From positions 62,001-126,000 of the forward strand of contig NZ_JBFNXJ010000010.1 in assembly GCF_040812015.1 (NCBI RefSeq): a stretch of 64,000 nt of DNA, in the 5' to 3' direction. Source of the stretch: Chitinivorax sp. PXF-14. GTDB lineage: Bacteria > Pseudomonadota > Gammaproteobacteria > Burkholderiales > SCOH01. Below the pieces are notes generated by a model. It saw nothing but the letters and a program-made list of their open reading frames with translations. It had not been told where the DNA came from and did not search any database. The translations under genes were made by a program, and so were the position numbers. This document shows positions 1-64,000 of the stretch, piece by piece. The stretch's first letter is position 1, and each line of letters starts with the position of its first letter.

Positions 1-298
1 GGCCCAGCCTGGTGCGCAGCGCCTCGATCGAGAATGACCAGTGATGGTTGGTCATCTTCACGAAGTCGCCGGTGATCGGGTTGGCGATGCCGAACGCCGC
101 CCAGCGGGGGCGCGGCAGCTCGTTCTGCGCGAGATAGGCCTCGATCGCCTCGTAGGGCGACGGGTAATCGGCGCAGGGCAGCGTGCGCACGTGCTCGAAC
201 GTGTCGCCGGGCACGAGCTGCAGCGCGAAGCGGGCATTGGTGCCACCGATGTCGCCGAGCAGGCGCGGGTAGGTGGCGTCAGGCTGACCAGTAGACAT
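1..298 (-). CDS. glk: Glucokinase, N-terminal part (cut by window edge)
   Basis: ATP-dependent glucokinase, which phosphorylates cytoplasmic glucose to glucose-6-phosphate and so feeds the zwf-pgl steps upstream on the same strand. Only about 99 N-terminal residues are visible. They include the phosphate-binding motif LLGDIGGTNARFAL near residues 13-26 and the segment FGIANPITGDFVKMTNHHW typical of bacterial Glk. The ATG at 298 lies inside the end of pgl (20-bp overlap), so the two genes are translationally coupled in a zwf-pgl-glk operon. The C-terminal half lies outside the window. Confidence 0.93.
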   Translation of the reverse strand, partial: MSTGQPDATYPRLLGDIGGTNARFALQLVPGDTFEHVRTLPCADYPSPYEAIEAYLAQNELPRPRWAAFGIANPITGDFVKMTNHHWSFSIEALRTRLG

Positions 299-974
299 TG
301 AGCGGGACCTTGTCTTGTTGAATCGTGGCGCGGATCGGCATGGCCTCGACCGCGCCGCCGGTACGGGCTTCCGCCAGTACCTTGCGTTTGTTGTCGCCAG
401 TGATATGCAGGAACAGATGGCGGGCGGCGAGTATCGTCGGGGCGGTCAGCGAGATGCGAGCGTGCGGCGCGTGCTTAGGGTTGACCGCGCAGACGAGCTC
501 GGTCGAGCTCAGGCCATGGGCCAGCTCGTCGGCGCCGGGGAATAGCGAGGCCGTGTGGCCGTCGTCGCCCATGCCGAGCACGATGGCGTCGAACGGCTGC
601 GGCAGTGCCGCCAGCGCGGCGCGGGCCTCGGCGAGGCCGGCCTCGGGCGTGGCCGCGGCGTTCACCATCGGGATGAAGTGCGCCGCCGCGACCGGGCCCT
701 GCAACAGGCCGGCGCGCACCAGCCGCTCATTGCTGTCGGCATGGTCGTTGGGGACCCAGCGGTCGTCGACCAGCGTGATCCATACCGACTCCCACGGCAG
801 CGGCAATGCCGCCAGCGCCTTGAAGAAGCCCTGTGGCGTGCGCCCGCCGGACAAGGCCAGGCTGGCCTGACCGCGTAGCGCGACGGCGTCGCGGATGAGG
901 GTGGCGATGCGCGAGGCCAGCGCGGTGTCGAGTTCGGCCGGCTGGTCGAACAGGTGTTCGGTCAGCATGTTCAT
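279..974 (-). CDS. pgl: 6-phosphogluconolactonase
   Basis: Hydrolyses 6-phosphogluconolactone to 6-phosphogluconate, the second step of the oxidative and Entner-Doudoroff routes. The 231-residue protein has the usual length of the SOL/DevB family. Family motifs are intact: [13 protein letters not shown] near residue 41, [16 protein letters not shown] near residue 86 and [14 protein letters not shown] near residue 133. Its ATG overlaps the zwf stop codon by four bases (ATGA) and its end overlaps the glk start, so it is the middle gene of a tightly coupled operon. Confidence 0.96.
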
Positions 975-2428
975 GCTTCCTCGTGCCAGGACAGGCCGTC
1001 ACGCGACAGCAGCGCGCTCGATGCGGCCGGGCCCCAGGTGCCGGCGGTATAGGTCTTGGGCTTGTCGGTGCTTTGCTCCCAGGCCTCGATGATGGGCTCG
1101 ACCCAGCGCCAGGCGGCCTCCTGCTCGTCGCGGCGGACGAACAGCGTGAGCCGGCCGCGCACGGCATCCATCAGCAGCCGCTCGTAGGCTTCGAGACGGC
1201 GTGTCTTGAAGCTCTCTTCGAAATCGAGGTTGAGATTGACCTGGCCCAGGTTCATCGCATCGCCCGGTTGCTTGGCCAGCAGGTAGAGCTTCATCGATTC
1301 TTCGGGCTGCATGCGGATCACCAGCCGGTTCAGACCCTGGCCTGCGGGCAGGCCGAAGATCGAGTGCGGCACGTCGCGGAAGTTGATGACGATTTCCGCC
1401 AGCTTCTCCTGCATGCGCTTGCCGGTGCGCAGGAAGAACGGTACGCCGGCCCAGCGCCAGGTATCGATCTCGGCCTTGATGGCGACGAAGGTTTCGGTGC
1501 CGCTGCTGGCCGGGATACCTTTCTCGTCGAGATAGCCCGGCACCGGCTGGCCACCCGAGGCGCCGGCGCGGTATTGGCCGCGCACGGTCTTGGTGGCGAC
1601 GTCGTTGGGCGTGAACGGCTTGAGCGCGCGCAGCACCTTGAGCTTCTCGTCGCGCACCGCGTTGGAATCGATGCTCGACGGCGGCTCCATGGCCACGATG
1701 CAGAGCAGTTGCAGCAGGTGGTTCTGCACCATGTCGCGCAGCGCGCCGGTCTTGTCGTAGAACTCGCCGCGCGCCTCGACGCCGAGCTGCTCGGCCACGG
1801 TGATCTGCACGTCGCGCACCCATTCGCGGCGCCACAGCGGCTCGAACAGCGCATTGCCGAAGCGCAGCGCCAGCAGGTTCTGCACCGCTTCCTTGCCGAG
1901 ATAATGATCGATACGGTAGATCTGCTGTTCGCCGAAATACTTGCCGACCGCGTCGTTGATCTGCTGCGACGATTCGAGGTCGTGGCCGAGCGGCTTTTCG
2001 AGCACCACGCGCGAATTCGGCGTGACCAGCCCGGCGTTGGACAGGTTCTCGCAGGTGATCGTGAACAGGCTGGGCGCGGTGGACAGGTAATAGACGCGCA
2101 CGCGGCCGGCGTGCTCGTCTAGCAGGCGCGCCAGATCGGCGAAATGGGCCGCGTTTTGGGCATCCACGCGCTGGTAGGCCAGGCGCCGGGCGAAGCCGGC
2201 CCACACCTTCTGGTCGAAATCGGCGCCGAGATATTCGGCGCAGTGCTTCTCGGCCGTCGCCACATATTCCTCGCGCGTCACATCGGTGCGTGCCACGCCG
2301 ACGATGCGGGCGTCGTCGGCCATCTGTCCGTCGCGATGCTGGTGATACAGCGCTGGCAGCAGCTTGCGCATGACCAGATCCCCGGTACCCCCGAATAAAA
2401 CCATGTCGAAACTCAGTTGCGCTGTCAC
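971..2428 (-). CDS. zwf: Glucose-6-phosphate 1-dehydrogenase
   Basis: Oxidises glucose-6-phosphate to 6-phosphogluconolactone with NAD(P)+. The dinucleotide-binding motif [10 protein letters not shown] lies close to the N-terminus and the active-site signature [13 protein letters not shown] is present about 165 residues in. I chose the GTG at 2428 (485 aa, normal family length) because AAAGGATT lies 6-7 bases upstream of it. An ATG at 2467 would add 13 residues unlike the family and has no comparable ribosome binding site. It is the first gene of the zwf-pgl-glk operon and diverges from edd across a spacer with HexR-like sites. Confidence 0.95.
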
Positions 2429-2499
2429 AGCCAATCCTTTCGATGTCAGCGGCGGGCGGCGGGGCATGTGGGGGCCCGTAATCCCGTAGTCATTGATGC

Positions 2500-2514
2500 T
2501 GTAATATTACTACC
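2500..2514. promoter_or_regulatory. HexR-like operator candidate 1
   Basis: TGTAATATTACTACC contains the perfect palindrome GTAATATTAC (2501-2510). HexR, an RpiR-family repressor sensing KDPG, binds TGTAAT-type palindromes next to zwf and edd in many proteobacteria. The match and the location fit, but no hexR gene is visible in the window. Confidence 0.55.
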
Positions 2515-2645
2515 GAAAATACGCAAAAAGCAAAGGTAGTGCTCTAAATTTCGTAGTATTGATACATGCCGGCATGAAGTGCGAAAAATAAAATCAAGAT
2601 AAATCAATATAGTACAAAATTGCTATCCGGAAGAAGGCGTGGATT

Positions 2646-2660
2646 TGTAACAAAAGTAAA
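2646..2660. promoter_or_regulatory. HexR-like operator candidate 2
   Basis: TGTAACAAAAGTAAA aligns with the site 35 bases downstream (TGTAGCAAAACTACT), sharing the TGTA half and the AAAA centre. It is imperfect in its right half. The roughly 3.5-turn spacing to the next copy would suit cooperative binding upstream of edd. Confidence 0.45.
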
Positions 2661-2680
2661 AATAGAGCTTGCATTTAGTT

Positions 2681-2695
2681 TGTAGCAAAACTACT
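2681..2695. promoter_or_regulatory. HexR-like operator candidate 3
   Basis: TGTAGCAAAACTACT carries the inverted halves GTAG and CTAC around CAAAA. It sits 57-72 bases before the edd start codon, where a repressor would cover the promoter or the start of transcription. It is the best-formed of the edd-proximal copies. Confidence 0.5.
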
Positions 2696-2752
2696 ATGTG
2701 TTGGAGCGGGCTGTAAGCCTGGTGAAATAAACGAATAGCAGGACAATCGCGC

Positions 2753-4573
2753 ATGTTGAACCCGAGAGTTGCCGAAATCACCGCACGCATCCAGGCCCGC
2801 AGCGCCAGTCTGCGCGCGGACTATCTGCGGCGTGTCGAGGCCGCTGGCCGTGCCGGGCCACTGCGCGGCCATCTGTCGTGCACCAACCTGGCGCACGGCT
2901 TTGCTGCCGCCCCGTCGGGCGACAAGATCATGTTGCGCGAAGTACGCCGCGCCAACCTGGGCATCGTCTCCGCCTACAACGACATGCTGTCCGCGCATCA
3001 GCCGCTGGAAGCGTTCCCCGCCTGGATCAAGGAAGCCGCGCGCGAAGCCGGCGTCACCGCCCAGTTCGCCGGCGGCGTGCCGGCGATGTGCGACGGCGTC
3101 ACCCAGGGGCAGCCGGGCATGGAGCTGTCGCTGTTCTCGCGCGACGTGATTGCGATGGCGACGGCCGTGGCGCTGTCTCACAATATGTTCGATGCCGCGC
3201 TCTACCTCGGCGTGTGCGACAAGATCGTGCCGGGCCTGCTGATCGGCGCGCTGGCCTTCGGCCACCTGCCTGCCGTGTTCGTGCCGGCCGGGCCGATGAC
3301 CTCGGGCCTGTCGAACGACGAGAAGGCGCGCATCCGCCAGCTGCACGCGGCCGGCCAGCTGTCGCGCGAAGACCTGCTCGAGGCCGAATCCAAGGCCTAC
3401 CACGGCCCCGGCACCTGTACCTTCTACGGCACCGCCAACTCGAACCAGATGATGATGGAGGTGATGGGCCTGCACCTGCCCGGCGCCGCCTTTGTCACCC
3501 CGAATACCCCGCTGCGCGAAGCGCTGACCCGTGAAGCCGCGCATCGCGGCGCCAAGCTGACCGCGCTCGGCGACAGCTATGTGCCGGTGGCCGCCATCGT
3601 CAACGAAAAGGCCATCGTCAACGCCATCGTCGGCCTGCTGGCGACCGGCGGATCGACCAACCACACCATTCACCTGATCGCGATCGCCCGGACAGCCGGC
3701 ATCGTCATCGACTGGACCGATTTCGACGAGCTCTCGGCCGTGGTGCCGCTGCTGGCGCGCATCTATCCGAACGGCAAGGCCGACGTGAACCATTTCCACG
3801 CCGCCGGCGGCATGGGTTTCCTGGTCCGCGAGTTGCTCGATGCCGGCTTGCTCCATGAAGACGTCGAGACCGTGATGGGGCATGGGCTGCGCCGCTACAC
3901 GCAGGAGCCCCGCCTGATCGAGGGCGAGCTTGCCTGGCTCGATGCGCCGGCCGCGAGCCTCGACCGCGACGTGCTGCGTCCGGCCAGCGATGCATTCTCG
4001 CCCGATGGCGGCCTGCGCCTGTTGTCCGGCAACCTGGGGCGCTCGGTGATCAAGGTTTCCGCCGTCAAGCCCGAGAACCGTGTGGTACGCGCGCCGGCCG
4101 TAGTGTTCGACGGCCAGGACGAGCTGATCGCCGCCTACAAGCGTGGCGAGCTCGAAAAGGACTTCGTCGCCGTGATCCGCTTCCAGGGCCCGCGCGCCAA
4201 CGGCATGCCGGAACTGCACAAGCTCACGCCGACGCTCGCCAACCTGCAAGACAAGGGCTTCAAGGTCGCGCTGGTGACCGATGGCCGCATGTCCGGCGCC
4301 TCGGGCAAGGTGCCCGCGGCCATCCACATCACCCCGGAAGTGCTGGTGGGCGGCCCGCTCGGCCGCGTGCAGAGCGGCGACATGATCCTGCTCGATGCCG
4401 AAACCGGCGTGCTGCGCGTCGAAGTCGACGAGGCGGAATGGCAGGCCCGCGAAGGCGTCACGGCCGACCTGGGCGGCAACGAATTCGGCATGGGGCGCGA
4501 ACTGTTCGGTGCCTTCCGCCATCTTGCCACCGGCGCCGAGCACGGCGCCATGAGCTTCGGCATGGACCGCTAA
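2753..4573 (+). CDS. edd: Phosphogluconate dehydratase
   Basis: Dehydrates 6-phosphogluconate to 2-keto-3-deoxy-6-phosphogluconate (KDPG), the committing step of the Entner-Doudoroff pathway, using an Fe-S cluster. At 606 residues it has normal Edd length. Family motifs include [20 protein letters not shown] near residue 110, the cysteine segment [16 protein letters not shown] near residue 152 and [17 protein letters not shown] near residue 300. It begins with ATG behind AGGACAATCGCGC and is followed by eda 63 bases later. Confidence 0.96.
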
Positions 4574-4636
4574 CGCGCGGCTGCGCACGAATTATCAAGT
4601 GATGATCTGCTCGATCACGTATTTATTGGGATTGCT

Positions 4637-5272
4637 GTGAACATGGATATTCTGGACATCATGCGCGCCTCGCCGGTCATGCCGGTGATCGTCGTCGACA
4701 AGGTTGAACAAGCGGTACCGCTTGCCCAGGCGCTGGTCGCCGGCGGCATCCGGGTGCTGGAAGTCACCTTGCGCACCCCGGCTGCGCTGGACGCGATCCG
4801 CGCCATGGTCGAGGCGGTGCCCGATGCGATCGTCGGCGCCGGCACGGTTACCCATCCTGCCGAGCTCGAGGCTGCCGTGAACGCCGGCGTGCGCTTCGTG
4901 GTGAGCCCAGGACTGACCGACAGCCTGGTGGCGGCCGGCAAGGCATCGCCGGTGCCGCTGCTGCCGGGCGTGATGACACCATCGGACGTGATGCGTGCAC
5001 GCGACGCGGGTTTCCGTCGGCTCAAGCTGTTTCCCGCACAACAGGCTGGCGGCATCGGCATGTTGAAGGCACTCGGCGGTCCGTTCGCTGATGTGATGTT
5101 CTGCCCGACCGGCGGCATTTCGCTGGAAACGGCGCCCGATTTTCTGGCCCTGCCCAATGTGGCGTGCGTAGGCGGTTCATGGCTGACGCCGAAAGCGCTG
5201 CTCGACAAGCAAGACTGGGCGGCCATCACCGGCCTCGCGCGGCAGGCTGCCGCGCTGGGCCAGCCACAATAA
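4637..5272 (+). CDS. eda: KDPG / KHG aldolase
   Basis: Cleaves KDPG to pyruvate and glyceraldehyde-3-phosphate, completing the Entner-Doudoroff branch begun by edd. The protein is about 211 residues, normal for class I KDPG aldolases. Visible signatures are VLEVTLRTPAAL (catalytic Glu region), VGAGTVTHPAEL, the Schiff-base lysine segment RRLKLFPAQQAGG and FCPTGGISLE. The GTG at 4637 has GGGA six bases upstream and was preferred; an in-frame ATG at 4643 is the alternative and removes only two residues. Confidence 0.95.
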   Translation: MNMDILDIMRASPVMPVIVVDKVEQAVPLAQALVAGGIRVLEVTLRTPAALDAIRAMVEAVPDAIVGAGTVTHPAELEAAVNAGVRFVVSPGLTDSLVAAGKASPVPLLPGVMTPSDVMRARDAGFRRLKLFPAQQAGGIGMLKALGGPFADVMFCPTGGISLETAPDFLALPNVACVGGSWLTPKALLDKQDWAAITGLARQAAALGQPQ

Positions 5273-5443
5273 GAAGAACGATAACCGCGATCCGCGAGAA
5301 AGGAGACGCTCCCACCGGGAAGGAGAGGACGCAAAAAAGTGAAGGAAAACGGCAGGGGCGCTAATAAAAAAATCAATGTTCCGTTTTTCTGGATGGCCGA
5401 CACCACAAACAACGGCCGTCTATTTATCACTTCGGAGGGTGAC

Positions 5444-6715
5444 ATGATTCAACGATTCAAACTCGCTACAACGGTTGCTGCTGTGGCAGCTGCGCTGGTA
5501 GCTCAGGCTGCTTCGGCGGCACCTGTGGATTTCCATGGCTACATGCGCTCGGGTGTCGGTTCGTCCAACAAGGATGGCAAGCAGACCTGCTTCCAGCTGC
5601 CTGGCGCGTATGCCAAATACCGCCTGGGCAACGAATGCGAAACCTACGGTGAACTCGGCTTCGACGTGGATGCCTGGAAGGCGGCATCCGGCGATGGCTA
5701 CATGAAGCTGCACGTCATGGAAGCCTATGTTGCCAACCAGAATCGTGACTGGGAAGGCACCAAGGACAACACCGCCGATTTCGCGCTGCGCCAGGCCTGG
5801 GCAGAAGCGGGCGGCTGGGGCCAGGGCATGCTGGCGACGGCCAAGCTGTGGGCCGGCAAGCGCTTTTATCAACGCCACGACGTCCATATCAATGACTTCT
5901 ACTACTGGGACAACAGCGGCCCCGGTGCAGGTATCGAAGACATCGACCTTGGCTTCGGCAAGCTCAGCTATGCCTACCGCCGCAATGCCGCACAGAGCGG
6001 TGCCGCCGTACCAAGCGCGCCCGCCCAATGGCAGGTGCCGGATGATGGCAAGACCATCACCAGCAACGATATCCGCCTGAGCGGCGTCGGCGTGAACCCT
6101 GGCGGCAGCCTCGAATTCGGCGTGGACATCAAGTCGCAGAATAACCGCGACGGCGTGGCACACGGCGACAACGGCTTCATTGCTACGGTAGAACACACCC
6201 AGAACGGTTTCCTGGGCGGCTTCAACAAGCTCGCACTGCAATACGGCAAGGGCCCGGGCAGCAACCTGGTCGCGGCCTACCCTGACTTCGACGCCAAGAG
6301 CGACAAGAAGTCGTGGCGCGCCGTCGAGCAGTTCGTGTTCGAGTCCGGCAACTGGAACGGCATGGGCACCATGGTCTATCAAGACCAGAAAGACAACTAC
6401 ACTTGGTTCTCCGCCGGTGTACGCCCTGTCTACCACTTTAACGACATGTTCAGCCTGGCGACTGAAGTCGGCTACGACCAAGTGAAGCCTGACGGCGGCA
6501 GCAAGCGCAATCTGTGGAAGATGACGATTGCGCCGCAAATTTCGGCTGGCAAGAGCTTCTGGGCTCGCCCGACCCTGCGCATGTTCTACACCTACGCCAA
6601 GTGGAACGACGAAGCGCGTGACCAGTGGGGCGGTGTAGCCGGCGGTACCGGCGGTGTCTTCGGCAACGCCACCAGCGGCAGCACCTACGGTGCACAAGTC
6701 GAAGCCTGGTGGTAA
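5444..6715 (+). CDS. lamB: Maltoporin-type carbohydrate porin
   Basis: Outer-membrane channel for maltodextrins. The 423-residue protein begins with a signal peptide (MIQRFKLATTVAAVAAALVAQAASA, cleavage before APVDF). It continues with the LamB N-terminal pattern DFHGYMRSGVGSS and a CFQLPGAY...GNEC cysteine pair, and ends in the aromatic EAWW typical of porins. The ATG at 5444 has a strong site, GGAGGGTGAC, directly upstream; longer reading would add a non-signal leader. It lies after eda and before the GH13 enzyme and ABC importer, matching a maltodextrin uptake role. A good terminator follows. Confidence 0.92.
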   Translation: MIQRFKLATTVAAVAAALVAQAASAAPVDFHGYMRSGVGSSNKDGKQTCFQLPGAYAKYRLGNECETYGELGFDVDAWKAASGDGYMKLHVMEAYVANQNRDWEGTKDNTADFALRQAWAEAGGWGQGMLATAKLWAGKRFYQRHDVHINDFYYWDNSGPGAGIEDIDLGFGKLSYAYRRNAAQSGAAVPSAPAQWQVPDDGKTITSNDIRLSGVGVNPGGSLEFGVDIKSQNNRDGVAHGDNGFIATVEHTQNGFLGGFNKLALQYGKGPGSNLVAAYPDFDAKSDKKSWRAVEQFVFESGNWNGMGTMVYQDQKDNYTWFSAGVRPVYHFNDMFSLATEVGYDQVKPDGGSKRNLWKMTIAPQISAGKSFWARPTLRMFYTYAKWNDEARDQWGGVAGGTGGVFGNATSGSTYGAQVEAWW

Positions 6716-6767
6716 GCCAGACTTAGCCGTCAAGCAGTTTCCTTCTTAAGCTCCTCCCAGAGGGTTG

Positions 6768-6809
6768 GCGGGGGCGGGTAACGATCTCCGCCCGCTCCCC
6801 GCTTTTTTT
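6768..6809 (+). terminator. Intrinsic terminator after lamB
   Basis: GCGGGGGCGGG (6768-6778) pairs with CCCGCTCCCCGC (6791-6802), leaving one bulged base, and is followed by seven T residues. It ends or attenuates the edd-eda-lamB transcript. The alpha-glucosidase-malK-malE group therefore needs its own promoter or read-through. Confidence 0.85.
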
Positions 6810-6816
6810 CCCCAGC

Positions 6817-6827
6817 GTGCAATGCAC
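6817..6827. promoter_or_regulatory. Short palindrome upstream of the alpha-glucosidase gene
   Basis: GTGCAATGCAC is two 5-base inverted halves around a central A. It lies just after the lamB terminator and 52 bases before the GH13 start codon. Position suggests an operator for the mal genes, but no regulator is encoded nearby and the repeat is short. Confidence 0.25.
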
Positions 6828-6878
6828 TGGGCCCGACTCTGGCATACCGGTCCCAATGGATTGCATGAAGGTTTTTCG

Positions 6879-8501
6879 ATGAACGTTACATCCCAAAATT
6901 GGTGGCGCGGCGGCGTGATCTACCAGATCTACCCGCGCAGTTTTGCCGACAGCAACAACGACGGCATCGGCGATTTGCCCGGCATCATCGGCAAGCTGCC
7001 CTACATTGCCTCGCTCGGCGTCGATGCCATCTGGATCTCGCCATTCTTCAAGTCGCCGATGAAGGATTTCGGCTACGACGTATCCGACTATTGCGATGTC
7101 GACCCGATGTTCGGTTCGCTCGCCGATTTCGATCGCCTGGTCGCCCGCGCCCACGAGCTCGGCCTCAAGGTGGTGATCGACCAGGTGCTGTCGCATTGCG
7201 CTGACCAGCACCCGTGGTTCAAGGAAAGCCGCGCCAGCCGCGACAATCCGAAGGCCGACTGGTATGTGTGGGTGGACGCGAAAGCCGATGGCACGCCGCC
7301 CACCAACTGGCTCAGCGTGTTCGGCGGCTCGTCCTGGCAGTGGGATTCACGGCGCAAGCAGTATTACCTGCACAACTTTCTCGTCAGCCAGCCGGACCTG
7401 AACTTCCACAATCCGGCAGTGCAGGACGCGATGCTCGACAGCATCCGCTTCTGGCTCGAGCGCGGCGTCGACGGCTTCCGCTTCGACGCGTGCAACTTCC
7501 ATTTCCACGACAAGCAGCTGCGCGACAACCCGCCGGCCGCCAGCCGTGACACGACGACGGTGTCGGCCGACAACCCCTACGGCTACCAGCGCCATCTGTA
7601 CGACAAGACCCAGCCCGAAAACCTGGCCTTCCTCAAGCGCGTGCGCGCACTGCTCGACCAGTATGGCGCGGCCAGCGTGGGCGAGGTCGGCGACGACGAT
7701 TCGCTGTCCGTCATGGCCGCCTATACGGCCGGTGGCGACAAGCTGCACATGGCTTACAGCTTCAATCTGCTGACGCCCGAGTTTTCCGCGGCCCATATCC
7801 GCGACCAGGTCGAACAGCTCGAAGCCAAGATCGGCGATGGCTGGGGCTGCTGGTCGATCGGCAATCATGACGTGGCGCGCGTGATGACGCGCTGGGGCAA
7901 GGGCGAGACTTCGCCCGAGCTGGCCAAGGTGCTGCTGGCGGTGGAGTGCAGCCTGCGCGGCAGCGTGTGCCTGTACCAGGGCGAAGAGCTGGCGCTGACT
8001 GAGGCTGACATCCCGTTCGAGCTGCTGCAGGACCCCTACGGCATTACTTTCTGGCCCGAATTCAAGGGGCGCGATGGTTGCCGCACGCCGATGCCGTGGC
8101 AGCACGCTGCCGCGCATGGCGGCTTCAGCACCGTCCAGCCCTGGCTGCCGGTGCCGGCCGAGCATCTGGCGCGTGCCGCCGACGTGCAGGAGTTCGACAT
8201 GAAGTCCGTGCTCAATTTCTTCCGTGCCTTCCTGCGCTGGCGCAAGACCCAGCCGGCGTTGATCGAGGGCGACATCCGTTTCGTCGATGCCCAGCCCGAG
8301 GTGCTCGCGTTCGAGCGCGAGCTCGGTGGGCATACCGTGTTCGCCTGCTTCAACCTGTCGGCGGCGCCGCAGCGCCTGCGCGTGCCGGCGGGTTGCGAAG
8401 CCGCACCGATAGCGGGCCATGGCTTCGCCAGCCAGATCGAAAACGGGGAAATCGCATTGCCGGCCCACTCGGCGTTTTACGCAACACTCAAGCGCGCGTG
8501 A
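6879..8501 (+). CDS. GH13 alpha-glucosidase (maltodextrin hydrolase)
   Basis: Cytoplasmic glycoside hydrolase family 13 enzyme of 540 residues without a signal peptide. It is expected to release glucose from imported maltose and maltodextrins. Sequence blocks are WWRGGVIYQIYPRSFADSNNDGIGD at the N-terminus, region I VVIDQVLSHCADQHPWF, region II GVDGFRFDACNFHF with the nucleophile Asp, region III ASVGEVGDDDS with the acid/base Glu, and region IV IGNHDVARVMTRW. Region I has Ser where most GH13 members have Asn. The ATG at 6879 follows GAAGGTTTTTCG. malK starts 23 bases after the stop, so both are probably cotranscribed. Confidence 0.92.
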   Translation: MNVTSQNWWRGGVIYQIYPRSFADSNNDGIGDLPGIIGKLPYIASLGVDAIWISPFFKSPMKDFGYDVSDYCDVDPMFGSLADFDRLVARAHELGLKVVIDQVLSHCADQHPWFKESRASRDNPKADWYVWVDAKADGTPPTNWLSVFGGSSWQWDSRRKQYYLHNFLVSQPDLNFHNPAVQDAMLDSIRFWLERGVDGFRFDACNFHFHDKQLRDNPPAASRDTTTVSADNPYGYQRHLYDKTQPENLAFLKRVRALLDQYGAASVGEVGDDDSLSVMAAYTAGGDKLHMAYSFNLLTPEFSAAHIRDQVEQLEAKIGDGWGCWSIGNHDVARVMTRWGKGETSPELAKVLLAVECSLRGSVCLYQGEELALTEADIPFELLQDPYGITFWPEFKGRDGCRTPMPWQHAAAHGGFSTVQPWLPVPAEHLARAADVQEFDMKSVLNFFRAFLRWRKTQPALIEGDIRFVDAQPEVLAFERELGGHTVFACFNLSAAPQRLRVPAGCEAAPIAGHGFASQIENGEIALPAHSAFYATLKRA

Positions 8502-8524
8502 GCCGCGCCACAAGGTAGACAAAC

Positions 8525-9646
<1,122 letters not shown>

Positions 9647-9717
9647 AGTAATCCCGGCCCGGCAAGTCACCTGGGCCTGTGCATGGCTGAAATTGGCAGT
9701 ACCCGTGACAACACCAA

Positions 9718-9731
9718 CCCCGTCAGGGGAA
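9718..9731 (+). promoter_or_regulatory. Leader hairpin motif of malE (copy 1)
   Basis: CCCCGTCAGGGGAA forms a four-base-pair GC stem with a GTCA loop and lies 37 bases before the malE start codon. The same 14-mer occurs 39 bases before the second malE at 16850. It could act as an mRNA element or as an operator; the sequence does not decide between them. Confidence 0.45.
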
Positions 9732-9754
9732 TAACACGATAGAAGGAGATGTAA

Positions 9755-10957
<1,203 letters not shown>

Positions 10958-11001
10958 GCGTCGTACCTGAGCAGCCAGGCCCACGGGCCGCGCCGCTCAG
11001 C

Positions 11002-11064
11002 GGGCACCCTCCGGTGCCCTATCTCCTGGTTGAGTTTCCGCCCGGGTTCCTCCGGCCCGGGCGG
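11002..11064 (+). other. Double stem-loop in the malE-malF intergenic space
   Basis: Two perfect hairpins lie back to back. GGGCACC/GGTGCCC occupies 11002-11019 with loop CTCC, and CCGCCCGGG/CCCGGGCGG occupies 11038-11064 with a 9-base loop. Neither has a real T tract, though CTTTT follows the second. In enteric mal operons an intergenic hairpin stabilises malE mRNA against malF; the same role is inferred here. Confidence 0.7.
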
Positions 11065-11078
11065 CTTTTGGAGTCGGT

Positions 11079-12692
11079 ATGCGCTTGCAGGATATTCCCC
11101 CCGGCCAGCAGGGTGAGCTGGAGAGGCCGCAAGGCCCTAGTTTTGGTGGTGTGACAGGCATGAAAGTCAGGTCTTACAGTAAATGGCTGGTACGCGGCGG
11201 CTTGCTTGCGCTGCTGTTGGCATCGCTCTACGCCGTGGTGATGGTCTACAGTGCGGGCCAGCCGATGCTGGCGCTGAGCGTGCTGGCGGCGATCGGCGCG
11301 GCCGTGTTCGTCTATTCCTCGCCCAGGATGTATGCCTACCGCTACCTGTTCCCGGGTATCGCGGCGGCCATCGTGTTCGTGCTGCTGCCGCTGGTGTATA
11401 CCGTGGCCATCGGCTTTACCAATTACAGCTCGAAGAACCTGCTGTCCTTCGAGCGTGCAACGCAATACCTGCTCGACGAGACCTACAAGGCCGAGGGCGA
11501 GAGCTATGCCTTCTCCCTGCATGCCGACGGCAATGCCTACCGCATCCGTCTCGAAGACAGCCAGAAGGGCAACGTCTTCGTGACCGAAGCGCTGGCGCTG
11601 AAGAAGGCCGAGCCGCTGACGATCCCCGCGATTCCGTTCGATACCGCCAGGGTGGTGCTCGGCGAGCCCGTCCAGCTGCGCGAGCTGATCAAGCTGCAGG
11701 GCGCGCTCAAGGCGGTCTCGGTGACCTTCCCCGATGGCCGTGGCGCGTCGATGTCCGGCCTGCGCGAGTTCTCGCCTGTGCACAAGCTGTATGAAAAACA
11801 GGCCGACGGCTCGCTCAGGAACCAGGAAAGCGGCACCGTGCTCAAGCCCAATTTCAAGACCGGCTTCTACGAAGCGGCCGACGGCACGCAGCAACAGCCC
11901 GGCTTCAAGGTCGGCATCGGCGGCGCCAACTTCGTCCACATCTTCACCGACCCGGCCTTCCAGGAGCCGTTCATCCGCATCTTCCTGTGGACGGTGGCGT
12001 TCTCCGCGCTGACGGTGCTGTTCGCGCTGACGGTCGGCATCGTGCTGGCCGTGGTGCTGAACTGGGAGGCGTTGCGCTTCCGCATGGTTTACCGCACGCT
12101 GCTGTTCCTGCCCTACGCGGTGCCGGGCTTCATCTCGATCCTGGTGTTCAAGGGCCTGTTCAACCAGAGCTTCGGCGAGATCAACCTGATTCTCGACGCG
12201 CTGTTCGGCGTCAAGCCGGCGTGGTTCTCCGACCCGTTCCTGGCCAAGGTGATGATCCTGATCGTCAATACCTGGCTCGGCTACCCGTACATGATGGTGC
12301 TGTGCATGGGCCTGATCAAGGCGATCCCGGCCGATCTGTACGAAGCCTCGGCGATTGCCGGCGCCGGGCCGCTGACCAACTTCTTCAAGATCACGCTGCC
12401 GCTGATCATCAAGCCGCTGACGCCGCTGCTGATCTCGAGCTTCGCCTTCAACTTCAACAACTTCGTGCTGATCAGCCTGTTGACGGCCGGCCGGCCGGAC
12501 TTTCTCGATACCAAGGTGCCGGCAGGCACCACCGATCTGCTGGTGTCCTACACCTACCGCATCGCGTTCGAGGATTCGGGCCAGAACTTCGGCCTGGCGG
12601 CGGCGATCTCGACCGTGATCTTCGTGATCGTGGCGATCCTGTCGCTGGTCAACCTGCGGCTGACCAAGGTAAATCAGGCCGAGCCGCGATAG
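11079..12692 (+). CDS. malF: Maltodextrin ABC transporter permease MalF
   Basis: Inner-membrane permease of the maltodextrin importer, 537 residues. The N-terminal third has several membrane segments, followed by a large periplasmic P2 domain (about residues 125-300) and a C-terminal permease core. The core has the EAA-type loop ADLYEASAIAGAGPLTNFFKITLPLI that docks onto MalK. The P2 domain is characteristic of MalF rather than generic sugar permeases. The ATG at 11079 follows TTGGAGTCGGT. An in-frame ATG at 11160 would start nearer the first membrane helix but has a poor binding site. Confidence 0.93.
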   Translation: MRLQDIPPGQQGELERPQGPSFGGVTGMKVRSYSKWLVRGGLLALLLASLYAVVMVYSAGQPMLALSVLAAIGAAVFVYSSPRMYAYRYLFPGIAAAIVFVLLPLVYTVAIGFTNYSSKNLLSFERATQYLLDETYKAEGESYAFSLHADGNAYRIRLEDSQKGNVFVTEALALKKAEPLTIPAIPFDTARVVLGEPVQLRELIKLQGALKAVSVTFPDGRGASMSGLREFSPVHKLYEKQADGSLRNQESGTVLKPNFKTGFYEAADGTQQQPGFKVGIGGANFVHIFTDPAFQEPFIRIFLWTVAFSALTVLFALTVGIVLAVVLNWEALRFRMVYRTLLFLPYAVPGFISILVFKGLFNQSFGEINLILDALFGVKPAWFSDPFLAKVMILIVNTWLGYPYMMVLCMGLIKAIPADLYEASAIAGAGPLTNFFKITLPLIIKPLTPLLISSFAFNFNNFVLISLLTAGRPDFLDTKVPAGTTDLLVSYTYRIAFEDSGQNFGLAAAISTVIFVIVAILSLVNLRLTKVNQAEPR

Positions 12693-12702
12693 GCCAATCC
12701 AG

Positions 12703-12719
12703 GCCGGGCCGTGCCCGGC
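12703..12719 (+). other. Stem-loop between malF and malG
   Basis: GCCGGGC and GCCCGGC pair perfectly around CGT, starting 10 bases after the malF stop. There is no T run, so it looks like an mRNA-stabilising or attenuating hairpin rather than a terminator. The malF-malG spacer is 176 bases, long for an operon, and nothing else recognisable was seen in it. Confidence 0.5.
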
Positions 12720-12868
12720 AGAGAGCAACAGACTTCGATTGCGGCGGTGTCATGCCGGCGTGCGAGTCGCCGGCTGTGGGGTGATGCCGTCGCGATCGAA
12801 GACCCGGGCCGCGAGCCCAACCGATTGTCACCGCTCGATAGACCGGGCGGTTCTTGTGAGGAGCCATC

Positions 12869-13759
12869 ATGGCCGTAGTTCTCGATAAATCGCATCGCTG
12901 GCGCGTGCTGGCTGCCCATGTGGGGGTGATCGCCTTCATCGCGCTGATCATGTTCCCGTTCCTGATGATCCTGTCGATCAGCCTGCGTCCGGGCAACTTT
13001 GCCACCGGCAGCATTATCCCCGAGACCATCAGCTTCGAGCACTGGAAGCTGGCACTCGGCATGTCCTACCAGAACGCTGACGGCCTGCTGATCGAGCCGC
13101 CCTTCCCGGTGCTGCGCTGGCTGTGGAACTCGATCAAGGTCGCCACCATCTCGGCGTCGGTGATCCTGCTGCTGTCGACCACCAGCGCCTACGCCTTCGC
13201 GCGCATGAAGTTCCGCTTCAAGCAGCAGACGATGACCGCGCTGATGCTGATGCAGATGTTCCCGGCGGTGCTGGCGCTGGTGGCGATCTACGCCATCTTC
13301 GACCAGATCGGCACCTATGTGCCCTGGCTCGGTATCGACAGCCACGGCTCGCTGGTGCTCGCCTACGCTGGCGGCATCGCCATGCATATCTGGACCATCA
13401 AGGGTTACTACGACACGATCCCGGTCGAGATCGAGGAGGCGGCCAAGGTGGACGGCGCCACGCCGTGGCAGGCCTTCCGCTACGTGCTGCTGCCGATGGC
13501 GCTGCCCATCCTGATGGTGGTGTTCCTGCTCGCCTTCATCGGCTCGATCATCGAATACCCGGTCGCCTCGGTGCTCCTGCACGAGGAAAAGAATCTCACG
13601 CTGGCCGTCGGCTCCAAGCTTTTCCTCTACCCACAGAAGTATATGTGGGGCGATTTCGCCGCCGCCGCCATCCTGTCTGGCCTGCCGATCACCGTGGTGT
13701 TCCTGATCGCGCAGAAATGGATGATCGCCGGGCTCACCTCGGGCGGCGTGAAGGGCTGA
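12869..13759 (+). CDS. malG: Maltodextrin ABC transporter permease MalG
   Basis: Second inner-membrane permease of the importer, partner of MalF. The 296-residue protein starts with a cytoplasmic stretch and a first membrane helix ([20 protein letters not shown]). It ends in [20 protein letters not shown], a C-terminal tail like that of E. coli MalG, which reaches into MalE. The EAA loop [19 protein letters not shown] is intact. Start ATG follows GTGAGGAGCCATC. Followed 77 bases later by the small PUD protein. Confidence 0.94.
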
Positions 13760-13836
13760 TCGCTAGTTATCCGGCAAGGGCAATAACCACAATAACAATA
13801 AGAACATCGATATCGACCATCCTGAGGAGTGATGAA

Positions 13837-14280
13837 ATGCTGAGCAAACGTAACTTCGTGAAACTGATCCTGGGCGCGGTATTGGCGTCGAACGCGGCAT
13901 TCGGCCTGGCGGCGGACCTGCCGGACGACAGCGTGGCGATCCACTACCACCGTCCCGACGGCAAGTACCAGGATTGGGGCGTCCACCTGTGGCGCCGGGC
14001 CGGTGGCTCGCCCGACCTGCCGCTGGAAGGCATCAGCTGGGGCTCGCCGATGATGCCGAGCGGCGAGGACGACTTCGGCGTGTTCTGGCAGCGCAAGGTG
14101 GCCGAGTTCGGCAAGGATGGCAGGGTCTACTACATCATCCACAAGGGCGAGCGCAAGGACCAGCTCGGCCGCGACATGGACTTCGACCCGAAGAAGGCGC
14201 GCGAGGTGTGGGTGGTGTCCGGTGACAAGAACATCTACTTCTCCAAGGAAGAGGCCCTCAAGGCCATTCCCAAGCAGTAA
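13837..14280 (+). CDS. Secreted stand-alone pullulanase-associated (PUD/CBM41-like) protein
   Basis: Protein of 147 residues with a signal peptide (MLSKRNFVKLILGAVLASNAAFGLAA). Almost the entire mature part is one domain: VAIHYHRPDGKYQDWGVHLW, then GISWGSPMM, FWQRKV, YYIIHKGERKDQ and VWVVSGDKNIYF. This pattern matches the PUD/CBM41 module that precedes the catalytic region of pullulanases and binds alpha-glucans. The pullulanase at 50353 has the same start ([18 protein letters not shown]). Here there is no catalytic domain. Position directly after malG suggests a periplasmic maltodextrin-binding accessory. Start ATG follows TGAGGAGTGATGAA. Function is inferred. Confidence 0.85.
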   Translation: MLSKRNFVKLILGAVLASNAAFGLAADLPDDSVAIHYHRPDGKYQDWGVHLWRRAGGSPDLPLEGISWGSPMMPSGEDDFGVFWQRKVAEFGKDGRVYYIIHKGERKDQLGRDMDFDPKKAREVWVVSGDKNIYFSKEEALKAIPKQ

Positions 14281-14288
14281 GCACGGAT

Positions 14289-14309
14289 GGCCGCCCCGCC
14301 GGGGCGGCC
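14289..14309 (+). terminator. GC-rich hairpin after the PUD gene
   Basis: GGCCGCCCC and GGGGCGGCC pair perfectly around GCC, nine bases after the PUD stop codon. It lacks a T tract, so it may be a weak terminator or a 3-prime stabiliser closing the mal operon. Confidence 0.55.
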
Positions 14310-14346
14310 CGGTTGGAACGACTCTGGCGGCAAGGTTGGTGGTGGC

Positions 14347-15225
14347 ATGGAGCAGCAGTTTTCCCGATTGATCCTTGGTTCGTGGCGCGTACGCGATTGG
14401 GGCCGCACACCGGCAGAGCTCGCCGATTTCTTCAGCGCCTGCGCCGATCTCGGGCTGACCAGCATCGATTTTGCCGACATCTATGGCGACTACGAAGCCG
14501 AAGCCGCCTGTGGCGCGGCCTTTGCACTGCGGCCCGGCTTGCGTCGGCGCCTGCGCTTCATCGGCAAGTGTGGCATCAAGCTGACCTCGGCCAAGCACCC
14601 GGAGCGCAGGCTCAACCATTACGACACGCGGCGCGGCCATCTGATCGCCGCCGCCGAGCAGACCCTGATCAATCTCGGTACCGATCATCTCGATACCCTG
14701 TTGATCCATCGCCCCGATCCGCTCATGGATGCCGACGAGGTGGCCGAAGCCTTCACCGTACTGCAGCGTGCGGGCAAGGTGCGCAGTTTCGGGGTGTCGA
14801 ACTTCACGCCGTCGCGGCTCAAACTGCTGCAGTCGCGGCTACCGTTCCGGCTGGTCGCCAACCAGGTCGAGGTGTCGCTGCTGCATGTCGAGACGCTCTA
14901 CGACGGCACGCTGGACCAGTGCCAGCGCCTCGGCATCGTGCCGCAGGCCTGGTCGCCGCTCGGTGGCGGCGCGCTGTTCGACGATAGCCCGGCCCGTGCG
15001 CCCTTGCGCGCGATGCTGGCGCAGATCGGCGAAGAACTCGGTGGCGCGACGCCGGCCCAGGTGGCGCTGGCCTGGCTGCTTGCCCACCCGGCCCGCATCC
15101 ACCCGATCATCGGCAGCGGCAAGCTCGACAGCATGCGCCAGGCGGCGCGCGCGCTGGATCTGCGGCTGGATCGCGAACAATGGTTCCTGCTGCTGCGCGC
15201 GGCAGTCGGCCATGATGTGCCCTAG
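14347..15225 (+). CDS. Aldo/keto reductase, YdhF-like
   Basis: NAD(P)H-dependent oxidoreductase of the aldo/keto reductase superfamily, 292 residues. Close resemblance to E. coli YdhF shows in LILGSWRVRDWGRTPAELADF, SIDFADIYGDYEAEAACG (catalytic Asp and Tyr), KCGIKLTS (Lys), TDHLDTLLIHRPDPLMDADEVAEAF (His), GKVRSFGVSNFTPS and IIGSGKLDSMRQA. The physiological substrate of this group is unknown. Start ATG at 14347 was chosen because homology begins there. It lies between the mal genes and gap, so a role in sugar metabolism is possible but unproven. Confidence 0.88.
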   Translation: MEQQFSRLILGSWRVRDWGRTPAELADFFSACADLGLTSIDFADIYGDYEAEAACGAAFALRPGLRRRLRFIGKCGIKLTSAKHPERRLNHYDTRRGHLIAAAEQTLINLGTDHLDTLLIHRPDPLMDADEVAEAFTVLQRAGKVRSFGVSNFTPSRLKLLQSRLPFRLVANQVEVSLLHVETLYDGTLDQCQRLGIVPQAWSPLGGGALFDDSPARAPLRAMLAQIGEELGGATPAQVALAWLLAHPARIHPIIGSGKLDSMRQAARALDLRLDREQWFLLLRAAVGHDVP

Positions 15226-15240
15226 CGCAGGAAACCGAAG

Positions 15241-15256
15241 CGAGCCGCGAGGCTCG
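15241..15256 (+). other. Short hairpin after the aldo/keto reductase gene
   Basis: CGAGCC and GGCTCG pair around GCGA, 16 bases after the stop codon. No T tract follows. It may help end the transcript; evidence is weak. Confidence 0.35.
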
Positions 15257-15363
15257 AATGAAGTACAGGATTGGACTCGCCGGGCCGCAACGCCACGGCA
15301 GGTCGACAGGATTGCTCTCGCCCCCCACGGAGCGATGTGAGCCGCAACAAGCGGCAATGTAGA

Positions 15364-15408
15364 GCCCATCTCAGCAGGATGCACAGGCTGTTTCCTGCTG
15401 AGATGGGC
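15364..15408 (+). promoter_or_regulatory. Perfect 16-bp inverted repeat in the gap leader
   Basis: GCCCATCTCAGCAGGA (15364-15379) and its exact complement TCCTGCTGAGATGGGC (15393-15408) flank a 13-base loop. The repeat ends 16 bases before the gap ribosome binding site AGGAG. There is no T run, so it is not a typical terminator. As RNA it would form a very stable leader hairpin; as DNA it could be a large operator. Confidence 0.7.
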
Positions 15409-15439
15409 GCTAAACCCAAATATGCAGGAGCAAAAATTC

Positions 15440-16486
15440 ATGACGATCCGTTTGGCAATCAACGGCTATGGCCGCATCGGCCGCAATACGCTGCGCGCGC
15501 TGTATGAAGCGAAGCGTAACAACGAACTGCAGATCGTCGCCGTCAACACGCTCGGCGATACCAACATCAATGCGCACCTGACGCAGTTCGACAGCGTGCA
15601 CGGCCCGTTCAACGCCGAGGTGAAGGTCGACGGCAGCGACATCCTGGTCAACGGCGACCGTATCCACTTCCTGTCCGAGCGCGATCCGGCCAAGCTGCCC
15701 TGGGGCGCCATGCATGTCGACGTGGTGCTCGAATGCACCGGCCTGTTCACCAGCAAGCACACCGCTTCGGCGCACCTGGTGGCCGGCGCGAAGAAGGTGG
15801 TGATCTCGGCGCCTGGCGGCACCGACGTCGATGCCACCGTGGTCTACGGCGTCAACCATCAAACGCTGAAGCCCGAGCACACGGTGATCTCCAACGCCTC
15901 GTGCACCACCAACTGTCTGGCGCCCGTGGCCAAGGCGCTCAACGACAAGCTGGGCATCGTTTCCGGCTTGATGACGACGATCCACTCCTACACCAACGAT
16001 CAGGTGCTGACCGACGTCTACCACAGCGACCTGCGCCGCGCCCGCTCGGCCACGCAGTCGATGATCCCGACCAAGACCGGCGCCGCCTCGGCCCTGGGGC
16101 TGGTGCTACCGGAGCTCGCCGGCAGGCTCGACGGCATGGCGGTGCGCGTACCGACGATCAATGTGTCGCTGGTCGACCTGGTGTTCCAGGCTTCGCGCCC
16201 GACCACCAAGGAAGAGGTCAACGCCATCGTGCAGGAAGCCGCCGCGGGCGCGCTCAAGGACGTGCTCAAGGTGAACACGCTGCCGCTGGTGTCGGTCGAT
16301 TTCAACCACAACGCCGCCTCCAGCATCTTCGACGCGACCCAGACCAAGGTCGTCAACGGCACCCAGGTCAAGATCATGGCCTGGTACGACAACGAATGGG
16401 GCTATTCGAACCGCATGCTCGATGCCGCCAAGGCGTTGATGACCGCCTCGCATCAGGGTCACACCAGTAGCGCCGTGACCGCGTGA
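15440..16486 (+). CDS. gap: Glyceraldehyde-3-phosphate dehydrogenase, type I
   Basis: Oxidises glyceraldehyde-3-phosphate, the triose made by Eda, to 1,3-bisphosphoglycerate. It is a 348-residue protein with the Rossmann motif [15 protein letters not shown], catalytic [10 protein letters not shown] near residue 155, the phosphate-binding segment [17 protein letters not shown] and [12 protein letters not shown] near the end. The ATG at 15440 follows AGGAGCAAAAATTC; an in-frame ATG at 15422 overlaps that site and is less likely. The usual NAD-selective Asp after strand 2 is Thr37 here (VAVNTLGD). Overall it resembles the Gap that accompanies zwf/edd in pseudomonads. Confidence 0.93.
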
Positions 16487-16491
16487 GGCCG

Positions 16492-16523
16492 AGGCCGCCG
16501 CCGGGCAAGCCTGCCGGCGGCCT
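16492..16523 (+). terminator. Hairpin after gap
   Basis: AGGCCGCCG (16492-16500) pairs with CGGCGGCCT (16515-16523), six bases after the gap stop codon. The stem is strong but followed only by TGAG, so termination efficiency is uncertain. Confidence 0.6.
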
Positions 16524-16810
16524 TGAGAGGGCCGTCTGGTGTGCCGGCGGGCGGTGCTGCCAGCATGTGCCCGTTTTCTTGCCGCATGGGCCCCGCCATG
16601 CGCCGCGAAGACGGGCAACCCATTCCGGCCCACCACCTGGCTCGCGCCGGGTGTCCAAGCCCTGCGTCTGAGCGGCAGCAGGCAAGCAGTATTAAGACAA
16701 GCAATATAAGAAATGACCATGGCCTGTGAGCCACGGACAGAAGGCGCCGGCATTGGCTGGCCCGGCGGCGGTGCTCACCCTCGCATGGCTCACCGTATGG
16801 CGGCGTATGC

Positions 16811-16824
16811 CCCCGTCAGGGGAA
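16811..16824 (+). promoter_or_regulatory. Leader hairpin motif of the second malE (copy 2)
   Basis: CCCCGTCAGGGGAA is identical to the motif at 9718-9731 and stands 39 bases before the ATG at 16850, against 37 for copy 1. The surrounding leader bases differ, which points to selection on the motif or to partial retention after duplication. Confidence 0.45.
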
Positions 16825-16849
16825 CCAAAGAGTGAGGGTGACAATACCA

Positions 16850-18064
16850 ATGAAAACCGTAGCAAACGGTCGCGTCCGGCTCCTGGCCGGCGCAATGTGT
16901 TGTGTGCTGGCGCAAGGCGCGCAGGCCTGGGACAACGGCAAGCTGCTGATCTGGATCAACGGCGACAAGGGCTACCGTGGCCTGCAGAAGGTCGGCGACG
17001 ATTTCACCAGGAAAACCGGCATCCCGGTCAAGGTCGAACATCCGGACGACGCCACCGGCAAGTTCACGCAGTTCGGCGGCACCAAACAGGGCCCCGATAT
17101 CTGGATCTGGCCGCATGACCGGCTCGGCGAATGGGTCGGCAAGGGCTTGCTGTCTCCGGTGAAGGTGCCCGACAGCCTGCGCGACAGCGTGGTCAGCGTC
17201 GGCTGGGAGGCATTCGCGGTCGATGGCAAGACCTGGGGCTACCCCATCGCGGTCGAGGCCATCAGCCTGATCTACAACAAGGACCTGCTGCCCAACCCGC
17301 CCAAGAGCTTCGAAGAGCTGCCCGAGCTCGACAAGAAGCTCAAGGCCCGCGGTATCCGCGCCATCGGCTGGGAATACACCAGCCCTTACTTCTCATGGCC
17401 CTTGCTGGCCGCCAACGGTGGCTTCATCTTCCCGCGCGACATCAACGGCAACTACCTGTCGGGTGAGACCGGGGTCAACAAGCCGGGGGCGATTGCCGGC
17501 CTGGAAGTGTTGGCCAGCCTGGTCGACAAGGGTGTGCTTCCGGCCAACGGCATGCCCTACGCCGATGCCGAGCGCGCCATGCAGGACGGCAAGCAGGCCA
17601 TGTTCATCTCCGGCCCCTGGGCCTGGGATGGGCTGCGCGACGCCAAGGTCAACTTTGGCATTGCCCCGCTGCCGACGGTGAAGGGCAAGCCGGCCAGGCC
17701 CTTCGTCGGTGTGCTGGGGGCGATGGTCGCCGCCCACAGCCCGAACCAGAAGGCCGCGACCCAGTTCATCGAGGGCTTTCTCGAACAGCCCGCCGGCCTG
17801 CGCAAGATGAACGAAGACGTGCCGATCGGCGTGCCCGCCCACAAGGCATTCTTTGGCGAGCTGTACAACGACGCCAATATCCGCGCCTCGATGGAGGCGG
17901 TCAGCGCGGGCAAGCCGATGCCGCACAATCCCGAGATGAACCGCTTCTGGGGCGCGATGGCGATGGCCCTGCAGCAGACGACGACCGACGCACCCGATCG
18001 CAAGAAGCCCAAGGAGGCGCTCGATCTGGTCGCCAAGGCCGTGGTCGGCAAGGACAAGCGCTGA
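16850..18064 (+). CDS. Second maltodextrin-binding protein (orphan MalE paralogue)
   Basis: Periplasmic binding protein of 404 residues with a signal peptide ending LAQGAQA. Mature sequence GKLLIWINGDKGYRGLQKVGDDFTRKTG and [19 protein letters not shown] are close to the malE product at 9755, as are IYNKDLLPNPPKSFEELPELDKKLK and PHNPEMNRFWGAMAMAL. The ATG follows GAGGGTGACAATACC; a GTG at 16832 is possible. No permease genes accompany it, so it probably delivers a different maltodextrin range to the same MalFGK complex, or serves as a sensor ligand carrier. Both roles are inferred. Confidence 0.9.
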   Translation: MKTVANGRVRLLAGAMCCVLAQGAQAWDNGKLLIWINGDKGYRGLQKVGDDFTRKTGIPVKVEHPDDATGKFTQFGGTKQGPDIWIWPHDRLGEWVGKGLLSPVKVPDSLRDSVVSVGWEAFAVDGKTWGYPIAVEAISLIYNKDLLPNPPKSFEELPELDKKLKARGIRAIGWEYTSPYFSWPLLAANGGFIFPRDINGNYLSGETGVNKPGAIAGLEVLASLVDKGVLPANGMPYADAERAMQDGKQAMFISGPWAWDGLRDAKVNFGIAPLPTVKGKPARPFVGVLGAMVAAHSPNQKAATQFIEGFLEQPAGLRKMNEDVPIGVPAHKAFFGELYNDANIRASMEAVSAGKPMPHNPEMNRFWGAMAMALQQTTTDAPDRKKPKEALDLVAKAVVGKDKR

Positions 18065-18080
18065 GCCTGCCCCTGCAGCA

Positions 18081-18117
18081 GACCAGACAAAGGCCCTCAG
18101 CGGGCCTTTGTCTGGTC
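18081..18117. terminator. Bidirectional terminator hairpin
   Basis: GACCAGACAAAGGCCC (18081-18096) pairs perfectly with GGGCCTTTGTCTGGTC (18102-18117) around TCAGC. The 16-bp stem sits in the 78-base gap between the convergent malE paralogue and the histidine kinase gene, so it can serve both. T tracts are weak on both sides. Confidence 0.75.
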
Positions 18118-18142
18118 CTGCGGGTTTGACCCCGTGCCGGCA

Positions 18143-20638
18143 TCAACCGGCGGCCGCACCGACGGCCTGGGTGTCGTCGCCGAGCGGTAGCCAGAAGGTG
18201 ATGGTGGTGCCGCCACCGACCCGGTGCTCCGCATGGATCTCGCCTCCGTGCCCGCGCACTATCTCGCGGCAGATCGGCAAGCCCAGGCCGGTGCCGCCGA
18301 CTTCGCGCGCCGTCAGGCTGCTCTGCACGAACTTGTCGAAAATGCTCTCCAGCTCGCCCGCGGGAATGCCGATGCCGCGGTCCATCACCTTGACCACGAG
18401 GCGCGGCGATGGCGTGGCGTGGACCGTCAGCTCGATCTCGATGCTGGAGTGTTCGCCGCTGAACTTGATGGCATTGGACAGCAGATTGCGCAGCACCTGG
18501 CCGATGCGCAGGGAGTCGAAAGGGAAGCTCAGGTCGAAATCGGCCGGCTCGACCCGCACCTGCAACGCCTTGCTGCCGACCAGCTCGTCGAGCTCGGCGA
18601 TGGTCTGGTCGATCACCGGACGTATCGGCTGCAGCGCCACGGTGTAGGCCATCTTGCCCGATTCGAGGCGGGCGATGTCGAGCAGATCGTTGACCAGCGC
18701 CAGCATGCGTTCGCCCGAGTCGCTGATGTTGGTGAAGTAGCGCTGCAGCTTGTCGGGCGGCACCTGCCCGGATTTTTCCAGGCCCAGCCGTGCGAAGCTC
18801 AGGATGGCATGCATGGGTGTGCGCAGCTCATGCGACATATTGGAGAGGAACTGCGTCTTGGCCTGATTCGCCGCATCGGCCCGGTCGCGGGCGGCGGTCA
18901 GGTCGGCGGTCTGCGCCGCGACGCGCTGTTCGAGGTTGTCGCGCGCCTGGCGCAGCTCGATCTCCGCCACCTTGCGCTCGGTTACGTCACGCGCCAGCCA
19001 CACCACCGCATCGCGCTCGTTCGGCAAGGACAGACGGGCAATGCGCCCCTCGAACCAGCGCGGCTGCTCATTGATGTTCAAAGGGTATTCGTAGATCTGC
19101 GTCTGGCCGGTGTCGAGGCAACGCTCGACGATGCGCATCACCTCGCCCGCCAGGTCAGCCGGGAGGATATCGCGGACATACTTGCCGCGCGGTGTCGGGT
19201 GATAGAACAGCGTCGGGTTGCCGGTCGCCTCGAGAATCTGGCCGTGCCGGTCGACCACGAAGAAGGCGTCGGGCATCGCCTGGCTGATCGCATGCAGGCG
19301 CGCCTCGTTGGCCTTGGCGATCTGCACCTGTTCGGCCAGGTCCTGGGCCGAGCGCAGCAGCTGGCGGTCGCGCTCGCCGAGCGACTGGGCCATGGCCGAG
19401 AACGAGTGCCCCAAGCGGCCGACCTCGTCGGGATTGGGGGTCTCGATGCGCACGTTCCAGTCGCCGGAGCGGATGCGCTCGGTTGCGCTGATCAGGCTCT
19501 GCAGCGGTTGGGCCACATGGCGGCGCAGCACCAGGTTGAGCAGGATCAGCTCGATCAGCAGCGACAGGGCCCCCAGGCCGAGCACGAAGGACGCGTTGTC
19601 GAACGCCAGCTTGCGCAGCAGCGACTTCGGGTAGACGGTCACGAAATACCAGTTCGGGCCACGAATCTGGCTGATGCCGAGAAAGGCACTGCCATCGGCC
19701 GATTCGGTGATGGCGGGGACTTGCGCGGTCTTCAGCACCGAGCTGACGATGGCGCTGAGCGCGGGCTCGTTGAGCTTGTCGACGCTGAGATTGCCGCCAG
19801 CCTTCTGGATCTGCGCGGTCAGGCGCGGGTGGGCGATCAGCTGGCCATCCTGGCGCAGGATGATGTTGTAGGTGCCCGCCAGCTGCTGGTTGGCCGTGCG
19901 CTTGACCAGGTCGTCGATCACGATGTCGTGCCCGGACGAGATCACCCAGCGGCCACGCAAGTCCCCGGGCGTGACGTGCGACACCATCCACTTCTTGGCA
20001 CCTTCGTCGAAATACACGCTGGTCCAGAATGGCTTGCGCTCGGGATTCTTTTTCTTGGTCGAGCGCCACACCGTCTCGTAGGTGTAGATATCGGTGTCGC
20101 GCTTGGCCTCCATGCTCCAGTCGACGAAGGGCGCGAAGTTGACCGACAGCTGTTCCGGCATGTTCATGAAGCTGTCGAGGAAGCGGTTGGTGGTCAGCAT
20201 GCCCCACTCCGACAGCAGGTGGTAGGCCGTGACCAGGCGCCGGCGCAGATCCGGCGTGATCTCGACATCGTGGCGTACGAAAATCGTGGCCTTGGTGTGG
20301 AAGTCGTTGATATCCGGGCGTACGCGCCACAGGCCATCGGGGTAGCGGCTGAAAATCGCGTCGAATTCGGCTTTCGGATCGCTGTCGTCAAGCAGGATCA
20401 GGCGCTTCATGAACTCGTCGGTGAGCATCCTGGTCTGCGTCTCGGCCAGCAGGAACTGCTCGCTCTCGCCGCGCCCGCGGGCATCGACGTAATCGCGCAG
20501 GCCGTTGAGCAGGCTGCCCTGTAGTGCATCGTAGAGGTGCCAATAGGTCAGCACCGTGGCGACCACGATGACGATGGCGATGCGTATCCCCATGCGGGAG
20601 AGGGTGCGCGTGGCAAGCGAGGTCTGGGCAAAGGGCAT
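18143..20638 (-). CDS. Membrane-bound PAS sensor histidine kinase
   Basis: Hybrid-free sensor kinase of 831 residues. An N-terminal membrane helix (about 16-38) is followed by a periplasmic region of some 300 residues with a Cache-like ending (ISQIRGPNWYFVTVYPKSLLRK), then a second membrane helix and HAMP (VAQPLQSLISATERIRSGDW). A PAS domain (MPDAFFVVDRHGQILEATGN) and a coiled coil lead to HisKA with SHELRTP and an HATPase with N (LLSNAIKFS), DRGIGIP and GGTGLGLPICREI. No receiver domain and no adjacent response regulator are present, so its partner is unknown. It diverges from purE. Confidence 0.9.
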   Translation of the reverse strand: MPFAQTSLATRTLSRMGIRIAIVIVVATVLTYWHLYDALQGSLLNGLRDYVDARGRGESEQFLLAETQTRMLTDEFMKRLILLDDSDPKAEFDAIFSRYPDGLWRVRPDINDFHTKATIFVRHDVEITPDLRRRLVTAYHLLSEWGMLTTNRFLDSFMNMPEQLSVNFAPFVDWSMEAKRDTDIYTYETVWRSTKKKNPERKPFWTSVYFDEGAKKWMVSHVTPGDLRGRWVISSGHDIVIDDLVKRTANQQLAGTYNIILRQDGQLIAHPRLTAQIQKAGGNLSVDKLNEPALSAIVSSVLKTAQVPAITESADGSAFLGISQIRGPNWYFVTVYPKSLLRKLAFDNASFVLGLGALSLLIELILLNLVLRRHVAQPLQSLISATERIRSGDWNVRIETPNPDEVGRLGHSFSAMAQSLGERDRQLLRSAQDLAEQVQIAKANEARLHAISQAMPDAFFVVDRHGQILEATGNPTLFYHPTPRGKYVRDILPADLAGEVMRIVERCLDTGQTQIYEYPLNINEQPRWFEGRIARLSLPNERDAVVWLARDVTERKVAEIELRQARDNLEQRVAAQTADLTAARDRADAANQAKTQFLSNMSHELRTPMHAILSFARLGLEKSGQVPPDKLQRYFTNISDSGERMLALVNDLLDIARLESGKMAYTVALQPIRPVIDQTIAELDELVGSKALQVRVEPADFDLSFPFDSLRIGQVLRNLLSNAIKFSGEHSSIEIELTVHATPSPRLVVKVMDRGIGIPAGELESIFDKFVQSSLTAREVGGTGLGLPICREIVRGHGGEIHAEHRVGGGTTITFWLPLGDDTQAVGAAAG

Positions 20639-20763
20639 GTCGATGGCCGTGAGGGAATCCTCCTTGGTTATATATGATGAATCCCGCGCCCGGCAACGTC
20701 GCTCGGCAAAGACATGTCGCAGGCTGGCGGAGTGCGCTAAAATTACAAACTTTTCACTCGCTT

Positions 20764-21264
20764 ATGAGCAGCAAGATGATTCAAGTCGGCATCGTGATGG
20801 GCAGCAACAGCGACTGGGAAGTAATGCAGAACGCTGCCAAGGTACTCAAGGAATTCGGCGTCGAGTTCGAGGCGCGCGTCGTTTCGGCCCACCGCACCCC
20901 CGATCTGCTGTACCAGTACGCAGAAACCGCGCAGGATCGCGGCATCAAGGCGATCATCGCCGGTGCCGGTGGTGCGGCTCACCTGCCGGGCATGCTGGCG
21001 GCCAAGACCATCGTGCCGGTGCTCGGTGTGCCGGTACCGTCCAAATACCTCAAGGGACAGGATTCGCTGTACTCCATCGTGCAGATGCCCAAGGGCATTC
21101 CGGTCGCCACCTTTGCGATCGGCGAGGCCGGTGCGGCCAACGCAGCGCTGTTCGCCGTGGCGCAGCTGGCCACCCAGGACGCACGGCTGCGCCTGGCGCT
21201 GGAGGCATTCCGCGAGAAGCAGAAACAGACCGTGCTGGCGATGACCCTGCCCGACATCGAGTAA
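20764..21264 (+). CDS. purE: N5-carboxyaminoimidazole ribonucleotide mutase
   Basis: Moves the carboxyl group of N5-CAIR to give CAIR in de novo purine synthesis, following PurK. The 166-residue length is normal. Family motifs are [48 protein letters not shown] and [33 protein letters not shown] chose the ATG at 20764; the next ATG at 20776 (MIQVGIVMG) is equally possible because neither has a strong binding site. purK begins 10 bases after the stop. Confidence 0.94.
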
Positions 21265-21274
21265 GGAGCGAGTG

Positions 21275-22411
21275 ATGACCCCCCATATTCTTCCCAATGC
21301 GATGCTCGGCATCCTTGGCGGCGGCCAGTTGGGCCGCATGTTCACCATGGCCGCGCGCGCCATGGGCTACCGCGTCACCGTGCTCGATCCGGACCCGGAC
21401 AGCCCGGCCGGCGGCCTGGCCGACGTGCATATCTGTTCCAAATACGACGACCCGGGCGCGTTGCAGATGCTGGTCGATACCTGTGCCGCCGTGACCACCG
21501 AATTCGAGAACGTGCCGGCTGAGAGCATGCGCTTCCTGCAGGCACGCATGCCGGTGTCGCCGAAAGCCGAATGCGTGTCGATCGCGCAGGACCGCATCAA
21601 GGAAAAGCGCTACATCAGCGGTGCCGGCCTGTCGGTCGCGCCCTTCCTCGCCATCGAGCGGGCTGCAGACCTGGAGCAGGCGCTGTCCGGCCACCTGCCC
21701 GGCATCCTGAAGATTGCCCGCCTGGGGTATGACGGCAAGGGCCAGGTCCGCGTCAAGACGGCCGAGGAGGCCAAACAGGCATTTGCGCAGATGGGCAGCC
21801 GCCCCTGCGTGCTGGAAAAGATGCTGAACCTCAAGACCGAGGTCTCGGTCATTGTCACACGCACCTCGGCAGACGAAGTCACCACCTTCCCGGTCGCCGA
21901 AAACCAGCATGAATCGGGCATTCTCGACATCAGCATCGTGCCGGCGCGCGTGCCCGAGCCGATCGCCGCCCGTGCTCGCGAGATGGCGCTCACGCTGGCG
22001 CAGGCACTCGACTATGTCGGCGTGCTGGCGGTCGAATTCTTCGTGCTTGACGACGATAGCCTGCTGATCAACGAGATCGCGCCACGCCCGCACAACAGCG
22101 GCCACTACACGATCTCGGCCTGTGCGACGAGCCAGTTCGAGCAGCAGGTGCGCGCGATGTGCGGCCTGCCGCCCGGCGACACGCGCCTGTTGAGCCCGGT
22201 CGCGATGGTGAATCTGCTCGGAGACATCTGGCGCGACGACGAGCCGGCCTGGGACAAGCTGCTGTCCGAGCCGGCGGTGAAGCTGCACCTCTACGGCAAG
22301 AAAGAGGCGCGCATCGGCCGCAAGATGGGGCATTTCGACGTGCTTGCCGCCGATGCCGACAGCGCCTACAAGCTGGCGGCCGAACTGAAGCAGATGCTGA
22401 AGGGCGCCTGA
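21275..22411 (+). CDS. purK: 5-(carboxyamino)imidazole ribonucleotide synthase
   Basis: ATP-grasp enzyme that carboxylates AIR with bicarbonate to N5-CAIR, the substrate of PurE. Its 378 residues carry MLGILGGGQLGRMFTMAARAMGY at the start, the ATP-grasp segments KIARLGYDGKGQVRV and VLEKMLNLKTEVSVIVTR, and the metal-binding NEIAPRPHNSGHYTISAC. The ATG at 21275 follows AAGGAGCGAGTG; the GTG three bases upstream is too near the site. Cotranscribed with purE. Confidence 0.95.
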   Translation: MTPHILPNAMLGILGGGQLGRMFTMAARAMGYRVTVLDPDPDSPAGGLADVHICSKYDDPGALQMLVDTCAAVTTEFENVPAESMRFLQARMPVSPKAECVSIAQDRIKEKRYISGAGLSVAPFLAIERAADLEQALSGHLPGILKIARLGYDGKGQVRVKTAEEAKQAFAQMGSRPCVLEKMLNLKTEVSVIVTRTSADEVTTFPVAENQHESGILDISIVPARVPEPIAARAREMALTLAQALDYVGVLAVEFFVLDDDSLLINEIAPRPHNSGHYTISACATSQFEQQVRAMCGLPPGDTRLLSPVAMVNLLGDIWRDDEPAWDKLLSEPAVKLHLYGKKEARIGRKMGHFDVLAADADSAYKLAAELKQMLKGA

Positions 22412-22510
22412 GCGCAGTCAATTGCCATGCCGTGCCCGGCTTTGTGACCACCATGGCGCGCCCGCCGCTATCGCAGCGGGCGCGCGCAAGAACCTGACCA
22501 AGGAAAAGCG

Positions 22511-23389
22511 ATGAACGGCTTGACCCAAACCAATCTCAAGAGCCTCAAGAAGATCTACTCGGGCAAGGTACGCGATCTGTACGAGATCGACGGCCAGCGC
22601 ATGCTGATGATCGCGACGGACCGCCTGTCGGCCTTCGACGTGATCCTGGCCGAGCCGATCCCCGACAAGGGCAAGATCCTCACGGCGATCTCCAACTTCT
22701 GGTTCGACAAGCTCAAGGGCCTGGTGCCCAGCCACTTCACCGGCGATCAGCCCGAAGACGTGGTGAGCGCCGAAGATCGTCCGCAGGTCGAGGGCCGTGC
22801 CGTCGTGTGCAAGCGCCTCAAGCCCGTGGCGGTCGAGGCCATCGTGCGCGGCTACCTGGCCGGCACCGGCTGGAAGGAATACAAGCAATCCGGCACCGTG
22901 TGCGGCATCAAGCTGCCGGCTGGCCTGCAGGAGGCATCGAAGCTGCCCGAGCCGATCTTCACGCCGTCCACCAAGGCCGCCGTTGGCGACCACGATGAAA
23001 ACATCAGTTTCGACGAGCTTAGTGGCAGGATCGGCGCCGAGCTGGCCGGCCAGGTACGCGATACCGCCATCAGGCTGTACAAGGCCGCGGCCGAGTTTGC
23101 CGCGACGCGCGGCATCATCATCGCCGATACCAAGTTCGAGTTCGGCCTCGACGAGCACGGTGTGCTGACGCTGATGGACGAGGCACTGACACCGGATTCG
23201 TCGCGCTTCTGGCCGGCCGACAGCTACCAGGAAGGCAGCAACCCACCGAGCTTCGACAAACAGTTCGTGCGCGACTGGCTCGAATCGACCGGCTGGAACA
23301 AACAACCGCCGGCGCCGGAACTTCCTGTGGAGGTCGCGGTCAGAACCGCTGAGAAGTATCGCGAAGCGTTGGACAAGCTTGCGCGTTAA
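22511..23389 (+). CDS. purC: SAICAR synthase
   Basis: Phosphoribosylaminoimidazole-succinocarboxamide synthase, joining CAIR with aspartate two steps after PurK. At 292 residues it is of the longer, plant/yeast-like bacterial type. Motifs include [60 protein letters not shown] and [12 protein letters not shown]. It follows purK after 99 bases (AAGGAAAAGCG ribosome site) and a strong terminator closes the purEKC group. Confidence 0.95.
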
Positions 23390-23413
23390 GTCTCCCTCCC
23401 TTGTGTTGACTGC

Positions 23414-23446
23414 AGCCTTCCGGTAAAAACCGGAAGGCTTTTTTTT
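23414..23446 (+). terminator. Intrinsic terminator after purC
   Basis: AGCCTTCCGG and CCGGAAGGCT form a perfect 10-bp stem around TAAAAA, running directly into eight T residues. It starts 25 bases after the purC stop. This is a textbook factor-independent terminator. Confidence 0.96.
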
Positions 23447-23635
23447 GCCTCGCGGCAGTGCCGCCCAGGGGTGACCCGTACGGCTTGTCCGCTCATCCCG
23501 GCCGGTGCCGGCCACATCGGCGCGAAGCGCCGCCAGGCTTGTCCCGTACAGCTAAAAACATGACGCAATCCCGCCTCGTTTACACCAGGGTTTTCTGTTA
23601 GTCTTCCGACGTTTAACGCCACTTTTTCACCCGCG

Positions 23636-24958
23636 ATGCTCGATGTCACCCACCTGTCAGGCTTTGTCGATTGGTTTCGTTCCTCCGCGCCCTATATTCA
23701 TGCCTTCCGCGGCAAGACCTTCGTCGTCGCCTTTGGCGGCGAAGTGGTGCAGGACGGCAGCTTCTATTCGCTGACGCATGACCTGAATCTGCTGGTCAGC
23801 CTCGGCGTGCGGCTGGTGCTGGTGCACGGCACGCGGCCGCAGATCGAGGCCGAGATGAAGGAAAAGGGCCTCGAATCAACCTACCACAACGGCATCCGCC
23901 TGACCGACGCCGATGCGCTCGAATGCGCCAAGCAGGCCGTTGGCCAGGTGCGGGTGGAGATCGAGGCCGCGCTGTCCATGGGCCTGCCCAATTCGCCGAT
24001 GGCGGGGGCCGACATCCGTGTCGCCAGCGGCAACTATGTCACCGCCCAGCCGATGGGCGTGCGCCACGGCATCGATTTCGCCTACACCGGCCAGGTGCGC
24101 AAGATCAACACGATGATGATCAACGGCAGCCTCGACGATGGCGAAATCGTGCTGCTGTCGCCGCTGGGCTATTCGCCAACGGGCGAGGTGTTCAACCTGA
24201 CCGTGGAGAACGTCGCGGCCGAAGCGGCCGTGTCGCTCAAGGCCGACAAGCTGATCTATCTGATCGATACGCCCGGCGTGATCAACCTGCACGGCGAGCT
24301 GCTGCCCGAGCTGACCGCGCAGAAGGCGCAGAAGATACTCGATATCGCGACCGATCTTGCCGAGGACATCCGTTTCTACCTGCCCGGCGCGATCAAGGCT
24401 GCCCGCAATGGCGTGCCGCGCGCGCACCTGATCAGCCGCCATGTCGACGGCGGCCTGCTGATGGAGCTGTTCACGCGCGAAGGTATCGGTACGATGGTGA
24501 CGGCCGAGCCGCAGGAGCAGATCCGGGTGGCGACCATCGACGACGTCGGCGGTATCATCGCGCTGATCGAGCCGCTGGAGGAGGAGGGGATTCTGGTCAA
24601 GCGCAGCCGCGAGCTGCTGGAGATGGAAATCAGCCAGTTCACGGTGCTCAAGCGCTACGACATGGTGATCGGCTGCGTCGCGCTGTACCGCTACCCCGAG
24701 AACAATATGGCGGAACTCGCCTGTCTGGCCGTATCGCCCGATTATCGGGACCGTGGCCTCGGCGACAAGCTGTTGCAGGATGTCGAGCGCCAGGCACGGC
24801 GCCTCGGCATCGAACGGCTGTTCGTGCTGACCACGCGCACCACGCACTGGTTCATCGAGCGTGGATTCGAACATGCGAATGTCGATGTGCTCCCACAGGA
24901 GCGGCAACGTTTCTATAATTACCAGAGAAGGTCCAAGGTTTTTATAAAAACATTGTAG
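23636..24958 (+). CDS. argA: N-acetylglutamate synthase
   Basis: Makes N-acetylglutamate from glutamate and acetyl-CoA, the first step of arginine synthesis. The 440-residue protein has an amino-acid-kinase domain (about 1-290; VVAFGGEVVQ, LVLVHGTRPQIE, GADIRVASGNYVTAQPMG) fused to a C-terminal GNAT acetyltransferase domain (about 295-440; LACLAVSPDYRDRGLGDKLL). This is the classical ArgA layout, in which the kinase domain binds arginine for feedback inhibition. No clear arginine operator was recognised in the 190 bases before it. Confidence 0.94.
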   Translation: MLDVTHLSGFVDWFRSSAPYIHAFRGKTFVVAFGGEVVQDGSFYSLTHDLNLLVSLGVRLVLVHGTRPQIEAEMKEKGLESTYHNGIRLTDADALECAKQAVGQVRVEIEAALSMGLPNSPMAGADIRVASGNYVTAQPMGVRHGIDFAYTGQVRKINTMMINGSLDDGEIVLLSPLGYSPTGEVFNLTVENVAAEAAVSLKADKLIYLIDTPGVINLHGELLPELTAQKAQKILDIATDLAEDIRFYLPGAIKAARNGVPRAHLISRHVDGGLLMELFTREGIGTMVTAEPQEQIRVATIDDVGGIIALIEPLEEEGILVKRSRELLEMEISQFTVLKRYDMVIGCVALYRYPENNMAELACLAVSPDYRDRGLGDKLLQDVERQARRLGIERLFVLTTRTTHWFIERGFEHANVDVLPQERQRFYNYQRRSKVFIKTL

Positions 24959-24966
24959 GGGACGGC

Positions 24967-25803
24967 ATGAGTCGTGTGCTGAAGTTGAGCCTGGTGTGGT
25001 GCCTGTCCTGTCTGTCGAGTGCGGTGTTACAGGCGCGCGAGCTGTCGTTCGCGGTCGAGCCTTTCCTTACGCCGCGCTCGCTGATCAGCGCGTTTCAGCC
25101 GATGCGCGACTATGTGGGTGCGCAGACCGGCAACAAGGTGGTGCTGGTCACCGCGAAGAATTACGACGACTATCTCGATCGCCTGTTCAAGGGCGAATTC
25201 GATCTCGCCATCATCGGCCCGCATTCGGCTCTGCTGGCCGCCCAGCGGGCCGGCTACGTGCCGCTGCTGAAGGCGGAAGGCGCGCTGCACGCGGTGGTGC
25301 TGGTGCGCAAGGATTCGCCCTATCAGCGCCTGACGGACCTCAAGGGCCAGCTGGTCGCCTTTCCCGACGAGCTGACCGTCACCTCGATGCTCGGCGGCGA
25401 GCTGTTCAAGCAGGCCGGGCTGGTGCAGGGGCGCGACATCACCTTTCGCCATAACGACTACCACAATACGGCCGCCATGATGCTGCTGCGCGATGAGGCT
25501 GCGGCGGCCGTGGTGGCCGATTCCGCGCTGCTGCCGATGTCGCCGGAAATCCGTGCCGGCATTCGCGTGCTGGCGGAGAGCAAGGGGGTGCCGCAGATGG
25601 TGCTGCTGGCGCACCCCTCCCTCAGCGCCGACGAGCGCCGTGGCGTTGCCGAGGCCGTTGCGGGCTTCGATCAGTCGCGCCCGCCGGCACACAATTTCCT
25701 TGCCCTGATCGGCATCAGCATGACACGCCCGCTGTCCGATGCCGACATCAAGCAGGTCACCCCCTATGTCGAGGCGCTCAAGCGCCATCTGGAGCTCAAA
25801 TAA
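24967..25803 (+). CDS. PhnD-like periplasmic substrate-binding protein
   Basis: Secreted protein of 278 residues with signal peptide MSRVLKLSLVWCLSCLSSAVLQA. Motifs such as FAVEPFLTPRSLISAFQPMRDYVG, LFKGEFDLAIIGPHSALLAAQ and LKGQLVAFPDELTVTSMLGGELF match the phosphate/phosphonate (PhnD/PstS-like) binding family. No transporter genes accompany it. Its stop TAA is one base before the GTG of a membrane GGDEF/EAL gene, so the pair is translationally coupled and the binding protein probably serves as the periplasmic input of that enzyme. The ligand is unknown. Confidence 0.82.
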   Translation: MSRVLKLSLVWCLSCLSSAVLQARELSFAVEPFLTPRSLISAFQPMRDYVGAQTGNKVVLVTAKNYDDYLDRLFKGEFDLAIIGPHSALLAAQRAGYVPLLKAEGALHAVVLVRKDSPYQRLTDLKGQLVAFPDELTVTSMLGGELFKQAGLVQGRDITFRHNDYHNTAAMMLLRDEAAAAVVADSALLPMSPEIRAGIRVLAESKGVPQMVLLAHPSLSADERRGVAEAVAGFDQSRPPAHNFLALIGISMTRPLSDADIKQVTPYVEALKRHLELK

Positions 25804-25804
25804 G

Positions 25805-28642
25805 GTGACCCGTCGCTTCACGCCGTTGCGTACCAAGCTGATCACGGTCACCCTGATCGTCCAGCTGAGCCTGCTGGGCCTGCTCGCCGCCAATATGTCG
25901 CGCGTGTGGGACCGTGTGGCGCAAGAATCGGTTGGCCGGCGTGTTGCCGAGCTCAACGTGCTGCTCAACGCGGCGCTGGCGCCGGCGCTGGCGGCGCAGG
26001 ATTTTGCCGCCGGCTTCGACCTGATGGAAGAGATGCGCGAAGGGCGCCAGATCGAGTACCTGGTGCTGTCAGACCGCCGCGGCAAGGTCGTCGCCGCCAG
26101 CGGCTGGAACACGCGCCAGGCGCTGCCGCCGGTGTCGACGCTGACGGATATCGGCCGCAGCGGCGAGCTGTTCCATGTCTCGGCCCCGGTCATGCTCGCC
26201 GGCCAGCGCTATGGCGAACTGCGCTACGGCTTCTCCACCGGCTACCTGGCTGAGTCGATGGGCCGGTTGTTCTGGCAGACCGTGATCATCGCGCTGATCA
26301 GCATCATCGTCTCGTCGACGGTGCTGATCCTGTTCGGGCTCAAGCTCACGCGCGCGCTGACCAAGCTCATGCACGCCACCGACGTGGTGGCCGCAGGCGA
26401 GGCCGAGCTCGAGCTCGACTACGACCGCAACGATGAAATCGGCCAGCTCGTCGATCACTTCAACGGCATGGCCGGCGCCCTGCGCGAGCGTATCGCCGCA
26501 CTCAAGCGCAGCGAACAGCGCCTCAACGCGATCGCCAACTACACCTACGGCTGCGAGCTGTGGGTGAGCCAGCGTGGCCGGCTCAAATGGGTCAATCCGG
26601 CGGTCGAGCGGCTGACCGGCTACTCCCCCGATGAATGCATGACCATGCCCGATTTTCCTGCGCCGCTGATCATGGAGTGCGACCGTGCCGATGTGTTGAG
26701 GCGTCTGCGCAACGGGCTCGACTCATCCGGGCAGGACATGGAATTCCGCGGCTTGCGCAAGGACGGCAGCGAGTACTGGGGCGCCGTGTCGTGGCACCCG
26801 ATCTACAGTTCCAGCGGGGAGAATCTCGGCATTCGCGCCAGCGTGCGCGATGCAACCGAAATCAAGGATACGCAGCTCGTGCTGTCCGAGGCCGTGATCG
26901 AGCTCCAGCATGCGCAGGCCCTGCAACAGCGCTACCTGGACAAGGCCGAGGCGGAGAAGGCGCGCTTGAGCGCATTGCTCGGCGCCATGTCGATCGGCAT
27001 CCTGTTCGTCGATCACGACGAGCGCGTGGTCTACCACAATTCGAGCTTCTCCGAGCTGTGGGGCATGCCCGCAGGCCGGCTGCTGATCGGCATGCACTTC
27101 GTCGATGCCATGCGGCAGTCGGGCAACCAGCCCGAGGTATGTTTCCTCGGCTCGGAACACGATGTGGGACGGGCGCTCGAAGGCGGCCATGCGCCGCTCG
27201 AACTCGACATGCAGGATGGGCGCGTGATCCGTCATTCCTACCAGTCGGTGACGGGCGAGCAGGGCGCCGCGCTGGGCCGGGTGTGGGTGTTCGAGGATGT
27301 GACCGAGCGCCATCGCACGGCCGAGCGCCTGGTCTACCTTGCCGAACGCGATTCGCTGACCGGCCTCTACAATCGCTATCGCTTCCAGGAGGACCTGGCG
27401 CGGCTGCTGGCCGATGCCGAGCGCAACAAGCGCTGCGTCGGGCTGATGTTCTTCGACCTTGATGAATTCAAGTACGTCAACGACACCTTTGGTCACGGTG
27501 CCGGCGACAGCATGTTGATCCGTGTGGCCCAAGCGATCTCGGGCCACGTGCGGCGCAACGAAACGCTCTACCGGCTGGGGGGCGACGAGTTCGCGCTGCT
27601 GGTGCCCGAGCTCGATGAGCAGAGCCTCGCGCCGCTGGCCGAGCGGCTGGTCGAGTCCGTTGGCCGCATCACGGTCGCCTACGAAGGGCAGAACCTGCGC
27701 ATGGGGACCAGCGTCGGCGTGGCGCTGTTCCCGCAGCACGCGAGCAGCGGCGAGGAGCTGGTCGCCAACGCCGATATGGCGATGTATCAGGCCAAGGCCG
27801 CCGGCAAGAATACCTGGCGCCGCTTCAGCCCGGACCAGAACATCGCACGCGAGGTGGTGGACCGCTGGAGCTGGTCCGAGCGCATCCAGCACGCGCTCGA
27901 TCAAGGTCTGTTCGAGCTGCATTTCCAGGGCATCTACGAGGTCAGCGGGCCACGCCTGACCCATCTTGAGGCGCTGTTGCGCATGCGCGACCAGCACGAC
28001 AGCAACAAGCTCATCTCGCCCGTGCAGTTCATCCCGGTGGCCGAGAAGACCGGCAAGATACTGGCGATCGATCGCTGGGTGATCCGCAGCGTGGTCGAGC
28101 GCCTCGCCGACAACCCGAGCCTGCCGCCGGTGTCGGTCAACATCTCCGGACGCTCCTTCGATGATCCTACCCTGCCCGGCTATATCGCCGAGCTGCTGGT
28201 GAGCCACGGCGTGCGGCCCGAGCGGCTGTATGTCGAGGTGACGGAGACCGCCGCGGTGTCCGACCTGCACGACGCCCAGCAATTCATCGATGCCTTGCGC
28301 GAGACCGGCTGCCACGTCTGCCTGGACGACTTCGGCGCCGGTTTCGCCTCGTTTGCCTATCTCAAGCACCTCAAGGCCGATGTGCTCAAGATCGACGGTG
28401 CTTTCGTGCGCGACATCACGCACGACAACGATTCGCAGATCTTCGTGCAGGGCATCGTCGCCATGGCGCATGGCATGGGCAAGCTGACCGTGGCCGAATT
28501 CGTCGAGAATCGCGAGACGCTCGACATGCTGAGGAACTTCGGCGTGGACATGGTACAGGGCTTTTTCCTTGACAAGCCTCAAGCTGACCACCCCGCATTG
28601 GCCAGCCCCGCGCCGGCCGCACCCGCCCAGCCGGCGCTATAA
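25805..28642 (+). CDS. Membrane GGDEF/EAL c-di-GMP enzyme with two PAS domains
   Basis: Protein of 945 residues starting with GTG at 25805 behind GGAGCTCAAATAAG. Order: membrane helix (about 12-30), periplasmic segment, second helix (about 165-190), HAMP, PAS near 245-365 (NYTYGCELWVSQRGRLKWVNP), second PAS near 385-500, GGDEF (YRLGGDEFALL) and EAL (HLEALLRMRD). EAL catalytic blocks SVNISGRSF, VEVTET, LDDFGAGFASF, LKIDGAFV and EFVENRE are all present, and GGDEF is intact. The inhibitory RxxD site reads RRNE. It may both make and break c-di-GMP; paired with the PhnD-like protein. Confidence 0.9.
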   Translation: MTRRFTPLRTKLITVTLIVQLSLLGLLAANMSRVWDRVAQESVGRRVAELNVLLNAALAPALAAQDFAAGFDLMEEMREGRQIEYLVLSDRRGKVVAASGWNTRQALPPVSTLTDIGRSGELFHVSAPVMLAGQRYGELRYGFSTGYLAESMGRLFWQTVIIALISIIVSSTVLILFGLKLTRALTKLMHATDVVAAGEAELELDYDRNDEIGQLVDHFNGMAGALRERIAALKRSEQRLNAIANYTYGCELWVSQRGRLKWVNPAVERLTGYSPDECMTMPDFPAPLIMECDRADVLRRLRNGLDSSGQDMEFRGLRKDGSEYWGAVSWHPIYSSSGENLGIRASVRDATEIKDTQLVLSEAVIELQHAQALQQRYLDKAEAEKARLSALLGAMSIGILFVDHDERVVYHNSSFSELWGMPAGRLLIGMHFVDAMRQSGNQPEVCFLGSEHDVGRALEGGHAPLELDMQDGRVIRHSYQSVTGEQGAALGRVWVFEDVTERHRTAERLVYLAERDSLTGLYNRYRFQEDLARLLADAERNKRCVGLMFFDLDEFKYVNDTFGHGAGDSMLIRVAQAISGHVRRNETLYRLGGDEFALLVPELDEQSLAPLAERLVESVGRITVAYEGQNLRMGTSVGVALFPQHASSGEELVANADMAMYQAKAAGKNTWRRFSPDQNIAREVVDRWSWSERIQHALDQGLFELHFQGIYEVSGPRLTHLEALLRMRDQHDSNKLISPVQFIPVAEKTGKILAIDRWVIRSVVERLADNPSLPPVSVNISGRSFDDPTLPGYIAELLVSHGVRPERLYVEVTETAAVSDLHDAQQFIDALRETGCHVCLDDFGAGFASFAYLKHLKADVLKIDGAFVRDITHDNDSQIFVQGIVAMAHGMGKLTVAEFVENRETLDMLRNFGVDMVQGFFLDKPQADHPALASPAPAAPAQPAL

Positions 28643-28643
28643 T
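28638..28643 (+). promoter_or_regulatory. Possible -10 box for yggX
   Basis: A perfect TATAAT overlaps the stop codon of the GGDEF/EAL gene, about 100 bases before yggX. No matching -35 box is seen at the normal spacing, so promoter activity is uncertain. Confidence 0.3.
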
Positions 28644-28745
28644 AGTCATCAGTTTCGACGAGAAGGCGCCCGGCGTGGTTTGCCGACTTGTCATCTTTTT
28701 GTAATCAAAGGGCGATAACATCTGCCCGCCGCAAAGGAAGTCGAC

Positions 28746-29018
28746 ATGGCAAGAATGGTTAACTGCGTGAAGCTGGGCCGCGAGGCTGAGGGCCTGGATT
28801 TTCCGCCGCTACCCGGTGAGCTGGGCAAGCGTGTGTACGAAAACGTCTCCAAGGAGGCCTGGCAGGGTTGGGTCAAGCACCAGACCATGTTGATCAACGA
28901 GAACCGTTTGAGCCTGGCCGACGCGCGCGCGCGCAAGTACCTGCAAGACCAGCTCGAAGCCTATTTCTTCGGCCCGGGCGCGGACATGCCGCAAGGCTTT
29001 GTGCCGCCCAGCCACTAA
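28746..29018 (+). CDS. yggX: Probable Fe(2+)-trafficking protein
   Basis: Small cytoplasmic protein of 90 residues in the YggX family, linked in enteric bacteria to oxidative-stress resistance and protection of Fe-S clusters. The pattern [26 protein letters not shown], with the single conserved Cys, and [28 protein letters not shown] is diagnostic. It lies between the GGDEF/EAL gene and ppk, not next to mutY as in E. coli. A ribosome site AAAGGAAGTCGAC precedes the ATG. Confidence 0.95.
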
Positions 29019-29074
29019 AAAACACAAGTGGGACGCGGCTGTTCGCCGCCGTCCCGCACAGACCGGCAGACCCG

Positions 29075-31153
29075 ATGAACGCGATTGCTCCCGTCACGAC
29101 ACCCAGCGACCTTTTCCTCAACCGCGAACTCAGCCTGCTGGCCTTCAACCGCCGCGTGCTCGCACAGGCGGAAGATGCAAGCGTGCCGTTGCTCGAGCGT
29201 CTCAAGTTCCTCTGCATCGTATCCAGCAACCTCGATGAATTCTTCGAGGTACGCGTCTCCTGGCTGAAGGAAAGTATCCGCCTGCATGCCAATGTGGCCG
29301 GGCCCGACGGGCTATCCGCCAACCAGCAGCTGCAGCTTGTGGCGCAGCAGACCCACGACATCGTCGAACGCCAGTACCGGCTGCTGCGCGAAACGCTGAT
29401 TCCCCAGCTGGCCGATCACGGCGTGCACTTTCTGCGCCGCACCAGCTGGAGCGATGAACAGCGCGCCTGGGTGCGCGAGTTCTTCTTCCGCGAGCTGGCG
29501 CCGATTCTCACGCCGATCGGGCTCGATCCGTCGCACCCCTTCCCGCGCGTGCTCAACAAGAGCCTCAACTTCGCCGTCGAGCTCGAGGGCAAGGATGCCT
29601 TCGGCCGCGAGTCGCGCATCGCCATCGTGCAGGCGCCGCGCGTGCTGCCACGCGTGATCAAGATGCCGGCGGCCATTGCCGGCGTCGAGCATGGCTTCGT
29701 GTTCCTGTCGTCCATCCTGCATGCCCACGTGGACGAGCTGTTCCGCGGCATGCACGTGGTTGGCTGCTACCAGTTCCGCGTCACGCGCGACACCGATCTG
29801 TCGGTCGACGAGGAAGATCTGAAAGACCTGCGCACGGCGCTGCAGGGCGAGCTCATGCACCGCCAGTTTGGCATGGCCGTGCGGCTCGAGGTGTCGGACG
29901 GCTGCCCGCAGCATGTCATCGATTTCCTGCTCGAACAGTTCGAGCTCGAACGCACCGATCTCTACCGCGTCGATGGCCCGGTCAACCTGGTGCGCCTGAT
30001 GCATGTGCCCGACAAGGTCGACCTGCCCGAGCTCAAGTACGCGCCCTTCTTCGCCACCACGCCGGCCGCGCTGGTCAAGGCTCCGGACATGTTCAGCGCG
30101 ATCCGCAAGGGTGACGTGCTGTTGCACCACCCGTTCCAGAGTTTCACGCCGGTCATCGAGTTCCTGCAGGAGGCGGCGGCCGACCCGGCCGTGGTCGCGC
30201 TCAAGATGACGGTGTACCGCACCGGCACCGATTCGGCGCTGATGGAGGCGCTGATCGCCGCTGCCCGCGCCGGCAAGGAGGTGACGGTGGTGGTCGAGCT
30301 GATGGCGCGCTTCGACGAAGAGGCCAACATCAACTGGGCGGCGCGGCTCGAAGATGCCGGCGCCCACGTGGTGTACGGCGTGGTCGGCTACAAGACCCAC
30401 GCCAAGATGCTGATGGCGGTGCGCCGCGAGGATGGCGGCCTGCGCCGCTATGTGCACCTCGGCACGGGCAACTACCACCAGCGCACCGCCAAGCTGTATA
30501 CCGATTTTGGCCTGTTCACCTGTAACGAAGAGATCTGCGCCGACGTCAACGACGTGTTCGTGCAGCTGACCGGGCTCGGCCACGCGAGCCAGCTCAAGCG
30601 GCTGTGGCAGTCGCCGTTCTCGATGTTCGAACAGCTGGAGCGCGCCATCCGCAACGAGATCAACGTCGCACGCGCCGGCCGTCATGCCGCGATCACCGCC
30701 AAGATGAACTCGTTGCTCGAACCCAAGGTGATTAACCTGCTGTACGAGGCGTCGCAGGCCGGCGTCAAGGTGCAGCTGATCATCCGCGGCGTGTGTGCGC
30801 TGAAGCCCGGCATCCCCGGTGTGTCCGAGAATATCCAGGTGCGCTCGCTGGTCGGGCGCTTTCTTGAGCACACGCGCATCTTCTATTTCCTCAACGACCA
30901 TGCCGAGGATGTCTACCTGTCGAGTGCCGACTGGATGACGCGCAATGTGTTCCGCCGCATCGAGATTGCCTTCCCCATTCTCGACCCCAAGATCAAGAAG
31001 CGCGTGATCCGCGAGGGCCTGCGCCCTTATCTGGTGGACAACGTGCAGGCCTGGGAGATGAACGCCGACGGCGTGTACCGGCGCAAGACCTCGCGCAGCG
31101 GCATTCCACGCTTTGCCCAGCAATACCTGATGGAAGAGCTGGCCAAGGGCTGA
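29075..31153 (+). CDS. ppk: Polyphosphate kinase 1
   Basis: Reversibly polymerises the gamma-phosphate of ATP into polyphosphate at the inner membrane. Its 692 residues are normal for PPK1. The N-terminal pattern LFLNRELSLLAFNRRVL, the phospholipase-D-like motif VHLGTGNYHQRTAKLYTDFGLF with the expected phospho-accepting His, and FLEHTRIFYF...VYLSSADWMTRN are present. I start at ATG 29075 because family homology begins there, although the ribosome site is weak. sixA follows after 52 bases. Confidence 0.95.
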   Translation: MNAIAPVTTPSDLFLNRELSLLAFNRRVLAQAEDASVPLLERLKFLCIVSSNLDEFFEVRVSWLKESIRLHANVAGPDGLSANQQLQLVAQQTHDIVERQYRLLRETLIPQLADHGVHFLRRTSWSDEQRAWVREFFFRELAPILTPIGLDPSHPFPRVLNKSLNFAVELEGKDAFGRESRIAIVQAPRVLPRVIKMPAAIAGVEHGFVFLSSILHAHVDELFRGMHVVGCYQFRVTRDTDLSVDEEDLKDLRTALQGELMHRQFGMAVRLEVSDGCPQHVIDFLLEQFELERTDLYRVDGPVNLVRLMHVPDKVDLPELKYAPFFATTPAALVKAPDMFSAIRKGDVLLHHPFQSFTPVIEFLQEAAADPAVVALKMTVYRTGTDSALMEALIAAARAGKEVTVVVELMARFDEEANINWAARLEDAGAHVVYGVVGYKTHAKMLMAVRREDGGLRRYVHLGTGNYHQRTAKLYTDFGLFTCNEEICADVNDVFVQLTGLGHASQLKRLWQSPFSMFEQLERAIRNEINVARAGRHAAITAKMNSLLEPKVINLLYEASQAGVKVQLIIRGVCALKPGIPGVSENIQVRSLVGRFLEHTRIFYFLNDHAEDVYLSSADWMTRNVFRRIEIAFPILDPKIKKRVIREGLRPYLVDNVQAWEMNADGVYRRKTSRSGIPRFAQQYLMEELAKG

Positions 31154-31205
31154 GCGGCCCGGCTGCGCGCCATCGCGCCCGATTTCCACTACCGAGACCC
31201 CGACC

Positions 31206-31664
31206 ATGGATCTGATTCTGTGGCGTCATGCCGACGCCGAGGATGGCAATCGCGAGAACGATCTGGCCCGTGTGCTGACCCCAAAGGGCGTGAAGCAGGC
31301 CGAGAAGATGGCGTCGTGGCTGCGCGAGCGCCTGCCCGACCGCTACACCGTGATCTGCAGCCAGGCGGCACGGGCGCAGCTGACGGCACGCGCGCTGACC
31401 GAACGCTTTCAGGTGATGCCCGAGCTCAACCCCGGTGCCGGCTTTGCCTCGGTGCTCGCGGCGGCTGACTGGCCCGAGTCGCCCAAGGCGGTCGTCGTTG
31501 TCGGGCACCAGCCCTCGCTCGGCGAGGTGGCGGCCTTCCTGCTGGCGGGCGAGGCGTCGAGCTGGCCGCTGCGCAAAGGCGCGGTGTGGTGGATCAGCAA
31601 CCGCGTGCGGCAGGAGGCGGCGCAGAACGTGCTGCGCGTCGCCATTTCGCCCGAACTGCTCTAG
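31206..31664 (+). CDS. sixA: Phosphohistidine phosphatase SixA
   Basis: Histidine-phosphatase-superfamily protein of 152 residues with the short SixA-type signature LILWRHADAE at the N-terminus and VVVVGHQPSLGEVAAFLL containing the second catalytic His. SixA removes phosphate from histidine in phosphorelay or PTS proteins. The gene next to ppk is a common arrangement in betaproteobacteria. It converges on the cysteine-cluster gene with 10 bases between the ends. Confidence 0.9.
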   Translation: MDLILWRHADAEDGNRENDLARVLTPKGVKQAEKMASWLRERLPDRYTVICSQAARAQLTARALTERFQVMPELNPGAGFASVLAAADWPESPKAVVVVGHQPSLGEVAAFLLAGEASSWPLRKGAVWWISNRVRQEAAQNVLRVAISPELL

Positions 31665-31674
31665 GCCTGCACCG

Positions 31675-32067
31675 TCATTTCATGCGATAGGCGCAATAAC
31701 CTGGCCGTGGGCCGACCTGCGGATGATTGCGGCAGGTGTTCGGCCGCTTGTCGTAGATCGTGCAACGGCGGCTTTTCGCATCGAGGAACACACAGTCGCC
31801 GTTGGCGCGGCGCGCCAGCGTGAAGGTGCTGGTCTTGAAGTTGAAATGCTCGATCACGCCGGCCTTGTCGAGCCGCCTGGCGATCTGCTTGGCTGGTTCG
31901 GCCTCGGCTTCGAATGCATCCACCACCTCCATGCGCACCAGGTCGGCGAGCTTGACCTCGGCCGGCATCGTGCAGCAGGTCGCGATGCAGCCCTCGCACA
32001 GGCCGGCGCGGTATTTGAGCCAGGTGTCGGTGCGGTCGAGGTTGGAGAGATGGACGACTTTCTTCAT
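31675..32067 (-). CDS. YkgJ-family cysteine-cluster protein
   Basis: Cytoplasmic protein of 130 residues rich in ordered cysteines: LCEGCIATCCTMPAEV near residues 23-38, then GDCVFLDAKSRRCTIYDKRPNTCRNHP, and a final GYCAYRMK. This spacing is that of the YkgJ / UPF0153 zinc- or iron-binding family, whose function is not established. It is a single gene facing sixA, with a divergent RluA-family gene 148 bases away. Confidence 0.85.
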   Translation of the reverse strand: MKKVVHLSNLDRTDTWLKYRAGLCEGCIATCCTMPAEVKLADLVRMEVVDAFEAEAEPAKQIARRLDKAGVIEHFNFKTSTFTLARRANGDCVFLDAKSRRCTIYDKRPNTCRNHPQVGPRPGYCAYRMK

Positions 32068-32215
32068 GGCTTACGGCCCCGGGTACGGCGACAAAGCGCG
32101 CGATTATCCAGCAAATTGAGGGACTTGGCAGCGCCATTCGTCTGCGCTGCGGGTCGAAATCGCGGGCCCGGCCGGTTACAATGGCCTCCTTTCCCGCAGG
32201 CCAGGCCACGCACTC

Positions 32216-33100
32216 ATGCAAGCACCGTTACCGATCCGCGATGGCGTGGCGCCGAGCTACCTGTGGTTGCCCGATGAGCCCTGGCCGATGCTGCTGCCGT
32301 TTCTGCGCGCGCGCTTTCCCGATGTCGCCGAGGCCAGCTGGCTGTCGCGCATGGCACGCGGCGAGGTGGCGGATGACCGTGGTGTGCGCCTCGCGCCCGA
32401 CAGCGCCTACCCGCGCGGCCGCTGCATCTACTATTACCGCGAGCTCGACGACGAGACGCCGATCCCGTTCGAGGCAACCATCGTCTATCAGGACGAGCAC
32501 CTGCTGGTCGCCGACAAGCCGCACTTCCTGCCGGTGATCCCGACCGGCCGCTTCCTGCACGAAACGCTGCTGGTGCGGCTGAAGAAGCAGACCGGGCTCG
32601 CCGACCTGACGCCGATCCATCGCATCGATCGCGAGACGGCCGGCATCGTCGTCTTCTCGCGCCGGCGCGAGAGCCGTGGTCGTTACCAGTCGCTGTTCCA
32701 GCAGCGCGCGATCGACAAGGTGTACGAGGCGCTGGCACCGAGCCTGCCCGATGCCCGGCTGCCGCTGGTGTACCGCAGCCGTATGGTGGACGGCACGCCG
32801 TTCTTCCGCATGCAGGAGGTCGCGGGCGAACCCAATTCGGAAACCGCGATCGAGGTGATCGAGCGGCGCGGCGAGCTGACACTGTACCGGCTGCGGCCCT
32901 TGACCGGGCGCAAGCACCAGTTGCGCGTGCATCTGGCCGGGCTTGGCATCCCCATCGTCAACGATGCGTTCTACCCGGCCGCACTGCCCTGCAAGGGCGA
33001 CGACCTGTCGGCGCCACTCAAGCTGCTGGCGCGCTCGCTGCGCTTTACCGACCCGCTGAGCGGCGCCGAGCGCGTGTTCGAGAGTTCGCGCGAGTTATGA
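32216..33100 (+). CDS. RluA-family pseudouridine synthase
   Basis: Converts uridine to pseudouridine in RNA; the target cannot be read from sequence. The 294-residue protein shows the catalytic motif IHRIDRETAGIVVFSR with the active-site Asp, YEALAP, and RLRPLTGRKHQLRVHLAGLGIPIVNDAFY. The N-terminal 90 residues replace the S4 domain of RluC/RluD and resemble single-domain synthases of the RluA branch. ATG follows CACTC without a clear ribosome site. Confidence 0.9.
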   Translation: MQAPLPIRDGVAPSYLWLPDEPWPMLLPFLRARFPDVAEASWLSRMARGEVADDRGVRLAPDSAYPRGRCIYYYRELDDETPIPFEATIVYQDEHLLVADKPHFLPVIPTGRFLHETLLVRLKKQTGLADLTPIHRIDRETAGIVVFSRRRESRGRYQSLFQQRAIDKVYEALAPSLPDARLPLVYRSRMVDGTPFFRMQEVAGEPNSETAIEVIERRGELTLYRLRPLTGRKHQLRVHLAGLGIPIVNDAFYPAALPCKGDDLSAPLKLLARSLRFTDPLSGAERVFESSREL

Positions 33101-33126
33101 TGGCTTTCTGCTAAGCTGTGCGCCCG

Positions 33127-33654
33127 ATGAATACCCAGCCCGCCATGCCTGACCTCCTTTATCTGCGTGCCTATCCCGAGCGCCTGCAGCAACAGGCTCG
33201 CGCCCTGCTCGCGGAAGGGCGGCTGGGCGCGATGATCGAGGCCAAATACCCGCAGCGGCACGCGGTACAGACCGATCGCGCGCTGTACGATTACGCGGTC
33301 GAGCTCAAGAACGAGTTCCTGCGCAACGCGCCGCCGCTGAGCAAGGTCGCCTACGACAGCAAGCTCAGCGTGCTGCACAATGCGCTCGGCCTGAACACGG
33401 CGATCTCGCGCGTGCAGGGCGGCAAACTCAAGGCGAAGAAGGAAATCCGCATCGCCGGCCTGTTCCGTGACGGGCCGCCCGAGTTCCTCAGGATGATCGT
33501 CGTGCACGAGCTGGCGCATCTCAAGGTAAGGGACCATGACAAGGCCTTTTACCAGCTGTGCAGCCACATGGAACCCGCCTACCATCAACTCGAATTCGAT
33601 CTGCGGCTCTACCTGACGCACCGCGAGGCGTGCGGTCGGAGTCAGGACAGCTGA
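33127..33654 (+). CDS. YgjP-like metal-dependent protease/hydrolase
   Basis: About 175 residues with a zinc-binding HExxH site in VVHELAHLKVRDHDKAFYQLCSHMEP, followed by the third ligand His. This arrangement is typical of the YgjP/WLM-like (DUF45) metallopeptidases. There is no signal peptide, so it is cytoplasmic; the substrate is unknown. Several starts are possible (GTG 33118, ATG 33127, ATG 33145). It follows the pseudouridine synthase after 26 bases. Confidence 0.82.
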   Translation: MNTQPAMPDLLYLRAYPERLQQQARALLAEGRLGAMIEAKYPQRHAVQTDRALYDYAVELKNEFLRNAPPLSKVAYDSKLSVLHNALGLNTAISRVQGGKLKAKKEIRIAGLFRDGPPEFLRMIVVHELAHLKVRDHDKAFYQLCSHMEPAYHQLEFDLRLYLTHREACGRSQDS

Positions 33655-33755
33655 CCCCTGCCCTGCAAGCCAATCCCCGCGCAGCCTGCAGCCTGCCTGC
33701 AGGGAGCGCTGCCATTGGCCCGCCGGGCAAACCATGAATGAAGGAAACACCGTCG

Positions 33756-34145
33756 ATGAAGTGCTACCACTCCGCCACCGTCGGGCCCAACAAGGCCGCG
33801 CTCCAGATTGCGCTGCGCAAGGCCTATTCGATCAATACCGATACCTGCATCGCACTGCCCGAACTGCGCCTGCTCGAAGGCGTGTTGGGCGAGATACTCG
33901 GCGAGCGTGCGGTGAAGTTCCTGAAGAAGGACCACAAGGCGCAGTATTTCGGCAAGCCACTGCGCATCACCACCCCCAAGATCGACGTCGGCGTACTGTA
34001 TGGCGCGATCATCGCGGCCTATGTCGACATGGCGCAGCTCGACGCGCTGGCCGCCAAGTACCCGAAGCAGACCTTCATCTACCTGGCGCCCGATGACGAG
34101 GCCCTGGCGGCGTATCTGGCAAAGCACGCGTCAATGGCCATCTGA
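33756..34145 (+). CDS. Conserved-looking hypothetical protein
   Basis: Protein of 129 residues (MKCYHSATVGPNKAALQIALRKAYSINT...) without signal peptide or membrane segments. I do not recognise the family. Codon use is like the neighbours and the helix-rich pattern looks genuine. The chosen ATG has AAGGA ten bases upstream; an ATG at 33738 adds six residues. Its last 15 bases overlap the end of the convergent SGNH-like gene. Confidence 0.65.
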   Translation: MKCYHSATVGPNKAALQIALRKAYSINTDTCIALPELRLLEGVLGEILGERAVKFLKKDHKAQYFGKPLRITTPKIDVGVLYGAIIAAYVDMAQLDALAAKYPKQTFIYLAPDDEALAAYLAKHASMAI

Positions 34146-34844
34146 GCCGCGTTCCCGCAGGCCTGCGAGCACCGCACGATTGACGGTGGCGGCAGCAGCC
34201 TGGGCACTGGCGTAGTTCGGATGCAGGCCGTCCGGCCCCGGTACGAACTGCTCCCATGCCGGCACCACGGTCGCGCCGCGCTCCGCCATGGCTTGCGCAT
34301 AGCGAGCACGCATCGTCTCGTAGGCCGCCGCCGGGGTCAGCTGCAGCACATGGTGCAACGCCGGCTCGTGCAGCCGGGCAAACGGCGGGTAGGCCAGCAC
34401 GAAGGGCGTGATCTGCCTCGCCCGCGCGGCTGACACCAACGCGGCGACCTGCTCGCCGACGCGTTCTGGATGATCGAAAAACTCGGCACTGAGCCCGATC
34501 ACCAGGCAAGCCGGGGGATGCTCGCGCAGCAGGCCCAGCAGCGCCTCGGCCTGGAGCTGGAAGTCCGTGCTCGGTGCCCCGCCGCTGGCGGCGCTGAACC
34601 AGCTGATGCCGCTCTCGCCGCTGCTGGCGTAGAGCGCGTAGGCCAGGCCCCGCGCCAGCGGATCGACAGCGGCAGGCGGGTGCTGCCCGTGCTGGGCGCC
34701 GTGGTCCGGCCGTAGCTGGTCGGATTCGAACGAGGCACCGACCAGCATGCACACCTGTGCCAAGGGCGCGGCCTGGGCCGGCGTTGCGGCCAGCGCCACC
34801 GCCGCGAGCATCCACATCGTCACCAACAGCGGTTTTTTGGGCAC
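34131..34844 (-). CDS. Secreted SGNH/GDSL-hydrolase-like protein
   Basis: Protein of 237 residues starting with GTG at 34844, seven bases after GGAG. It has a signal peptide (MPKKPLLVTMWMLAAVALAATPAQA). Block I reads CMLVGASFESDQ, with GAS where GDS is usual, and the C-terminal block is DGLHPNYASAQ with the Asp-x-x-His pair of SGNH esterases. The block III Asn motif (GxND) is not apparent (VIGLSAEFF). It may be a divergent esterase or a non-catalytic relative. The gene stands alone. Confidence 0.6.
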   Translation of the reverse strand: MPKKPLLVTMWMLAAVALAATPAQAAPLAQVCMLVGASFESDQLRPDHGAQHGQHPPAAVDPLARGLAYALYASSGESGISWFSAASGGAPSTDFQLQAEALLGLLREHPPACLVIGLSAEFFDHPERVGEQVAALVSAARARQITPFVLAYPPFARLHEPALHHVLQLTPAAAYETMRARYAQAMAERGATVVPAWEQFVPGPDGLHPNYASAQAAAATVNRAVLAGLRERGSDGH

Positions 34845-34978
34845 GGCATGACTCCATCTAGGGGCGTGGAATGGCCTGCCGCGTGCTGCGGCCGGCCGAT
34901 GGTATGCCCGATGATTGTAGCCAATCCGGCCCGGCCTGGCCTGGCTAGGTCCAGTGTTGAGGCGGGGACCCGTTCCGC

Positions 34979-35716
34979 TCAGGGCTTGGGCGAGGTGTAT
35001 TGGGCGACGATGCGGGCGAGCTGGCCGGACTTGCGCAGTTTTTCGAGCGCATCCTGCAGCTTGGTGGCGATTGCGGGGTCGGATTTGAGGTTCAGTGCGT
35101 AGTAATAGGCGCCCTGATCCGAGAGCGGCAGCAGCTTCACCGCGCGGTCGGGCGATGCGCCTGCCTTGTAGAGCTCCCAGGCCATGCCGACCTCGGTGTT
35201 GACCACGGCCTGCACCACGCCGCGCAGCAGCAGCAGGGTGATGGCGGCGTCCGAGCTGTCCTGCAGCATCGCATCGGCCTGGACATCCTTGCCGAGCAGG
35301 TCGCTGATCGAGGCCTCGCTGCGCACGACGCCGATGCGGTAGTGGTTCAGGTCCTCGTAGTGCTTGATGCCCAGATCGCTCTCGCGCAGGCCGAATACCC
35401 AGGTGGCGCGCGGCAGGATCGGGCCGATCCAGGTGAAGCTCTGCTCGCGCTCGGGCTTGCGCGCGGTGGTGTAGACCAGCGTGTTGGGCCGGTTCAGCGC
35501 CATGGCGTAAGCGCGTGCCCAGGGCACCAGCTCGAAACGGCAGTCGAGCGCGGCCTCGCTGCACATGGCGCGCAGCAGATCGGTCGAGATACCGCGCACC
35601 TTGCCCTGATCGAGGTAGTTGTAGGGTGGCCATTCCTCGGTGTAGGCGACCAGATCGGCGGCAGAGGCTGAGCCGATCCAGAGCAGGGAGGCAGCGAGGA
35701 GGGCGGACTTATTCAT
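34979..35716 (-). CDS. Orphan family-3 periplasmic substrate-binding protein
   Basis: Secreted protein of 245 residues (signal MNKSALLAASLLWIGSASA). It has the amino-acid-type binding fold: LVAYTEEWPPYNYLDQGKVRGISTDLLRAM, PWARAYAMALNRPNTLVYTTARKPERE, IGVVRSEASISDLL and LRKSGQLARIVAQY. No ABC permease or ATPase is adjacent, so its partner is unknown. The ATG at 35716 fits the signal peptide; a TTG at 35725 is the alternative. It diverges from the phytase gene. Confidence 0.85.
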   Translation of the reverse strand: MNKSALLAASLLWIGSASAADLVAYTEEWPPYNYLDQGKVRGISTDLLRAMCSEAALDCRFELVPWARAYAMALNRPNTLVYTTARKPEREQSFTWIGPILPRATWVFGLRESDLGIKHYEDLNHYRIGVVRSEASISDLLGKDVQADAMLQDSSDAAITLLLLRGVVQAVVNTEVGMAWELYKAGASPDRAVKLLPLSDQGAYYYALNLKSDPAIATKLQDALEKLRKSGQLARIVAQYTSPKP

Positions 35717-35759
35717 ATCCGTCAATTCGAATATATCAAACTAAATGTGATGATAAATC

Positions 35760-35773
35760 GTCCTAGCTAGGAC
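35760..35773. promoter_or_regulatory. Perfect 14-bp palindrome between divergent genes
   Basis: GTCCTAGCTAGGAC reads the same on both strands. It lies in the 201-base spacer between the family-3 binding protein and the phytase gene, 44 bases from the first and about 145 from the second. It is a candidate repressor or activator site; no regulator is encoded beside it. Confidence 0.5.
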
Positions 35774-35917
35774 TACAAGAACGCCGGCGCTGGCGTATCC
35801 GCCAATGGCTGGGTGACGTGGCTGGGAACGGCCATGGGCATGGCATTGATTCAAATCGACGTAACAATGTATTGGTATGGTGCGTCGTTCTTCTTTGTGT
35901 GCCTCGATCACCCCCCC

Positions 35918-37501
35918 ATGATGAAATTTCTGACCTGCTCCGCCGCGCTTGCTTGCACCGCGCTGCTGTCCGCCTGCAACAACGACACCGCAGGCGACAG
36001 CGCCACCCCCACCTATTACCAGACCAAGACCCCCTATGCGCCGCAGCAGGCCATGGGCAGCTACGAAGCTGCGCCGGCCGGCTTCACGCCGATCTACACC
36101 GAGATGATGGCGCGCCACGGCTCGCGCGGCCTGTCCAGCCTCAAGTACGACCTGGCGGTCTATAACATGTGGCAAAAGGCCTCGGCGGATGGCGCGCTGA
36201 CCGAGCTCGGCGCCAGGCTCGGGCCCGACGTGCTCAAGCTGATGAAGGCCAATTTCCTGCTCGGCTATGGTGTCGCGGGCATTGCCAAGCCCGGCTACGG
36301 CAACGAGACCCAGCTCGGCATCGACGAACACCGCCAGCTGGCCGTGCGCCTGCTGCAACGCCTGCCCACGCTGTTCAAGGCTGTCGGTGACAGTGCCGCA
36401 ACCACGCCACGGCAGATCGTCACTGTGACGTCGGGGGTCGATCGCGCGGTTGACAGCGGCGGTTTCTTCGTCGATTCGCTCAAGACGAGCCAGCCTAATC
36501 TCGCTGCGTTGATCACACTGTCGCCCGCCCCGGCGCCCTACTCCGCGGCCGTGCCGGTGGCCCAGCCAGCCGGCACCAACCGCTTCCTGCTGTATTTCCA
36601 CAAGCTGGTGCCGGCAACCGACCTCGTCACCGACACGGCCGACCCGTTCTACAAGACTTACCAGGACAGCCAGGCCTTCCAGGCCTATGGCAAGGATGCG
36701 GACCAGGCCGCCAAGCAAGCCGCGATTCTCGCTGACCCCACTGCCAAGGCGGCCGGCCGTGCGGTGCTCGAGCGCCTGTTCAGCAAGGCTTTCGTTGACA
36801 AGATCGACAGCGGCGCCTACAGCTTCGCCAATACCGGCGCCATGACCTTCGCCAGCGACGACGGCAAGTTCACCAGCACGCTGAACGGCGATGGCAAGAC
36901 CGCGATCAAGAGCCTGGCCGACGCCGGCTCGCTGATCTACGAGCTGTATTCGATTGCGCCGGCGCTGAAGCACGAGGCGCCTGTCGATTTCCTGCCCTAC
37001 CTGCCGGCGGAGCAGGCGCGCTATTTCGCCGCCGTCAACGATGCATCGGACTTCTACAGCAAGGGCCCGGGCATCAGCGAGAAGGGCGACGTTACCTACC
37101 GCATGGCGCAGATACTCGAAGACGATTTCTTCAACGAGGTCGATGCCATCGCGCAAGGTGACCTGCGCCACGCCGCCAAGCTGCGCTTCGCCCATGCCGA
37201 GATCGTCATCCCGTTCGCCTCGAAGATGGGGCTCAAGGGTGTGCAGCAGCAGGCGCCGCTGGCCAGCCTGTACAGCTACGACAACAACCCGTGGCGTGGC
37301 GAATACGTGTCACCGATGGCCGCCAATATGCAGTGGGATGTTTACCGCGATGCGCGCGGCACGCTGCTGGTGAAGATGCTCTACAACGAGAAGGAAACCG
37401 ACTTCAAGGCCGCCTGCGACGGCGCCAGATACGCGCCGGCCAGCCATTTCTACGACTATGGCAAGCTTAAGCAATGCTACGGCCACACGCCCAAGGCGTG
37501 A
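35918..37501 (+). CDS. Lipoprotein histidine acid phosphatase (MINPP-like phytase)
   Basis: Phosphatase of histidine-phosphatase clade 2, 527 residues. The N-terminus MMKFLTCSAALACTALLSAC is a lipoprotein signal with the lipobox LSAC. The catalytic RHG motif is MMARHGSRGL (about residue 65) and the proton-donor motif is FAHAEIVIPF, that is HAE as in multiple inositol polyphosphate phosphatases, not HD as in AppA phytases. It should release phosphate from inositol phosphates at the cell surface. The ATG pair at 35918/35921 lacks a ribosome site (CCCCCCC upstream), so the start is uncertain. Confidence 0.85.
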   Translation: MMKFLTCSAALACTALLSACNNDTAGDSATPTYYQTKTPYAPQQAMGSYEAAPAGFTPIYTEMMARHGSRGLSSLKYDLAVYNMWQKASADGALTELGARLGPDVLKLMKANFLLGYGVAGIAKPGYGNETQLGIDEHRQLAVRLLQRLPTLFKAVGDSAATTPRQIVTVTSGVDRAVDSGGFFVDSLKTSQPNLAALITLSPAPAPYSAAVPVAQPAGTNRFLLYFHKLVPATDLVTDTADPFYKTYQDSQAFQAYGKDADQAAKQAAILADPTAKAAGRAVLERLFSKAFVDKIDSGAYSFANTGAMTFASDDGKFTSTLNGDGKTAIKSLADAGSLIYELYSIAPALKHEAPVDFLPYLPAEQARYFAAVNDASDFYSKGPGISEKGDVTYRMAQILEDDFFNEVDAIAQGDLRHAAKLRFAHAEIVIPFASKMGLKGVQQQAPLASLYSYDNNPWRGEYVSPMAANMQWDVYRDARGTLLVKMLYNEKETDFKAACDGARYAPASHFYDYGKLKQCYGHTPKA

Positions 37502-37531
37502 TGCTTAAGGCGTAACAGGCTGCAGCAGGCA

Positions 37532-37565
37532 AAACACCAGCCACGACGGCTGGTGTTTGTTTTTC
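37532..37565 (+). terminator. Intrinsic terminator after the phytase gene
   Basis: AAACACCAGCC and GGCTGGTGTTT form an 11-bp stem around ACGAC, followed by TTGTTTTT-like sequence. It may also work for the convergent binding-protein gene, since the upstream side is A-rich. Confidence 0.92.
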
Positions 37566-37606
37566 CGTGACGACTGCCGTGTCGGCACAAGGTGTTGGCG
37601 GGCCCA

Positions 37607-38329
37607 TCAGGGTGAGTATTGATGCTGGATGCGGGCGATCTCGCCGCTGTCCTGCAGCTTGGTCACGGCAGCGCCGAGCGCGTTGATGGTCTCCGGTGTG
37701 GCCGTCTTGCGCGACAGGTGCAGCCAGAAATATTGCTTCTCCAGCGGGATCGGCGGCGCCAGCTCGGCCGGTGAATGGCCCAGCGCCAGGGCCGCGCCAC
37801 GGATGCCGTAGTCGGTGCTGAGCACCGCATCCACCCGGCCCGCCAGCAGCATCTTCAGGCTGTGCTCGTGGTTGTCGGTGGTATAGCGGATGATGTTTTT
37901 TCGCGCCGTCACACGCGCATCGATCGGGAAGCTCCTGACCACCGCCAGCACCGCGCCGTCGAGCGCCTGCAGCGATCGATAGGGGCGTTGGGCCAGGCTA
38001 TAGATGCCTGTCGGCATGCCGATCACCGGCGCTACCTGGATCGCAACCTGGCGGAGCTCGTCGTTGGTGAAGCGCAGGGTCATGTCCGCCGTGCCGGTCC
38101 TCAGGCTCAGCACGGTGCGCGCATAGGGCACGACCTGGTTGTCGTGCTCCAGGCCGGCGGTATCGGCAATCAGATTGCCGATCTCGTACATCATGCCGCC
38201 CTTGCCGCGCCTATCCTCGTAACCGAACGGCTCGCTCTTGATGGTCTCGATCCGCAACCTGCCCGCCTCCACGGCGGTTGAAGTGGCGAGCAACAGCGTC
38301 AGCAGCAGGGTCGAGAGGGTTCGCGTCAT
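37607..38329 (-). CDS. Orphan family-3 periplasmic substrate-binding protein
   Basis: Secreted protein of 240 residues (signal MTRTLSTLLLTLLLATSTAVEA). The pattern IETIKSEPFGYEDRRGKGGMMYEIGNLIADTAG, VVPYARTVLSLRTGTADMTLRF and LQDSGEIARIQHQYSP is that of family-3 binding proteins. The glycine-rich early region GYEDRRGKGGMMYE is typical of orphan members in this lineage. No transporter genes are near; ligand unknown. Confidence 0.83.
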   Translation of the reverse strand: MTRTLSTLLLTLLLATSTAVEAGRLRIETIKSEPFGYEDRRGKGGMMYEIGNLIADTAGLEHDNQVVPYARTVLSLRTGTADMTLRFTNDELRQVAIQVAPVIGMPTGIYSLAQRPYRSLQALDGAVLAVVRSFPIDARVTARKNIIRYTTDNHEHSLKMLLAGRVDAVLSTDYGIRGAALALGHSPAELAPPIPLEKQYFWLHLSRKTATPETINALGAAVTKLQDSGEIARIQHQYSP

Positions 38330-38587
38330 TCAATGGCAACGGAAGAAGGCTCGCCTTCCAGTGTAAACCATGGTACGAAGGCGACGAAGCCCAATGGATG
38401 AGGCGGCGAGGCCGACGCGGCTCCCGCCTTGCATGAAGAAGGTGGGCTGGGACGGCCCACCCGGAGTGCGATCAGGGTGCAGGGCCTGGCTGATCGGCAC
38501 CATCAGGTGCTGATACGGCGCCGCCGGTTCCACGAGGTAGCGGCCAGCGGCATCGGCCTGCTTCGGTACTGGCCGTGGAACGCCGGA
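38330..38587. other. Gene-free spacer upstream of the binding protein
   Basis: This 258-base stretch lies between two minus-strand genes. It must hold the promoter of the binding protein at 37607-38329. Short open frames cross it on both strands, but none has a ribosome site or recognisable domain. No terminator with a T tract was seen after the methyltransferase. Confidence 0.4.
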
Positions 38588-39376
38588 TCAGCCCGGCACC
38601 CGGCCCTTTACCGCGTGGGCGCGGGCGCTGTAGGTGATGCTGCCGTCACCCGCCGTCGGAAGGCTGGTGCGCAGCTGTGCCTTCAGCTTGTCGGTATCGG
38701 CCGGCGCCATGGCGGCCAGCGTGGCGCCGACACTCGGCCCGCCGAGCACGATGCGCCAGAAATCGTCAAAGCTGGCGTAGCTGCGCTCCACCTCGATCGC
38801 CGTCGTCTGCACCTCGGTCAGCCCGGCCGCCTGCCACAAGGTCTGCAGCACCTCGATGCGCGATGCCTCGGGGCTCGGCGGCGCCGGCACGCTGTAGCCG
38901 AGCCCGGTGATCGCCAGCCGCAGCGCGTTGTAAGGGAAGCCGCCGCCATGCATGTCCCAGGCATAGGCCGCCGCCGTGCCGCCGGGCGCCAGCACCCGCG
39001 CCATCTCCGCCACACCCCTGGCGGGCTCCGGCACAAAGAAGATCACCAGCGGCATCACCGCGACATCGAATGCGTCGTCGGCAAATGGCAGCGCCATCGC
39101 ATCACCCGTCTGCAATTGTGCCGCCGCCAGCGCCGGCCGCTGCCGCGCGAATACCAGCTGCTCGGCCGACGGATCGACCCCATGCACGACCGCCGGTGCA
39201 CACCGCGTCACCAGCATCTCGGTAAATGCACCGTTGCCGCAACCCACATCCAGCCAGCGCGCCTCGCTGGCCGGCGCCAGCCAGTCGATAAAACGCTCGC
39301 CAGCCAGCTGGCTCCATTTGCCCATGTAGTCTTCATAGGCCGCACCGTTGTCAAAGCGGATCTGGATGTCGCTCAT
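38588..39376 (-). CDS. Class I SAM-dependent methyltransferase
   Basis: Rossmann-fold methyltransferase of 262 residues. Motif I is ARWLDVGCGNGAFTEMLV near residue 40, followed by VHGVDPSAEQLVFAR (acidic ribose-binding residue), GDAMALPFADDAFDVAVMPLVIFFV and MARVLAPGGTAAAYAWDMHGGG, the pattern of UbiE/Methyltransf_11 enzymes acting on small molecules. The substrate is unknown. It is the second gene after the AHSA1 protein, 30 bases apart. Confidence 0.88.
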   Translation of the reverse strand: MSDIQIRFDNGAAYEDYMGKWSQLAGERFIDWLAPASEARWLDVGCGNGAFTEMLVTRCAPAVVHGVDPSAEQLVFARQRPALAAAQLQTGDAMALPFADDAFDVAVMPLVIFFVPEPARGVAEMARVLAPGGTAAAYAWDMHGGGFPYNALRLAITGLGYSVPAPPSPEASRIEVLQTLWQAAGLTEVQTTAIEVERSYASFDDFWRIVLGGPSVGATLAAMAPADTDKLKAQLRTSLPTAGDGSITYSARAHAVKGRVPG

Positions 39377-39406
39377 GCATAGTCTCCGGGGTGAGGTTGG
39401 GGGGAT

Positions 39407-39814
39407 TCATTGGCGTGCCGCCACGTAACGGCCGAAACTGTCGAGGATTGCCTGCCAGCCGGCGCGCTGCTGCTCGACGGGAAAGGTGTTTTCGCTGTCA
39501 AAGGTGACCGTCACCCGCACACCCTCCACGCCGTTGGCAAACTCAACTTGCGCCATGCGGTCGCCAAAACGGTATTCGATCAACTGCAACGGCTCGATAC
39601 GCGTATACGTGCCGGCAAAATCAAAACCCATACTGCCATCCTTCGCCTCCATCCGCGACGAAAACGCGCCGCCAACGCGCAAATCGACGCTGGCGCGGGT
39701 GGTGTGCCAATCTTCCGAGGCCGCATTCCAGAGCGTGATGTCGTCTGGTGTGGTATAGGCGCGCCAGGCTTGCTCGATCGGGGCGCGGACGGTGGTGCTG
39801 ACGGTGATTTTCAT
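39407..39814 (-). CDS. AHSA1/SRPBCC-domain protein
   Basis: Small START-like (SRPBCC) protein of 135 residues: MKITVSTTVRAPIEQAWRAYTTPDDITLWNAASEDWHTTRASVD, then GGAFSSRMEAKDGSMGFDFAGTYTRIEP and AGWQAILDSFGRYVA. Members of this AHSA1 group bind small hydrophobic ligands; many are general-stress proteins of unknown role. The ATG at 39814 follows GGAGAACTGCC. It leads a two-gene operon with the methyltransferase. Confidence 0.87.
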   Translation of the reverse strand: MKITVSTTVRAPIEQAWRAYTTPDDITLWNAASEDWHTTRASVDLRVGGAFSSRMEAKDGSMGFDFAGTYTRIEPLQLIEYRFGDRMAQVEFANGVEGVRVTVTFDSENTFPVEQQRAGWQAILDSFGRYVAARQ

Positions 39815-40040
39815 GGCAGTTCTCCGGTCGTCTTGTTTGCTGGAGAGTGTGGCATGAATCAGCAGGGGAGGGGGCAATGGATCGTACATCGATGGCAGCT
39901 TGCAGGGCACGCTGTACGGCCTTGATGCTTAGCCTGCAGCCCGCGTGGTAATTGGCTTACAGCGCTACCTATAGCAGGGGGGAAACGGCATCTACCTGGC
40001 TTACCATATCGCCGCGGAGCAGCCGAAGCGGCCGCCCCCC

Positions 40041-42782
40041 TCAGTGCGCCTCCTCCCAATTCCCCCCCACACCGGCTTCGGCCACCAGCGGCACCTTCAG
40101 CTCGGCGACGCCGGCCATCAGTTCGGGGAGCCGGGTTTTCACCCGGTCCATCTCGGCATCGGGCACTTCGAGTACCAGTTCGTCGTGTACCTGCATGATG
40201 ATGCGGGTGGCGAGGCGGTCGGTTTCGAGCCAGCCTTGCACGGCGATCATGGCGAGCTTGATCAGGTCGGCGGCGGTGCCTTGCATCGGGGCGTTGATGG
40301 CGGCGCGCTCGGCGCCCTGGCGGCGCATCGGCTGGGCGGCGTTGATCTCGGGCAGCCACAGGCGGCGGCCGAACACGGTTTCGACGTAGCCGTGCTGCTT
40401 GGCCATCTCGCGCGTGCGGTCCATATAGGCCTTGACGCCGGGGTAGCGGGCGAAATAGCGGTCGATGTACATCTGCGCGGCGCTGCGCTCGATTTCGAGC
40501 TGGGCGGCGAGGCCGAAGGCGGACATGCCGTAGATCAGGCCGAAGTTGATGGCCTTGGCGTAGCGGCGCTGCTCGCTGGTGACGGCGGCGGGCTCGAGGC
40601 CGAACACTTCGGCGGCGGTGGCGCGGTGGATGTCCTCGCCGCGCGCGAAGGCGGCCAGCAGGTTTTCGTCGCCCGACAGGTGGGCCATGATGCGCAGCTC
40701 GATCTGCGAATAGTCGGCCGAGATCAGCTTGTGGCCGGGGGCGGCGACGAAGGCCTCGCGGATGCGGCGGCCCTCGCCGGTGCGCACCGGGATGTTCTGC
40801 AGATTGGGGTCGTTGCTCGCCAGCCGGCCGGTGATCGCCACGGCCTGCGCGTAGTTGGTGTGCACGCGGCCGGTGGCGGGGTTGATCATCAGCGGCAGCT
40901 TGTCGGTGTAGGTGGACTTGAGCTTGGCCATGCCGCGGTATTCGAGGATGAGCTTGGGTAGCGGGTAGTCGTGCGCGAGCTTTTCGAGCACGTCCTCGTC
41001 GGTGCTCGGCGCGCCCTTGGGCGTCTTCTTGATCACCGGCAGCTGCAGCCGCTCGAACAGGATCTCGCCGATCTGCTTGGGCGAGCCGAGGTTGAACGGC
41101 TGGCCCGCGGCATCGTAGGTGCGCTGCTCGATCTCCAGCATGCGCTGGCCGAGCTCGTGGCTTTGCTGGTTGAGCCGGTGCGGGTCGATCAGCACGCCGT
41201 TGCGCTCGATCTTGAACAGCACCTCGCGCACCGGCATCTCGATCGCCTCGTAGATGTGGCGGATCTTGTCGTCGAGCTGCGGGTAGAGCGCCTGGTGCAG
41301 CTGCAGCGTGATGTCGGCATCCTCGGCGCTGTAGTCGGTGGCGCGCTGCACGTCGACGGCGTCGAAGCCGATCTGCTTCGCGCCCTTGCCGCATACGTCC
41401 TCGTAGCTGATCGTGGTGGCGCCGAGGTGGCGCAGCGCGAGGTCGTCCATATTGTGCGTCTTGTGGCTTTCGAGCACGTAGGATTGCAGCAGCGTGTCGT
41501 GCGCGACGCCGGCGAGGTGGATGCCGTGGTTGGCCAGCACGTGCTGATCGTACTTGAGGTTCTGGCCGAGCTTGGGCTTGGCCGGGTTCTCGAACCAGGG
41601 CTTGAGCGCGGCCAGCGTGGCATCGAGATCGAGCTGATCGGGCACGCCGGCATAGCGGTGCGCGAGCGGGATGTAGGCCGCCTCGTGCGGCGTGACAGCG
41701 AGGCTGATGCCGACGATGCGCGCCAGCATCGGGTCGAGGCTGGTGGTTTCGGTGTCGACGCAGGTGAGTGCCGCCGCGTCGATCTTCCTGAGCCAGGCGT
41801 CGAGCTGCGCCTCGGTGGTGATGCACTCATAGTGGCGCGCGGCCTGTGCGGCAAAATCGAAGCCGGCCTGGGCCCCGCTCTGGGCGGGGCTCGCAGCCGG
41901 GCTGGGGGCTGCGACTGGCGCGGCTTGCGGGGCTGCGCCGGCCTGCAGCTCCTTGAGCCAGGTCTTGAATTCGTAACGGGTGAACAGCGCGAGCAGCGTG
42001 TCGCGGTCCTGCGGCAGCCAGCCTAGCTCGCCCGGCGCCGGGATGTCGCCGACGTCGCACTTGATGGTGACGAGCTTCCGGCCCATCGGCAGCCAGTCGA
42101 GCTTGTTGCGCAGGTTCTGGCCGACCACACCGCCGATCTTGTCGGCATTGGCGACGATATTGTCGAGCGAGCCGTATTCGGTGAGCCATTTCACCGCCGT
42201 CTTGGGGCCGCACTTGTCGACGCCGGGCACGTTGTCCACGGTGTCGCCGATCAGCGTCAGGTAATCGACGATCTGCCCCGGCGCCACGCCGAACTTGCCC
42301 TTCACGCCATCGATGTCGAGCGTCTCGCTGGTCATGGTGTTGACCAGCGTCACGTGCTCGTTGACGAGCTGGGCCATGTCCTTGTCGCCAGTCGAGACAA
42401 TGGTCTTGATACCGTTGCGCCAGGCCTGCTCGGCCAGCGTGCCGATGACGTCGTCGGCCTCGACGCCGTCGACCATCAGCAGCGGAAAACCGAGCGCCCT
42501 GACCGCCGCGTGCACCGGCTCGATCTGGCTGCGCAGGTCGTCGGGCATCGGCGGGCGGTTGGCTTTGTAGTCGGGATACCAGTCGTCGCGGAAGGTCTTG
42601 CCTTTTGCGTCGAAAACGCAGGCGCTATAATCAGCCTGTACTTCCTTTTGCAGCTTGCGCAGCATATTGATCACGCCGTACAGGGCGTTTGTGGGCTCTC
42701 CAGCGGAATTCTTGAGATTCTGGATCGCGTGGAATGCGCGATACAGGTAGGACGAGCCATCTATCAGCAGTAGCGTTTTCAT
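40041..42782 (-). CDS. polA: DNA polymerase I
   Basis: Repair and Okazaki-fragment polymerase of 913 residues with three domains. The 5-prime nuclease (about 1-290) starts LLIDGSSYLYRAFHAIQNL. The proofreading exonuclease retains all motifs: CVDTETTSL, LGQNLKYDQHVL and YSAEDADITL. The polymerase has motif A SADYSQIELRIMAHLSGDE, motif B RRYAKAINFGLIYGMSAFG and motif C QVHDELVLEVP. I start at ATG 42782, where family homology begins. Only 15 bases separate it from the divergent LOG gene. Confidence 0.97.
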   Translation of the reverse strand: MKTLLLIDGSSYLYRAFHAIQNLKNSAGEPTNALYGVINMLRKLQKEVQADYSACVFDAKGKTFRDDWYPDYKANRPPMPDDLRSQIEPVHAAVRALGFPLLMVDGVEADDVIGTLAEQAWRNGIKTIVSTGDKDMAQLVNEHVTLVNTMTSETLDIDGVKGKFGVAPGQIVDYLTLIGDTVDNVPGVDKCGPKTAVKWLTEYGSLDNIVANADKIGGVVGQNLRNKLDWLPMGRKLVTIKCDVGDIPAPGELGWLPQDRDTLLALFTRYEFKTWLKELQAGAAPQAAPVAAPSPAASPAQSGAQAGFDFAAQAARHYECITTEAQLDAWLRKIDAAALTCVDTETTSLDPMLARIVGISLAVTPHEAAYIPLAHRYAGVPDQLDLDATLAALKPWFENPAKPKLGQNLKYDQHVLANHGIHLAGVAHDTLLQSYVLESHKTHNMDDLALRHLGATTISYEDVCGKGAKQIGFDAVDVQRATDYSAEDADITLQLHQALYPQLDDKIRHIYEAIEMPVREVLFKIERNGVLIDPHRLNQQSHELGQRMLEIEQRTYDAAGQPFNLGSPKQIGEILFERLQLPVIKKTPKGAPSTDEDVLEKLAHDYPLPKLILEYRGMAKLKSTYTDKLPLMINPATGRVHTNYAQAVAITGRLASNDPNLQNIPVRTGEGRRIREAFVAAPGHKLISADYSQIELRIMAHLSGDENLLAAFARGEDIHRATAAEVFGLEPAAVTSEQRRYAKAINFGLIYGMSAFGLAAQLEIERSAAQMYIDRYFARYPGVKAYMDRTREMAKQHGYVETVFGRRLWLPEINAAQPMRRQGAERAAINAPMQGTAADLIKLAMIAVQGWLETDRLATRIIMQVHDELVLEVPDAEMDRVKTRLPELMAGVAELKVPLVAEAGVGGNWEEAH

Positions 42783-42797
42783 AGAAAAAGAATATTT

Positions 42798-43526
42798 ATG
42801 AGCCTGAGTGAGAAGCTGCCCAAGATCCTGGACCCTGGCGTCCTGGCGCAGTCGTACCGTGCACGTGAATCGTGGCGGGTGTTTGAAATCATGGCGGAAT
42901 TCGTCGAGGCCACCGAGCGCCTGCAGGCCATCCAGCCTGCCGTGAGCCTGTTCGGCAGTGCCCGCACGCCGCGCGACCATCCGTATTATAAGCTGACAGA
43001 GGAAATCTCAAGGCTGTTGTCCGACTCGGGCTTCTCGGTCATCTCGGGCGGCGGCCCGGGCATCATGGAGGCGGCCAACAAGGGCGCCTACTATGGCAAG
43101 AGCCCGTCGGTCGGCCTCAACATCCAGCTGCCGCACGAACAGCACGGCAACCCGTATCAGGACGTGAGCCAGACCTTCCGCCATTTCTTCGCGCGCAAGG
43201 TGATGTTCGTCAAGAACGCGACCGCCTACGTCGTCATGCCCGGCGGCTTCGGCACGCTGGACGAGCTCAGCGAGGCGCTGACGCTGATCCAGACCGGCAA
43301 GTCGCGCAAGATGCCGATCATTCTGGTCGGCTCGAGCTTCTGGGCCGGCATGGTGGACTGGTTCCGCCAGACGCTGGTGAGCGAGGGCATGATCGGCGCC
43401 GACGATCTGGACCTGATCCAGGTGATCGACGAGCCGAAGGCCGTCGTCGACGCCATCTTCAAATTTTACGAGACACGCGGCTTCGAAATGTCGCCGACCG
43501 AGCGCGAGATGCAGTTCAGCCTGTAA
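42798..43526 (+). CDS. LOG-family (TIGR00730) nucleotide-processing protein
   Basis: Rossmann-like protein of 242 residues in the LOG / lysine-decarboxylase-like family. The signature PGGFGTLDELSEALTLIQTGK and VISGGGPGIMEAANKGAY are intact. Family members hydrolyse nucleoside 5-prime-monophosphates, releasing cytokinin-type bases in some organisms; PpnN-like roles are known in proteobacteria. Substrate here is not determined. The N-terminal 50 residues (SEKLPKILDPG...RESWRVFEIMAEF) are usual in betaproteobacterial members. Confidence 0.88.
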   Translation: MSLSEKLPKILDPGVLAQSYRARESWRVFEIMAEFVEATERLQAIQPAVSLFGSARTPRDHPYYKLTEEISRLLSDSGFSVISGGGPGIMEAANKGAYYGKSPSVGLNIQLPHEQHGNPYQDVSQTFRHFFARKVMFVKNATAYVVMPGGFGTLDELSEALTLIQTGKSRKMPIILVGSSFWAGMVDWFRQTLVSEGMIGADDLDLIQVIDEPKAVVDAIFKFYETRGFEMSPTEREMQFSL

Positions 43527-43559
43527 GGCTGACGCCGCGCTCCCAACCAGGATACCCAC

Positions 43560-43901
43560 ATGCTACGTACCATCGTTGCCGCCCTGCTTGCGGCGTTTGC
43601 CCTGACCGTCCGTGCGGAGACCCCGCCCAAGGCCCAGGTTCCCCCGCCTCCGCCGCTGCCCGACAAGAGCCAGGAGGAGGAGCAGAGCGGCTTTCAACCC
43701 GAGCCGCAGGTATCGATCATCCAGAAGGGTGACGAGACGATCACCGAGTACCGCCTCAACGGCAAGCTCTACATGGTCAAGGTACAGCCCAAGGTCGGCC
43801 CCGCCTATTTCCTGCTCGACGAGGCCGGCAACGGCCAGATGAAGCGGTTCGAAGGCGAGCCCAACCTGAAGCCGCCGATGTGGGTGTTGTTCAAGTTCTG
43901 A
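43560..43901 (+). CDS. DUF2782 periplasmic protein
   Basis: Protein of 113 residues with a signal peptide (MLRTIVAALLAAFALTVRA), a proline-rich linker (PPPPPLPDKS) and a compact domain, VSIIQKGDETITEYRLNGKLYMVKVQPKVGPAYFLLDEAG...PPMWVLFKF. This is the DUF2782 pattern, of unknown function, characteristically placed between polA and thrB in beta- and gammaproteobacteria, as here. Confidence 0.9.
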   Translation: MLRTIVAALLAAFALTVRAETPPKAQVPPPPPLPDKSQEEEQSGFQPEPQVSIIQKGDETITEYRLNGKLYMVKVQPKVGPAYFLLDEAGNGQMKRFEGEPNLKPPMWVLFKF

Positions 43902-43916
43902 TAGGCCAACCCCGAC

Positions 43917-44861
43917 ATGTCTGTTTTCACCCCCGTCACGCCGGCGCAGATGCAAGCCCGGCTGAAAAATTACTCGATCGGCACGCTGGTCGAGCTCAAG
44001 GGTATTCTCGCCGGTATCGAGAACACCAATTTCTTCCTGACCACCAGCCACGGCCGCTATGTGCTGACGCTGTTCGAAGTGCTGAAAATGCACGAGCTGC
44101 CGTTCTATATCAATCTGATGTCGCACCTGTCGCGCCACGGCGTGGCCTGCCCGGCACCGATCGCGGACGTCAACAACGAGTTCCTGTCCGAATTCAACGG
44201 CAAGCCCTCGGTCATCGTCACCTGCCTCAAGGGCGAGGCGGTGATGGCGCCCGAAGCGCATCACTGCGCGCAGATCGGCGAGGTACTGGCCGAGATGCAC
44301 CTGGCGGGCCAGACCTACCAGGGCCGCATGCCCAATCCGCGCGGCCCCGAGTGGTGGACGGCGACGGCGCCTCAGGTCTATGAATTCATGGCGCCCGAGG
44401 CGGCCGAGCTGCTGCGCCGCGAGGTTCAGCACCAGGCCGAGCACCGCTTCGACAGGCTGCCCTCGGGCGCGATCCACGCCGACCTGTTCCGCGACAATGT
44501 GCTGTTCGATGGCGACCGCGTCGGCGGACTGATCGACTTCTACTTCGCCTGCAACGACGTGCTGCTGTACGACGTGGCGATCACCGTCAACGACTGGTGC
44601 GTGAGCGACGACGGCGATATCGATGCGGCCAAGGCCAGCGCGCTGCTCAATGCCTACAACAAGGTACGCCCGTTCAAGCCGGAGGAGGTCGAGGCCTGGG
44701 GTACCATGCTACGTGCCGGCGCGCTGCGCTTCTGGGTGTCGCGCCTGTTCGACTTCCACCGCCCGCGCCCGTCCGAGCTCAACAAGCCGAAGGACCCGGG
44801 GCACTTCCAGCGCGTACTGGAACACCACATCGCACGCGACCCCGCCAGCCTATGGCTCTAG
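43917..44861 (+). CDS. thrB: Homoserine kinase, type II
   Basis: Phosphorylates homoserine in threonine synthesis. The 314-residue protein is of the choline-kinase-like fold used in place of GHMP-type ThrB in many proteobacteria: LVELKGILAGIENTNFFLTTSHG, LPSGAIHADLFRDNVLFDGDRVGGLIDFYFACND (catalytic HxDxxxxN), and LRAGALRFWVSRLFDF. It follows DUF2782 after 15 bases and overlaps the sigma-factor start by 10 bases. Confidence 0.93.
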   Translation: MSVFTPVTPAQMQARLKNYSIGTLVELKGILAGIENTNFFLTTSHGRYVLTLFEVLKMHELPFYINLMSHLSRHGVACPAPIADVNNEFLSEFNGKPSVIVTCLKGEAVMAPEAHHCAQIGEVLAEMHLAGQTYQGRMPNPRGPEWWTATAPQVYEFMAPEAAELLRREVQHQAEHRFDRLPSGAIHADLFRDNVLFDGDRVGGLIDFYFACNDVLLYDVAITVNDWCVSDDGDIDAAKASALLNAYNKVRPFKPEEVEAWGTMLRAGALRFWVSRLFDFHRPRPSELNKPKDPGHFQRVLEHHIARDPASLWL

Positions 44862-45424
44862 ACCACGGCCAGCTCTCCGAGCACCGCAACTACCTGTTCC
44901 GCTACGCGATGCTGCAGCTGCGCGACGAGTCGCAGGCTGAGGACGTGGTGCAGGAGACGCTGCTGGCCGCGCTGCAGGCCAGTTTCAGCGGGCAATCGTC
45001 GCTCAGGACCTGGCTTACCGGCATCCTCAAGCACAAGATCATCGACCTGATCCGCAAGAAGAGTCGCGAGCCGGGCCTGCCCGACGATTTTTCGGATGTC
45101 GCCGATAGCGGCGACTTCGACGGCCTGTTCGAAGCCAACGGCCACTGGACCGAGGCCGATTTTCCCGGCGCCTGGGATCACACGGCGCAAGCCATCGAGG
45201 ACAAGCAGTTCTGGGCCACCTTCGAGCGCTGCCAGCAGCTCATGCCCAAGCGCGTAGCGCTGGTGTTCTCGCTGCGCGAGGTGATGGGGCTCGAGATCGA
45301 CGATATCTGTAAGCGACTCGAGATCAGCGCGACCAATTGTTCGGTGATCCTCTATCGCGCACGCATGGCGCTCAGGCTATGCCTCGAAAAAAACTGGTTC
45401 GGAACCGCCGGAGAAGCCCGTTAA
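44852..45424 (+). CDS. ECF-type RNA polymerase sigma factor
   Basis: Sigma-70 family factor of 190 residues. Region 2 reads HRNYLFRYAMLQLRDESQAEDVVQETLLAALQ...LRTWLTGILKHKIIDLIRKKSRE, and region 4 reads LMPKRVALVFSLREVMGLEIDDICKRLEISATNCSVILYRARMALRLCLE. The linker of about 50 residues between them is long. The ATG lies inside the end of thrB, a 10-base overlap. It is followed by a small zinc-finger protein, the expected anti-sigma. Signal and regulon are unknown; the arrangement resembles the Neisseria RpoE/MseR pair. Confidence 0.92.
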   Translation: MALDHGQLSEHRNYLFRYAMLQLRDESQAEDVVQETLLAALQASFSGQSSLRTWLTGILKHKIIDLIRKKSREPGLPDDFSDVADSGDFDGLFEANGHWTEADFPGAWDHTAQAIEDKQFWATFERCQQLMPKRVALVFSLREVMGLEIDDICKRLEISATNCSVILYRARMALRLCLEKNWFGTAGEAR

Positions 45425-45446
45425 ATGGGAGAAGCTCGTTAAATGC
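45411..45446 (+). repeat. 18-bp tandem duplication at the sigma/anti-sigma junction
   Basis: GAGAAGCCCGTTAAATGG (45411-45428) is followed at once by GAGAAGCTCGTTAAATGC (45429-45446), differing at two positions. The first copy carries the sigma-factor stop codon; the second carries the anti-sigma start codon. Each copy contains TAAATG. Confidence 0.85.
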
Positions 45447-45643
45447 TGGTCTGCAAGGAAGCCACCCGCCTCGTCTCGCTGGGCATGGACCGCCCGCTCA
45501 CGCTGTCGGAGCAGGTACAGCTGCGCGTTCACCTGGCGATCTGCAGCGGCTGCCGTAATTTCTCGCGCCAGGTTCACCTGCTGCGCAAGCTGTCGCGCCA
45601 ACTCGTCGATCGCGACGACCAGCCGCCGCAGGATGGCGACTGA
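45443..45643 (+). CDS. Small zinc-finger (zf-HC2) anti-sigma factor
   Basis: Cytoplasmic protein of 66 residues. Cys4, His30, Cys34 and Cys37 (MLVCKEATRL...VHLAICSGC) form the H-x3-C-x2-C zinc-binding anti-sigma motif. There is no membrane segment, so it is a soluble anti-sigma, possibly redox-responsive through the cysteine ligands as in ChrR/RsrA-type proteins. It starts 18 bases after the sigma-factor stop, just past a tandem duplication. Confidence 0.87.
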   Translation: MLVCKEATRLVSLGMDRPLTLSEQVQLRVHLAICSGCRNFSRQVHLLRKLSRQLVDRDDQPPQDGD

Positions 45644-45661
45644 GCCCGCCGCCACGCCCGG

Positions 45662-46375
45662 CTACTTCCCCGCCCGCGCATCGAGCGCGGCATTGATCAA
45701 GGCCAGCGTCAGCGGATCAACCCGCTTGCTGCACATCAGGTAACGCGCCTCGCCCGCCGGCGCATCGGGGAAATTCAGTATGCGTAACGATGGGTCGACA
45801 TGGGATACGAGGTAGCGGGCCTCTTCCTGCGGCCCGAACATCATGTCGGCGCGGCCGGCGGCGATCATGCGCACCATCTGCACCTGTTCCACCGTCACCA
45901 CCTGCACCTGCGCCCGGTAGCTGGCCATCAGGCCGCGCATGTAGGCGCCGTAGGTCAGGCCATCCTTCATCAGGAGGCGCAGCCGCGGGTCGTCGAACAC
46001 CTGCCGCAAGGTGGTGCCGGGTGCCAGCCCGAAGCTTGGGCGCACGATGGCGACGGCGGGGTGATCGATATACACCGGCTTGCTGAATTGCGCGATGAGT
46101 TCGCGCTCGGGCGTCTTGTACCAGCCCACGCCGCAGTCGCGGCCCCGGTTGCTCTCGATCAGCGCGAGCAGGCGCTTGGCGGGCGTCTGGCGCCAGCTGA
46201 ACGGGACCGTGGTGCGGGTCATGGCCTGCGTCACCCGGTCGGCGATCAGGCCGCCGACATCGCCTTCGAGGCCCGGCATCGCATAAGGGGGGCGTTCGTA
46301 GTAATGCAGCGTGACGCTTTCCTGTGCCTGGGCGGCAGCTGCGAGGCCTGCCAGGGCGAGCCAGAACAATCGCAA
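45662..46375 (-). CDS. Orphan family-3 periplasmic substrate-binding protein
   Basis: Secreted protein of 237 residues. A TTG start at 46375 is preferred because AGGAG lies six bases upstream and it gives a clean signal peptide (M/LRLFWLALAGLAAAAQAQ); an ATG at 46411 would add a charged leader. Family-3 features include VTLHYYERPPYAMPGLEGDVGGLIADRV and CGVGWYKTPERELIAQFSKPVYIDHPAVAIV. No ABC transporter partners are adjacent. It converges with the anti-sigma gene. Confidence 0.82.
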   Translation of the reverse strand: MRLFWLALAGLAAAAQAQESVTLHYYERPPYAMPGLEGDVGGLIADRVTQAMTRTTVPFSWRQTPAKRLLALIESNRGRDCGVGWYKTPERELIAQFSKPVYIDHPAVAIVRPSFGLAPGTTLRQVFDDPRLRLLMKDGLTYGAYMRGLMASYRAQVQVVTVEQVQMVRMIAAGRADMMFGPQEEARYLVSHVDPSLRILNFPDAPAGEARYLMCSKRVDPLTLALINAALDARAGK

Positions 46376-46444
46376 TGAGGGCTCCTGCCAGTAGGGTGAC
46401 ACCCCGGCCATCGGGGCGTTTGCACTACTGTAGCACAGGGGGCA

Positions 46445-47410
46445 TCACCCCCTCACGGAGGCGGCCAGCGCCACCAGTGCGGCGTCCGCCGTCGCCAGCA
46501 GGCCGGCGTGAAGCTGGAACACATGCCACATGCCGTCGTAGATCTCCAGCTCCACCGCGCCGCCGACGCTGCCCACACGCTGCGCTAGCCGCCGTGCGTC
46601 ATCGAGCAGCACCTCGTCCGAGCCGACCTGGATCAGCATCGGCGGCAGGCCGGCGAGGTTCGCCAGCAGCGGCGAGCAGCCCGGATCGCTGGCCGGACGC
46701 CGGCCACGGTAGAGCTCGGCGCCATGCCGTATCCAGTCGATCGCGAGCATCGGGTCGCGGTCGCGCAACTGGCGGATGCTGTCACCACCGAAGGTGAGGT
46801 CGACCCACGGCGAGAGCAGCAGCAGGCGCGCCGGTTGCGGCAGGGCCAGCTCGCGCAGCCGCAGCGCCAGGGCCAGGGCCAGGCCGCCGCCAGCCGAATC
46901 GCCGGCAAGGATGATGCTGGCTGGATCGTAGCCGCGCGACAGCAGCCAGCGGTAGGTGGCCAGCGCGTCGTCGAGCGCCGCGGGATAGGGGTGTTCCGGC
47001 GCCAGGCGATAATCGGGCACCACCACGTCCGCGCAGCCCTGCAGGGCCAGCCGCGAGGTGAGGCTGCGGTGGGTGCGCGGCGAGCCGAGGCAATAGGCCC
47101 CGCCATGCAGATAGAGCACCACCGAGGCCGTCGGCGCCGGACCCGCGCGGACGATTTCGAGCGGCACGCCGTTGCCATGCTCGGCCACAAAGCGCACGCT
47201 GGACGCCGGCCGATTGCTCTGGGCCAGCCCGGCGACGATGCGGCGCTGCCACGCAAGCGACACGGGCGGCCTCACCAGCCGCTTGAACAAGAGACGCAGC
47301 GTGCCGCGCAGCACGGCCCGCAGCAGCCGCTGCAGCAGGCCGGGGCGCGGCTGCAGGTGGCGTATGACGGCCGCCTTGGCCAGTCGGGAATCGGCAGCAC
47401 CCATGTTCAT
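46445..47410 (-). CDS. Alpha/beta-hydrolase, hormone-sensitive-lipase-type esterase
   Basis: Carboxylesterase of 321 residues. The oxyanion motif VVLYLHGGAYCLGSPRTHR, the nucleophile elbow IILAGDSAGGGLALALALRLR, the Asp region LIQVGSDEVLLDDARRLA and the His in YDGMWHVFQLH define the HSL (family IV) triad. The ATG at 47410 overlaps the monooxygenase stop by four bases (ATGA), so it is cotranscribed and coupled. With a Baeyer-Villiger-type oxygenase, it would hydrolyse the ester or lactone product; this pairing is inferred. Confidence 0.9.
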   Translation of the reverse strand: MNMGAADSRLAKAAVIRHLQPRPGLLQRLLRAVLRGTLRLLFKRLVRPPVSLAWQRRIVAGLAQSNRPASSVRFVAEHGNGVPLEIVRAGPAPTASVVLYLHGGAYCLGSPRTHRSLTSRLALQGCADVVVPDYRLAPEHPYPAALDDALATYRWLLSRGYDPASIILAGDSAGGGLALALALRLRELALPQPARLLLLSPWVDLTFGGDSIRQLRDRDPMLAIDWIRHGAELYRGRRPASDPGCSPLLANLAGLPPMLIQVGSDEVLLDDARRLAQRVGSVGGAVELEIYDGMWHVFQLHAGLLATADAALVALAASVRG

Positions 47411-48888
47411 TCTTCCTTCTCGAAGTGATAGTCGGCGGTATCGAGATGCCGCGTCAGCTGGCGGTAGCTCAGCGTAAAGGTCGGCCAGTTGACGGTGTGG
47501 CGGCCGTTGGCGTCGATATACCAGCTGCTGCAGCCCTTGTTCCACACCGTGTGCTTGACCTGGCGCTGGATGCCGTCGTTGTAGCGGCGGTTGATCTCGG
47601 GCCGGACGTCGATGGTGTGCAACCCGTGCGCCTCGACATGGCGGATGCACTGCAGCACGTGCGCGAACTGGCTCTCCAGCATGTAGACGATCGAGTTGTG
47701 GCCCAGATTGGTGTTGGGGCCATAGAGCAGGAACAGGTTGGGAAAGCCCGGCACGGTGATGCCGAGGTAGGCCTCGGCGCCGTCGCGCCAGGCGCCGTTC
47801 AGGTCGCGCCCGTCACGGCCGGTGACGCGCATCGGCGCCAGGAACTCGGTAGCCTGGAAGCCGGTGCCGTAGATGATGGCATCGACGCGCCGCTTGCTGC
47901 CGTCGCACGTGACCACGGTCTGCGCCTCGACATGGTCGATGTCGTCGGTCACCAGCTCGACATTCGGCCGGTTCAGCGCGTCGTAATAGTTGTTGGAGAT
48001 CAGGATGCGTTTGCAGCCCATCGGGTAATCGGGCGTCAGCCGTGCGCGCAGCTCGGGGTCCTTGATCTGCTTGCGCAGGTGGCGGTGGAACTGCAGCTCG
48101 AACAGCTCCATGGCGCGGGTGATCTTGGCGAAGGCTATCGCGCGTGCCTCGTGCTGCAGGTAGATGCCGGCCCGGCTGGCCGTCTGCAACAGCGGAAAGC
48201 GCCTGAGCAGGCCGATCTCGGCGGCGCGATAGGCGCGGTCGGGCTTCGGGATCACATAGGGCGGGGTGCGCTGGAACAGGTAGAGCTGCCTCACCTTGCG
48301 CGCGATCTCAGGCACGAACTGGATCGCGCTCGCGCCGGTGCCCACCACCGCCACCGTCTTGCCCGCGAGGTCGTAGCCGTGATCCCAGCGCGCCGAGTGA
48401 AAGCGCGTGCCGGCGAACTGCTCGACGCCCGGCAGGCGCGGATAGGCCGGGCGGCTCAGCTGGCCGCAGGCGGTGATCAGGTAGCGCGCACGGAACACCC
48501 GCCCGTCCGTGGTCTCGACCTGCCACTGCCGCGCCGCCTCGTCGTAGCTCGCGGCGGCCACCTCGGTATTGAAACGCACGTGGGGCAGGATGTTGTACTT
48601 GCGCGCGCAGTGCTGCAGGTAGGCGAGAATCTCGGGCTGCGGCGCAAATTTGCGCGACCAGTCCGCCTTCGGCTCGAAGGAAAACGAGTACAGGTGCGAC
48701 GGCACATCGCAGGCCGCGCCGGGGTAGGTATTGTCACGCCAGCAGCCGCCCACGTCGGCCGCCTTCTCCAGCAACAGCAGCGGGCCGATGCCGGCGCGTT
48801 GCAGATTGATCGCCATGCCGAGCCCGCCGAAGCCGGTGCCGATGATGAGCACGCAGGCGTCGAGCGGCGGCGTGTGTGCGCTGTCCAT
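47407..48888 (-). CDS. Flavin-containing (Baeyer-Villiger type) monooxygenase
   Basis: NAD(P)H- and FAD-dependent monooxygenase of 493 residues. The FAD-binding motif is VLIIGTGFGGLGMAINL near residue 14, the second Rossmann motif is VAVVGTGASAIQFVPEI, and the Baeyer-Villiger fingerprint appears as FAGTRFHSARWDH. Conserved CWRDNTYPGAACDVPSHLYSFSF follows the first motif. It should insert oxygen into a ketone to yield an ester, which the coupled esterase could open. ATG 48888 follows AGGAGCAAGACC. Diverges from an AraC regulator. Confidence 0.9.
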   Translation of the reverse strand: MDSAHTPPLDACVLIIGTGFGGLGMAINLQRAGIGPLLLLEKAADVGGCWRDNTYPGAACDVPSHLYSFSFEPKADWSRKFAPQPEILAYLQHCARKYNILPHVRFNTEVAAASYDEAARQWQVETTDGRVFRARYLITACGQLSRPAYPRLPGVEQFAGTRFHSARWDHGYDLAGKTVAVVGTGASAIQFVPEIARKVRQLYLFQRTPPYVIPKPDRAYRAAEIGLLRRFPLLQTASRAGIYLQHEARAIAFAKITRAMELFELQFHRHLRKQIKDPELRARLTPDYPMGCKRILISNNYYDALNRPNVELVTDDIDHVEAQTVVTCDGSKRRVDAIIYGTGFQATEFLAPMRVTGRDGRDLNGAWRDGAEAYLGITVPGFPNLFLLYGPNTNLGHNSIVYMLESQFAHVLQCIRHVEAHGLHTIDVRPEINRRYNDGIQRQVKHTVWNKGCSSWYIDANGRHTVNWPTFTLSYRQLTRHLDTADYHFEKEE

Positions 48889-49029
48889 GGTCTTGCTCCT
48901 TGTGTTCTCCGCGCCGTCTGGCCAGCGCTTGTGATTGTCGGACAAGGCTACCGGCAGCCGCGGCAAATGTGGATGGCGCAGCCGGAAAGCTAATCTATAA
49001 TTTCGGACATCTTCTCCTCGGGAACCACC

Positions 49030-50064
49030 GTGCCTTACTGGGACTTTCGCCGCAGCGCCAATAGCATCCAGATCCTGGCCGACCTGGCGCGCGACAAGGG
49101 CATGGCGCTCGACGCCGTGCTCGCCGGCACCGGCCTCGACGCCGAACAGCTGCAGCTGTCGACGACCGAGGTCGAAGCCACGCAGGAGCTGCAGGTGGTG
49201 CGCAACCTGCTGCGCGGCTGCGGCCACGTACCGGCGCTGGGGCTCGAAGCCGGCTCGCGCTACCACCTGACCGCCTACGGCCTGTGGGGCTTCGCGCTGA
49301 TCAGCAGAGCGACCCTGCGGCTGGCGGCCCGGCTGGCGCTGCGCTATCTCAAGCTGACCTTTGCCTTCAACCGCATCGAGCTGCTCGAGCATGGCGACGA
49401 AACCACGCTGCTGCTCGACGACAGCGAGGTGCCGCCCGATGTGCGCCAGTTCCTGGTAGAGCGCGACACGGCGGCGCTGCGCACGATACTCGATGATGTC
49501 TTTACGCTTCCCATGCCGCTGAGGCGCGCCTATTTCCGCTTTGCCCGGCCCGACTATGCGGAGCGCTTCGAGGCCCTGCTCGGCATCGTCCCCGCGTTCG
49601 GGCAACCGTTCAACGGTGCCACGCTCGATACCGCGCTGCTCGAACTGCCACTGCCGCAGGCTAACGAGCACACCGCCCGGATGTGCGAGGCGATGTGTCA
49701 GCAACTGCTCGACCGCCGCCAGCGCCGGGCCGGTGTGGCGGCACGCGTGCGCGAGCGGCTGTACCAACCCGCCGACCCGTTTCCCGACATGGAACGGACC
49801 GCGCGCGAGTTCTGCATGACCTCGCGCAGCCTGCGCCGCCACCTGCAGGCAGAAGGCACCTCGTATCGCGCGCTGCTCGACGAGGTGCGCGAAGTGGTCG
49901 CAGAACAGCTGCTGAGCCACGACGGCATGACGGTGGACGAGGTCGCGGCACGGCTCGGCTTCGCTGAGGCCTCCAGCTTCATCCTCGCCTTCAAGCGCTG
50001 GAAAGGCATGTCGCCGCGCCAGTTCCGGCAGCGCATCGACGTGCCGGCGCGGGCCCGGCGGTAG
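49030..50064 (+). CDS. AraC-family transcriptional regulator
   Basis: Regulator of 344 residues. The N-terminal ligand-binding part (about 1-220) is of the Arabinose_bd type found in OruR/ArgR-like and related proteins. The C-terminal HTH pair reads EFCMTSRSLRRHLQAEGTSYRALLDEVREVVAEQLL and MTVDEVAARLGFAEASSFILAFKRWKGMSPRQFR. It starts with GTG at 49030. Divergent from the monooxygenase-esterase operon (141 bases apart), it is the likely activator of that operon. Confidence 0.9.
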   Translation: MPYWDFRRSANSIQILADLARDKGMALDAVLAGTGLDAEQLQLSTTEVEATQELQVVRNLLRGCGHVPALGLEAGSRYHLTAYGLWGFALISRATLRLAARLALRYLKLTFAFNRIELLEHGDETTLLLDDSEVPPDVRQFLVERDTAALRTILDDVFTLPMPLRRAYFRFARPDYAERFEALLGIVPAFGQPFNGATLDTALLELPLPQANEHTARMCEAMCQQLLDRRQRRAGVAARVRERLYQPADPFPDMERTAREFCMTSRSLRRHLQAEGTSYRALLDEVREVVAEQLLSHDGMTVDEVAARLGFAEASSFILAFKRWKGMSPRQFRQRIDVPARARR

Positions 50065-50352
50065 CACAACTACACGCGCCAGACGCCGGACCCGCGCGGC
50101 CAATGCCGCCGATGGCCGCGTGAATAGTCGCCAGCCAGCGGTGTTGGCGATGTCGCACGAAATATCAATTCGCCCATTTAGAGCAAAAGTACAATCCTTC
50201 GCCATGCGGGAGGCATCCGCATCCCGTTTGCCCGGTGAGGCCGGCGGGCCCGCCGCCCATAACCATTCCAATCCGGCGGCCCACGCACCGTGGCAATCAT
50301 CGCTCGTACCCCACAGCGCGCACTATCTGAGCCATATTCGAAGGAGGGTGAC
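50065..50352 (+). promoter_or_regulatory. Leader region of the pullulanase gene
   Basis: This 288-base spacer separates the AraC gene from the pullulanase gene. An AT-rich patch near 50155-50200 (GAAATATCAATTCG) is the likeliest promoter. A GGCGGGCCCGCC palindrome lies near 50242-50253. The ribosome site GGAGGGTGAC with ATGATT repeats that of lamB exactly. No open frame is supported. Confidence 0.45.
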
Positions 50353-53300
50353 ATGATTTCACAACACTGGCGTAGGCTCGGCAGCTGGCTGCCGGCGGCG
50401 CTGACAGCCGGCCTGATGGCCGCGTGCGGCGGTGGCGGGGGCTCCGACGGCGCCTCGTCGCCGGCCGGCACGGCAAACATTGCCGCCGCGACCATGCGCG
50501 TGCATTTCCACCGTACCCAGAACGACACGGCCGACTGGGGTGTGTACTCGTGGAGCGGCCCGCTCGCGCCGAAAACGGCATGGCCCGGCGATCGCATCAA
50601 GTTCGCCAGCAGCGACGGCTTCGGCGCCTATGTTGACATCCCGCTCAATGTGTCGGCGGGCAAGCTGGATTTCCTCGTCATCGACGGCAACGGCAACAAG
50701 AACTGCGGCAGCGACCAGCACGCGACGTTCAAATCCGACATCGCCAGCAAGGGCCAGGAAGTCTGGATGCTCGAGGGTGACTGCACGGTGTACGACCAGC
50801 AGCCGGCGATCAGCGTCGGCAGCCTGGGGCAGGCCAGGGCCATGTGGCTCGATACCACCACCATCGCCTGGCCCAGCGCGCCGGCCAGCGGTGCCAGCTA
50901 CCAGCTCTATTACGCGGCCAACGGCGGCATCAGCGCGAAGGCCGAAGGCGTCACCGGGGCGGATGGCGCGGTCGCGCTGCAGGTCGCCGGCGGCCTGTCC
51001 GACGCGCTCAAGAGCAAGTATCCCTACCTCGCCAGCGCCACCGCGCTGACGCTGGCCGACGGCTCGGCTGCCACGCTGAAGCCGCGCCTCAAGGGCCAGC
51101 TCGTCGTCGCCCAGTTCGACGCGAGCGGCAAGGTGGTCCAGGCCACCTCGCTGCAGGCCGCAGGCGTGCTCGACGCGCTCTATGCGACGGCGGCCCGGGG
51201 CAAGACGCTGGGCGTGAGCTTCGGCGCCGGCAATGCGCCGACCTTCGCGCTGTGGGCGCCGACGGCCAAGTCGGTCAAGCTCAATGTATTCCCCGAGAGC
51301 GGCGCCGCCGTCAGCGTGGACATGGTGGAAGACGGCAGCAGCGGTGTGTGGAGCTACACCGCCGCCGACGCGAGCTGGAGCAACGCGGCCTACTATACCT
51401 ACACCGTGAACGTGTTCTCGCGCGCCGCCAGCAACACGGTAGTCAGCAACACGGTGACCGACCCGTATTCGCTCAGCCTCAACGCCAACAGCCAGCGGAG
51501 CTTCGTCGCCAACTTGGCCGATGCGAGCCTGAAACCCACGGGTTGGGACGGCCATGCGGTGCCGGCGCTCGACGCGCCCGAGGACATCGCGATCTACGAG
51601 CTGCACGTGCGCGACTTCAGCATCAACGATGCGACCGTGCCGGCGGCCCATCAGGGCAAGTACCTGGCGTTCACCGACAGCACCAGCAACGGCATGAAGC
51701 ACCTCAAGCTGCTGCAGCAATCCGGGCTCACGCACGTTCAGCTGTTGCCGGTGTACGACATCGCCTCGGTCAACGAGGCCGGCTGCACCTCGCCCAGCGT
51801 GCCCAATGCGGCGGCCGACTCCGACCAGCAGCAGGCCGCCGTCTCGGCCGCCAAGGATACGGACTGCTTCAACTGGGGCTATGACCCGTACCACTACACG
51901 GCGCCGGAAGGCAGCTACGCGAGCGATGCCGGCAACGGCCGCGTGCGCGTCAAGGAATTCCGCCAGATGGTGAAGGCGCTGCACGACGCCGGCCTGCGCG
52001 TGACGATGGACGTGGTCTACAACCACACCTTCGCCGCCGGCCAGGACGACAAGTCGGTGCTCGACAAGGTGGTGCCGGGCTACTACTACCGCCTCGACAA
52101 CCAGGGTGCGATCTTCAACTCCACCTGCTGCGCCAATACCGCCGCCGAGAACGCGATGATGGCCAAGCTGATGATCGACTCGGTGAAGACCTGGGCGACG
52201 CAATACCAGGTCGACGGCTTCCGTTTCGACATCATGGGCCACCTGCCGCTCGACGCGATGCTGCAATTGCGCAGCGACACCGATGCCGCCGCCGGCCGCT
52301 CGCTGTATTACTACGGCGAAGGCTGGAATTTCGGCGAGGTCGCCAACGACGCACGCTTCAAGCATGCGGCGCAGGATAATATGGCCGGCACCGGCTACGG
52401 CACCTTCAACGATCGCCTGCGTGACGCGATCCGTGGCGGCGGCTGCTGCGACACCGGGGCCAGCCTGTTCAGGGGCCAGGGCTTCGCCAACGGCGTCTAC
52501 CTCGACCCGAACGGCCAGAGCACGCAGACCAGGGACGACCTGCTGCACCTGACGGACCTGGTCAAGCTCGGCATGGCCGGCACGCTGCGCGACTACGTGC
52601 TGACCGACAAGGACGGCGCCGCGAAGAAGGGCAGCGAGCTTGCCTACTTCGACCTGAAAGCCGGCTACACGGCCGACCCGCAGGAGTCGATCAACTACAT
52701 CGAGGCGCACGACAACCAGACGCTGTTCGACATCAACGCCTACAAGCTGCCGCAAACCACCAGCAAGGCCGACCGGGTGCGCGTGCAGAACCTCGGCACG
52801 GCGATCCTGACGCTGTCGCAAGGCATCCCGTTCTACCATGCCGGGCAGGAGCTGCTGCGCTCGAAATCGCTGGACCGCGACAGCTACAACTCGGGCGACT
52901 GGTTCAACCGGCTGTTCTGGGACTATTCCGCCAACAACTTCGGCGTGGGCCTGCCGGTGGCCGACAAGAACAGCGACAGCTGGGACCTGATGCGGCCGCT
53001 GCTGACCAACCCGCTGCTGCAGATGGGGGCGGGCGAGATCGTCACCAGCCGCGATGTGTTCCGCGACTTCCTGGCCGTCCGCAAGAGCTCGACGCTGTTC
53101 CGCCTGCGTAGCGGCAGCGACGTGATCAACCGTGTCGCGTTCCATAACAACGGCCCGTCGCAGGTGCCCGGCGTGGTGGTCGAAAGCATCGACGGCAGCG
53201 GCTACGCCGGCGCCGTCTGGAGCAGCGTGGTGGTGGTTGCCAACGCCGACAAGGCCGCCCACACGCTGAACGTGGATGCGCTGAAGGCCAGGACCTACAG

Positions 53301-53412
53301 CCTGCACCCGGTGCTGGCAGCCGGCAGCGATGCGGTGGTGAAGGGCGCCAGCCTGAGCAACGGCAGCATCAGCATCCCGGCACGCAGCGTGGCGGTGTTC
53401 GTCGCCAACTGA
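50353..53412 (+). CDS. Lipoprotein pullulanase, type I (GH13)
   Basis: Debranching enzyme cleaving alpha-1,6 bonds of pullulan and branched dextrins at the cell surface. The 1019-residue protein has a lipoprotein signal ending in [18 protein letters not shown]41 domain follows (about 45-150, [18 protein letters not shown]), then a CBM48-like region ([16 protein letters not shown]) and the catalytic barrel. The barrel has the pullulanase signature [17 protein letters not shown], region [12 protein letters not shown], region [14 protein letters not shown] (nucleophile Asp), region [12 protein letters not shown] (Glu) and region [14 protein letters not shown]. It supplies substrate to the mal importer at 5-18 kb. 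Confidence 0.95.
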
Positions 53413-53441
53413 TAGCCACTGTTTGATAACCCCTGTCGAGA

Positions 53442-53463
53442 GGGGCTGGCCAGCGCCAGCCCC
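53442..53463 (+). other. Hairpin downstream of pullulanase
   Basis: GGGGCTGGC and GCCAGCCCC pair perfectly around CAGC. It stands between the stop codon and the intrinsic terminator and probably protects the mRNA 3-prime end. Confidence 0.55.
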
Positions 53464-53481
53464 GGTCGATCCCGTCTTGAC

Positions 53482-53505
53482 CGCCCCTCGTGGGCGTTTT
53501 TTTTT
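53482..53505 (+). terminator. Intrinsic terminator after pullulanase
   Basis: CGCCC and GGGCG pair around CTCGT and run into nine T residues. With the preceding hairpin it ends the monocistronic pullulanase transcript. Confidence 0.9.
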
Positions 53506-53534
53506 GGGGTAGCGGCGCCAGCCGGGCCACGCGC

Positions 53535-54394
53535 CTAGAGCTTGTCGAGCGGAATCTTCAGGTAGGCCACGCCATTGGCCTCGGGCAATGGAAAGTGCCC
53601 GGCGCGGATATTGATCTGGATCGCCGGCAGCATCAGCACCGGCATGTCGAGCGTACGGTCGCGTGCACTGCGCATGGCGACGAACTCGTCCTCGCCGATG
53701 CCGTCACGCAGGTGGATGTTGGCCGCGCGCTGCTCGGCCACCGTGGCCTGCCATTGCGGGCTGCGGCCGTTCGGCGGATAGTCGTGGCACATGTAGAGGC
53801 GCGTTTCGGGTGGCAGCGACAGCAGCCGGCGCACCGAGCGGTACAGGGTATGCGCGTTGCCGCCGGGGAAATCGCAGCGGGCCGAGCCGACATCGGGCAG
53901 GAACAGCGTATCGCCGATGAACACGGCATCCTCGACCCGGTATGCAACATCGGCGGCGGTATGGCCCGGCACGGCCATCGCCGTGAATTCGAGCTCGCCG
54001 ACCTGAAACCGCTCATCGTCGTGGAACAGATGATCAAATGCCGAGCCATCTGCGATAAAGTCATCGCCGAGATTGAACAGCGCCTTGAAGGCGCGTTGCA
54101 CGGTATGGATCGGCTCGCCGATGCCAACGCGGCCACCACGCGGGCCTTGAGCCACTGTGCGGCGGACAGGTGGTCGGCATGCGCATGGGTTTCGAGTATC
54201 CAGTCGACCGTGAGGCGCTGCTCGCCGACGGCATCGACGATGCGCTGCGCCATCTCGCTATGCGTGCGGCCCGACTTGGGGTTGTAGTCGAGCACCGGGT
54301 CGATCACCGCCGCATGGCCGCCTGGCTGATCGTAGACGAGGTAGCTGATGGTGCAGGTGGCCGGGTCGAAGAAGGCGTCGATATGCGCGGGCAT
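53535..54394 (-). pseudogene. Frameshifted MBL-fold metallo-hydrolase
   Basis: The two parts of one metallo-beta-lactamase-fold protein lie in different frames. The N-terminal frame starts at ATG 54394 behind GGAGGACATAGC and contains ETHAHADHLSAAQWLKARV (HxHxDH). The C-terminal frame resumes GGRVGIGEPIHTVQ and carries VPGHTAADV, VFIGDTLF and MCHDYPPNGR, ending at 53535. Restoring one base in the CCACCAC run at 54133-54139 joins them into 286 residues. The intact family includes persulfide dioxygenase/glyoxalase-II-like enzymes. It may be a true mutation or a sequencing error. Confidence 0.85.
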
Positions 54395-54510
54395 GCTATG
54401 TCCTCCGGACTTCAATTTATAATCCAGTGTAATGTCAGCCCACCCTCTCCATCCATCACGCCGCACGCCATCGGGCGCCACGGCCGACGCGCCACCGCGC
54501 CGCTAGACCC

Positions 54511-56214
54511 ATGATCCTGCCAAGCTGGTTACGCCATTACCGCCGCGCCGACTGGCCTCACGACCTGGTCGCGAGCGCCACGCTGGTCATTTTCCTGGTG
54601 CCGCAGGGGCTCGCTTACGCGCTGCTGGCCGGCCTGCCGGCCCAGGCGGGGCTCTACGCGAGCATCGTGCCGGTGCTGTTCTATGCCTTGCTCGGCACCA
54701 GCGCGACGCTCTCGGTCGGGCCCGCAGCCTTGCCCTCGCTGATGACCACGGCCGCGCTGGCCAGCGTCGCCGCGCCCAGTGCGGCCGGCTATGCCGCGCT
54801 CGCGGCGGCGATCGCGCTGGTCTCCGGCGTGCTGCGGCTGGCGTTCGGCTGGCTGCGCTTCGGCTTTCTCGCCAACTTCCTGTCGCAATCGGTGGTCGGC
54901 GGTTTTGTCAGCGGCTCGGCACTGCTCATCCTGCTGGCGCAGCTGCCGCATCTGCTCGGCGTGGAAAGCCACGCCGCTACCGCCATGGGCATCGTGCAAG
55001 GGCTGTGGCGCCATGCCGACGCATTCAACCTGACCGCACTGTGGCTGTCCTTGGCCGCGCTGGCCCTGCTGTATGCCTGCAAGCTCGGGCTCAAGCCGCT
55101 GCTGGTACGCGCCGGCCTGTCGCCACAGGTGGCCGATCTGGTCGCCAAGGCGTCGCCGATGGCCGTGGTGGCGCTCGCCGGCGGCGTGGTGGCCTGGTTC
55201 GGCCTGCCGGTCAAACAGGTCGGCACGCTGGCGCCGGGGCTGCCGCCGCTGCGCTGGCCGGATGCCGACTGGTCGGCGCTGGCCTCGATCTGGCCTGCCG
55301 TGCTGGCGATCAGCGTGGTCGGCTTCATCGATAGCTACTCGATCGCACAGACACTGGCGCTGCGCCGCCGCGAGTCGGTCGATGCCAACCGCGAGCTGCT
55401 CGCGCTCGGCCTAGCCAACACCGCAGCCGGGCTGACCGCCGGCTTTCCGGTATCGGCCAGCTTCGGCCGCTCGGCCGCCAACGAGCTGGCCGGCGCCAGA
55501 ACCCAGCTGGCGGGCATCCTGGCGGCGCTGTGGATGGCGCTGATCCTGCTGCTGGCGACATGGCTGTTCGCCACGCTGCCGCTGGCGGTGCTGGCCTGTA
55601 CCATCGTGATCGCCGTGCTGCAGCTCATCGACCTGTCCATCCTCAAGCTGGCCTGGCGCTACGATCGGCGCGAGGCGCTGGTGTATGCCGGCACCGGGCT
55701 CGGGGTACTGGCCTTCGGCGTCGTCGATGCCCTGCTGCTCGGCGTCGGCCTGTCCTTGCTGCTGTTCATCTGGCGCACCAGCCAGCCGCACCTGGCCGAG
55801 CTCGGGCGCGTGCCGGGCAGCGAGCACTACCGCAACATCCTGCGCCATCGCGCGGAGACGACGCCGCAGATCCTGGCGGTGCGCGTGGACGAGAGCCTGT
55901 ATTTCGCCAATATCGGCATCGTGCGCGCGCAGCTCGCCGCCATGCTCAACGGCCAGCCGCAGGCACGCCATCTGCTGCTGGTGCTGTCGGCGGTCAACAC
56001 CATCGATATCTCCGCGCTGCAAGGGCTGAGGGAGCTCAACCGGGGCCTGCGCGAGCAAGGCGTGACGCTGAATCTGGCCGAGGTCAAGGGCCCGGTGATG
56101 GATCAGCTCAAGCAGAGCGGCTTTCTCGCCGAGCTGGCCGGGCATGCCTTTCTCTCCACCCATGTGGCGATGACCGCGCTCGGCAGTGCGCATCCGCACG
56201 ATTACGCGATCTGA
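54511..56214 (+). CDS. SulP-family anion transporter with STAS domain
   Basis: Inner-membrane anion transporter of 567 residues. The membrane part (about 1-430) opens with DLVASATLVIFLVPQGLAYALLAGLPAQAGLYASIVP, the SulP signature, and includes PVSASFGRSAANELAGART. A cytoplasmic STAS domain (about 440-555) contains ILAVRVDESLYFANIGIVRAQ and LVLSAVNTIDISALQGLRELNR. Substrate may be sulfate or bicarbonate; cysD-cysN lie 7 kb away, not adjacent, so this is not decisive. Confidence 0.92.
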   Translation: MILPSWLRHYRRADWPHDLVASATLVIFLVPQGLAYALLAGLPAQAGLYASIVPVLFYALLGTSATLSVGPAALPSLMTTAALASVAAPSAAGYAALAAAIALVSGVLRLAFGWLRFGFLANFLSQSVVGGFVSGSALLILLAQLPHLLGVESHAATAMGIVQGLWRHADAFNLTALWLSLAALALLYACKLGLKPLLVRAGLSPQVADLVAKASPMAVVALAGGVVAWFGLPVKQVGTLAPGLPPLRWPDADWSALASIWPAVLAISVVGFIDSYSIAQTLALRRRESVDANRELLALGLANTAAGLTAGFPVSASFGRSAANELAGARTQLAGILAALWMALILLLATWLFATLPLAVLACTIVIAVLQLIDLSILKLAWRYDRREALVYAGTGLGVLAFGVVDALLLGVGLSLLLFIWRTSQPHLAELGRVPGSEHYRNILRHRAETTPQILAVRVDESLYFANIGIVRAQLAAMLNGQPQARHLLLVLSAVNTIDISALQGLRELNRGLREQGVTLNLAEVKGPVMDQLKQSGFLAELAGHAFLSTHVAMTALGSAHPHDYAI

Positions 56215-56223
56215 AGCCGCCCG

Positions 56224-57297
56224 CTAGCCAAGCTCGCGCGCGACGGCCTGGAAGGCGTTGATCAAGGCCGCATCGAAGCGCGTATCGAGCCCGCCGTTGA
56301 CCTCGAACACTGCGCGCAGCACGCCCCGCCGATAATCCTCGCCGGCCAGCCCGCTGACCCGCTCGTACACCAGGTCGGCGCAGGCGAGCATCTGCGCGCC
56401 GGGATGCAGGGGCCGGCGCTGCGGGTCGGGCGGAAAGCCCTTGCCGTTGGCCCACTGGTGGTGTTGACGCACGATCAGCGCCGCCTCTTCGCAGTCTGGC
56501 GCCACGGTCAGCAGCCATTCGGCCGCCCGCGCGGGATGGCCGATGTAGCCGAGCCAGTCGCCGGAGCCGGGCAGCGGCGTGCCGCCGAGCACGCGCTCCG
56601 GCGCGGCCAGCAGGCCCACGTCGTGCCAGTGCACAGCGAGCGTCAGCGCATCGGGGTGGCAGGCGCGCCGGTAGCGTTGGTTCAACGCCAGCACCAGCTT
56701 GAGCTGATAGGCCACGCGGTCGTGCCAGGCAGGGTGGCGCTCGGCCAGGGCGGCGGCGAGCTGTCGGCCGAGCACCAACGCGCGCGCCTGGCTGTCGGGG
56801 AGCGGTGACGCCATCTGCGCCGACTCGTCGGCCAGCCCGAGCCATTCATCGTGGGCGGCCGTGAGTATCTCGCGTGCCGCATCGTCGGCCTCGGGCTGGG
56901 CCTTGGCCCGCGCCAGCTGCTCGATCAACTCGATCAGCGCGAGCCGCCGCCCTTCGTCGAAGCTGCGCCGGTCAGCGAGTGCCTGCATCATCTCGCCGAC
57001 CTGGTCCATGCTCTGCAGCAGCGCCTCCGCCACCAGCGCCGAGCACTCGAAGGTGCGCACGCGCAGGCATTGCAGCACGTCCTCCAGCCGATGCACGAAT
57101 TCGGCGATGCGGTTGGCGCGGCAGTAGGCGAAATCCCCCTTGATCGTGTGCATGTGGCGGAACGCGCTCGCCACCAGGTCGACGGCACCGGGCAGGCGCA
57201 CGAGCTGGTGCAGGTCGTGTTCGAGCAGCGGCAGGTGTTCCCTGACCTCGTCTATGGCGTCCGGCAGCAGTTCGTAATCGACGTCTTGGTCTTCCAT
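56224..57297 (-). CDS. HPt protein fused to a degenerate HD-GYP-like domain
   Basis: Protein of 357 residues. The N-terminal histidine phosphotransfer domain has the phosphorylation motif HTIKGDF with His50. The C-terminal part follows the HD-GYP pattern, with VHWHDVGLLAAPERVLGG (HD present, usual Lys after Gly absent), IGHPARAAEWLL, RQHHQWANGKGFPPD (GFP for GYP) and ACADLVYERVSGL. It could receive a phosphoryl group and signal through a modified c-di-GMP-type domain. Start ATG 57297 is the most natural; upstream in-frame residues look non-coding. Confidence 0.75.
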   Translation of the reverse strand: MEDQDVDYELLPDAIDEVREHLPLLEHDLHQLVRLPGAVDLVASAFRHMHTIKGDFAYCRANRIAEFVHRLEDVLQCLRVRTFECSALVAEALLQSMDQVGEMMQALADRRSFDEGRRLALIELIEQLARAKAQPEADDAAREILTAAHDEWLGLADESAQMASPLPDSQARALVLGRQLAAALAERHPAWHDRVAYQLKLVLALNQRYRRACHPDALTLAVHWHDVGLLAAPERVLGGTPLPGSGDWLGYIGHPARAAEWLLTVAPDCEEAALIVRQHHQWANGKGFPPDPQRRPLHPGAQMLACADLVYERVSGLAGEDYRRGVLRAVFEVNGGLDTRFDAALINAFQAVARELG

Positions 57298-57483
57298 GTC
57301 TGGGCTTTTCAGGCAAAAAACGGTGGTTGGATGCGCCCGCAGTGGCTGGCGGGCAACGCGGCATGGCAAGCCAAGTGCCGTGCCGGCTGGCGCAGCGCCA
57401 TGCCAGCACGGCGGCGGGCCCGGGCGAAACAGTCTGGGGCGATTTCCATGCATCCTTTCACGCTACGGGTGGCCGGCGGCCGG

Positions 57484-58224
57484 TTACGGGTTCAGCGCCG
57501 GTATCCACATTTCCACGATGCCGGGCGTGGTCTTGTCGGCGAGCCGCTCCAGGCGTTGCACGCGCGGCACGATGCCCTGGCTCTCCAGCTCCTGGCCTAG
57601 CCACACCGCCATCGTGCTGGCCGCCTCGCGGTCACTGTCATAGTAGTAGCGCACCTCGGCCGCGCTGACGGGCACCGTCACCTTTTCACTGCCAGGCACC
57701 TTGTAGCCCCGCTTGCGCAGCTTGTCGATGATGGCCTTGACGCGCGGCTGGTCGCGCGCTGCCACATATTGCACGTAAACCGTGGTCCTGGCGTTGAGCT
57801 GTTCGTCCGACAGCTGGCGGGCCTCCTGCCAGCTCTCGCGCGTCGCGTCCGGCGTCGCGCTGTCGCGCATCAGGCCATCGAGCAGGCGGGCGGAAATCTC
57901 CGGCGGAAACGTCGACAGGATCACGGCGCGCATCTGCCGCACATCATGTTCCTCGCTCGAAAAGATCTGCGCCTTGTTCTTCAGCAGGAAATCGCCAAGC
58001 CGGAGCTGCCAGTCGCGCTCATCCTTGATGCGTTGCAGCTCCAGCTCCTTGTCCTTCTGCGTCTGTGCCACCGCCTCGGCCTTGGCCTTCTCGATCTCGG
58101 CGATCTTGAACTGCGAATAGGAGAACACCGTCGTCATCGCCGATGCCGCAAAGGTCAGGATCGCCGCCGAGTGTTTGGTGAACAGGCCCTCGCGCGGCGC
58201 GGGGGATGGGGCATCGTCGCTCAC
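57484..58224 (-). CDS. Membrane-anchored coiled-coil protein of unknown function
   Basis: Protein of 246 residues. One membrane segment near 18-36 (HSAAILTFAASAMTTVFSYS) is followed by a charged coiled coil (IEKAKAEAVAQTQKDKELEL...), a helical middle and a C-terminal domain (VYVQYVAARDQPRVKAIIDK, VRYYYDSDREAASTMAVWL). That last part recalls the LytR C-terminal-like module found in assorted sensing proteins. I cannot assign a function. It precedes a divergent glutathione S-transferase. Confidence 0.65.
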   Translation of the reverse strand: MSDDAPSPAPREGLFTKHSAAILTFAASAMTTVFSYSQFKIAEIEKAKAEAVAQTQKDKELELQRIKDERDWQLRLGDFLLKNKAQIFSSEEHDVRQMRAVILSTFPPEISARLLDGLMRDSATPDATRESWQEARQLSDEQLNARTTVYVQYVAARDQPRVKAIIDKLRKRGYKVPGSEKVTVPVSAAEVRYYYDSDREAASTMAVWLGQELESQGIVPRVQRLERLADKTTPGIVEMWIPALNP

Positions 58225-58447
58225 GGCGGTCTCCTTCTTGCGCCGAAATCAACAGGCGGTCGGGCCCGATCGGCACAGGCTCTGATTGAGTTCTAGACCA
58301 GATGCCGCCCAGCTGCCCGCCGGCCGCATACGTCATGGCCTATACTGGGGAACCAGCCCGGCGACAGCGCGTCACACCCGTCGTCATGGCCACGGGCAGC
58401 CCCGCCGCTGCCCGCCGGCAAGCCCCCTATCCAACAGGAGATTCACC

Positions 58448-59092
58448 ATGTCGCTGACTTTCTACGCGGGCTCGGGCTCGCCCTTTTCCTGGCGCGTGTG
58501 GCTGGCGCTGGAGCACAAACGCGTGGCCTACAGCCTGAGCATGCTGAGCTTCTCGGAGGGCGACCTGCAACGACCAAGTTTTCTCGCGCTCAATCCGCGC
58601 GGCAAGGTGCCGACCATTGTCGACGGCGATTTCGTGCTGTTCGAATCGGCGGCCATCGTCGAATACCTCGACGAGGCCTACCCCGACACGCCGCTGTTCC
58701 CCGGCGACGCTAAGCAGCGCGCCACGGTGCGGCGGCTGGTGCAGGAGGTCGACAACTATCTCGACCAGGCCGTCGAGTCCGTGCTGGGCGAGCTGCTGTG
58801 GAAACAGGGGCTGCCCGACCAGGTCAAGGTGGATGCCGGCTGCGCGGCGATACGCAAGGAGCTCGCCTATTTCGAGCGCTGCCTGAGCCAGGACTTCCTC
58901 GCCGGCCCCTTGTCGGCGGCTGATTTCGCACTGTATTCGATCCTCGCGCTGGCGCTGCGCGTCGAGCAGAAGCGCCATCCCGACCTCGGCGTGAGCGCGG
59001 CCATGGGCCCACGGCTCAAGGCATGGAAGGCGCGCATCGAGGCGCTGCCGTATTTTGCCGCGACCTACCCGCCGCACTGGCGCGAGGCTTGA
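58448..59092 (+). CDS. Glutathione S-transferase family protein
   Basis: Cytosolic GST of 214 residues. The thioredoxin-like N-domain has MSLTFYAGSGSPFSWRVWLALEHKRV (catalytic Ser candidate), NPRGKVPTIVDGDFVLFESAAIVEYLDEAYP (cis-Pro and glutathione-binding ES). The all-helical C-domain carries LAGPLSAADFALYSILALALR. The substrate is unknown. It starts with ATG 58448 behind AGGAGATTCACC. The DUF924 gene follows after two bases, so both are probably cotranscribed. Confidence 0.92.
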   Translation: MSLTFYAGSGSPFSWRVWLALEHKRVAYSLSMLSFSEGDLQRPSFLALNPRGKVPTIVDGDFVLFESAAIVEYLDEAYPDTPLFPGDAKQRATVRRLVQEVDNYLDQAVESVLGELLWKQGLPDQVKVDAGCAAIRKELAYFERCLSQDFLAGPLSAADFALYSILALALRVEQKRHPDLGVSAAMGPRLKAWKARIEALPYFAATYPPHWREA

Positions 59093-59094
59093 TC

Positions 59095-59670
59095 ATGACC
59101 GATGCACAGGCAGTACTCGATTTCTGGTTCGGCCCGGCCGCTGAGCCCGGCTACGGCCAGGCCCGGCCACAGTGGTTCCGCAAGGATGCGGCGTTCGACG
59201 CGGAGATCCGCCGCCGCTTCGGCGAGCTGCATCGCCAGGCCGTGGCGGGCGAGCTCGACGGCTGGGAGGCCGGGCCGACAACGCTGTTGGCGCTGATCGT
59301 CGTGCTCGACCAGTTCTCGCGCAACCTGTTCCGCGACGATGCGCGGGCCTTCGCCGCCGATGCGGCCGCGCGAGCCGCCGCCGAAAAGATGCTGGAACGG
59401 GGCTGGGACAGCGCACTGCTGCCGGTGCAGCGCGCTTTCGTCTACCTGCCTTTCGAGCATGCCGAAGACCTGGCCGCCCAGGCGCGCTCGGTGGCGCTGT
59501 TCAGGCAACTGGCGGCCGAGCCGGGCGACGACGGCTACCTCGATTTCGCGCTGCGGCACCAGGCCGTGATCGAGCGTTTTGGCCGCTTCCCGCATCGCAA
59601 CCACGCCCTGGGCCGGCAATCGAGTGCTACGGAGCTGGCCTTCCTGGCCGAGCCCGGCTCGTCGTTCTGA
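59095..59670 (+). CDS. DUF924-family protein
   Basis: Protein of 191 residues in the DUF924 family, an alpha-helical TPR-like fold of unknown function. Diagnostic segments are VLDFWFGPAAEPGYGQARPQWFRKDAAFDAEIRRRF, LLALIVVLDQFSRNLFRDDARAFAAD, AFVYLPFEHAEDLAAQ and FGRFPHRNHALGRQSSATELAFL. The ATG at 59095 lies two bases after the GST stop with GAGG inside the GST end as ribosome site, indicating translational coupling. Confidence 0.9.
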   Translation: MTDAQAVLDFWFGPAAEPGYGQARPQWFRKDAAFDAEIRRRFGELHRQAVAGELDGWEAGPTTLLALIVVLDQFSRNLFRDDARAFAADAAARAAAEKMLERGWDSALLPVQRAFVYLPFEHAEDLAAQARSVALFRQLAAEPGDDGYLDFALRHQAVIERFGRFPHRNHALGRQSSATELAFLAEPGSSF

Positions 59671-59825
59671 CAGTGCGGCGGTGTCGCATCAGGCCGGGCA
59701 GGGCTCCCTGCCATGGCACGCCAGGCGCCGGCTCAAGGCCCGCCAGTGCGCAAGGCGGGTGAGCGCATTTTCGATGCGCTGGACGATACGGCCTGCCGTT
59801 ACGAAAAGCTGCAATGAGCACCGAA

Positions 59826-59870
59826 AGGAAAAAGCCGTGCCGCCCAAGACGGGAATCGGGCAGCACGGCT
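59826..59870 (-). terminator. Intrinsic terminator after the lipase gene
   Basis: On the minus strand AGCCGTGCTGCCC (59870-59858) pairs with GGGCGGCACGGCT (59845-59833) with one mismatch, and is followed by TTTTTCC (A-run on the plus strand at 59829-59833). It lies 28 bases after the lipase stop. Confidence 0.85.
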
Positions 59871-59897
59871 GGGCGACGCACGCCGGGGCGCGTGCGC

Positions 59898-61079
59898 TTA
59901 CAACGCTTTGAGGCGCTTGGCCTGGGTCAGGTAGAAATTGCGCAGGTAGTCGTTGGACGTCAGGTTGCGCAGGAAGTCACCGCTGCCGATCACGTCCCAG
60001 TGGTCCGCCTGCATGAAGCCCAGGTAGTTCCACTTACCCTTCACCGCCGTACCGTTGTAGTCGACCAGCGGCGCGCCGAATGGCGCTTTCATGCTGTAGG
60101 TGTTGACCACGCCATCGTTCTGCAGCCATGCGCTGCCATAGTTGCGGTAGGCGCCCATGCCAGCCGCGAACGGCGCCAGCACAAGGTTGGTGCTCAGGTC
60201 CGGCAGCTGGTTGCCGGTGAACAGCTCCCTGAAAGTGGTGCCGCTGGTGTAGGAGAAGTAATAGACCTCGGGCGAGGTTTTCACCCACTGGTTCAGCGCC
60301 GCAGCACCCTCCGGGCTCAGGTCGTACAGCGCGACATCCTTGCTGCGCCAGATCGGCGAAGACCACACGCGGTTCCAGTAACTGGCCTGGGTTTCGCCCG
60401 GCTGGCGCTTGAGGCCCCACTGATCGAGCTTGAAGTCGTAGGGCAGGCCCTCCGCGCCGGATGCGCCAAGGAAGGCCGCCACGCCCTTGAGCAAGGTCTT
60501 GGCGAACTCGTTGAAGTTGGTCAGCCTGCCAAAGGTCGTGCCATTGTTGGCGCCCGCTATCGTGGTGTTCGAGCGGACCCAGTCCTTGCCACCCATGAAC
60601 AGCTCTGCCGTACCGTTGCCGGTGGCCGTGCGCTCGTCGGCCGAGCCGTTGCGCAGCAGCTCGATCAGCAGATTGGAGGTCTGCGCGCCCTGGCTGTGCG
60701 AGATCAGGTGAATGCGGTGGGTGCTGTCCCACTGCGGGTCGAGCGCCGAGTAGCAACGGCCATATCGGGCATGACCATGTTTGGCGGCATGGGCGGCACC
60801 GTAGTCCACGCACCCGCCCTTGATCTGATAGTAGGCCTCGACGGCGCGATCCCAGTTCGAGCTGGTCGGGCCCATGGCCACCGTGTAGGTCATGTAACCC
60901 TGGCCCTTCAGGTATTCCTGCAGGTCGAGCGTGCCGCCCCAGTGCTTGTAGCCGAACACCTCGTCGCGGCCCCAGCCACCAAAACCGTGCACCAGCACGA
61001 TGGGATCATCATTTGCCGCCTGCGCCACCGGCACGATCAGCGCGCCCGCCACCAGTAATGCATTCAACCATTTGTTCAT
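59898..61079 (-). CDS. Secreted lipase, family I.5-like
   Basis: Secreted triacylglycerol lipase of 393 residues with signal MNKWLNALLVAGALIVPVAQA. PIVLVHGFGGWGRDEVFGYKHWGG, then GPTSSNWDRAVEAYYQIKGGCVDYGAAHAAKHGHARYGRCY, resemble Geobacillus and Staphylococcus family I.5 lipases. The nucleophile elbow is SHSQGAQTSN in place of AHSQGG. The C-terminal ADHWDVIGSGDF holds the catalytic His. ATG 61079 follows AGGAGGAGTGAAC. It stands alone with its own terminator. A staphylococcal-type lipase in a GC-rich betaproteobacterium is notable. Confidence 0.9.
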   Translation of the reverse strand: MNKWLNALLVAGALIVPVAQAANDDPIVLVHGFGGWGRDEVFGYKHWGGTLDLQEYLKGQGYMTYTVAMGPTSSNWDRAVEAYYQIKGGCVDYGAAHAAKHGHARYGRCYSALDPQWDSTHRIHLISHSQGAQTSNLLIELLRNGSADERTATGNGTAELFMGGKDWVRSNTTIAGANNGTTFGRLTNFNEFAKTLLKGVAAFLGASGAEGLPYDFKLDQWGLKRQPGETQASYWNRVWSSPIWRSKDVALYDLSPEGAAALNQWVKTSPEVYYFSYTSGTTFRELFTGNQLPDLSTNLVLAPFAAGMGAYRNYGSAWLQNDGVVNTYSMKAPFGAPLVDYNGTAVKGKWNYLGFMQADHWDVIGSGDFLRNLTSNDYLRNFYLTQAKRLKAL

Positions 61080-61639
61080 GTTCACTCCTCCTGACCTTGA
61101 TGTGTTCTCTTCGATAATGTTGTTATGACGCTCTCGACTTGCGCGAAAGTGAACACAGCTTAATCAGGTTAGAGTATTAACTCAAGACAAAACGAACAAA
61201 TATTGACTTTGTTTTCGCTTATTAATCATCGCGTTACGGTGTTTGCATGCGAAATATTACATAAATGTGTCGGCGACCTCTCCCCGTTCGCACTCGGCGC
61301 GCTCGGGAAAACCCATTGAATATCAAGCTCATGTTTAGTGCCATTGCTCTAATTTTTTAATGGGAGGCCACCTTCCAGACGTGCCGTCAAACGCATGCCA
61401 ATCCGTCGCCGTCAGCGCGACAGCCTGCATACGGCAGCCGGATCGTTTTCGCACATCGGGGCCGGCACGGCTTGGCAACCGCCGTGCCTCGACGCACTGG
61501 CGTCATATGCATATGCAAAAGCATTCTTTGTTGATGGCGCATGATCGGTTACAGTGGCGGACTGGAAATTTGCGAGGTGTGGCGCTGTCGCACTAAGCAC
61601 TTGTTAATTTGGACTTAATTGGCGGAACGCTTGCCCCGT
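61080..61639. promoter_or_regulatory. Long divergent spacer between lipase and cysD
   Basis: This 560-base spacer has no supported gene. The first 180 bases are AT-rich and must hold the lipase promoter. A perfect 12-bp palindrome CATATGCATATG lies at 61504-61515. A TTAATT direct repeat lies at 61604-61620, just before the cysD start. Promoter boxes could not be assigned with confidence. Confidence 0.5.
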
Positions 61640-62569
61640 ATGACCCTGATCAGTGACACGAGGCTGACTCACCTCAAGCAATTGGAAGCAGAGTCGATTC
61701 ATATCATTCGCGAAGTCGCGGCCGAATTCGAAAACCCAGTGATGCTGTATTCGATCGGCAAGGACTCGGCAGTCATGCTGCACCTCGCGCTCAAGGCCTT
61801 CTATCCGGGCAAGCCGCCGTTCCCGCTGATGCACGTGGACACCACCTGGAAGTTCCAGGAGATGATCAAGTTCCGTGACGAAATGGCGAAGAAGCACGAC
61901 TGGAAGCTGATCGTGCATGTGAACGAAGAAGGCGTGAAGGCCGGCATCAACCCCTTCACCGCCGGCTCCGCCAAGCACACCGACGTGATGAAGACCGAGG
62001 GCCTGAAGCAGGCGCTCAACAAGTACAAGTTCGACGCGGCCTTCGGTGGCGCGCGCCGCGACGAGGAAAAGTCACGCGCCAAGGAGCGCGTCTACTCCTT
62101 CCGCGACAAGAACCACCGCTGGGACCCGAAAAACCAGCGCCCCGAGCTGTGGAACATCTACAACTCCAAGATCGACAAGGGCGAGAGCATCCGCGTCTTC
62201 CCGCTGTCGAACTGGACCGAGCTCGACATCTGGCAATACATCTACCTCGAGAACATCGACATCGTGCCACTGTATTTCTCGGCCGAGCGCCCGGTGATCG
62301 AGCGCGATGGCACGCTGATCATGATCGACGACGATCGCATCCTGCAGTACCTGAGCGCGGAAGAAAAAGCCCGCATCCAGAACAAATCGGTGCGCTTCCG
62401 CACGCTGGGCTGTTACCCGCTCACCGGCGCCGTCGAATCGACCGCCGCGACGCTGCCCGAGATCATCCAGGAAATGCTGCTGACCAAGACCTCCGAACGC
62501 CAGGGCCGCGTGATCGACCACGACTCGGCCGGCTCGATGGAGAAAAAGAAGATGGAAGGCTATTTCTAG
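61640..62569 (+). CDS. cysD: Sulfate adenylyltransferase subunit 2
   Basis: Catalytic subunit that activates sulfate to adenosine 5-prime-phosphosulfate, with CysN. The 309-residue protein shows the PP-loop motif [21 protein letters not shown], then [45 protein letters not shown] and [16 protein letters not shown], all conserved in CysD. The ATG at 61640 fits family length; a TTG at 61619 would add seven residues. cysN follows after 143 bases. Confidence 0.95.
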
Positions 62570-62580
62570 CCCAGCGCGGA

Positions 62581-62596
62581 TCGGGCTCTAGCCCGA
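62581..62596. other. Short hairpin after cysD
   Basis: TCGGGCT and AGCCCGA pair perfectly around CT, twelve bases after the cysD stop. No T tract follows. It may protect the cysD mRNA end or attenuate cysN. Confidence 0.5.
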
Positions 62597-62603
62597 CCCA
62601 CGG

Positions 62604-62633
62604 TAGCCCGGATGGCGCGTAGCGGAGTCCGGG
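62604..62633. repeat. REP-like element between cysD and cysN
   Basis: TAGCCCGGATGGCGCGTAGC, continuing to GGAGTCCGGG, forms an imperfect stem CCCGGA/TCCGGG. It closely resembles the widely scattered GTAGCCCGGATG-type intergenic repeat of proteobacteria. A second CATCCGGG lies at about 62681-62688. Only one full copy is visible in the window. Confidence 0.55.
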
Positions 62634-62712
62634 TTCGCAAGCAAACAAGTGAGCAATGCCCGGAAGCAAGCCTAGCGCCCCCATCCGGGCACCCCAGCCG
62701 GACCAAAGACAC

Positions 62713-64000
62713 ATGGCACACCAATCCGACCTGATCGCCAACGACATCCTGGCGTACCTGAAGCAGCACGAGAACAAGGATCTGCTGCGCTTCATCACCT
62801 GCGGCAACGTGGACGACGGCAAGTCGACACTGATCGGCCGCATGCTGCACGACTCGAAGCTGATCTTCGAAGACCAGCTCGCCGCGATCCAGCGCGACTC
62901 GCAGAAGTACAACACCACCGACGAAGAAATCGACCTGGCCTTGCTGGTGGACGGCCTGCAGGCCGAGCGCGAGCAGGGCATCACGATCGACGTGGCCTAC
63001 CGCTACTTCTCGACCGACCGCCGCAAGTTCATCATCGCCGACTGCCCGGGCCACGAGCAGTACACGCGCAATATGGCGACCGGCGCCTCGACCAGCAACC
63101 TCGCCATCATCCTGATCGACGCGCGCCGTGGCGTGCAGACGCAGACGCGCCGCCACAGCTACATCGTCAGCCTGCTCGGCATCAAGCACGTGATCGTCGC
63201 GATCAACAAGATGGATCTGGTCGACTTCAGCGAAGACATCTACAACGCCATCCGCGCCGAGTACCTGCAGTTCGCCGAGCAGCTCGCCATCCCCGACATC
63301 CATTTCGTGCCGATCTCGGCGCTGCGCGGCGATAACGTCGTCAATGCGTCGACGCAGGCGCCGTGGTATCAGGGCCCGACGCTGATGTCGCTGCTCGAAA
63401 CGGTCGAAGTCGACCAGGACGTGCACCTGAACGCCTTCCGCCTGCCGGTGCAGTACGTCAACCGCCCGAACCTCGATTTCCGCGGCTTCTGCGGCACCGT
63501 CGCCGCCGGTGAAATCCACCCGGGCGATACCGTGGTGGCGCTGCCCTCGGGCAAGTCGAGCAAGGTCCGCGCCGTGGTCACCGCCGATGGCGAGCTGCCG
63601 CGCGCCTTTGTCGGCCAGGCCGTGACGCTGACGCTCGAAGACGAAATCGACGTGTCGCGCGGCGACATGATCGTCAAGGCCAACGAGACGCAGCCCAATG
63701 TGTCGAATGCCTTCGACGCTCATATCGTGTGGATGAACGAAACCCCGCTGCAGGTCGGCAAGGAATACGCCTTCAAGCTCGCCGGCAAGCAGGTATTCGG
63801 GCGTATCGAGCGCATCCTGCATCGCGTCGACGTCAACTCGCTGGCCGAGTCCGATGCCGAACAGCTCGCGCTCAACGAGATCGGCCTGTGCCGCATCAAC
63901 GTCAACGCGCCGGTGGTGTTCGACTCCTACCGCGAGAGCCGTGGCACCGGCAGCCTCATCGTGATCGACCGCCTTTCCAATGCCACGGCGGGTGCCGGCA
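62713..64000 (+). CDS. cysN: Sulfate adenylyltransferase subunit 1 (GTPase), cut by window edge
   Basis: Regulatory GTPase of the sulfate-activating complex, an EF-Tu relative. The visible 429 residues contain G1 [16 protein letters not shown], the switch segment [16 protein letters not shown]3 [13 protein letters not shown]4 NKMD and the EF-Tu-like beta domain [16 protein letters not shown]. The C-terminus runs off the right edge, so a fused APS kinase (CysNC) cannot be excluded. ATG 62713 follows CAAAGACAC. Confidence 0.95.

Follow-up and report, generated by a model that had tools for sequence, protein, structure and literature searches.

Maltose import is a textbook system, and its genes in Chitinivorax sp. 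PXF-14 raise a question: what might a PUD/CBM41 module, a domain normally fused to enzymes, be doing as a small exported protein of its own in a mal operon? An extra periplasmic binding protein beside malG is, to our knowledge, absent from the E. coli model. The reading we favor, to which we give a probability of roughly 0.55 from sequence and predicted structure, is that the protein would bind alpha-glucans in the periplasm as a soluble helper for maltodextrin uptake, in effect a carbohydrate-binding module (CBM) acting in trans. The genes concerned lie in a stretch of 64,000 nucleotides, called the window here, and are as follows.

5339-6715, forward strand: LamB maltoporin (PF02264, E 2.4e-114; open reading frame, true start unsettled)
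6765-8501, forward strand: GH13 enzyme of the operon (PF00128, E 6.5e-120; open reading frame, true start unsettled)
8525-9646, forward strand: malK-like ATPase (Pfam domains TOBE_2 and OB_MalK)
9755-10957, forward strand: malE, maltodextrin-binding protein (NF007011, 556 bits, cut-off 291)
11079-12692, forward strand: malF permease (NF008232, 698 bits, cut-off 392)
12869-13759, forward strand: malG, maltose ABC transporter permease (NF008231, 488.6 bits, cut-off 261)
13824-13829, forward strand: GAGGAG, a likely ribosome-binding site, 7 bases short of the ATG of the PUD gene (by eye)
13837-14280, forward strand: free exported PUD/CBM41 protein, 147 amino acids (open reading frame call, Pfam, predicted fold)
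14290-14308, no strand: GC-rich hairpin with an 8-bp stem and no T run, just 3' of the PUD gene (by eye)
14347-15225, forward strand: aldo/keto reductase downstream of the PUD gene (PF00248, run on 14356-15225; start by eye)
50290-53412, forward strand: pullulanase with its own N-terminal PUD (Pfam; lipoprotein-like signal by eye)

The operon order is lamB, GH13, malK, malE, malF, malG, PUD. The PUD gene, an intact frame of 147 codons running from the ATG at 13837 to the TAA at 14278-14280, starts 77 bp downstream of the end of malG at 13759, and we infer that it is co-expressed with the mal genes. The hairpin beyond it, which was not among the predictions of the terminator scan, possibly marks the end of the mal transcript. 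The malK-like ATPase scored 543.3 bits against the MalK model NF008233, slightly below its cut-off of 568, and 480.7 bits against the UgpC model NF008653, above its cut-off of 432. A second MalE-like protein is encoded after gapA, at 16832-18064 of the window (NF007011, 461.9 bits, cut-off 291), and a MalE-like gene recurs at the same place in several relatives.

The earlier note on this DNA described a free exported PUD/CBM41 protein of about 120 mature residues directly after malG, and this description was borne out. A Pfam search placed PF03714 at residues 33-134 (E 2.8e-23; 83 bits against a curated cut-off of 25; profile positions 2-96 of 97) as the sole domain, with no other Pfam family, no NCBIfam family and no GH13 catalytic domain (PF00128) matching the protein at E ≤ 0.001. 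By eye, a putative signal peptide covers about residues 1-26, with its end near A25/A26; the mature protein would then have about 121 amino acids, and the cysteine of a lipobox is absent. By strict definition, a CBM is a module belonging to a carbohydrate-active enzyme. Since the 147 amino acids hold no domain besides the PUD, the product is better called a CBM41 domain protein than a CBM in the strict sense. In many relatives (L093, L099, L125 and others) one cysteine lies early in the domain and a second close to the C terminus, perhaps as a disulfide pair; both are missing from the window protein. The N-terminal SKRNFVK (window 13840-13866) looks like a twin-arginine export motif whose first residue is lysine, and Tat export was rejected because the motif is, by eye, missing from most relatives.

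Structure prediction gave no differing fold. An AlphaFold2 model built with ten free PUDs had a mean pLDDT of 84.1, with ten-residue blocks at 83-96 from residue 31 on and low values over the first 30 residues. With this model, Foldseek gave 12 matches at E ≤ 0.001, every one a pullulanase or pullulanase-CBM41 chain, the best of them 2j71 (E 4.4e-8). The top 11 rows from VIA-align were likewise such chains (Z 12.0-13.1), followed by a CBM25 at 9.2, with the Eubacterium rectale CBM41 (6az5) reaching only Z 8.4, under CBM25. Weaker matches from the two programs were to CBM25, CBM26, CBM20 and transthyretin-like folds. By sequence, two pullulanase chains came closest among solved structures, 2wan at E 8.2e-9 and 2j71 at E 9.1e-8. 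The window protein is thus predicted to have the CBM41 beta-sandwich fold, and its model is best matched by CBM41 modules.

Would such a domain still bind glucan? Conservation was read from 53 free PUDs, which remained of 59 after removal of six repeats with identical last 100 residues; L138 and L139, truncated at the ends of their contigs, were excluded from the conservation and tree sets. Fifteen positions are invariant in all 53 copies (Y37, R39, D41, W47, H50, W68, G76, G81, Y99, I100, H102, K103, G104, K107 and D113), and W52 is identical in 50, with F in the other three. Where the window protein has H50, W52, K107 and D113, the aligned Thermotoga maritima CBM41 has W, W, K and D; its glucan contacts we take to be W27, W29, K76 and D81. 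Three of these four putative contact residues are kept, and H50 replaces a T. maritima tryptophan, a histidine that may weaken the aromatic platform. The motif WGLHxW is also common among enzyme-borne PUDs. CBM41 modules bind alpha-1,4-glucans tightly, according to one report (PMC2582482).

Close pairs of free PUDs are under purifying selection. A dN/dS ratio was computable for 12 of 13 such pairs and ran from 0.03 to 0.65, with nine values below 0.3 (0.03, 0.04, 0.05, 0.07, 0.07, 0.07, 0.09, 0.14, 0.29, 0.31, 0.39 and 0.65), some pairs resting on few changes; the highest belongs to an Anaeromyxobacter pair. For the window protein and its family relative at L035, dS is saturated, and this pair stands outside the 12 ratios.

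How widespread the arrangement is depends on where one looks. Across the order, PF03714 matched in 16 of 399 genomes at E ≤ 0.001, 15 of them over the cut-off (own genome included), and MalG scored over its cut-off in 22. With one locus labelled per MalG genome, nine of the 22 mal loci have a free PUD directly 3' of malG (G000, the window, and G001, G479, G517, G553, G583, G628, G643 and G701). The other 13 MalG-bearing genomes have none at the mal locus fetched, which makes the free PUD gene dispensable; two genomes, G466 and G661, have two malG genes over the cut-off each, and one locus per genome was fetched. Neighbors were labelled by BLAST to the window proteins, and only a few by Pfam. 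Of five genomes covered from the organism's own family, three have a PUD, two of them (its own and G001) a free one, and among 60 relatives a PUD match was present in four, own genome counted. Class-wide, both a query with the protein and a search with PF03714 hit two of 369 genomes including the organism's own; the second match was weak with an internal stop in the former case and lay inside a 1502-amino-acid frame in the latter. Among 14 control genomes, PF03714 matched in one, T. maritima.

A scan of species genomes with two sequences returned 73 pattern matches and confirmed no relative. Repeated with a ten-sequence alignment, it returned 118 pattern matches at no fewer than 80 loci, its patterns being PUD peptides of the window type, so that it favors the free mal clade. 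Among the loci listed, 51 (L090-L140) hold a free PUD whose frame stops 1 to 10 codons past the domain (at L139 it is ended by the contig end), 28 hold a PUD in a longer frame of 494 to 2854 amino acids, and L144 has no open reading frame of 90 amino acids over the match. Some free-PUD frames extend upstream over malG and have an internal ATG with a signal-like stretch inside them. The earlier note had taken the gene after malG for a singular feature, and here the survey says otherwise: malG lies directly upstream of 43 of the 51 listed free PUDs, at gaps of -4 to 154 bp with start codons picked by script. Three further loci read malG-amylase-PUD (L133, L134 and L136), and in three more the order is malE-malF-malG, lamB, PUD (L123, L124 and L127). 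MalE, MalF and MalG at the latter three are only 29-38% identical to the window proteins, so the link of the PUD to maltodextrin uptake is more than one operon inherited whole. L138 begins at a contig end. With L135, Chitinimonas taiwanensis has two free PUDs of the mal type; this copy, the same protein as L040 8098-8607 and also in the mal clade, has no labelled mal gene nearby.

Hosts include Chitinimonas, Sphaerotilus, Rubrivivax, Caldimonas, Piscinibacter, Rhizobacter, Gallionella MAGs and Niveibacterium and, outside Pseudomonadota, many Geothrix (Acidobacteriota) and Anaeromyxobacter (Myxococcota). The two surveys overlap, as six loci of the species scan repeat loci of the order survey. 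With the same arrangement in many genomes, a genus-specific oddity is ruled out, and the free PUD is probably a conserved, mostly malG-linked family spanning three phyla, a conserved helper rather than a one-off.

Because a single PUD is normally fused to enzymes, the free copy might be the remnant of a broken pullulanase gene. In a tree of 53 free and 67 enzyme or fusion PUDs, the free copies split off with support 97/98, and their branch appeared in 98% of 200 bootstrap trees; a second tree, with seven rows added and the set of enzyme PUDs thinned, gave 99/95 and 100%. These trees rest on 114 columns with the root unplaced, near-identical enzyme PUDs were thinned, and the locus scan favors the free mal type. 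The mal-linked free PUDs form one clade apart from the pullulanase PUDs. A remnant is hard to square with one supported clade across three phyla, or with signal peptides of the proteins' own (by eye), invariant residues and low dN/dS in most pairs. Its probability is negligible, and on these grounds we consider a vestige ruled out.

Niveibacterium and Uliginosibacterium have free PUDs of another kind (L175 4876-5316, L176 4805-5299, L179 and L180). These four form their own small clade beside the pullulanase PUDs, and no mal genes were seen near them in the stretches fetched. Like the window protein, each is a single PUD with an export signal by eye; two have a lipobox by eye, whereas the window protein has none. 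Their separate clade indicates that free PUDs probably arose more than once.

In other proteins of related genomes, the PUD is the N-terminal part of a GGDEF protein (L044 7299-9374, reverse strand; L045 8453-10357, forward; L178 1167-3029, reverse; L182 2462-4273, forward; L183 2639-4609, forward). All five form one clade, three have a Pfam EAL match, and in L044 and L045 a signal peptide and a membrane helix lie, by eye, on either side of the PUD. To judge by their domains, they look like alpha-glucan-sensing cyclic-di-GMP proteins and are perhaps the more surprising find. One could imagine from them that the window protein, too, is a periplasmic maltodextrin sensor reporting to a regulator. 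We think this highly improbable: it is a free protein without a further domain, and no recurring sensor gene stands alongside among the neighbors that carry a label at the loci viewed.

A secreted-type GH13 gene adjoins the free PUD by script at 41 of the 51 listed loci, and at 42 when the amylase of L134, outside the script limits, is read in the locus. In many relatives it takes the place, 3' of the PUD gene, that the aldo/keto reductase has in the window. At L118, L121, L131 and L139, which have no adjoining amylase, the PUD gene is no more than 200 bases from a contig end, and at L127 the contig stops about 1 kb past it; L122 (Niveibacterium) has an aldo/keto reductase next to the PUD, not an amylase, at L123 and L124 the GH13 genes are on the opposite strand, and L135 is the unlinked copy. 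All three neighboring GH13 genes tested (L037, L041 and L123) contain PF00128. At L115 and L137 the amylase frame (the longest) overlaps the PUD stop by 4 bp, which suggests that the two are expressed in a coupled way. The recurring neighbor suggests that the PUD module acts in trans for the amylase. The secreted-type amylase gene is absent from the locus in the window and in L035, and the L037 amylase found in the organism's own genome only a weak, partial match (30%, E 2e-4), so the amylase partner is missing here. That the PUD is kept without it suggests that it serves MalE or the transporter too.

This last point might be taken further, with the PUD as a transporter subunit or adaptor that makes contact with MalE, or with MalFG on its periplasmic side, and lets more kinds of chain be accepted, glucan binding being only part of its role. 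Its place directly 3' of malG in most listed loci speaks for an adaptor, as does its retention in the window, L035 and Niveibacterium (L122), which lack an adjoining secreted amylase gene. An adaptor nevertheless seems rather unlikely to us, as an amylase stands between malG and PUD at three loci, the PUD follows lamB at three others, and the positions conserved most strongly look like sites of fold or putative glucan contact.

The earlier note had also suggested that the protein inhibits or activates the pullulanase, and regulation of, or competition with, a PUD-bearing pullulanase has some footing in the window itself: the genome has two PUDs over the cut-off, the free protein and that of the pullulanase 36 kb away. 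Eight of the nine order genomes with a free mal-linked PUD also encode a PUD within a long frame of enzyme size (the exception, G701, is 87% complete, and the long frame of G643 holds one TAG), and the same is true of several of 12 genomes that were chosen through their loci. Yet the free PUD is the only one in three of these 12 (Geothrix terrae, L093; Anaeromyxobacter oryzae, L123; Sphaerotilus mobilis, L098; completeness not given), which argues against a role tied to a PUD-bearing pullulanase; the other nine have 2 to 6 PUDs each. The mal-type free PUDs and the enzyme PUDs, moreover, lie in separate clades. PUD-less pullulanase-like enzymes may occur in the three sole-PUD genomes: an Acidobacteria locus laid out like that of Geothrix (L104) has a PUD-less pullulanase-like gene (GH13, CBM48 and SpuA_C by Pfam). 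As a general role, pullulanase modulation fits poorly and is improbable.

Among the roles that the earlier note offered, capture of alpha-glucans in the periplasm appears to fit best. The putative signal peptide, the predicted CBM41 fold, the kept putative contact residues and the position beside the mal genes suggest that the protein binds alpha-glucans in the periplasm for maltodextrin uptake. Under this reading, a separate, soluble CBM41 module would be exported to the periplasm, where it would bind alpha-1,4-glucan chains entering through the LamB porin and hold them for processing and hand-over. The recipient would be the secreted GH13 amylase encoded alongside in the relatives, and MalE and the transporter in the window genome.

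Several known systems invite comparison. The CBM41 modules of T. maritima PulA (2j71), Klebsiella PulA and streptococcal SpuA/PulA are of the same Pfam family and predicted fold, and that of T. maritima shares the W, K and D of W52, K107 and D113; the window protein differs in that it is not enzyme-borne, belongs to a separate clade, is encoded in a mal operon and has a histidine for one T. maritima tryptophan. SusE, SusF and similar Bacteroidota proteins are non-catalytic starch-binding surface lipoproteins with other folds that partner with SusC/D. As with the window protein, whose binding is a prediction, they have no enzyme activity and their genes accompany those for maltodextrin uptake; the window protein, in contrast, looks soluble and pairs with an ABC importer. 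MalM of E. coli, a periplasmic protein whose gene accompanies malK-lamB, is similarly a small exported accessory of a mal operon without a settled role; the window protein, for its part, matches PF03714 alone in Pfam-A. Searches of an open-access collection, read by title and the opening of the abstract, yielded no account of a free CBM41 in a mal operon, of its role or of its linkage to malG. The PUD family is already known, and databases presumably list the free proteins under this domain.

An additional periplasmic binding protein, conserved beside malG, would add a step between the porin and MalE, a step that could explain the handling of long or branched dextrins in some bacteria. Tentatively, the detached CBM41 might be a widespread co-receptor or glucan carrier for longer or branched dextrins, working with MalEFGK-type importers in at least three phyla and, in the window genome, with the transporter alone. 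If so, longer or branched maltodextrins would be taken up or trimmed beyond MalE's own range, and the window genome, its amylase partner absent, would represent the transporter-only form. The protein would, besides, give a clear example from nature of a carbohydrate-binding module at work unattached to any enzyme.
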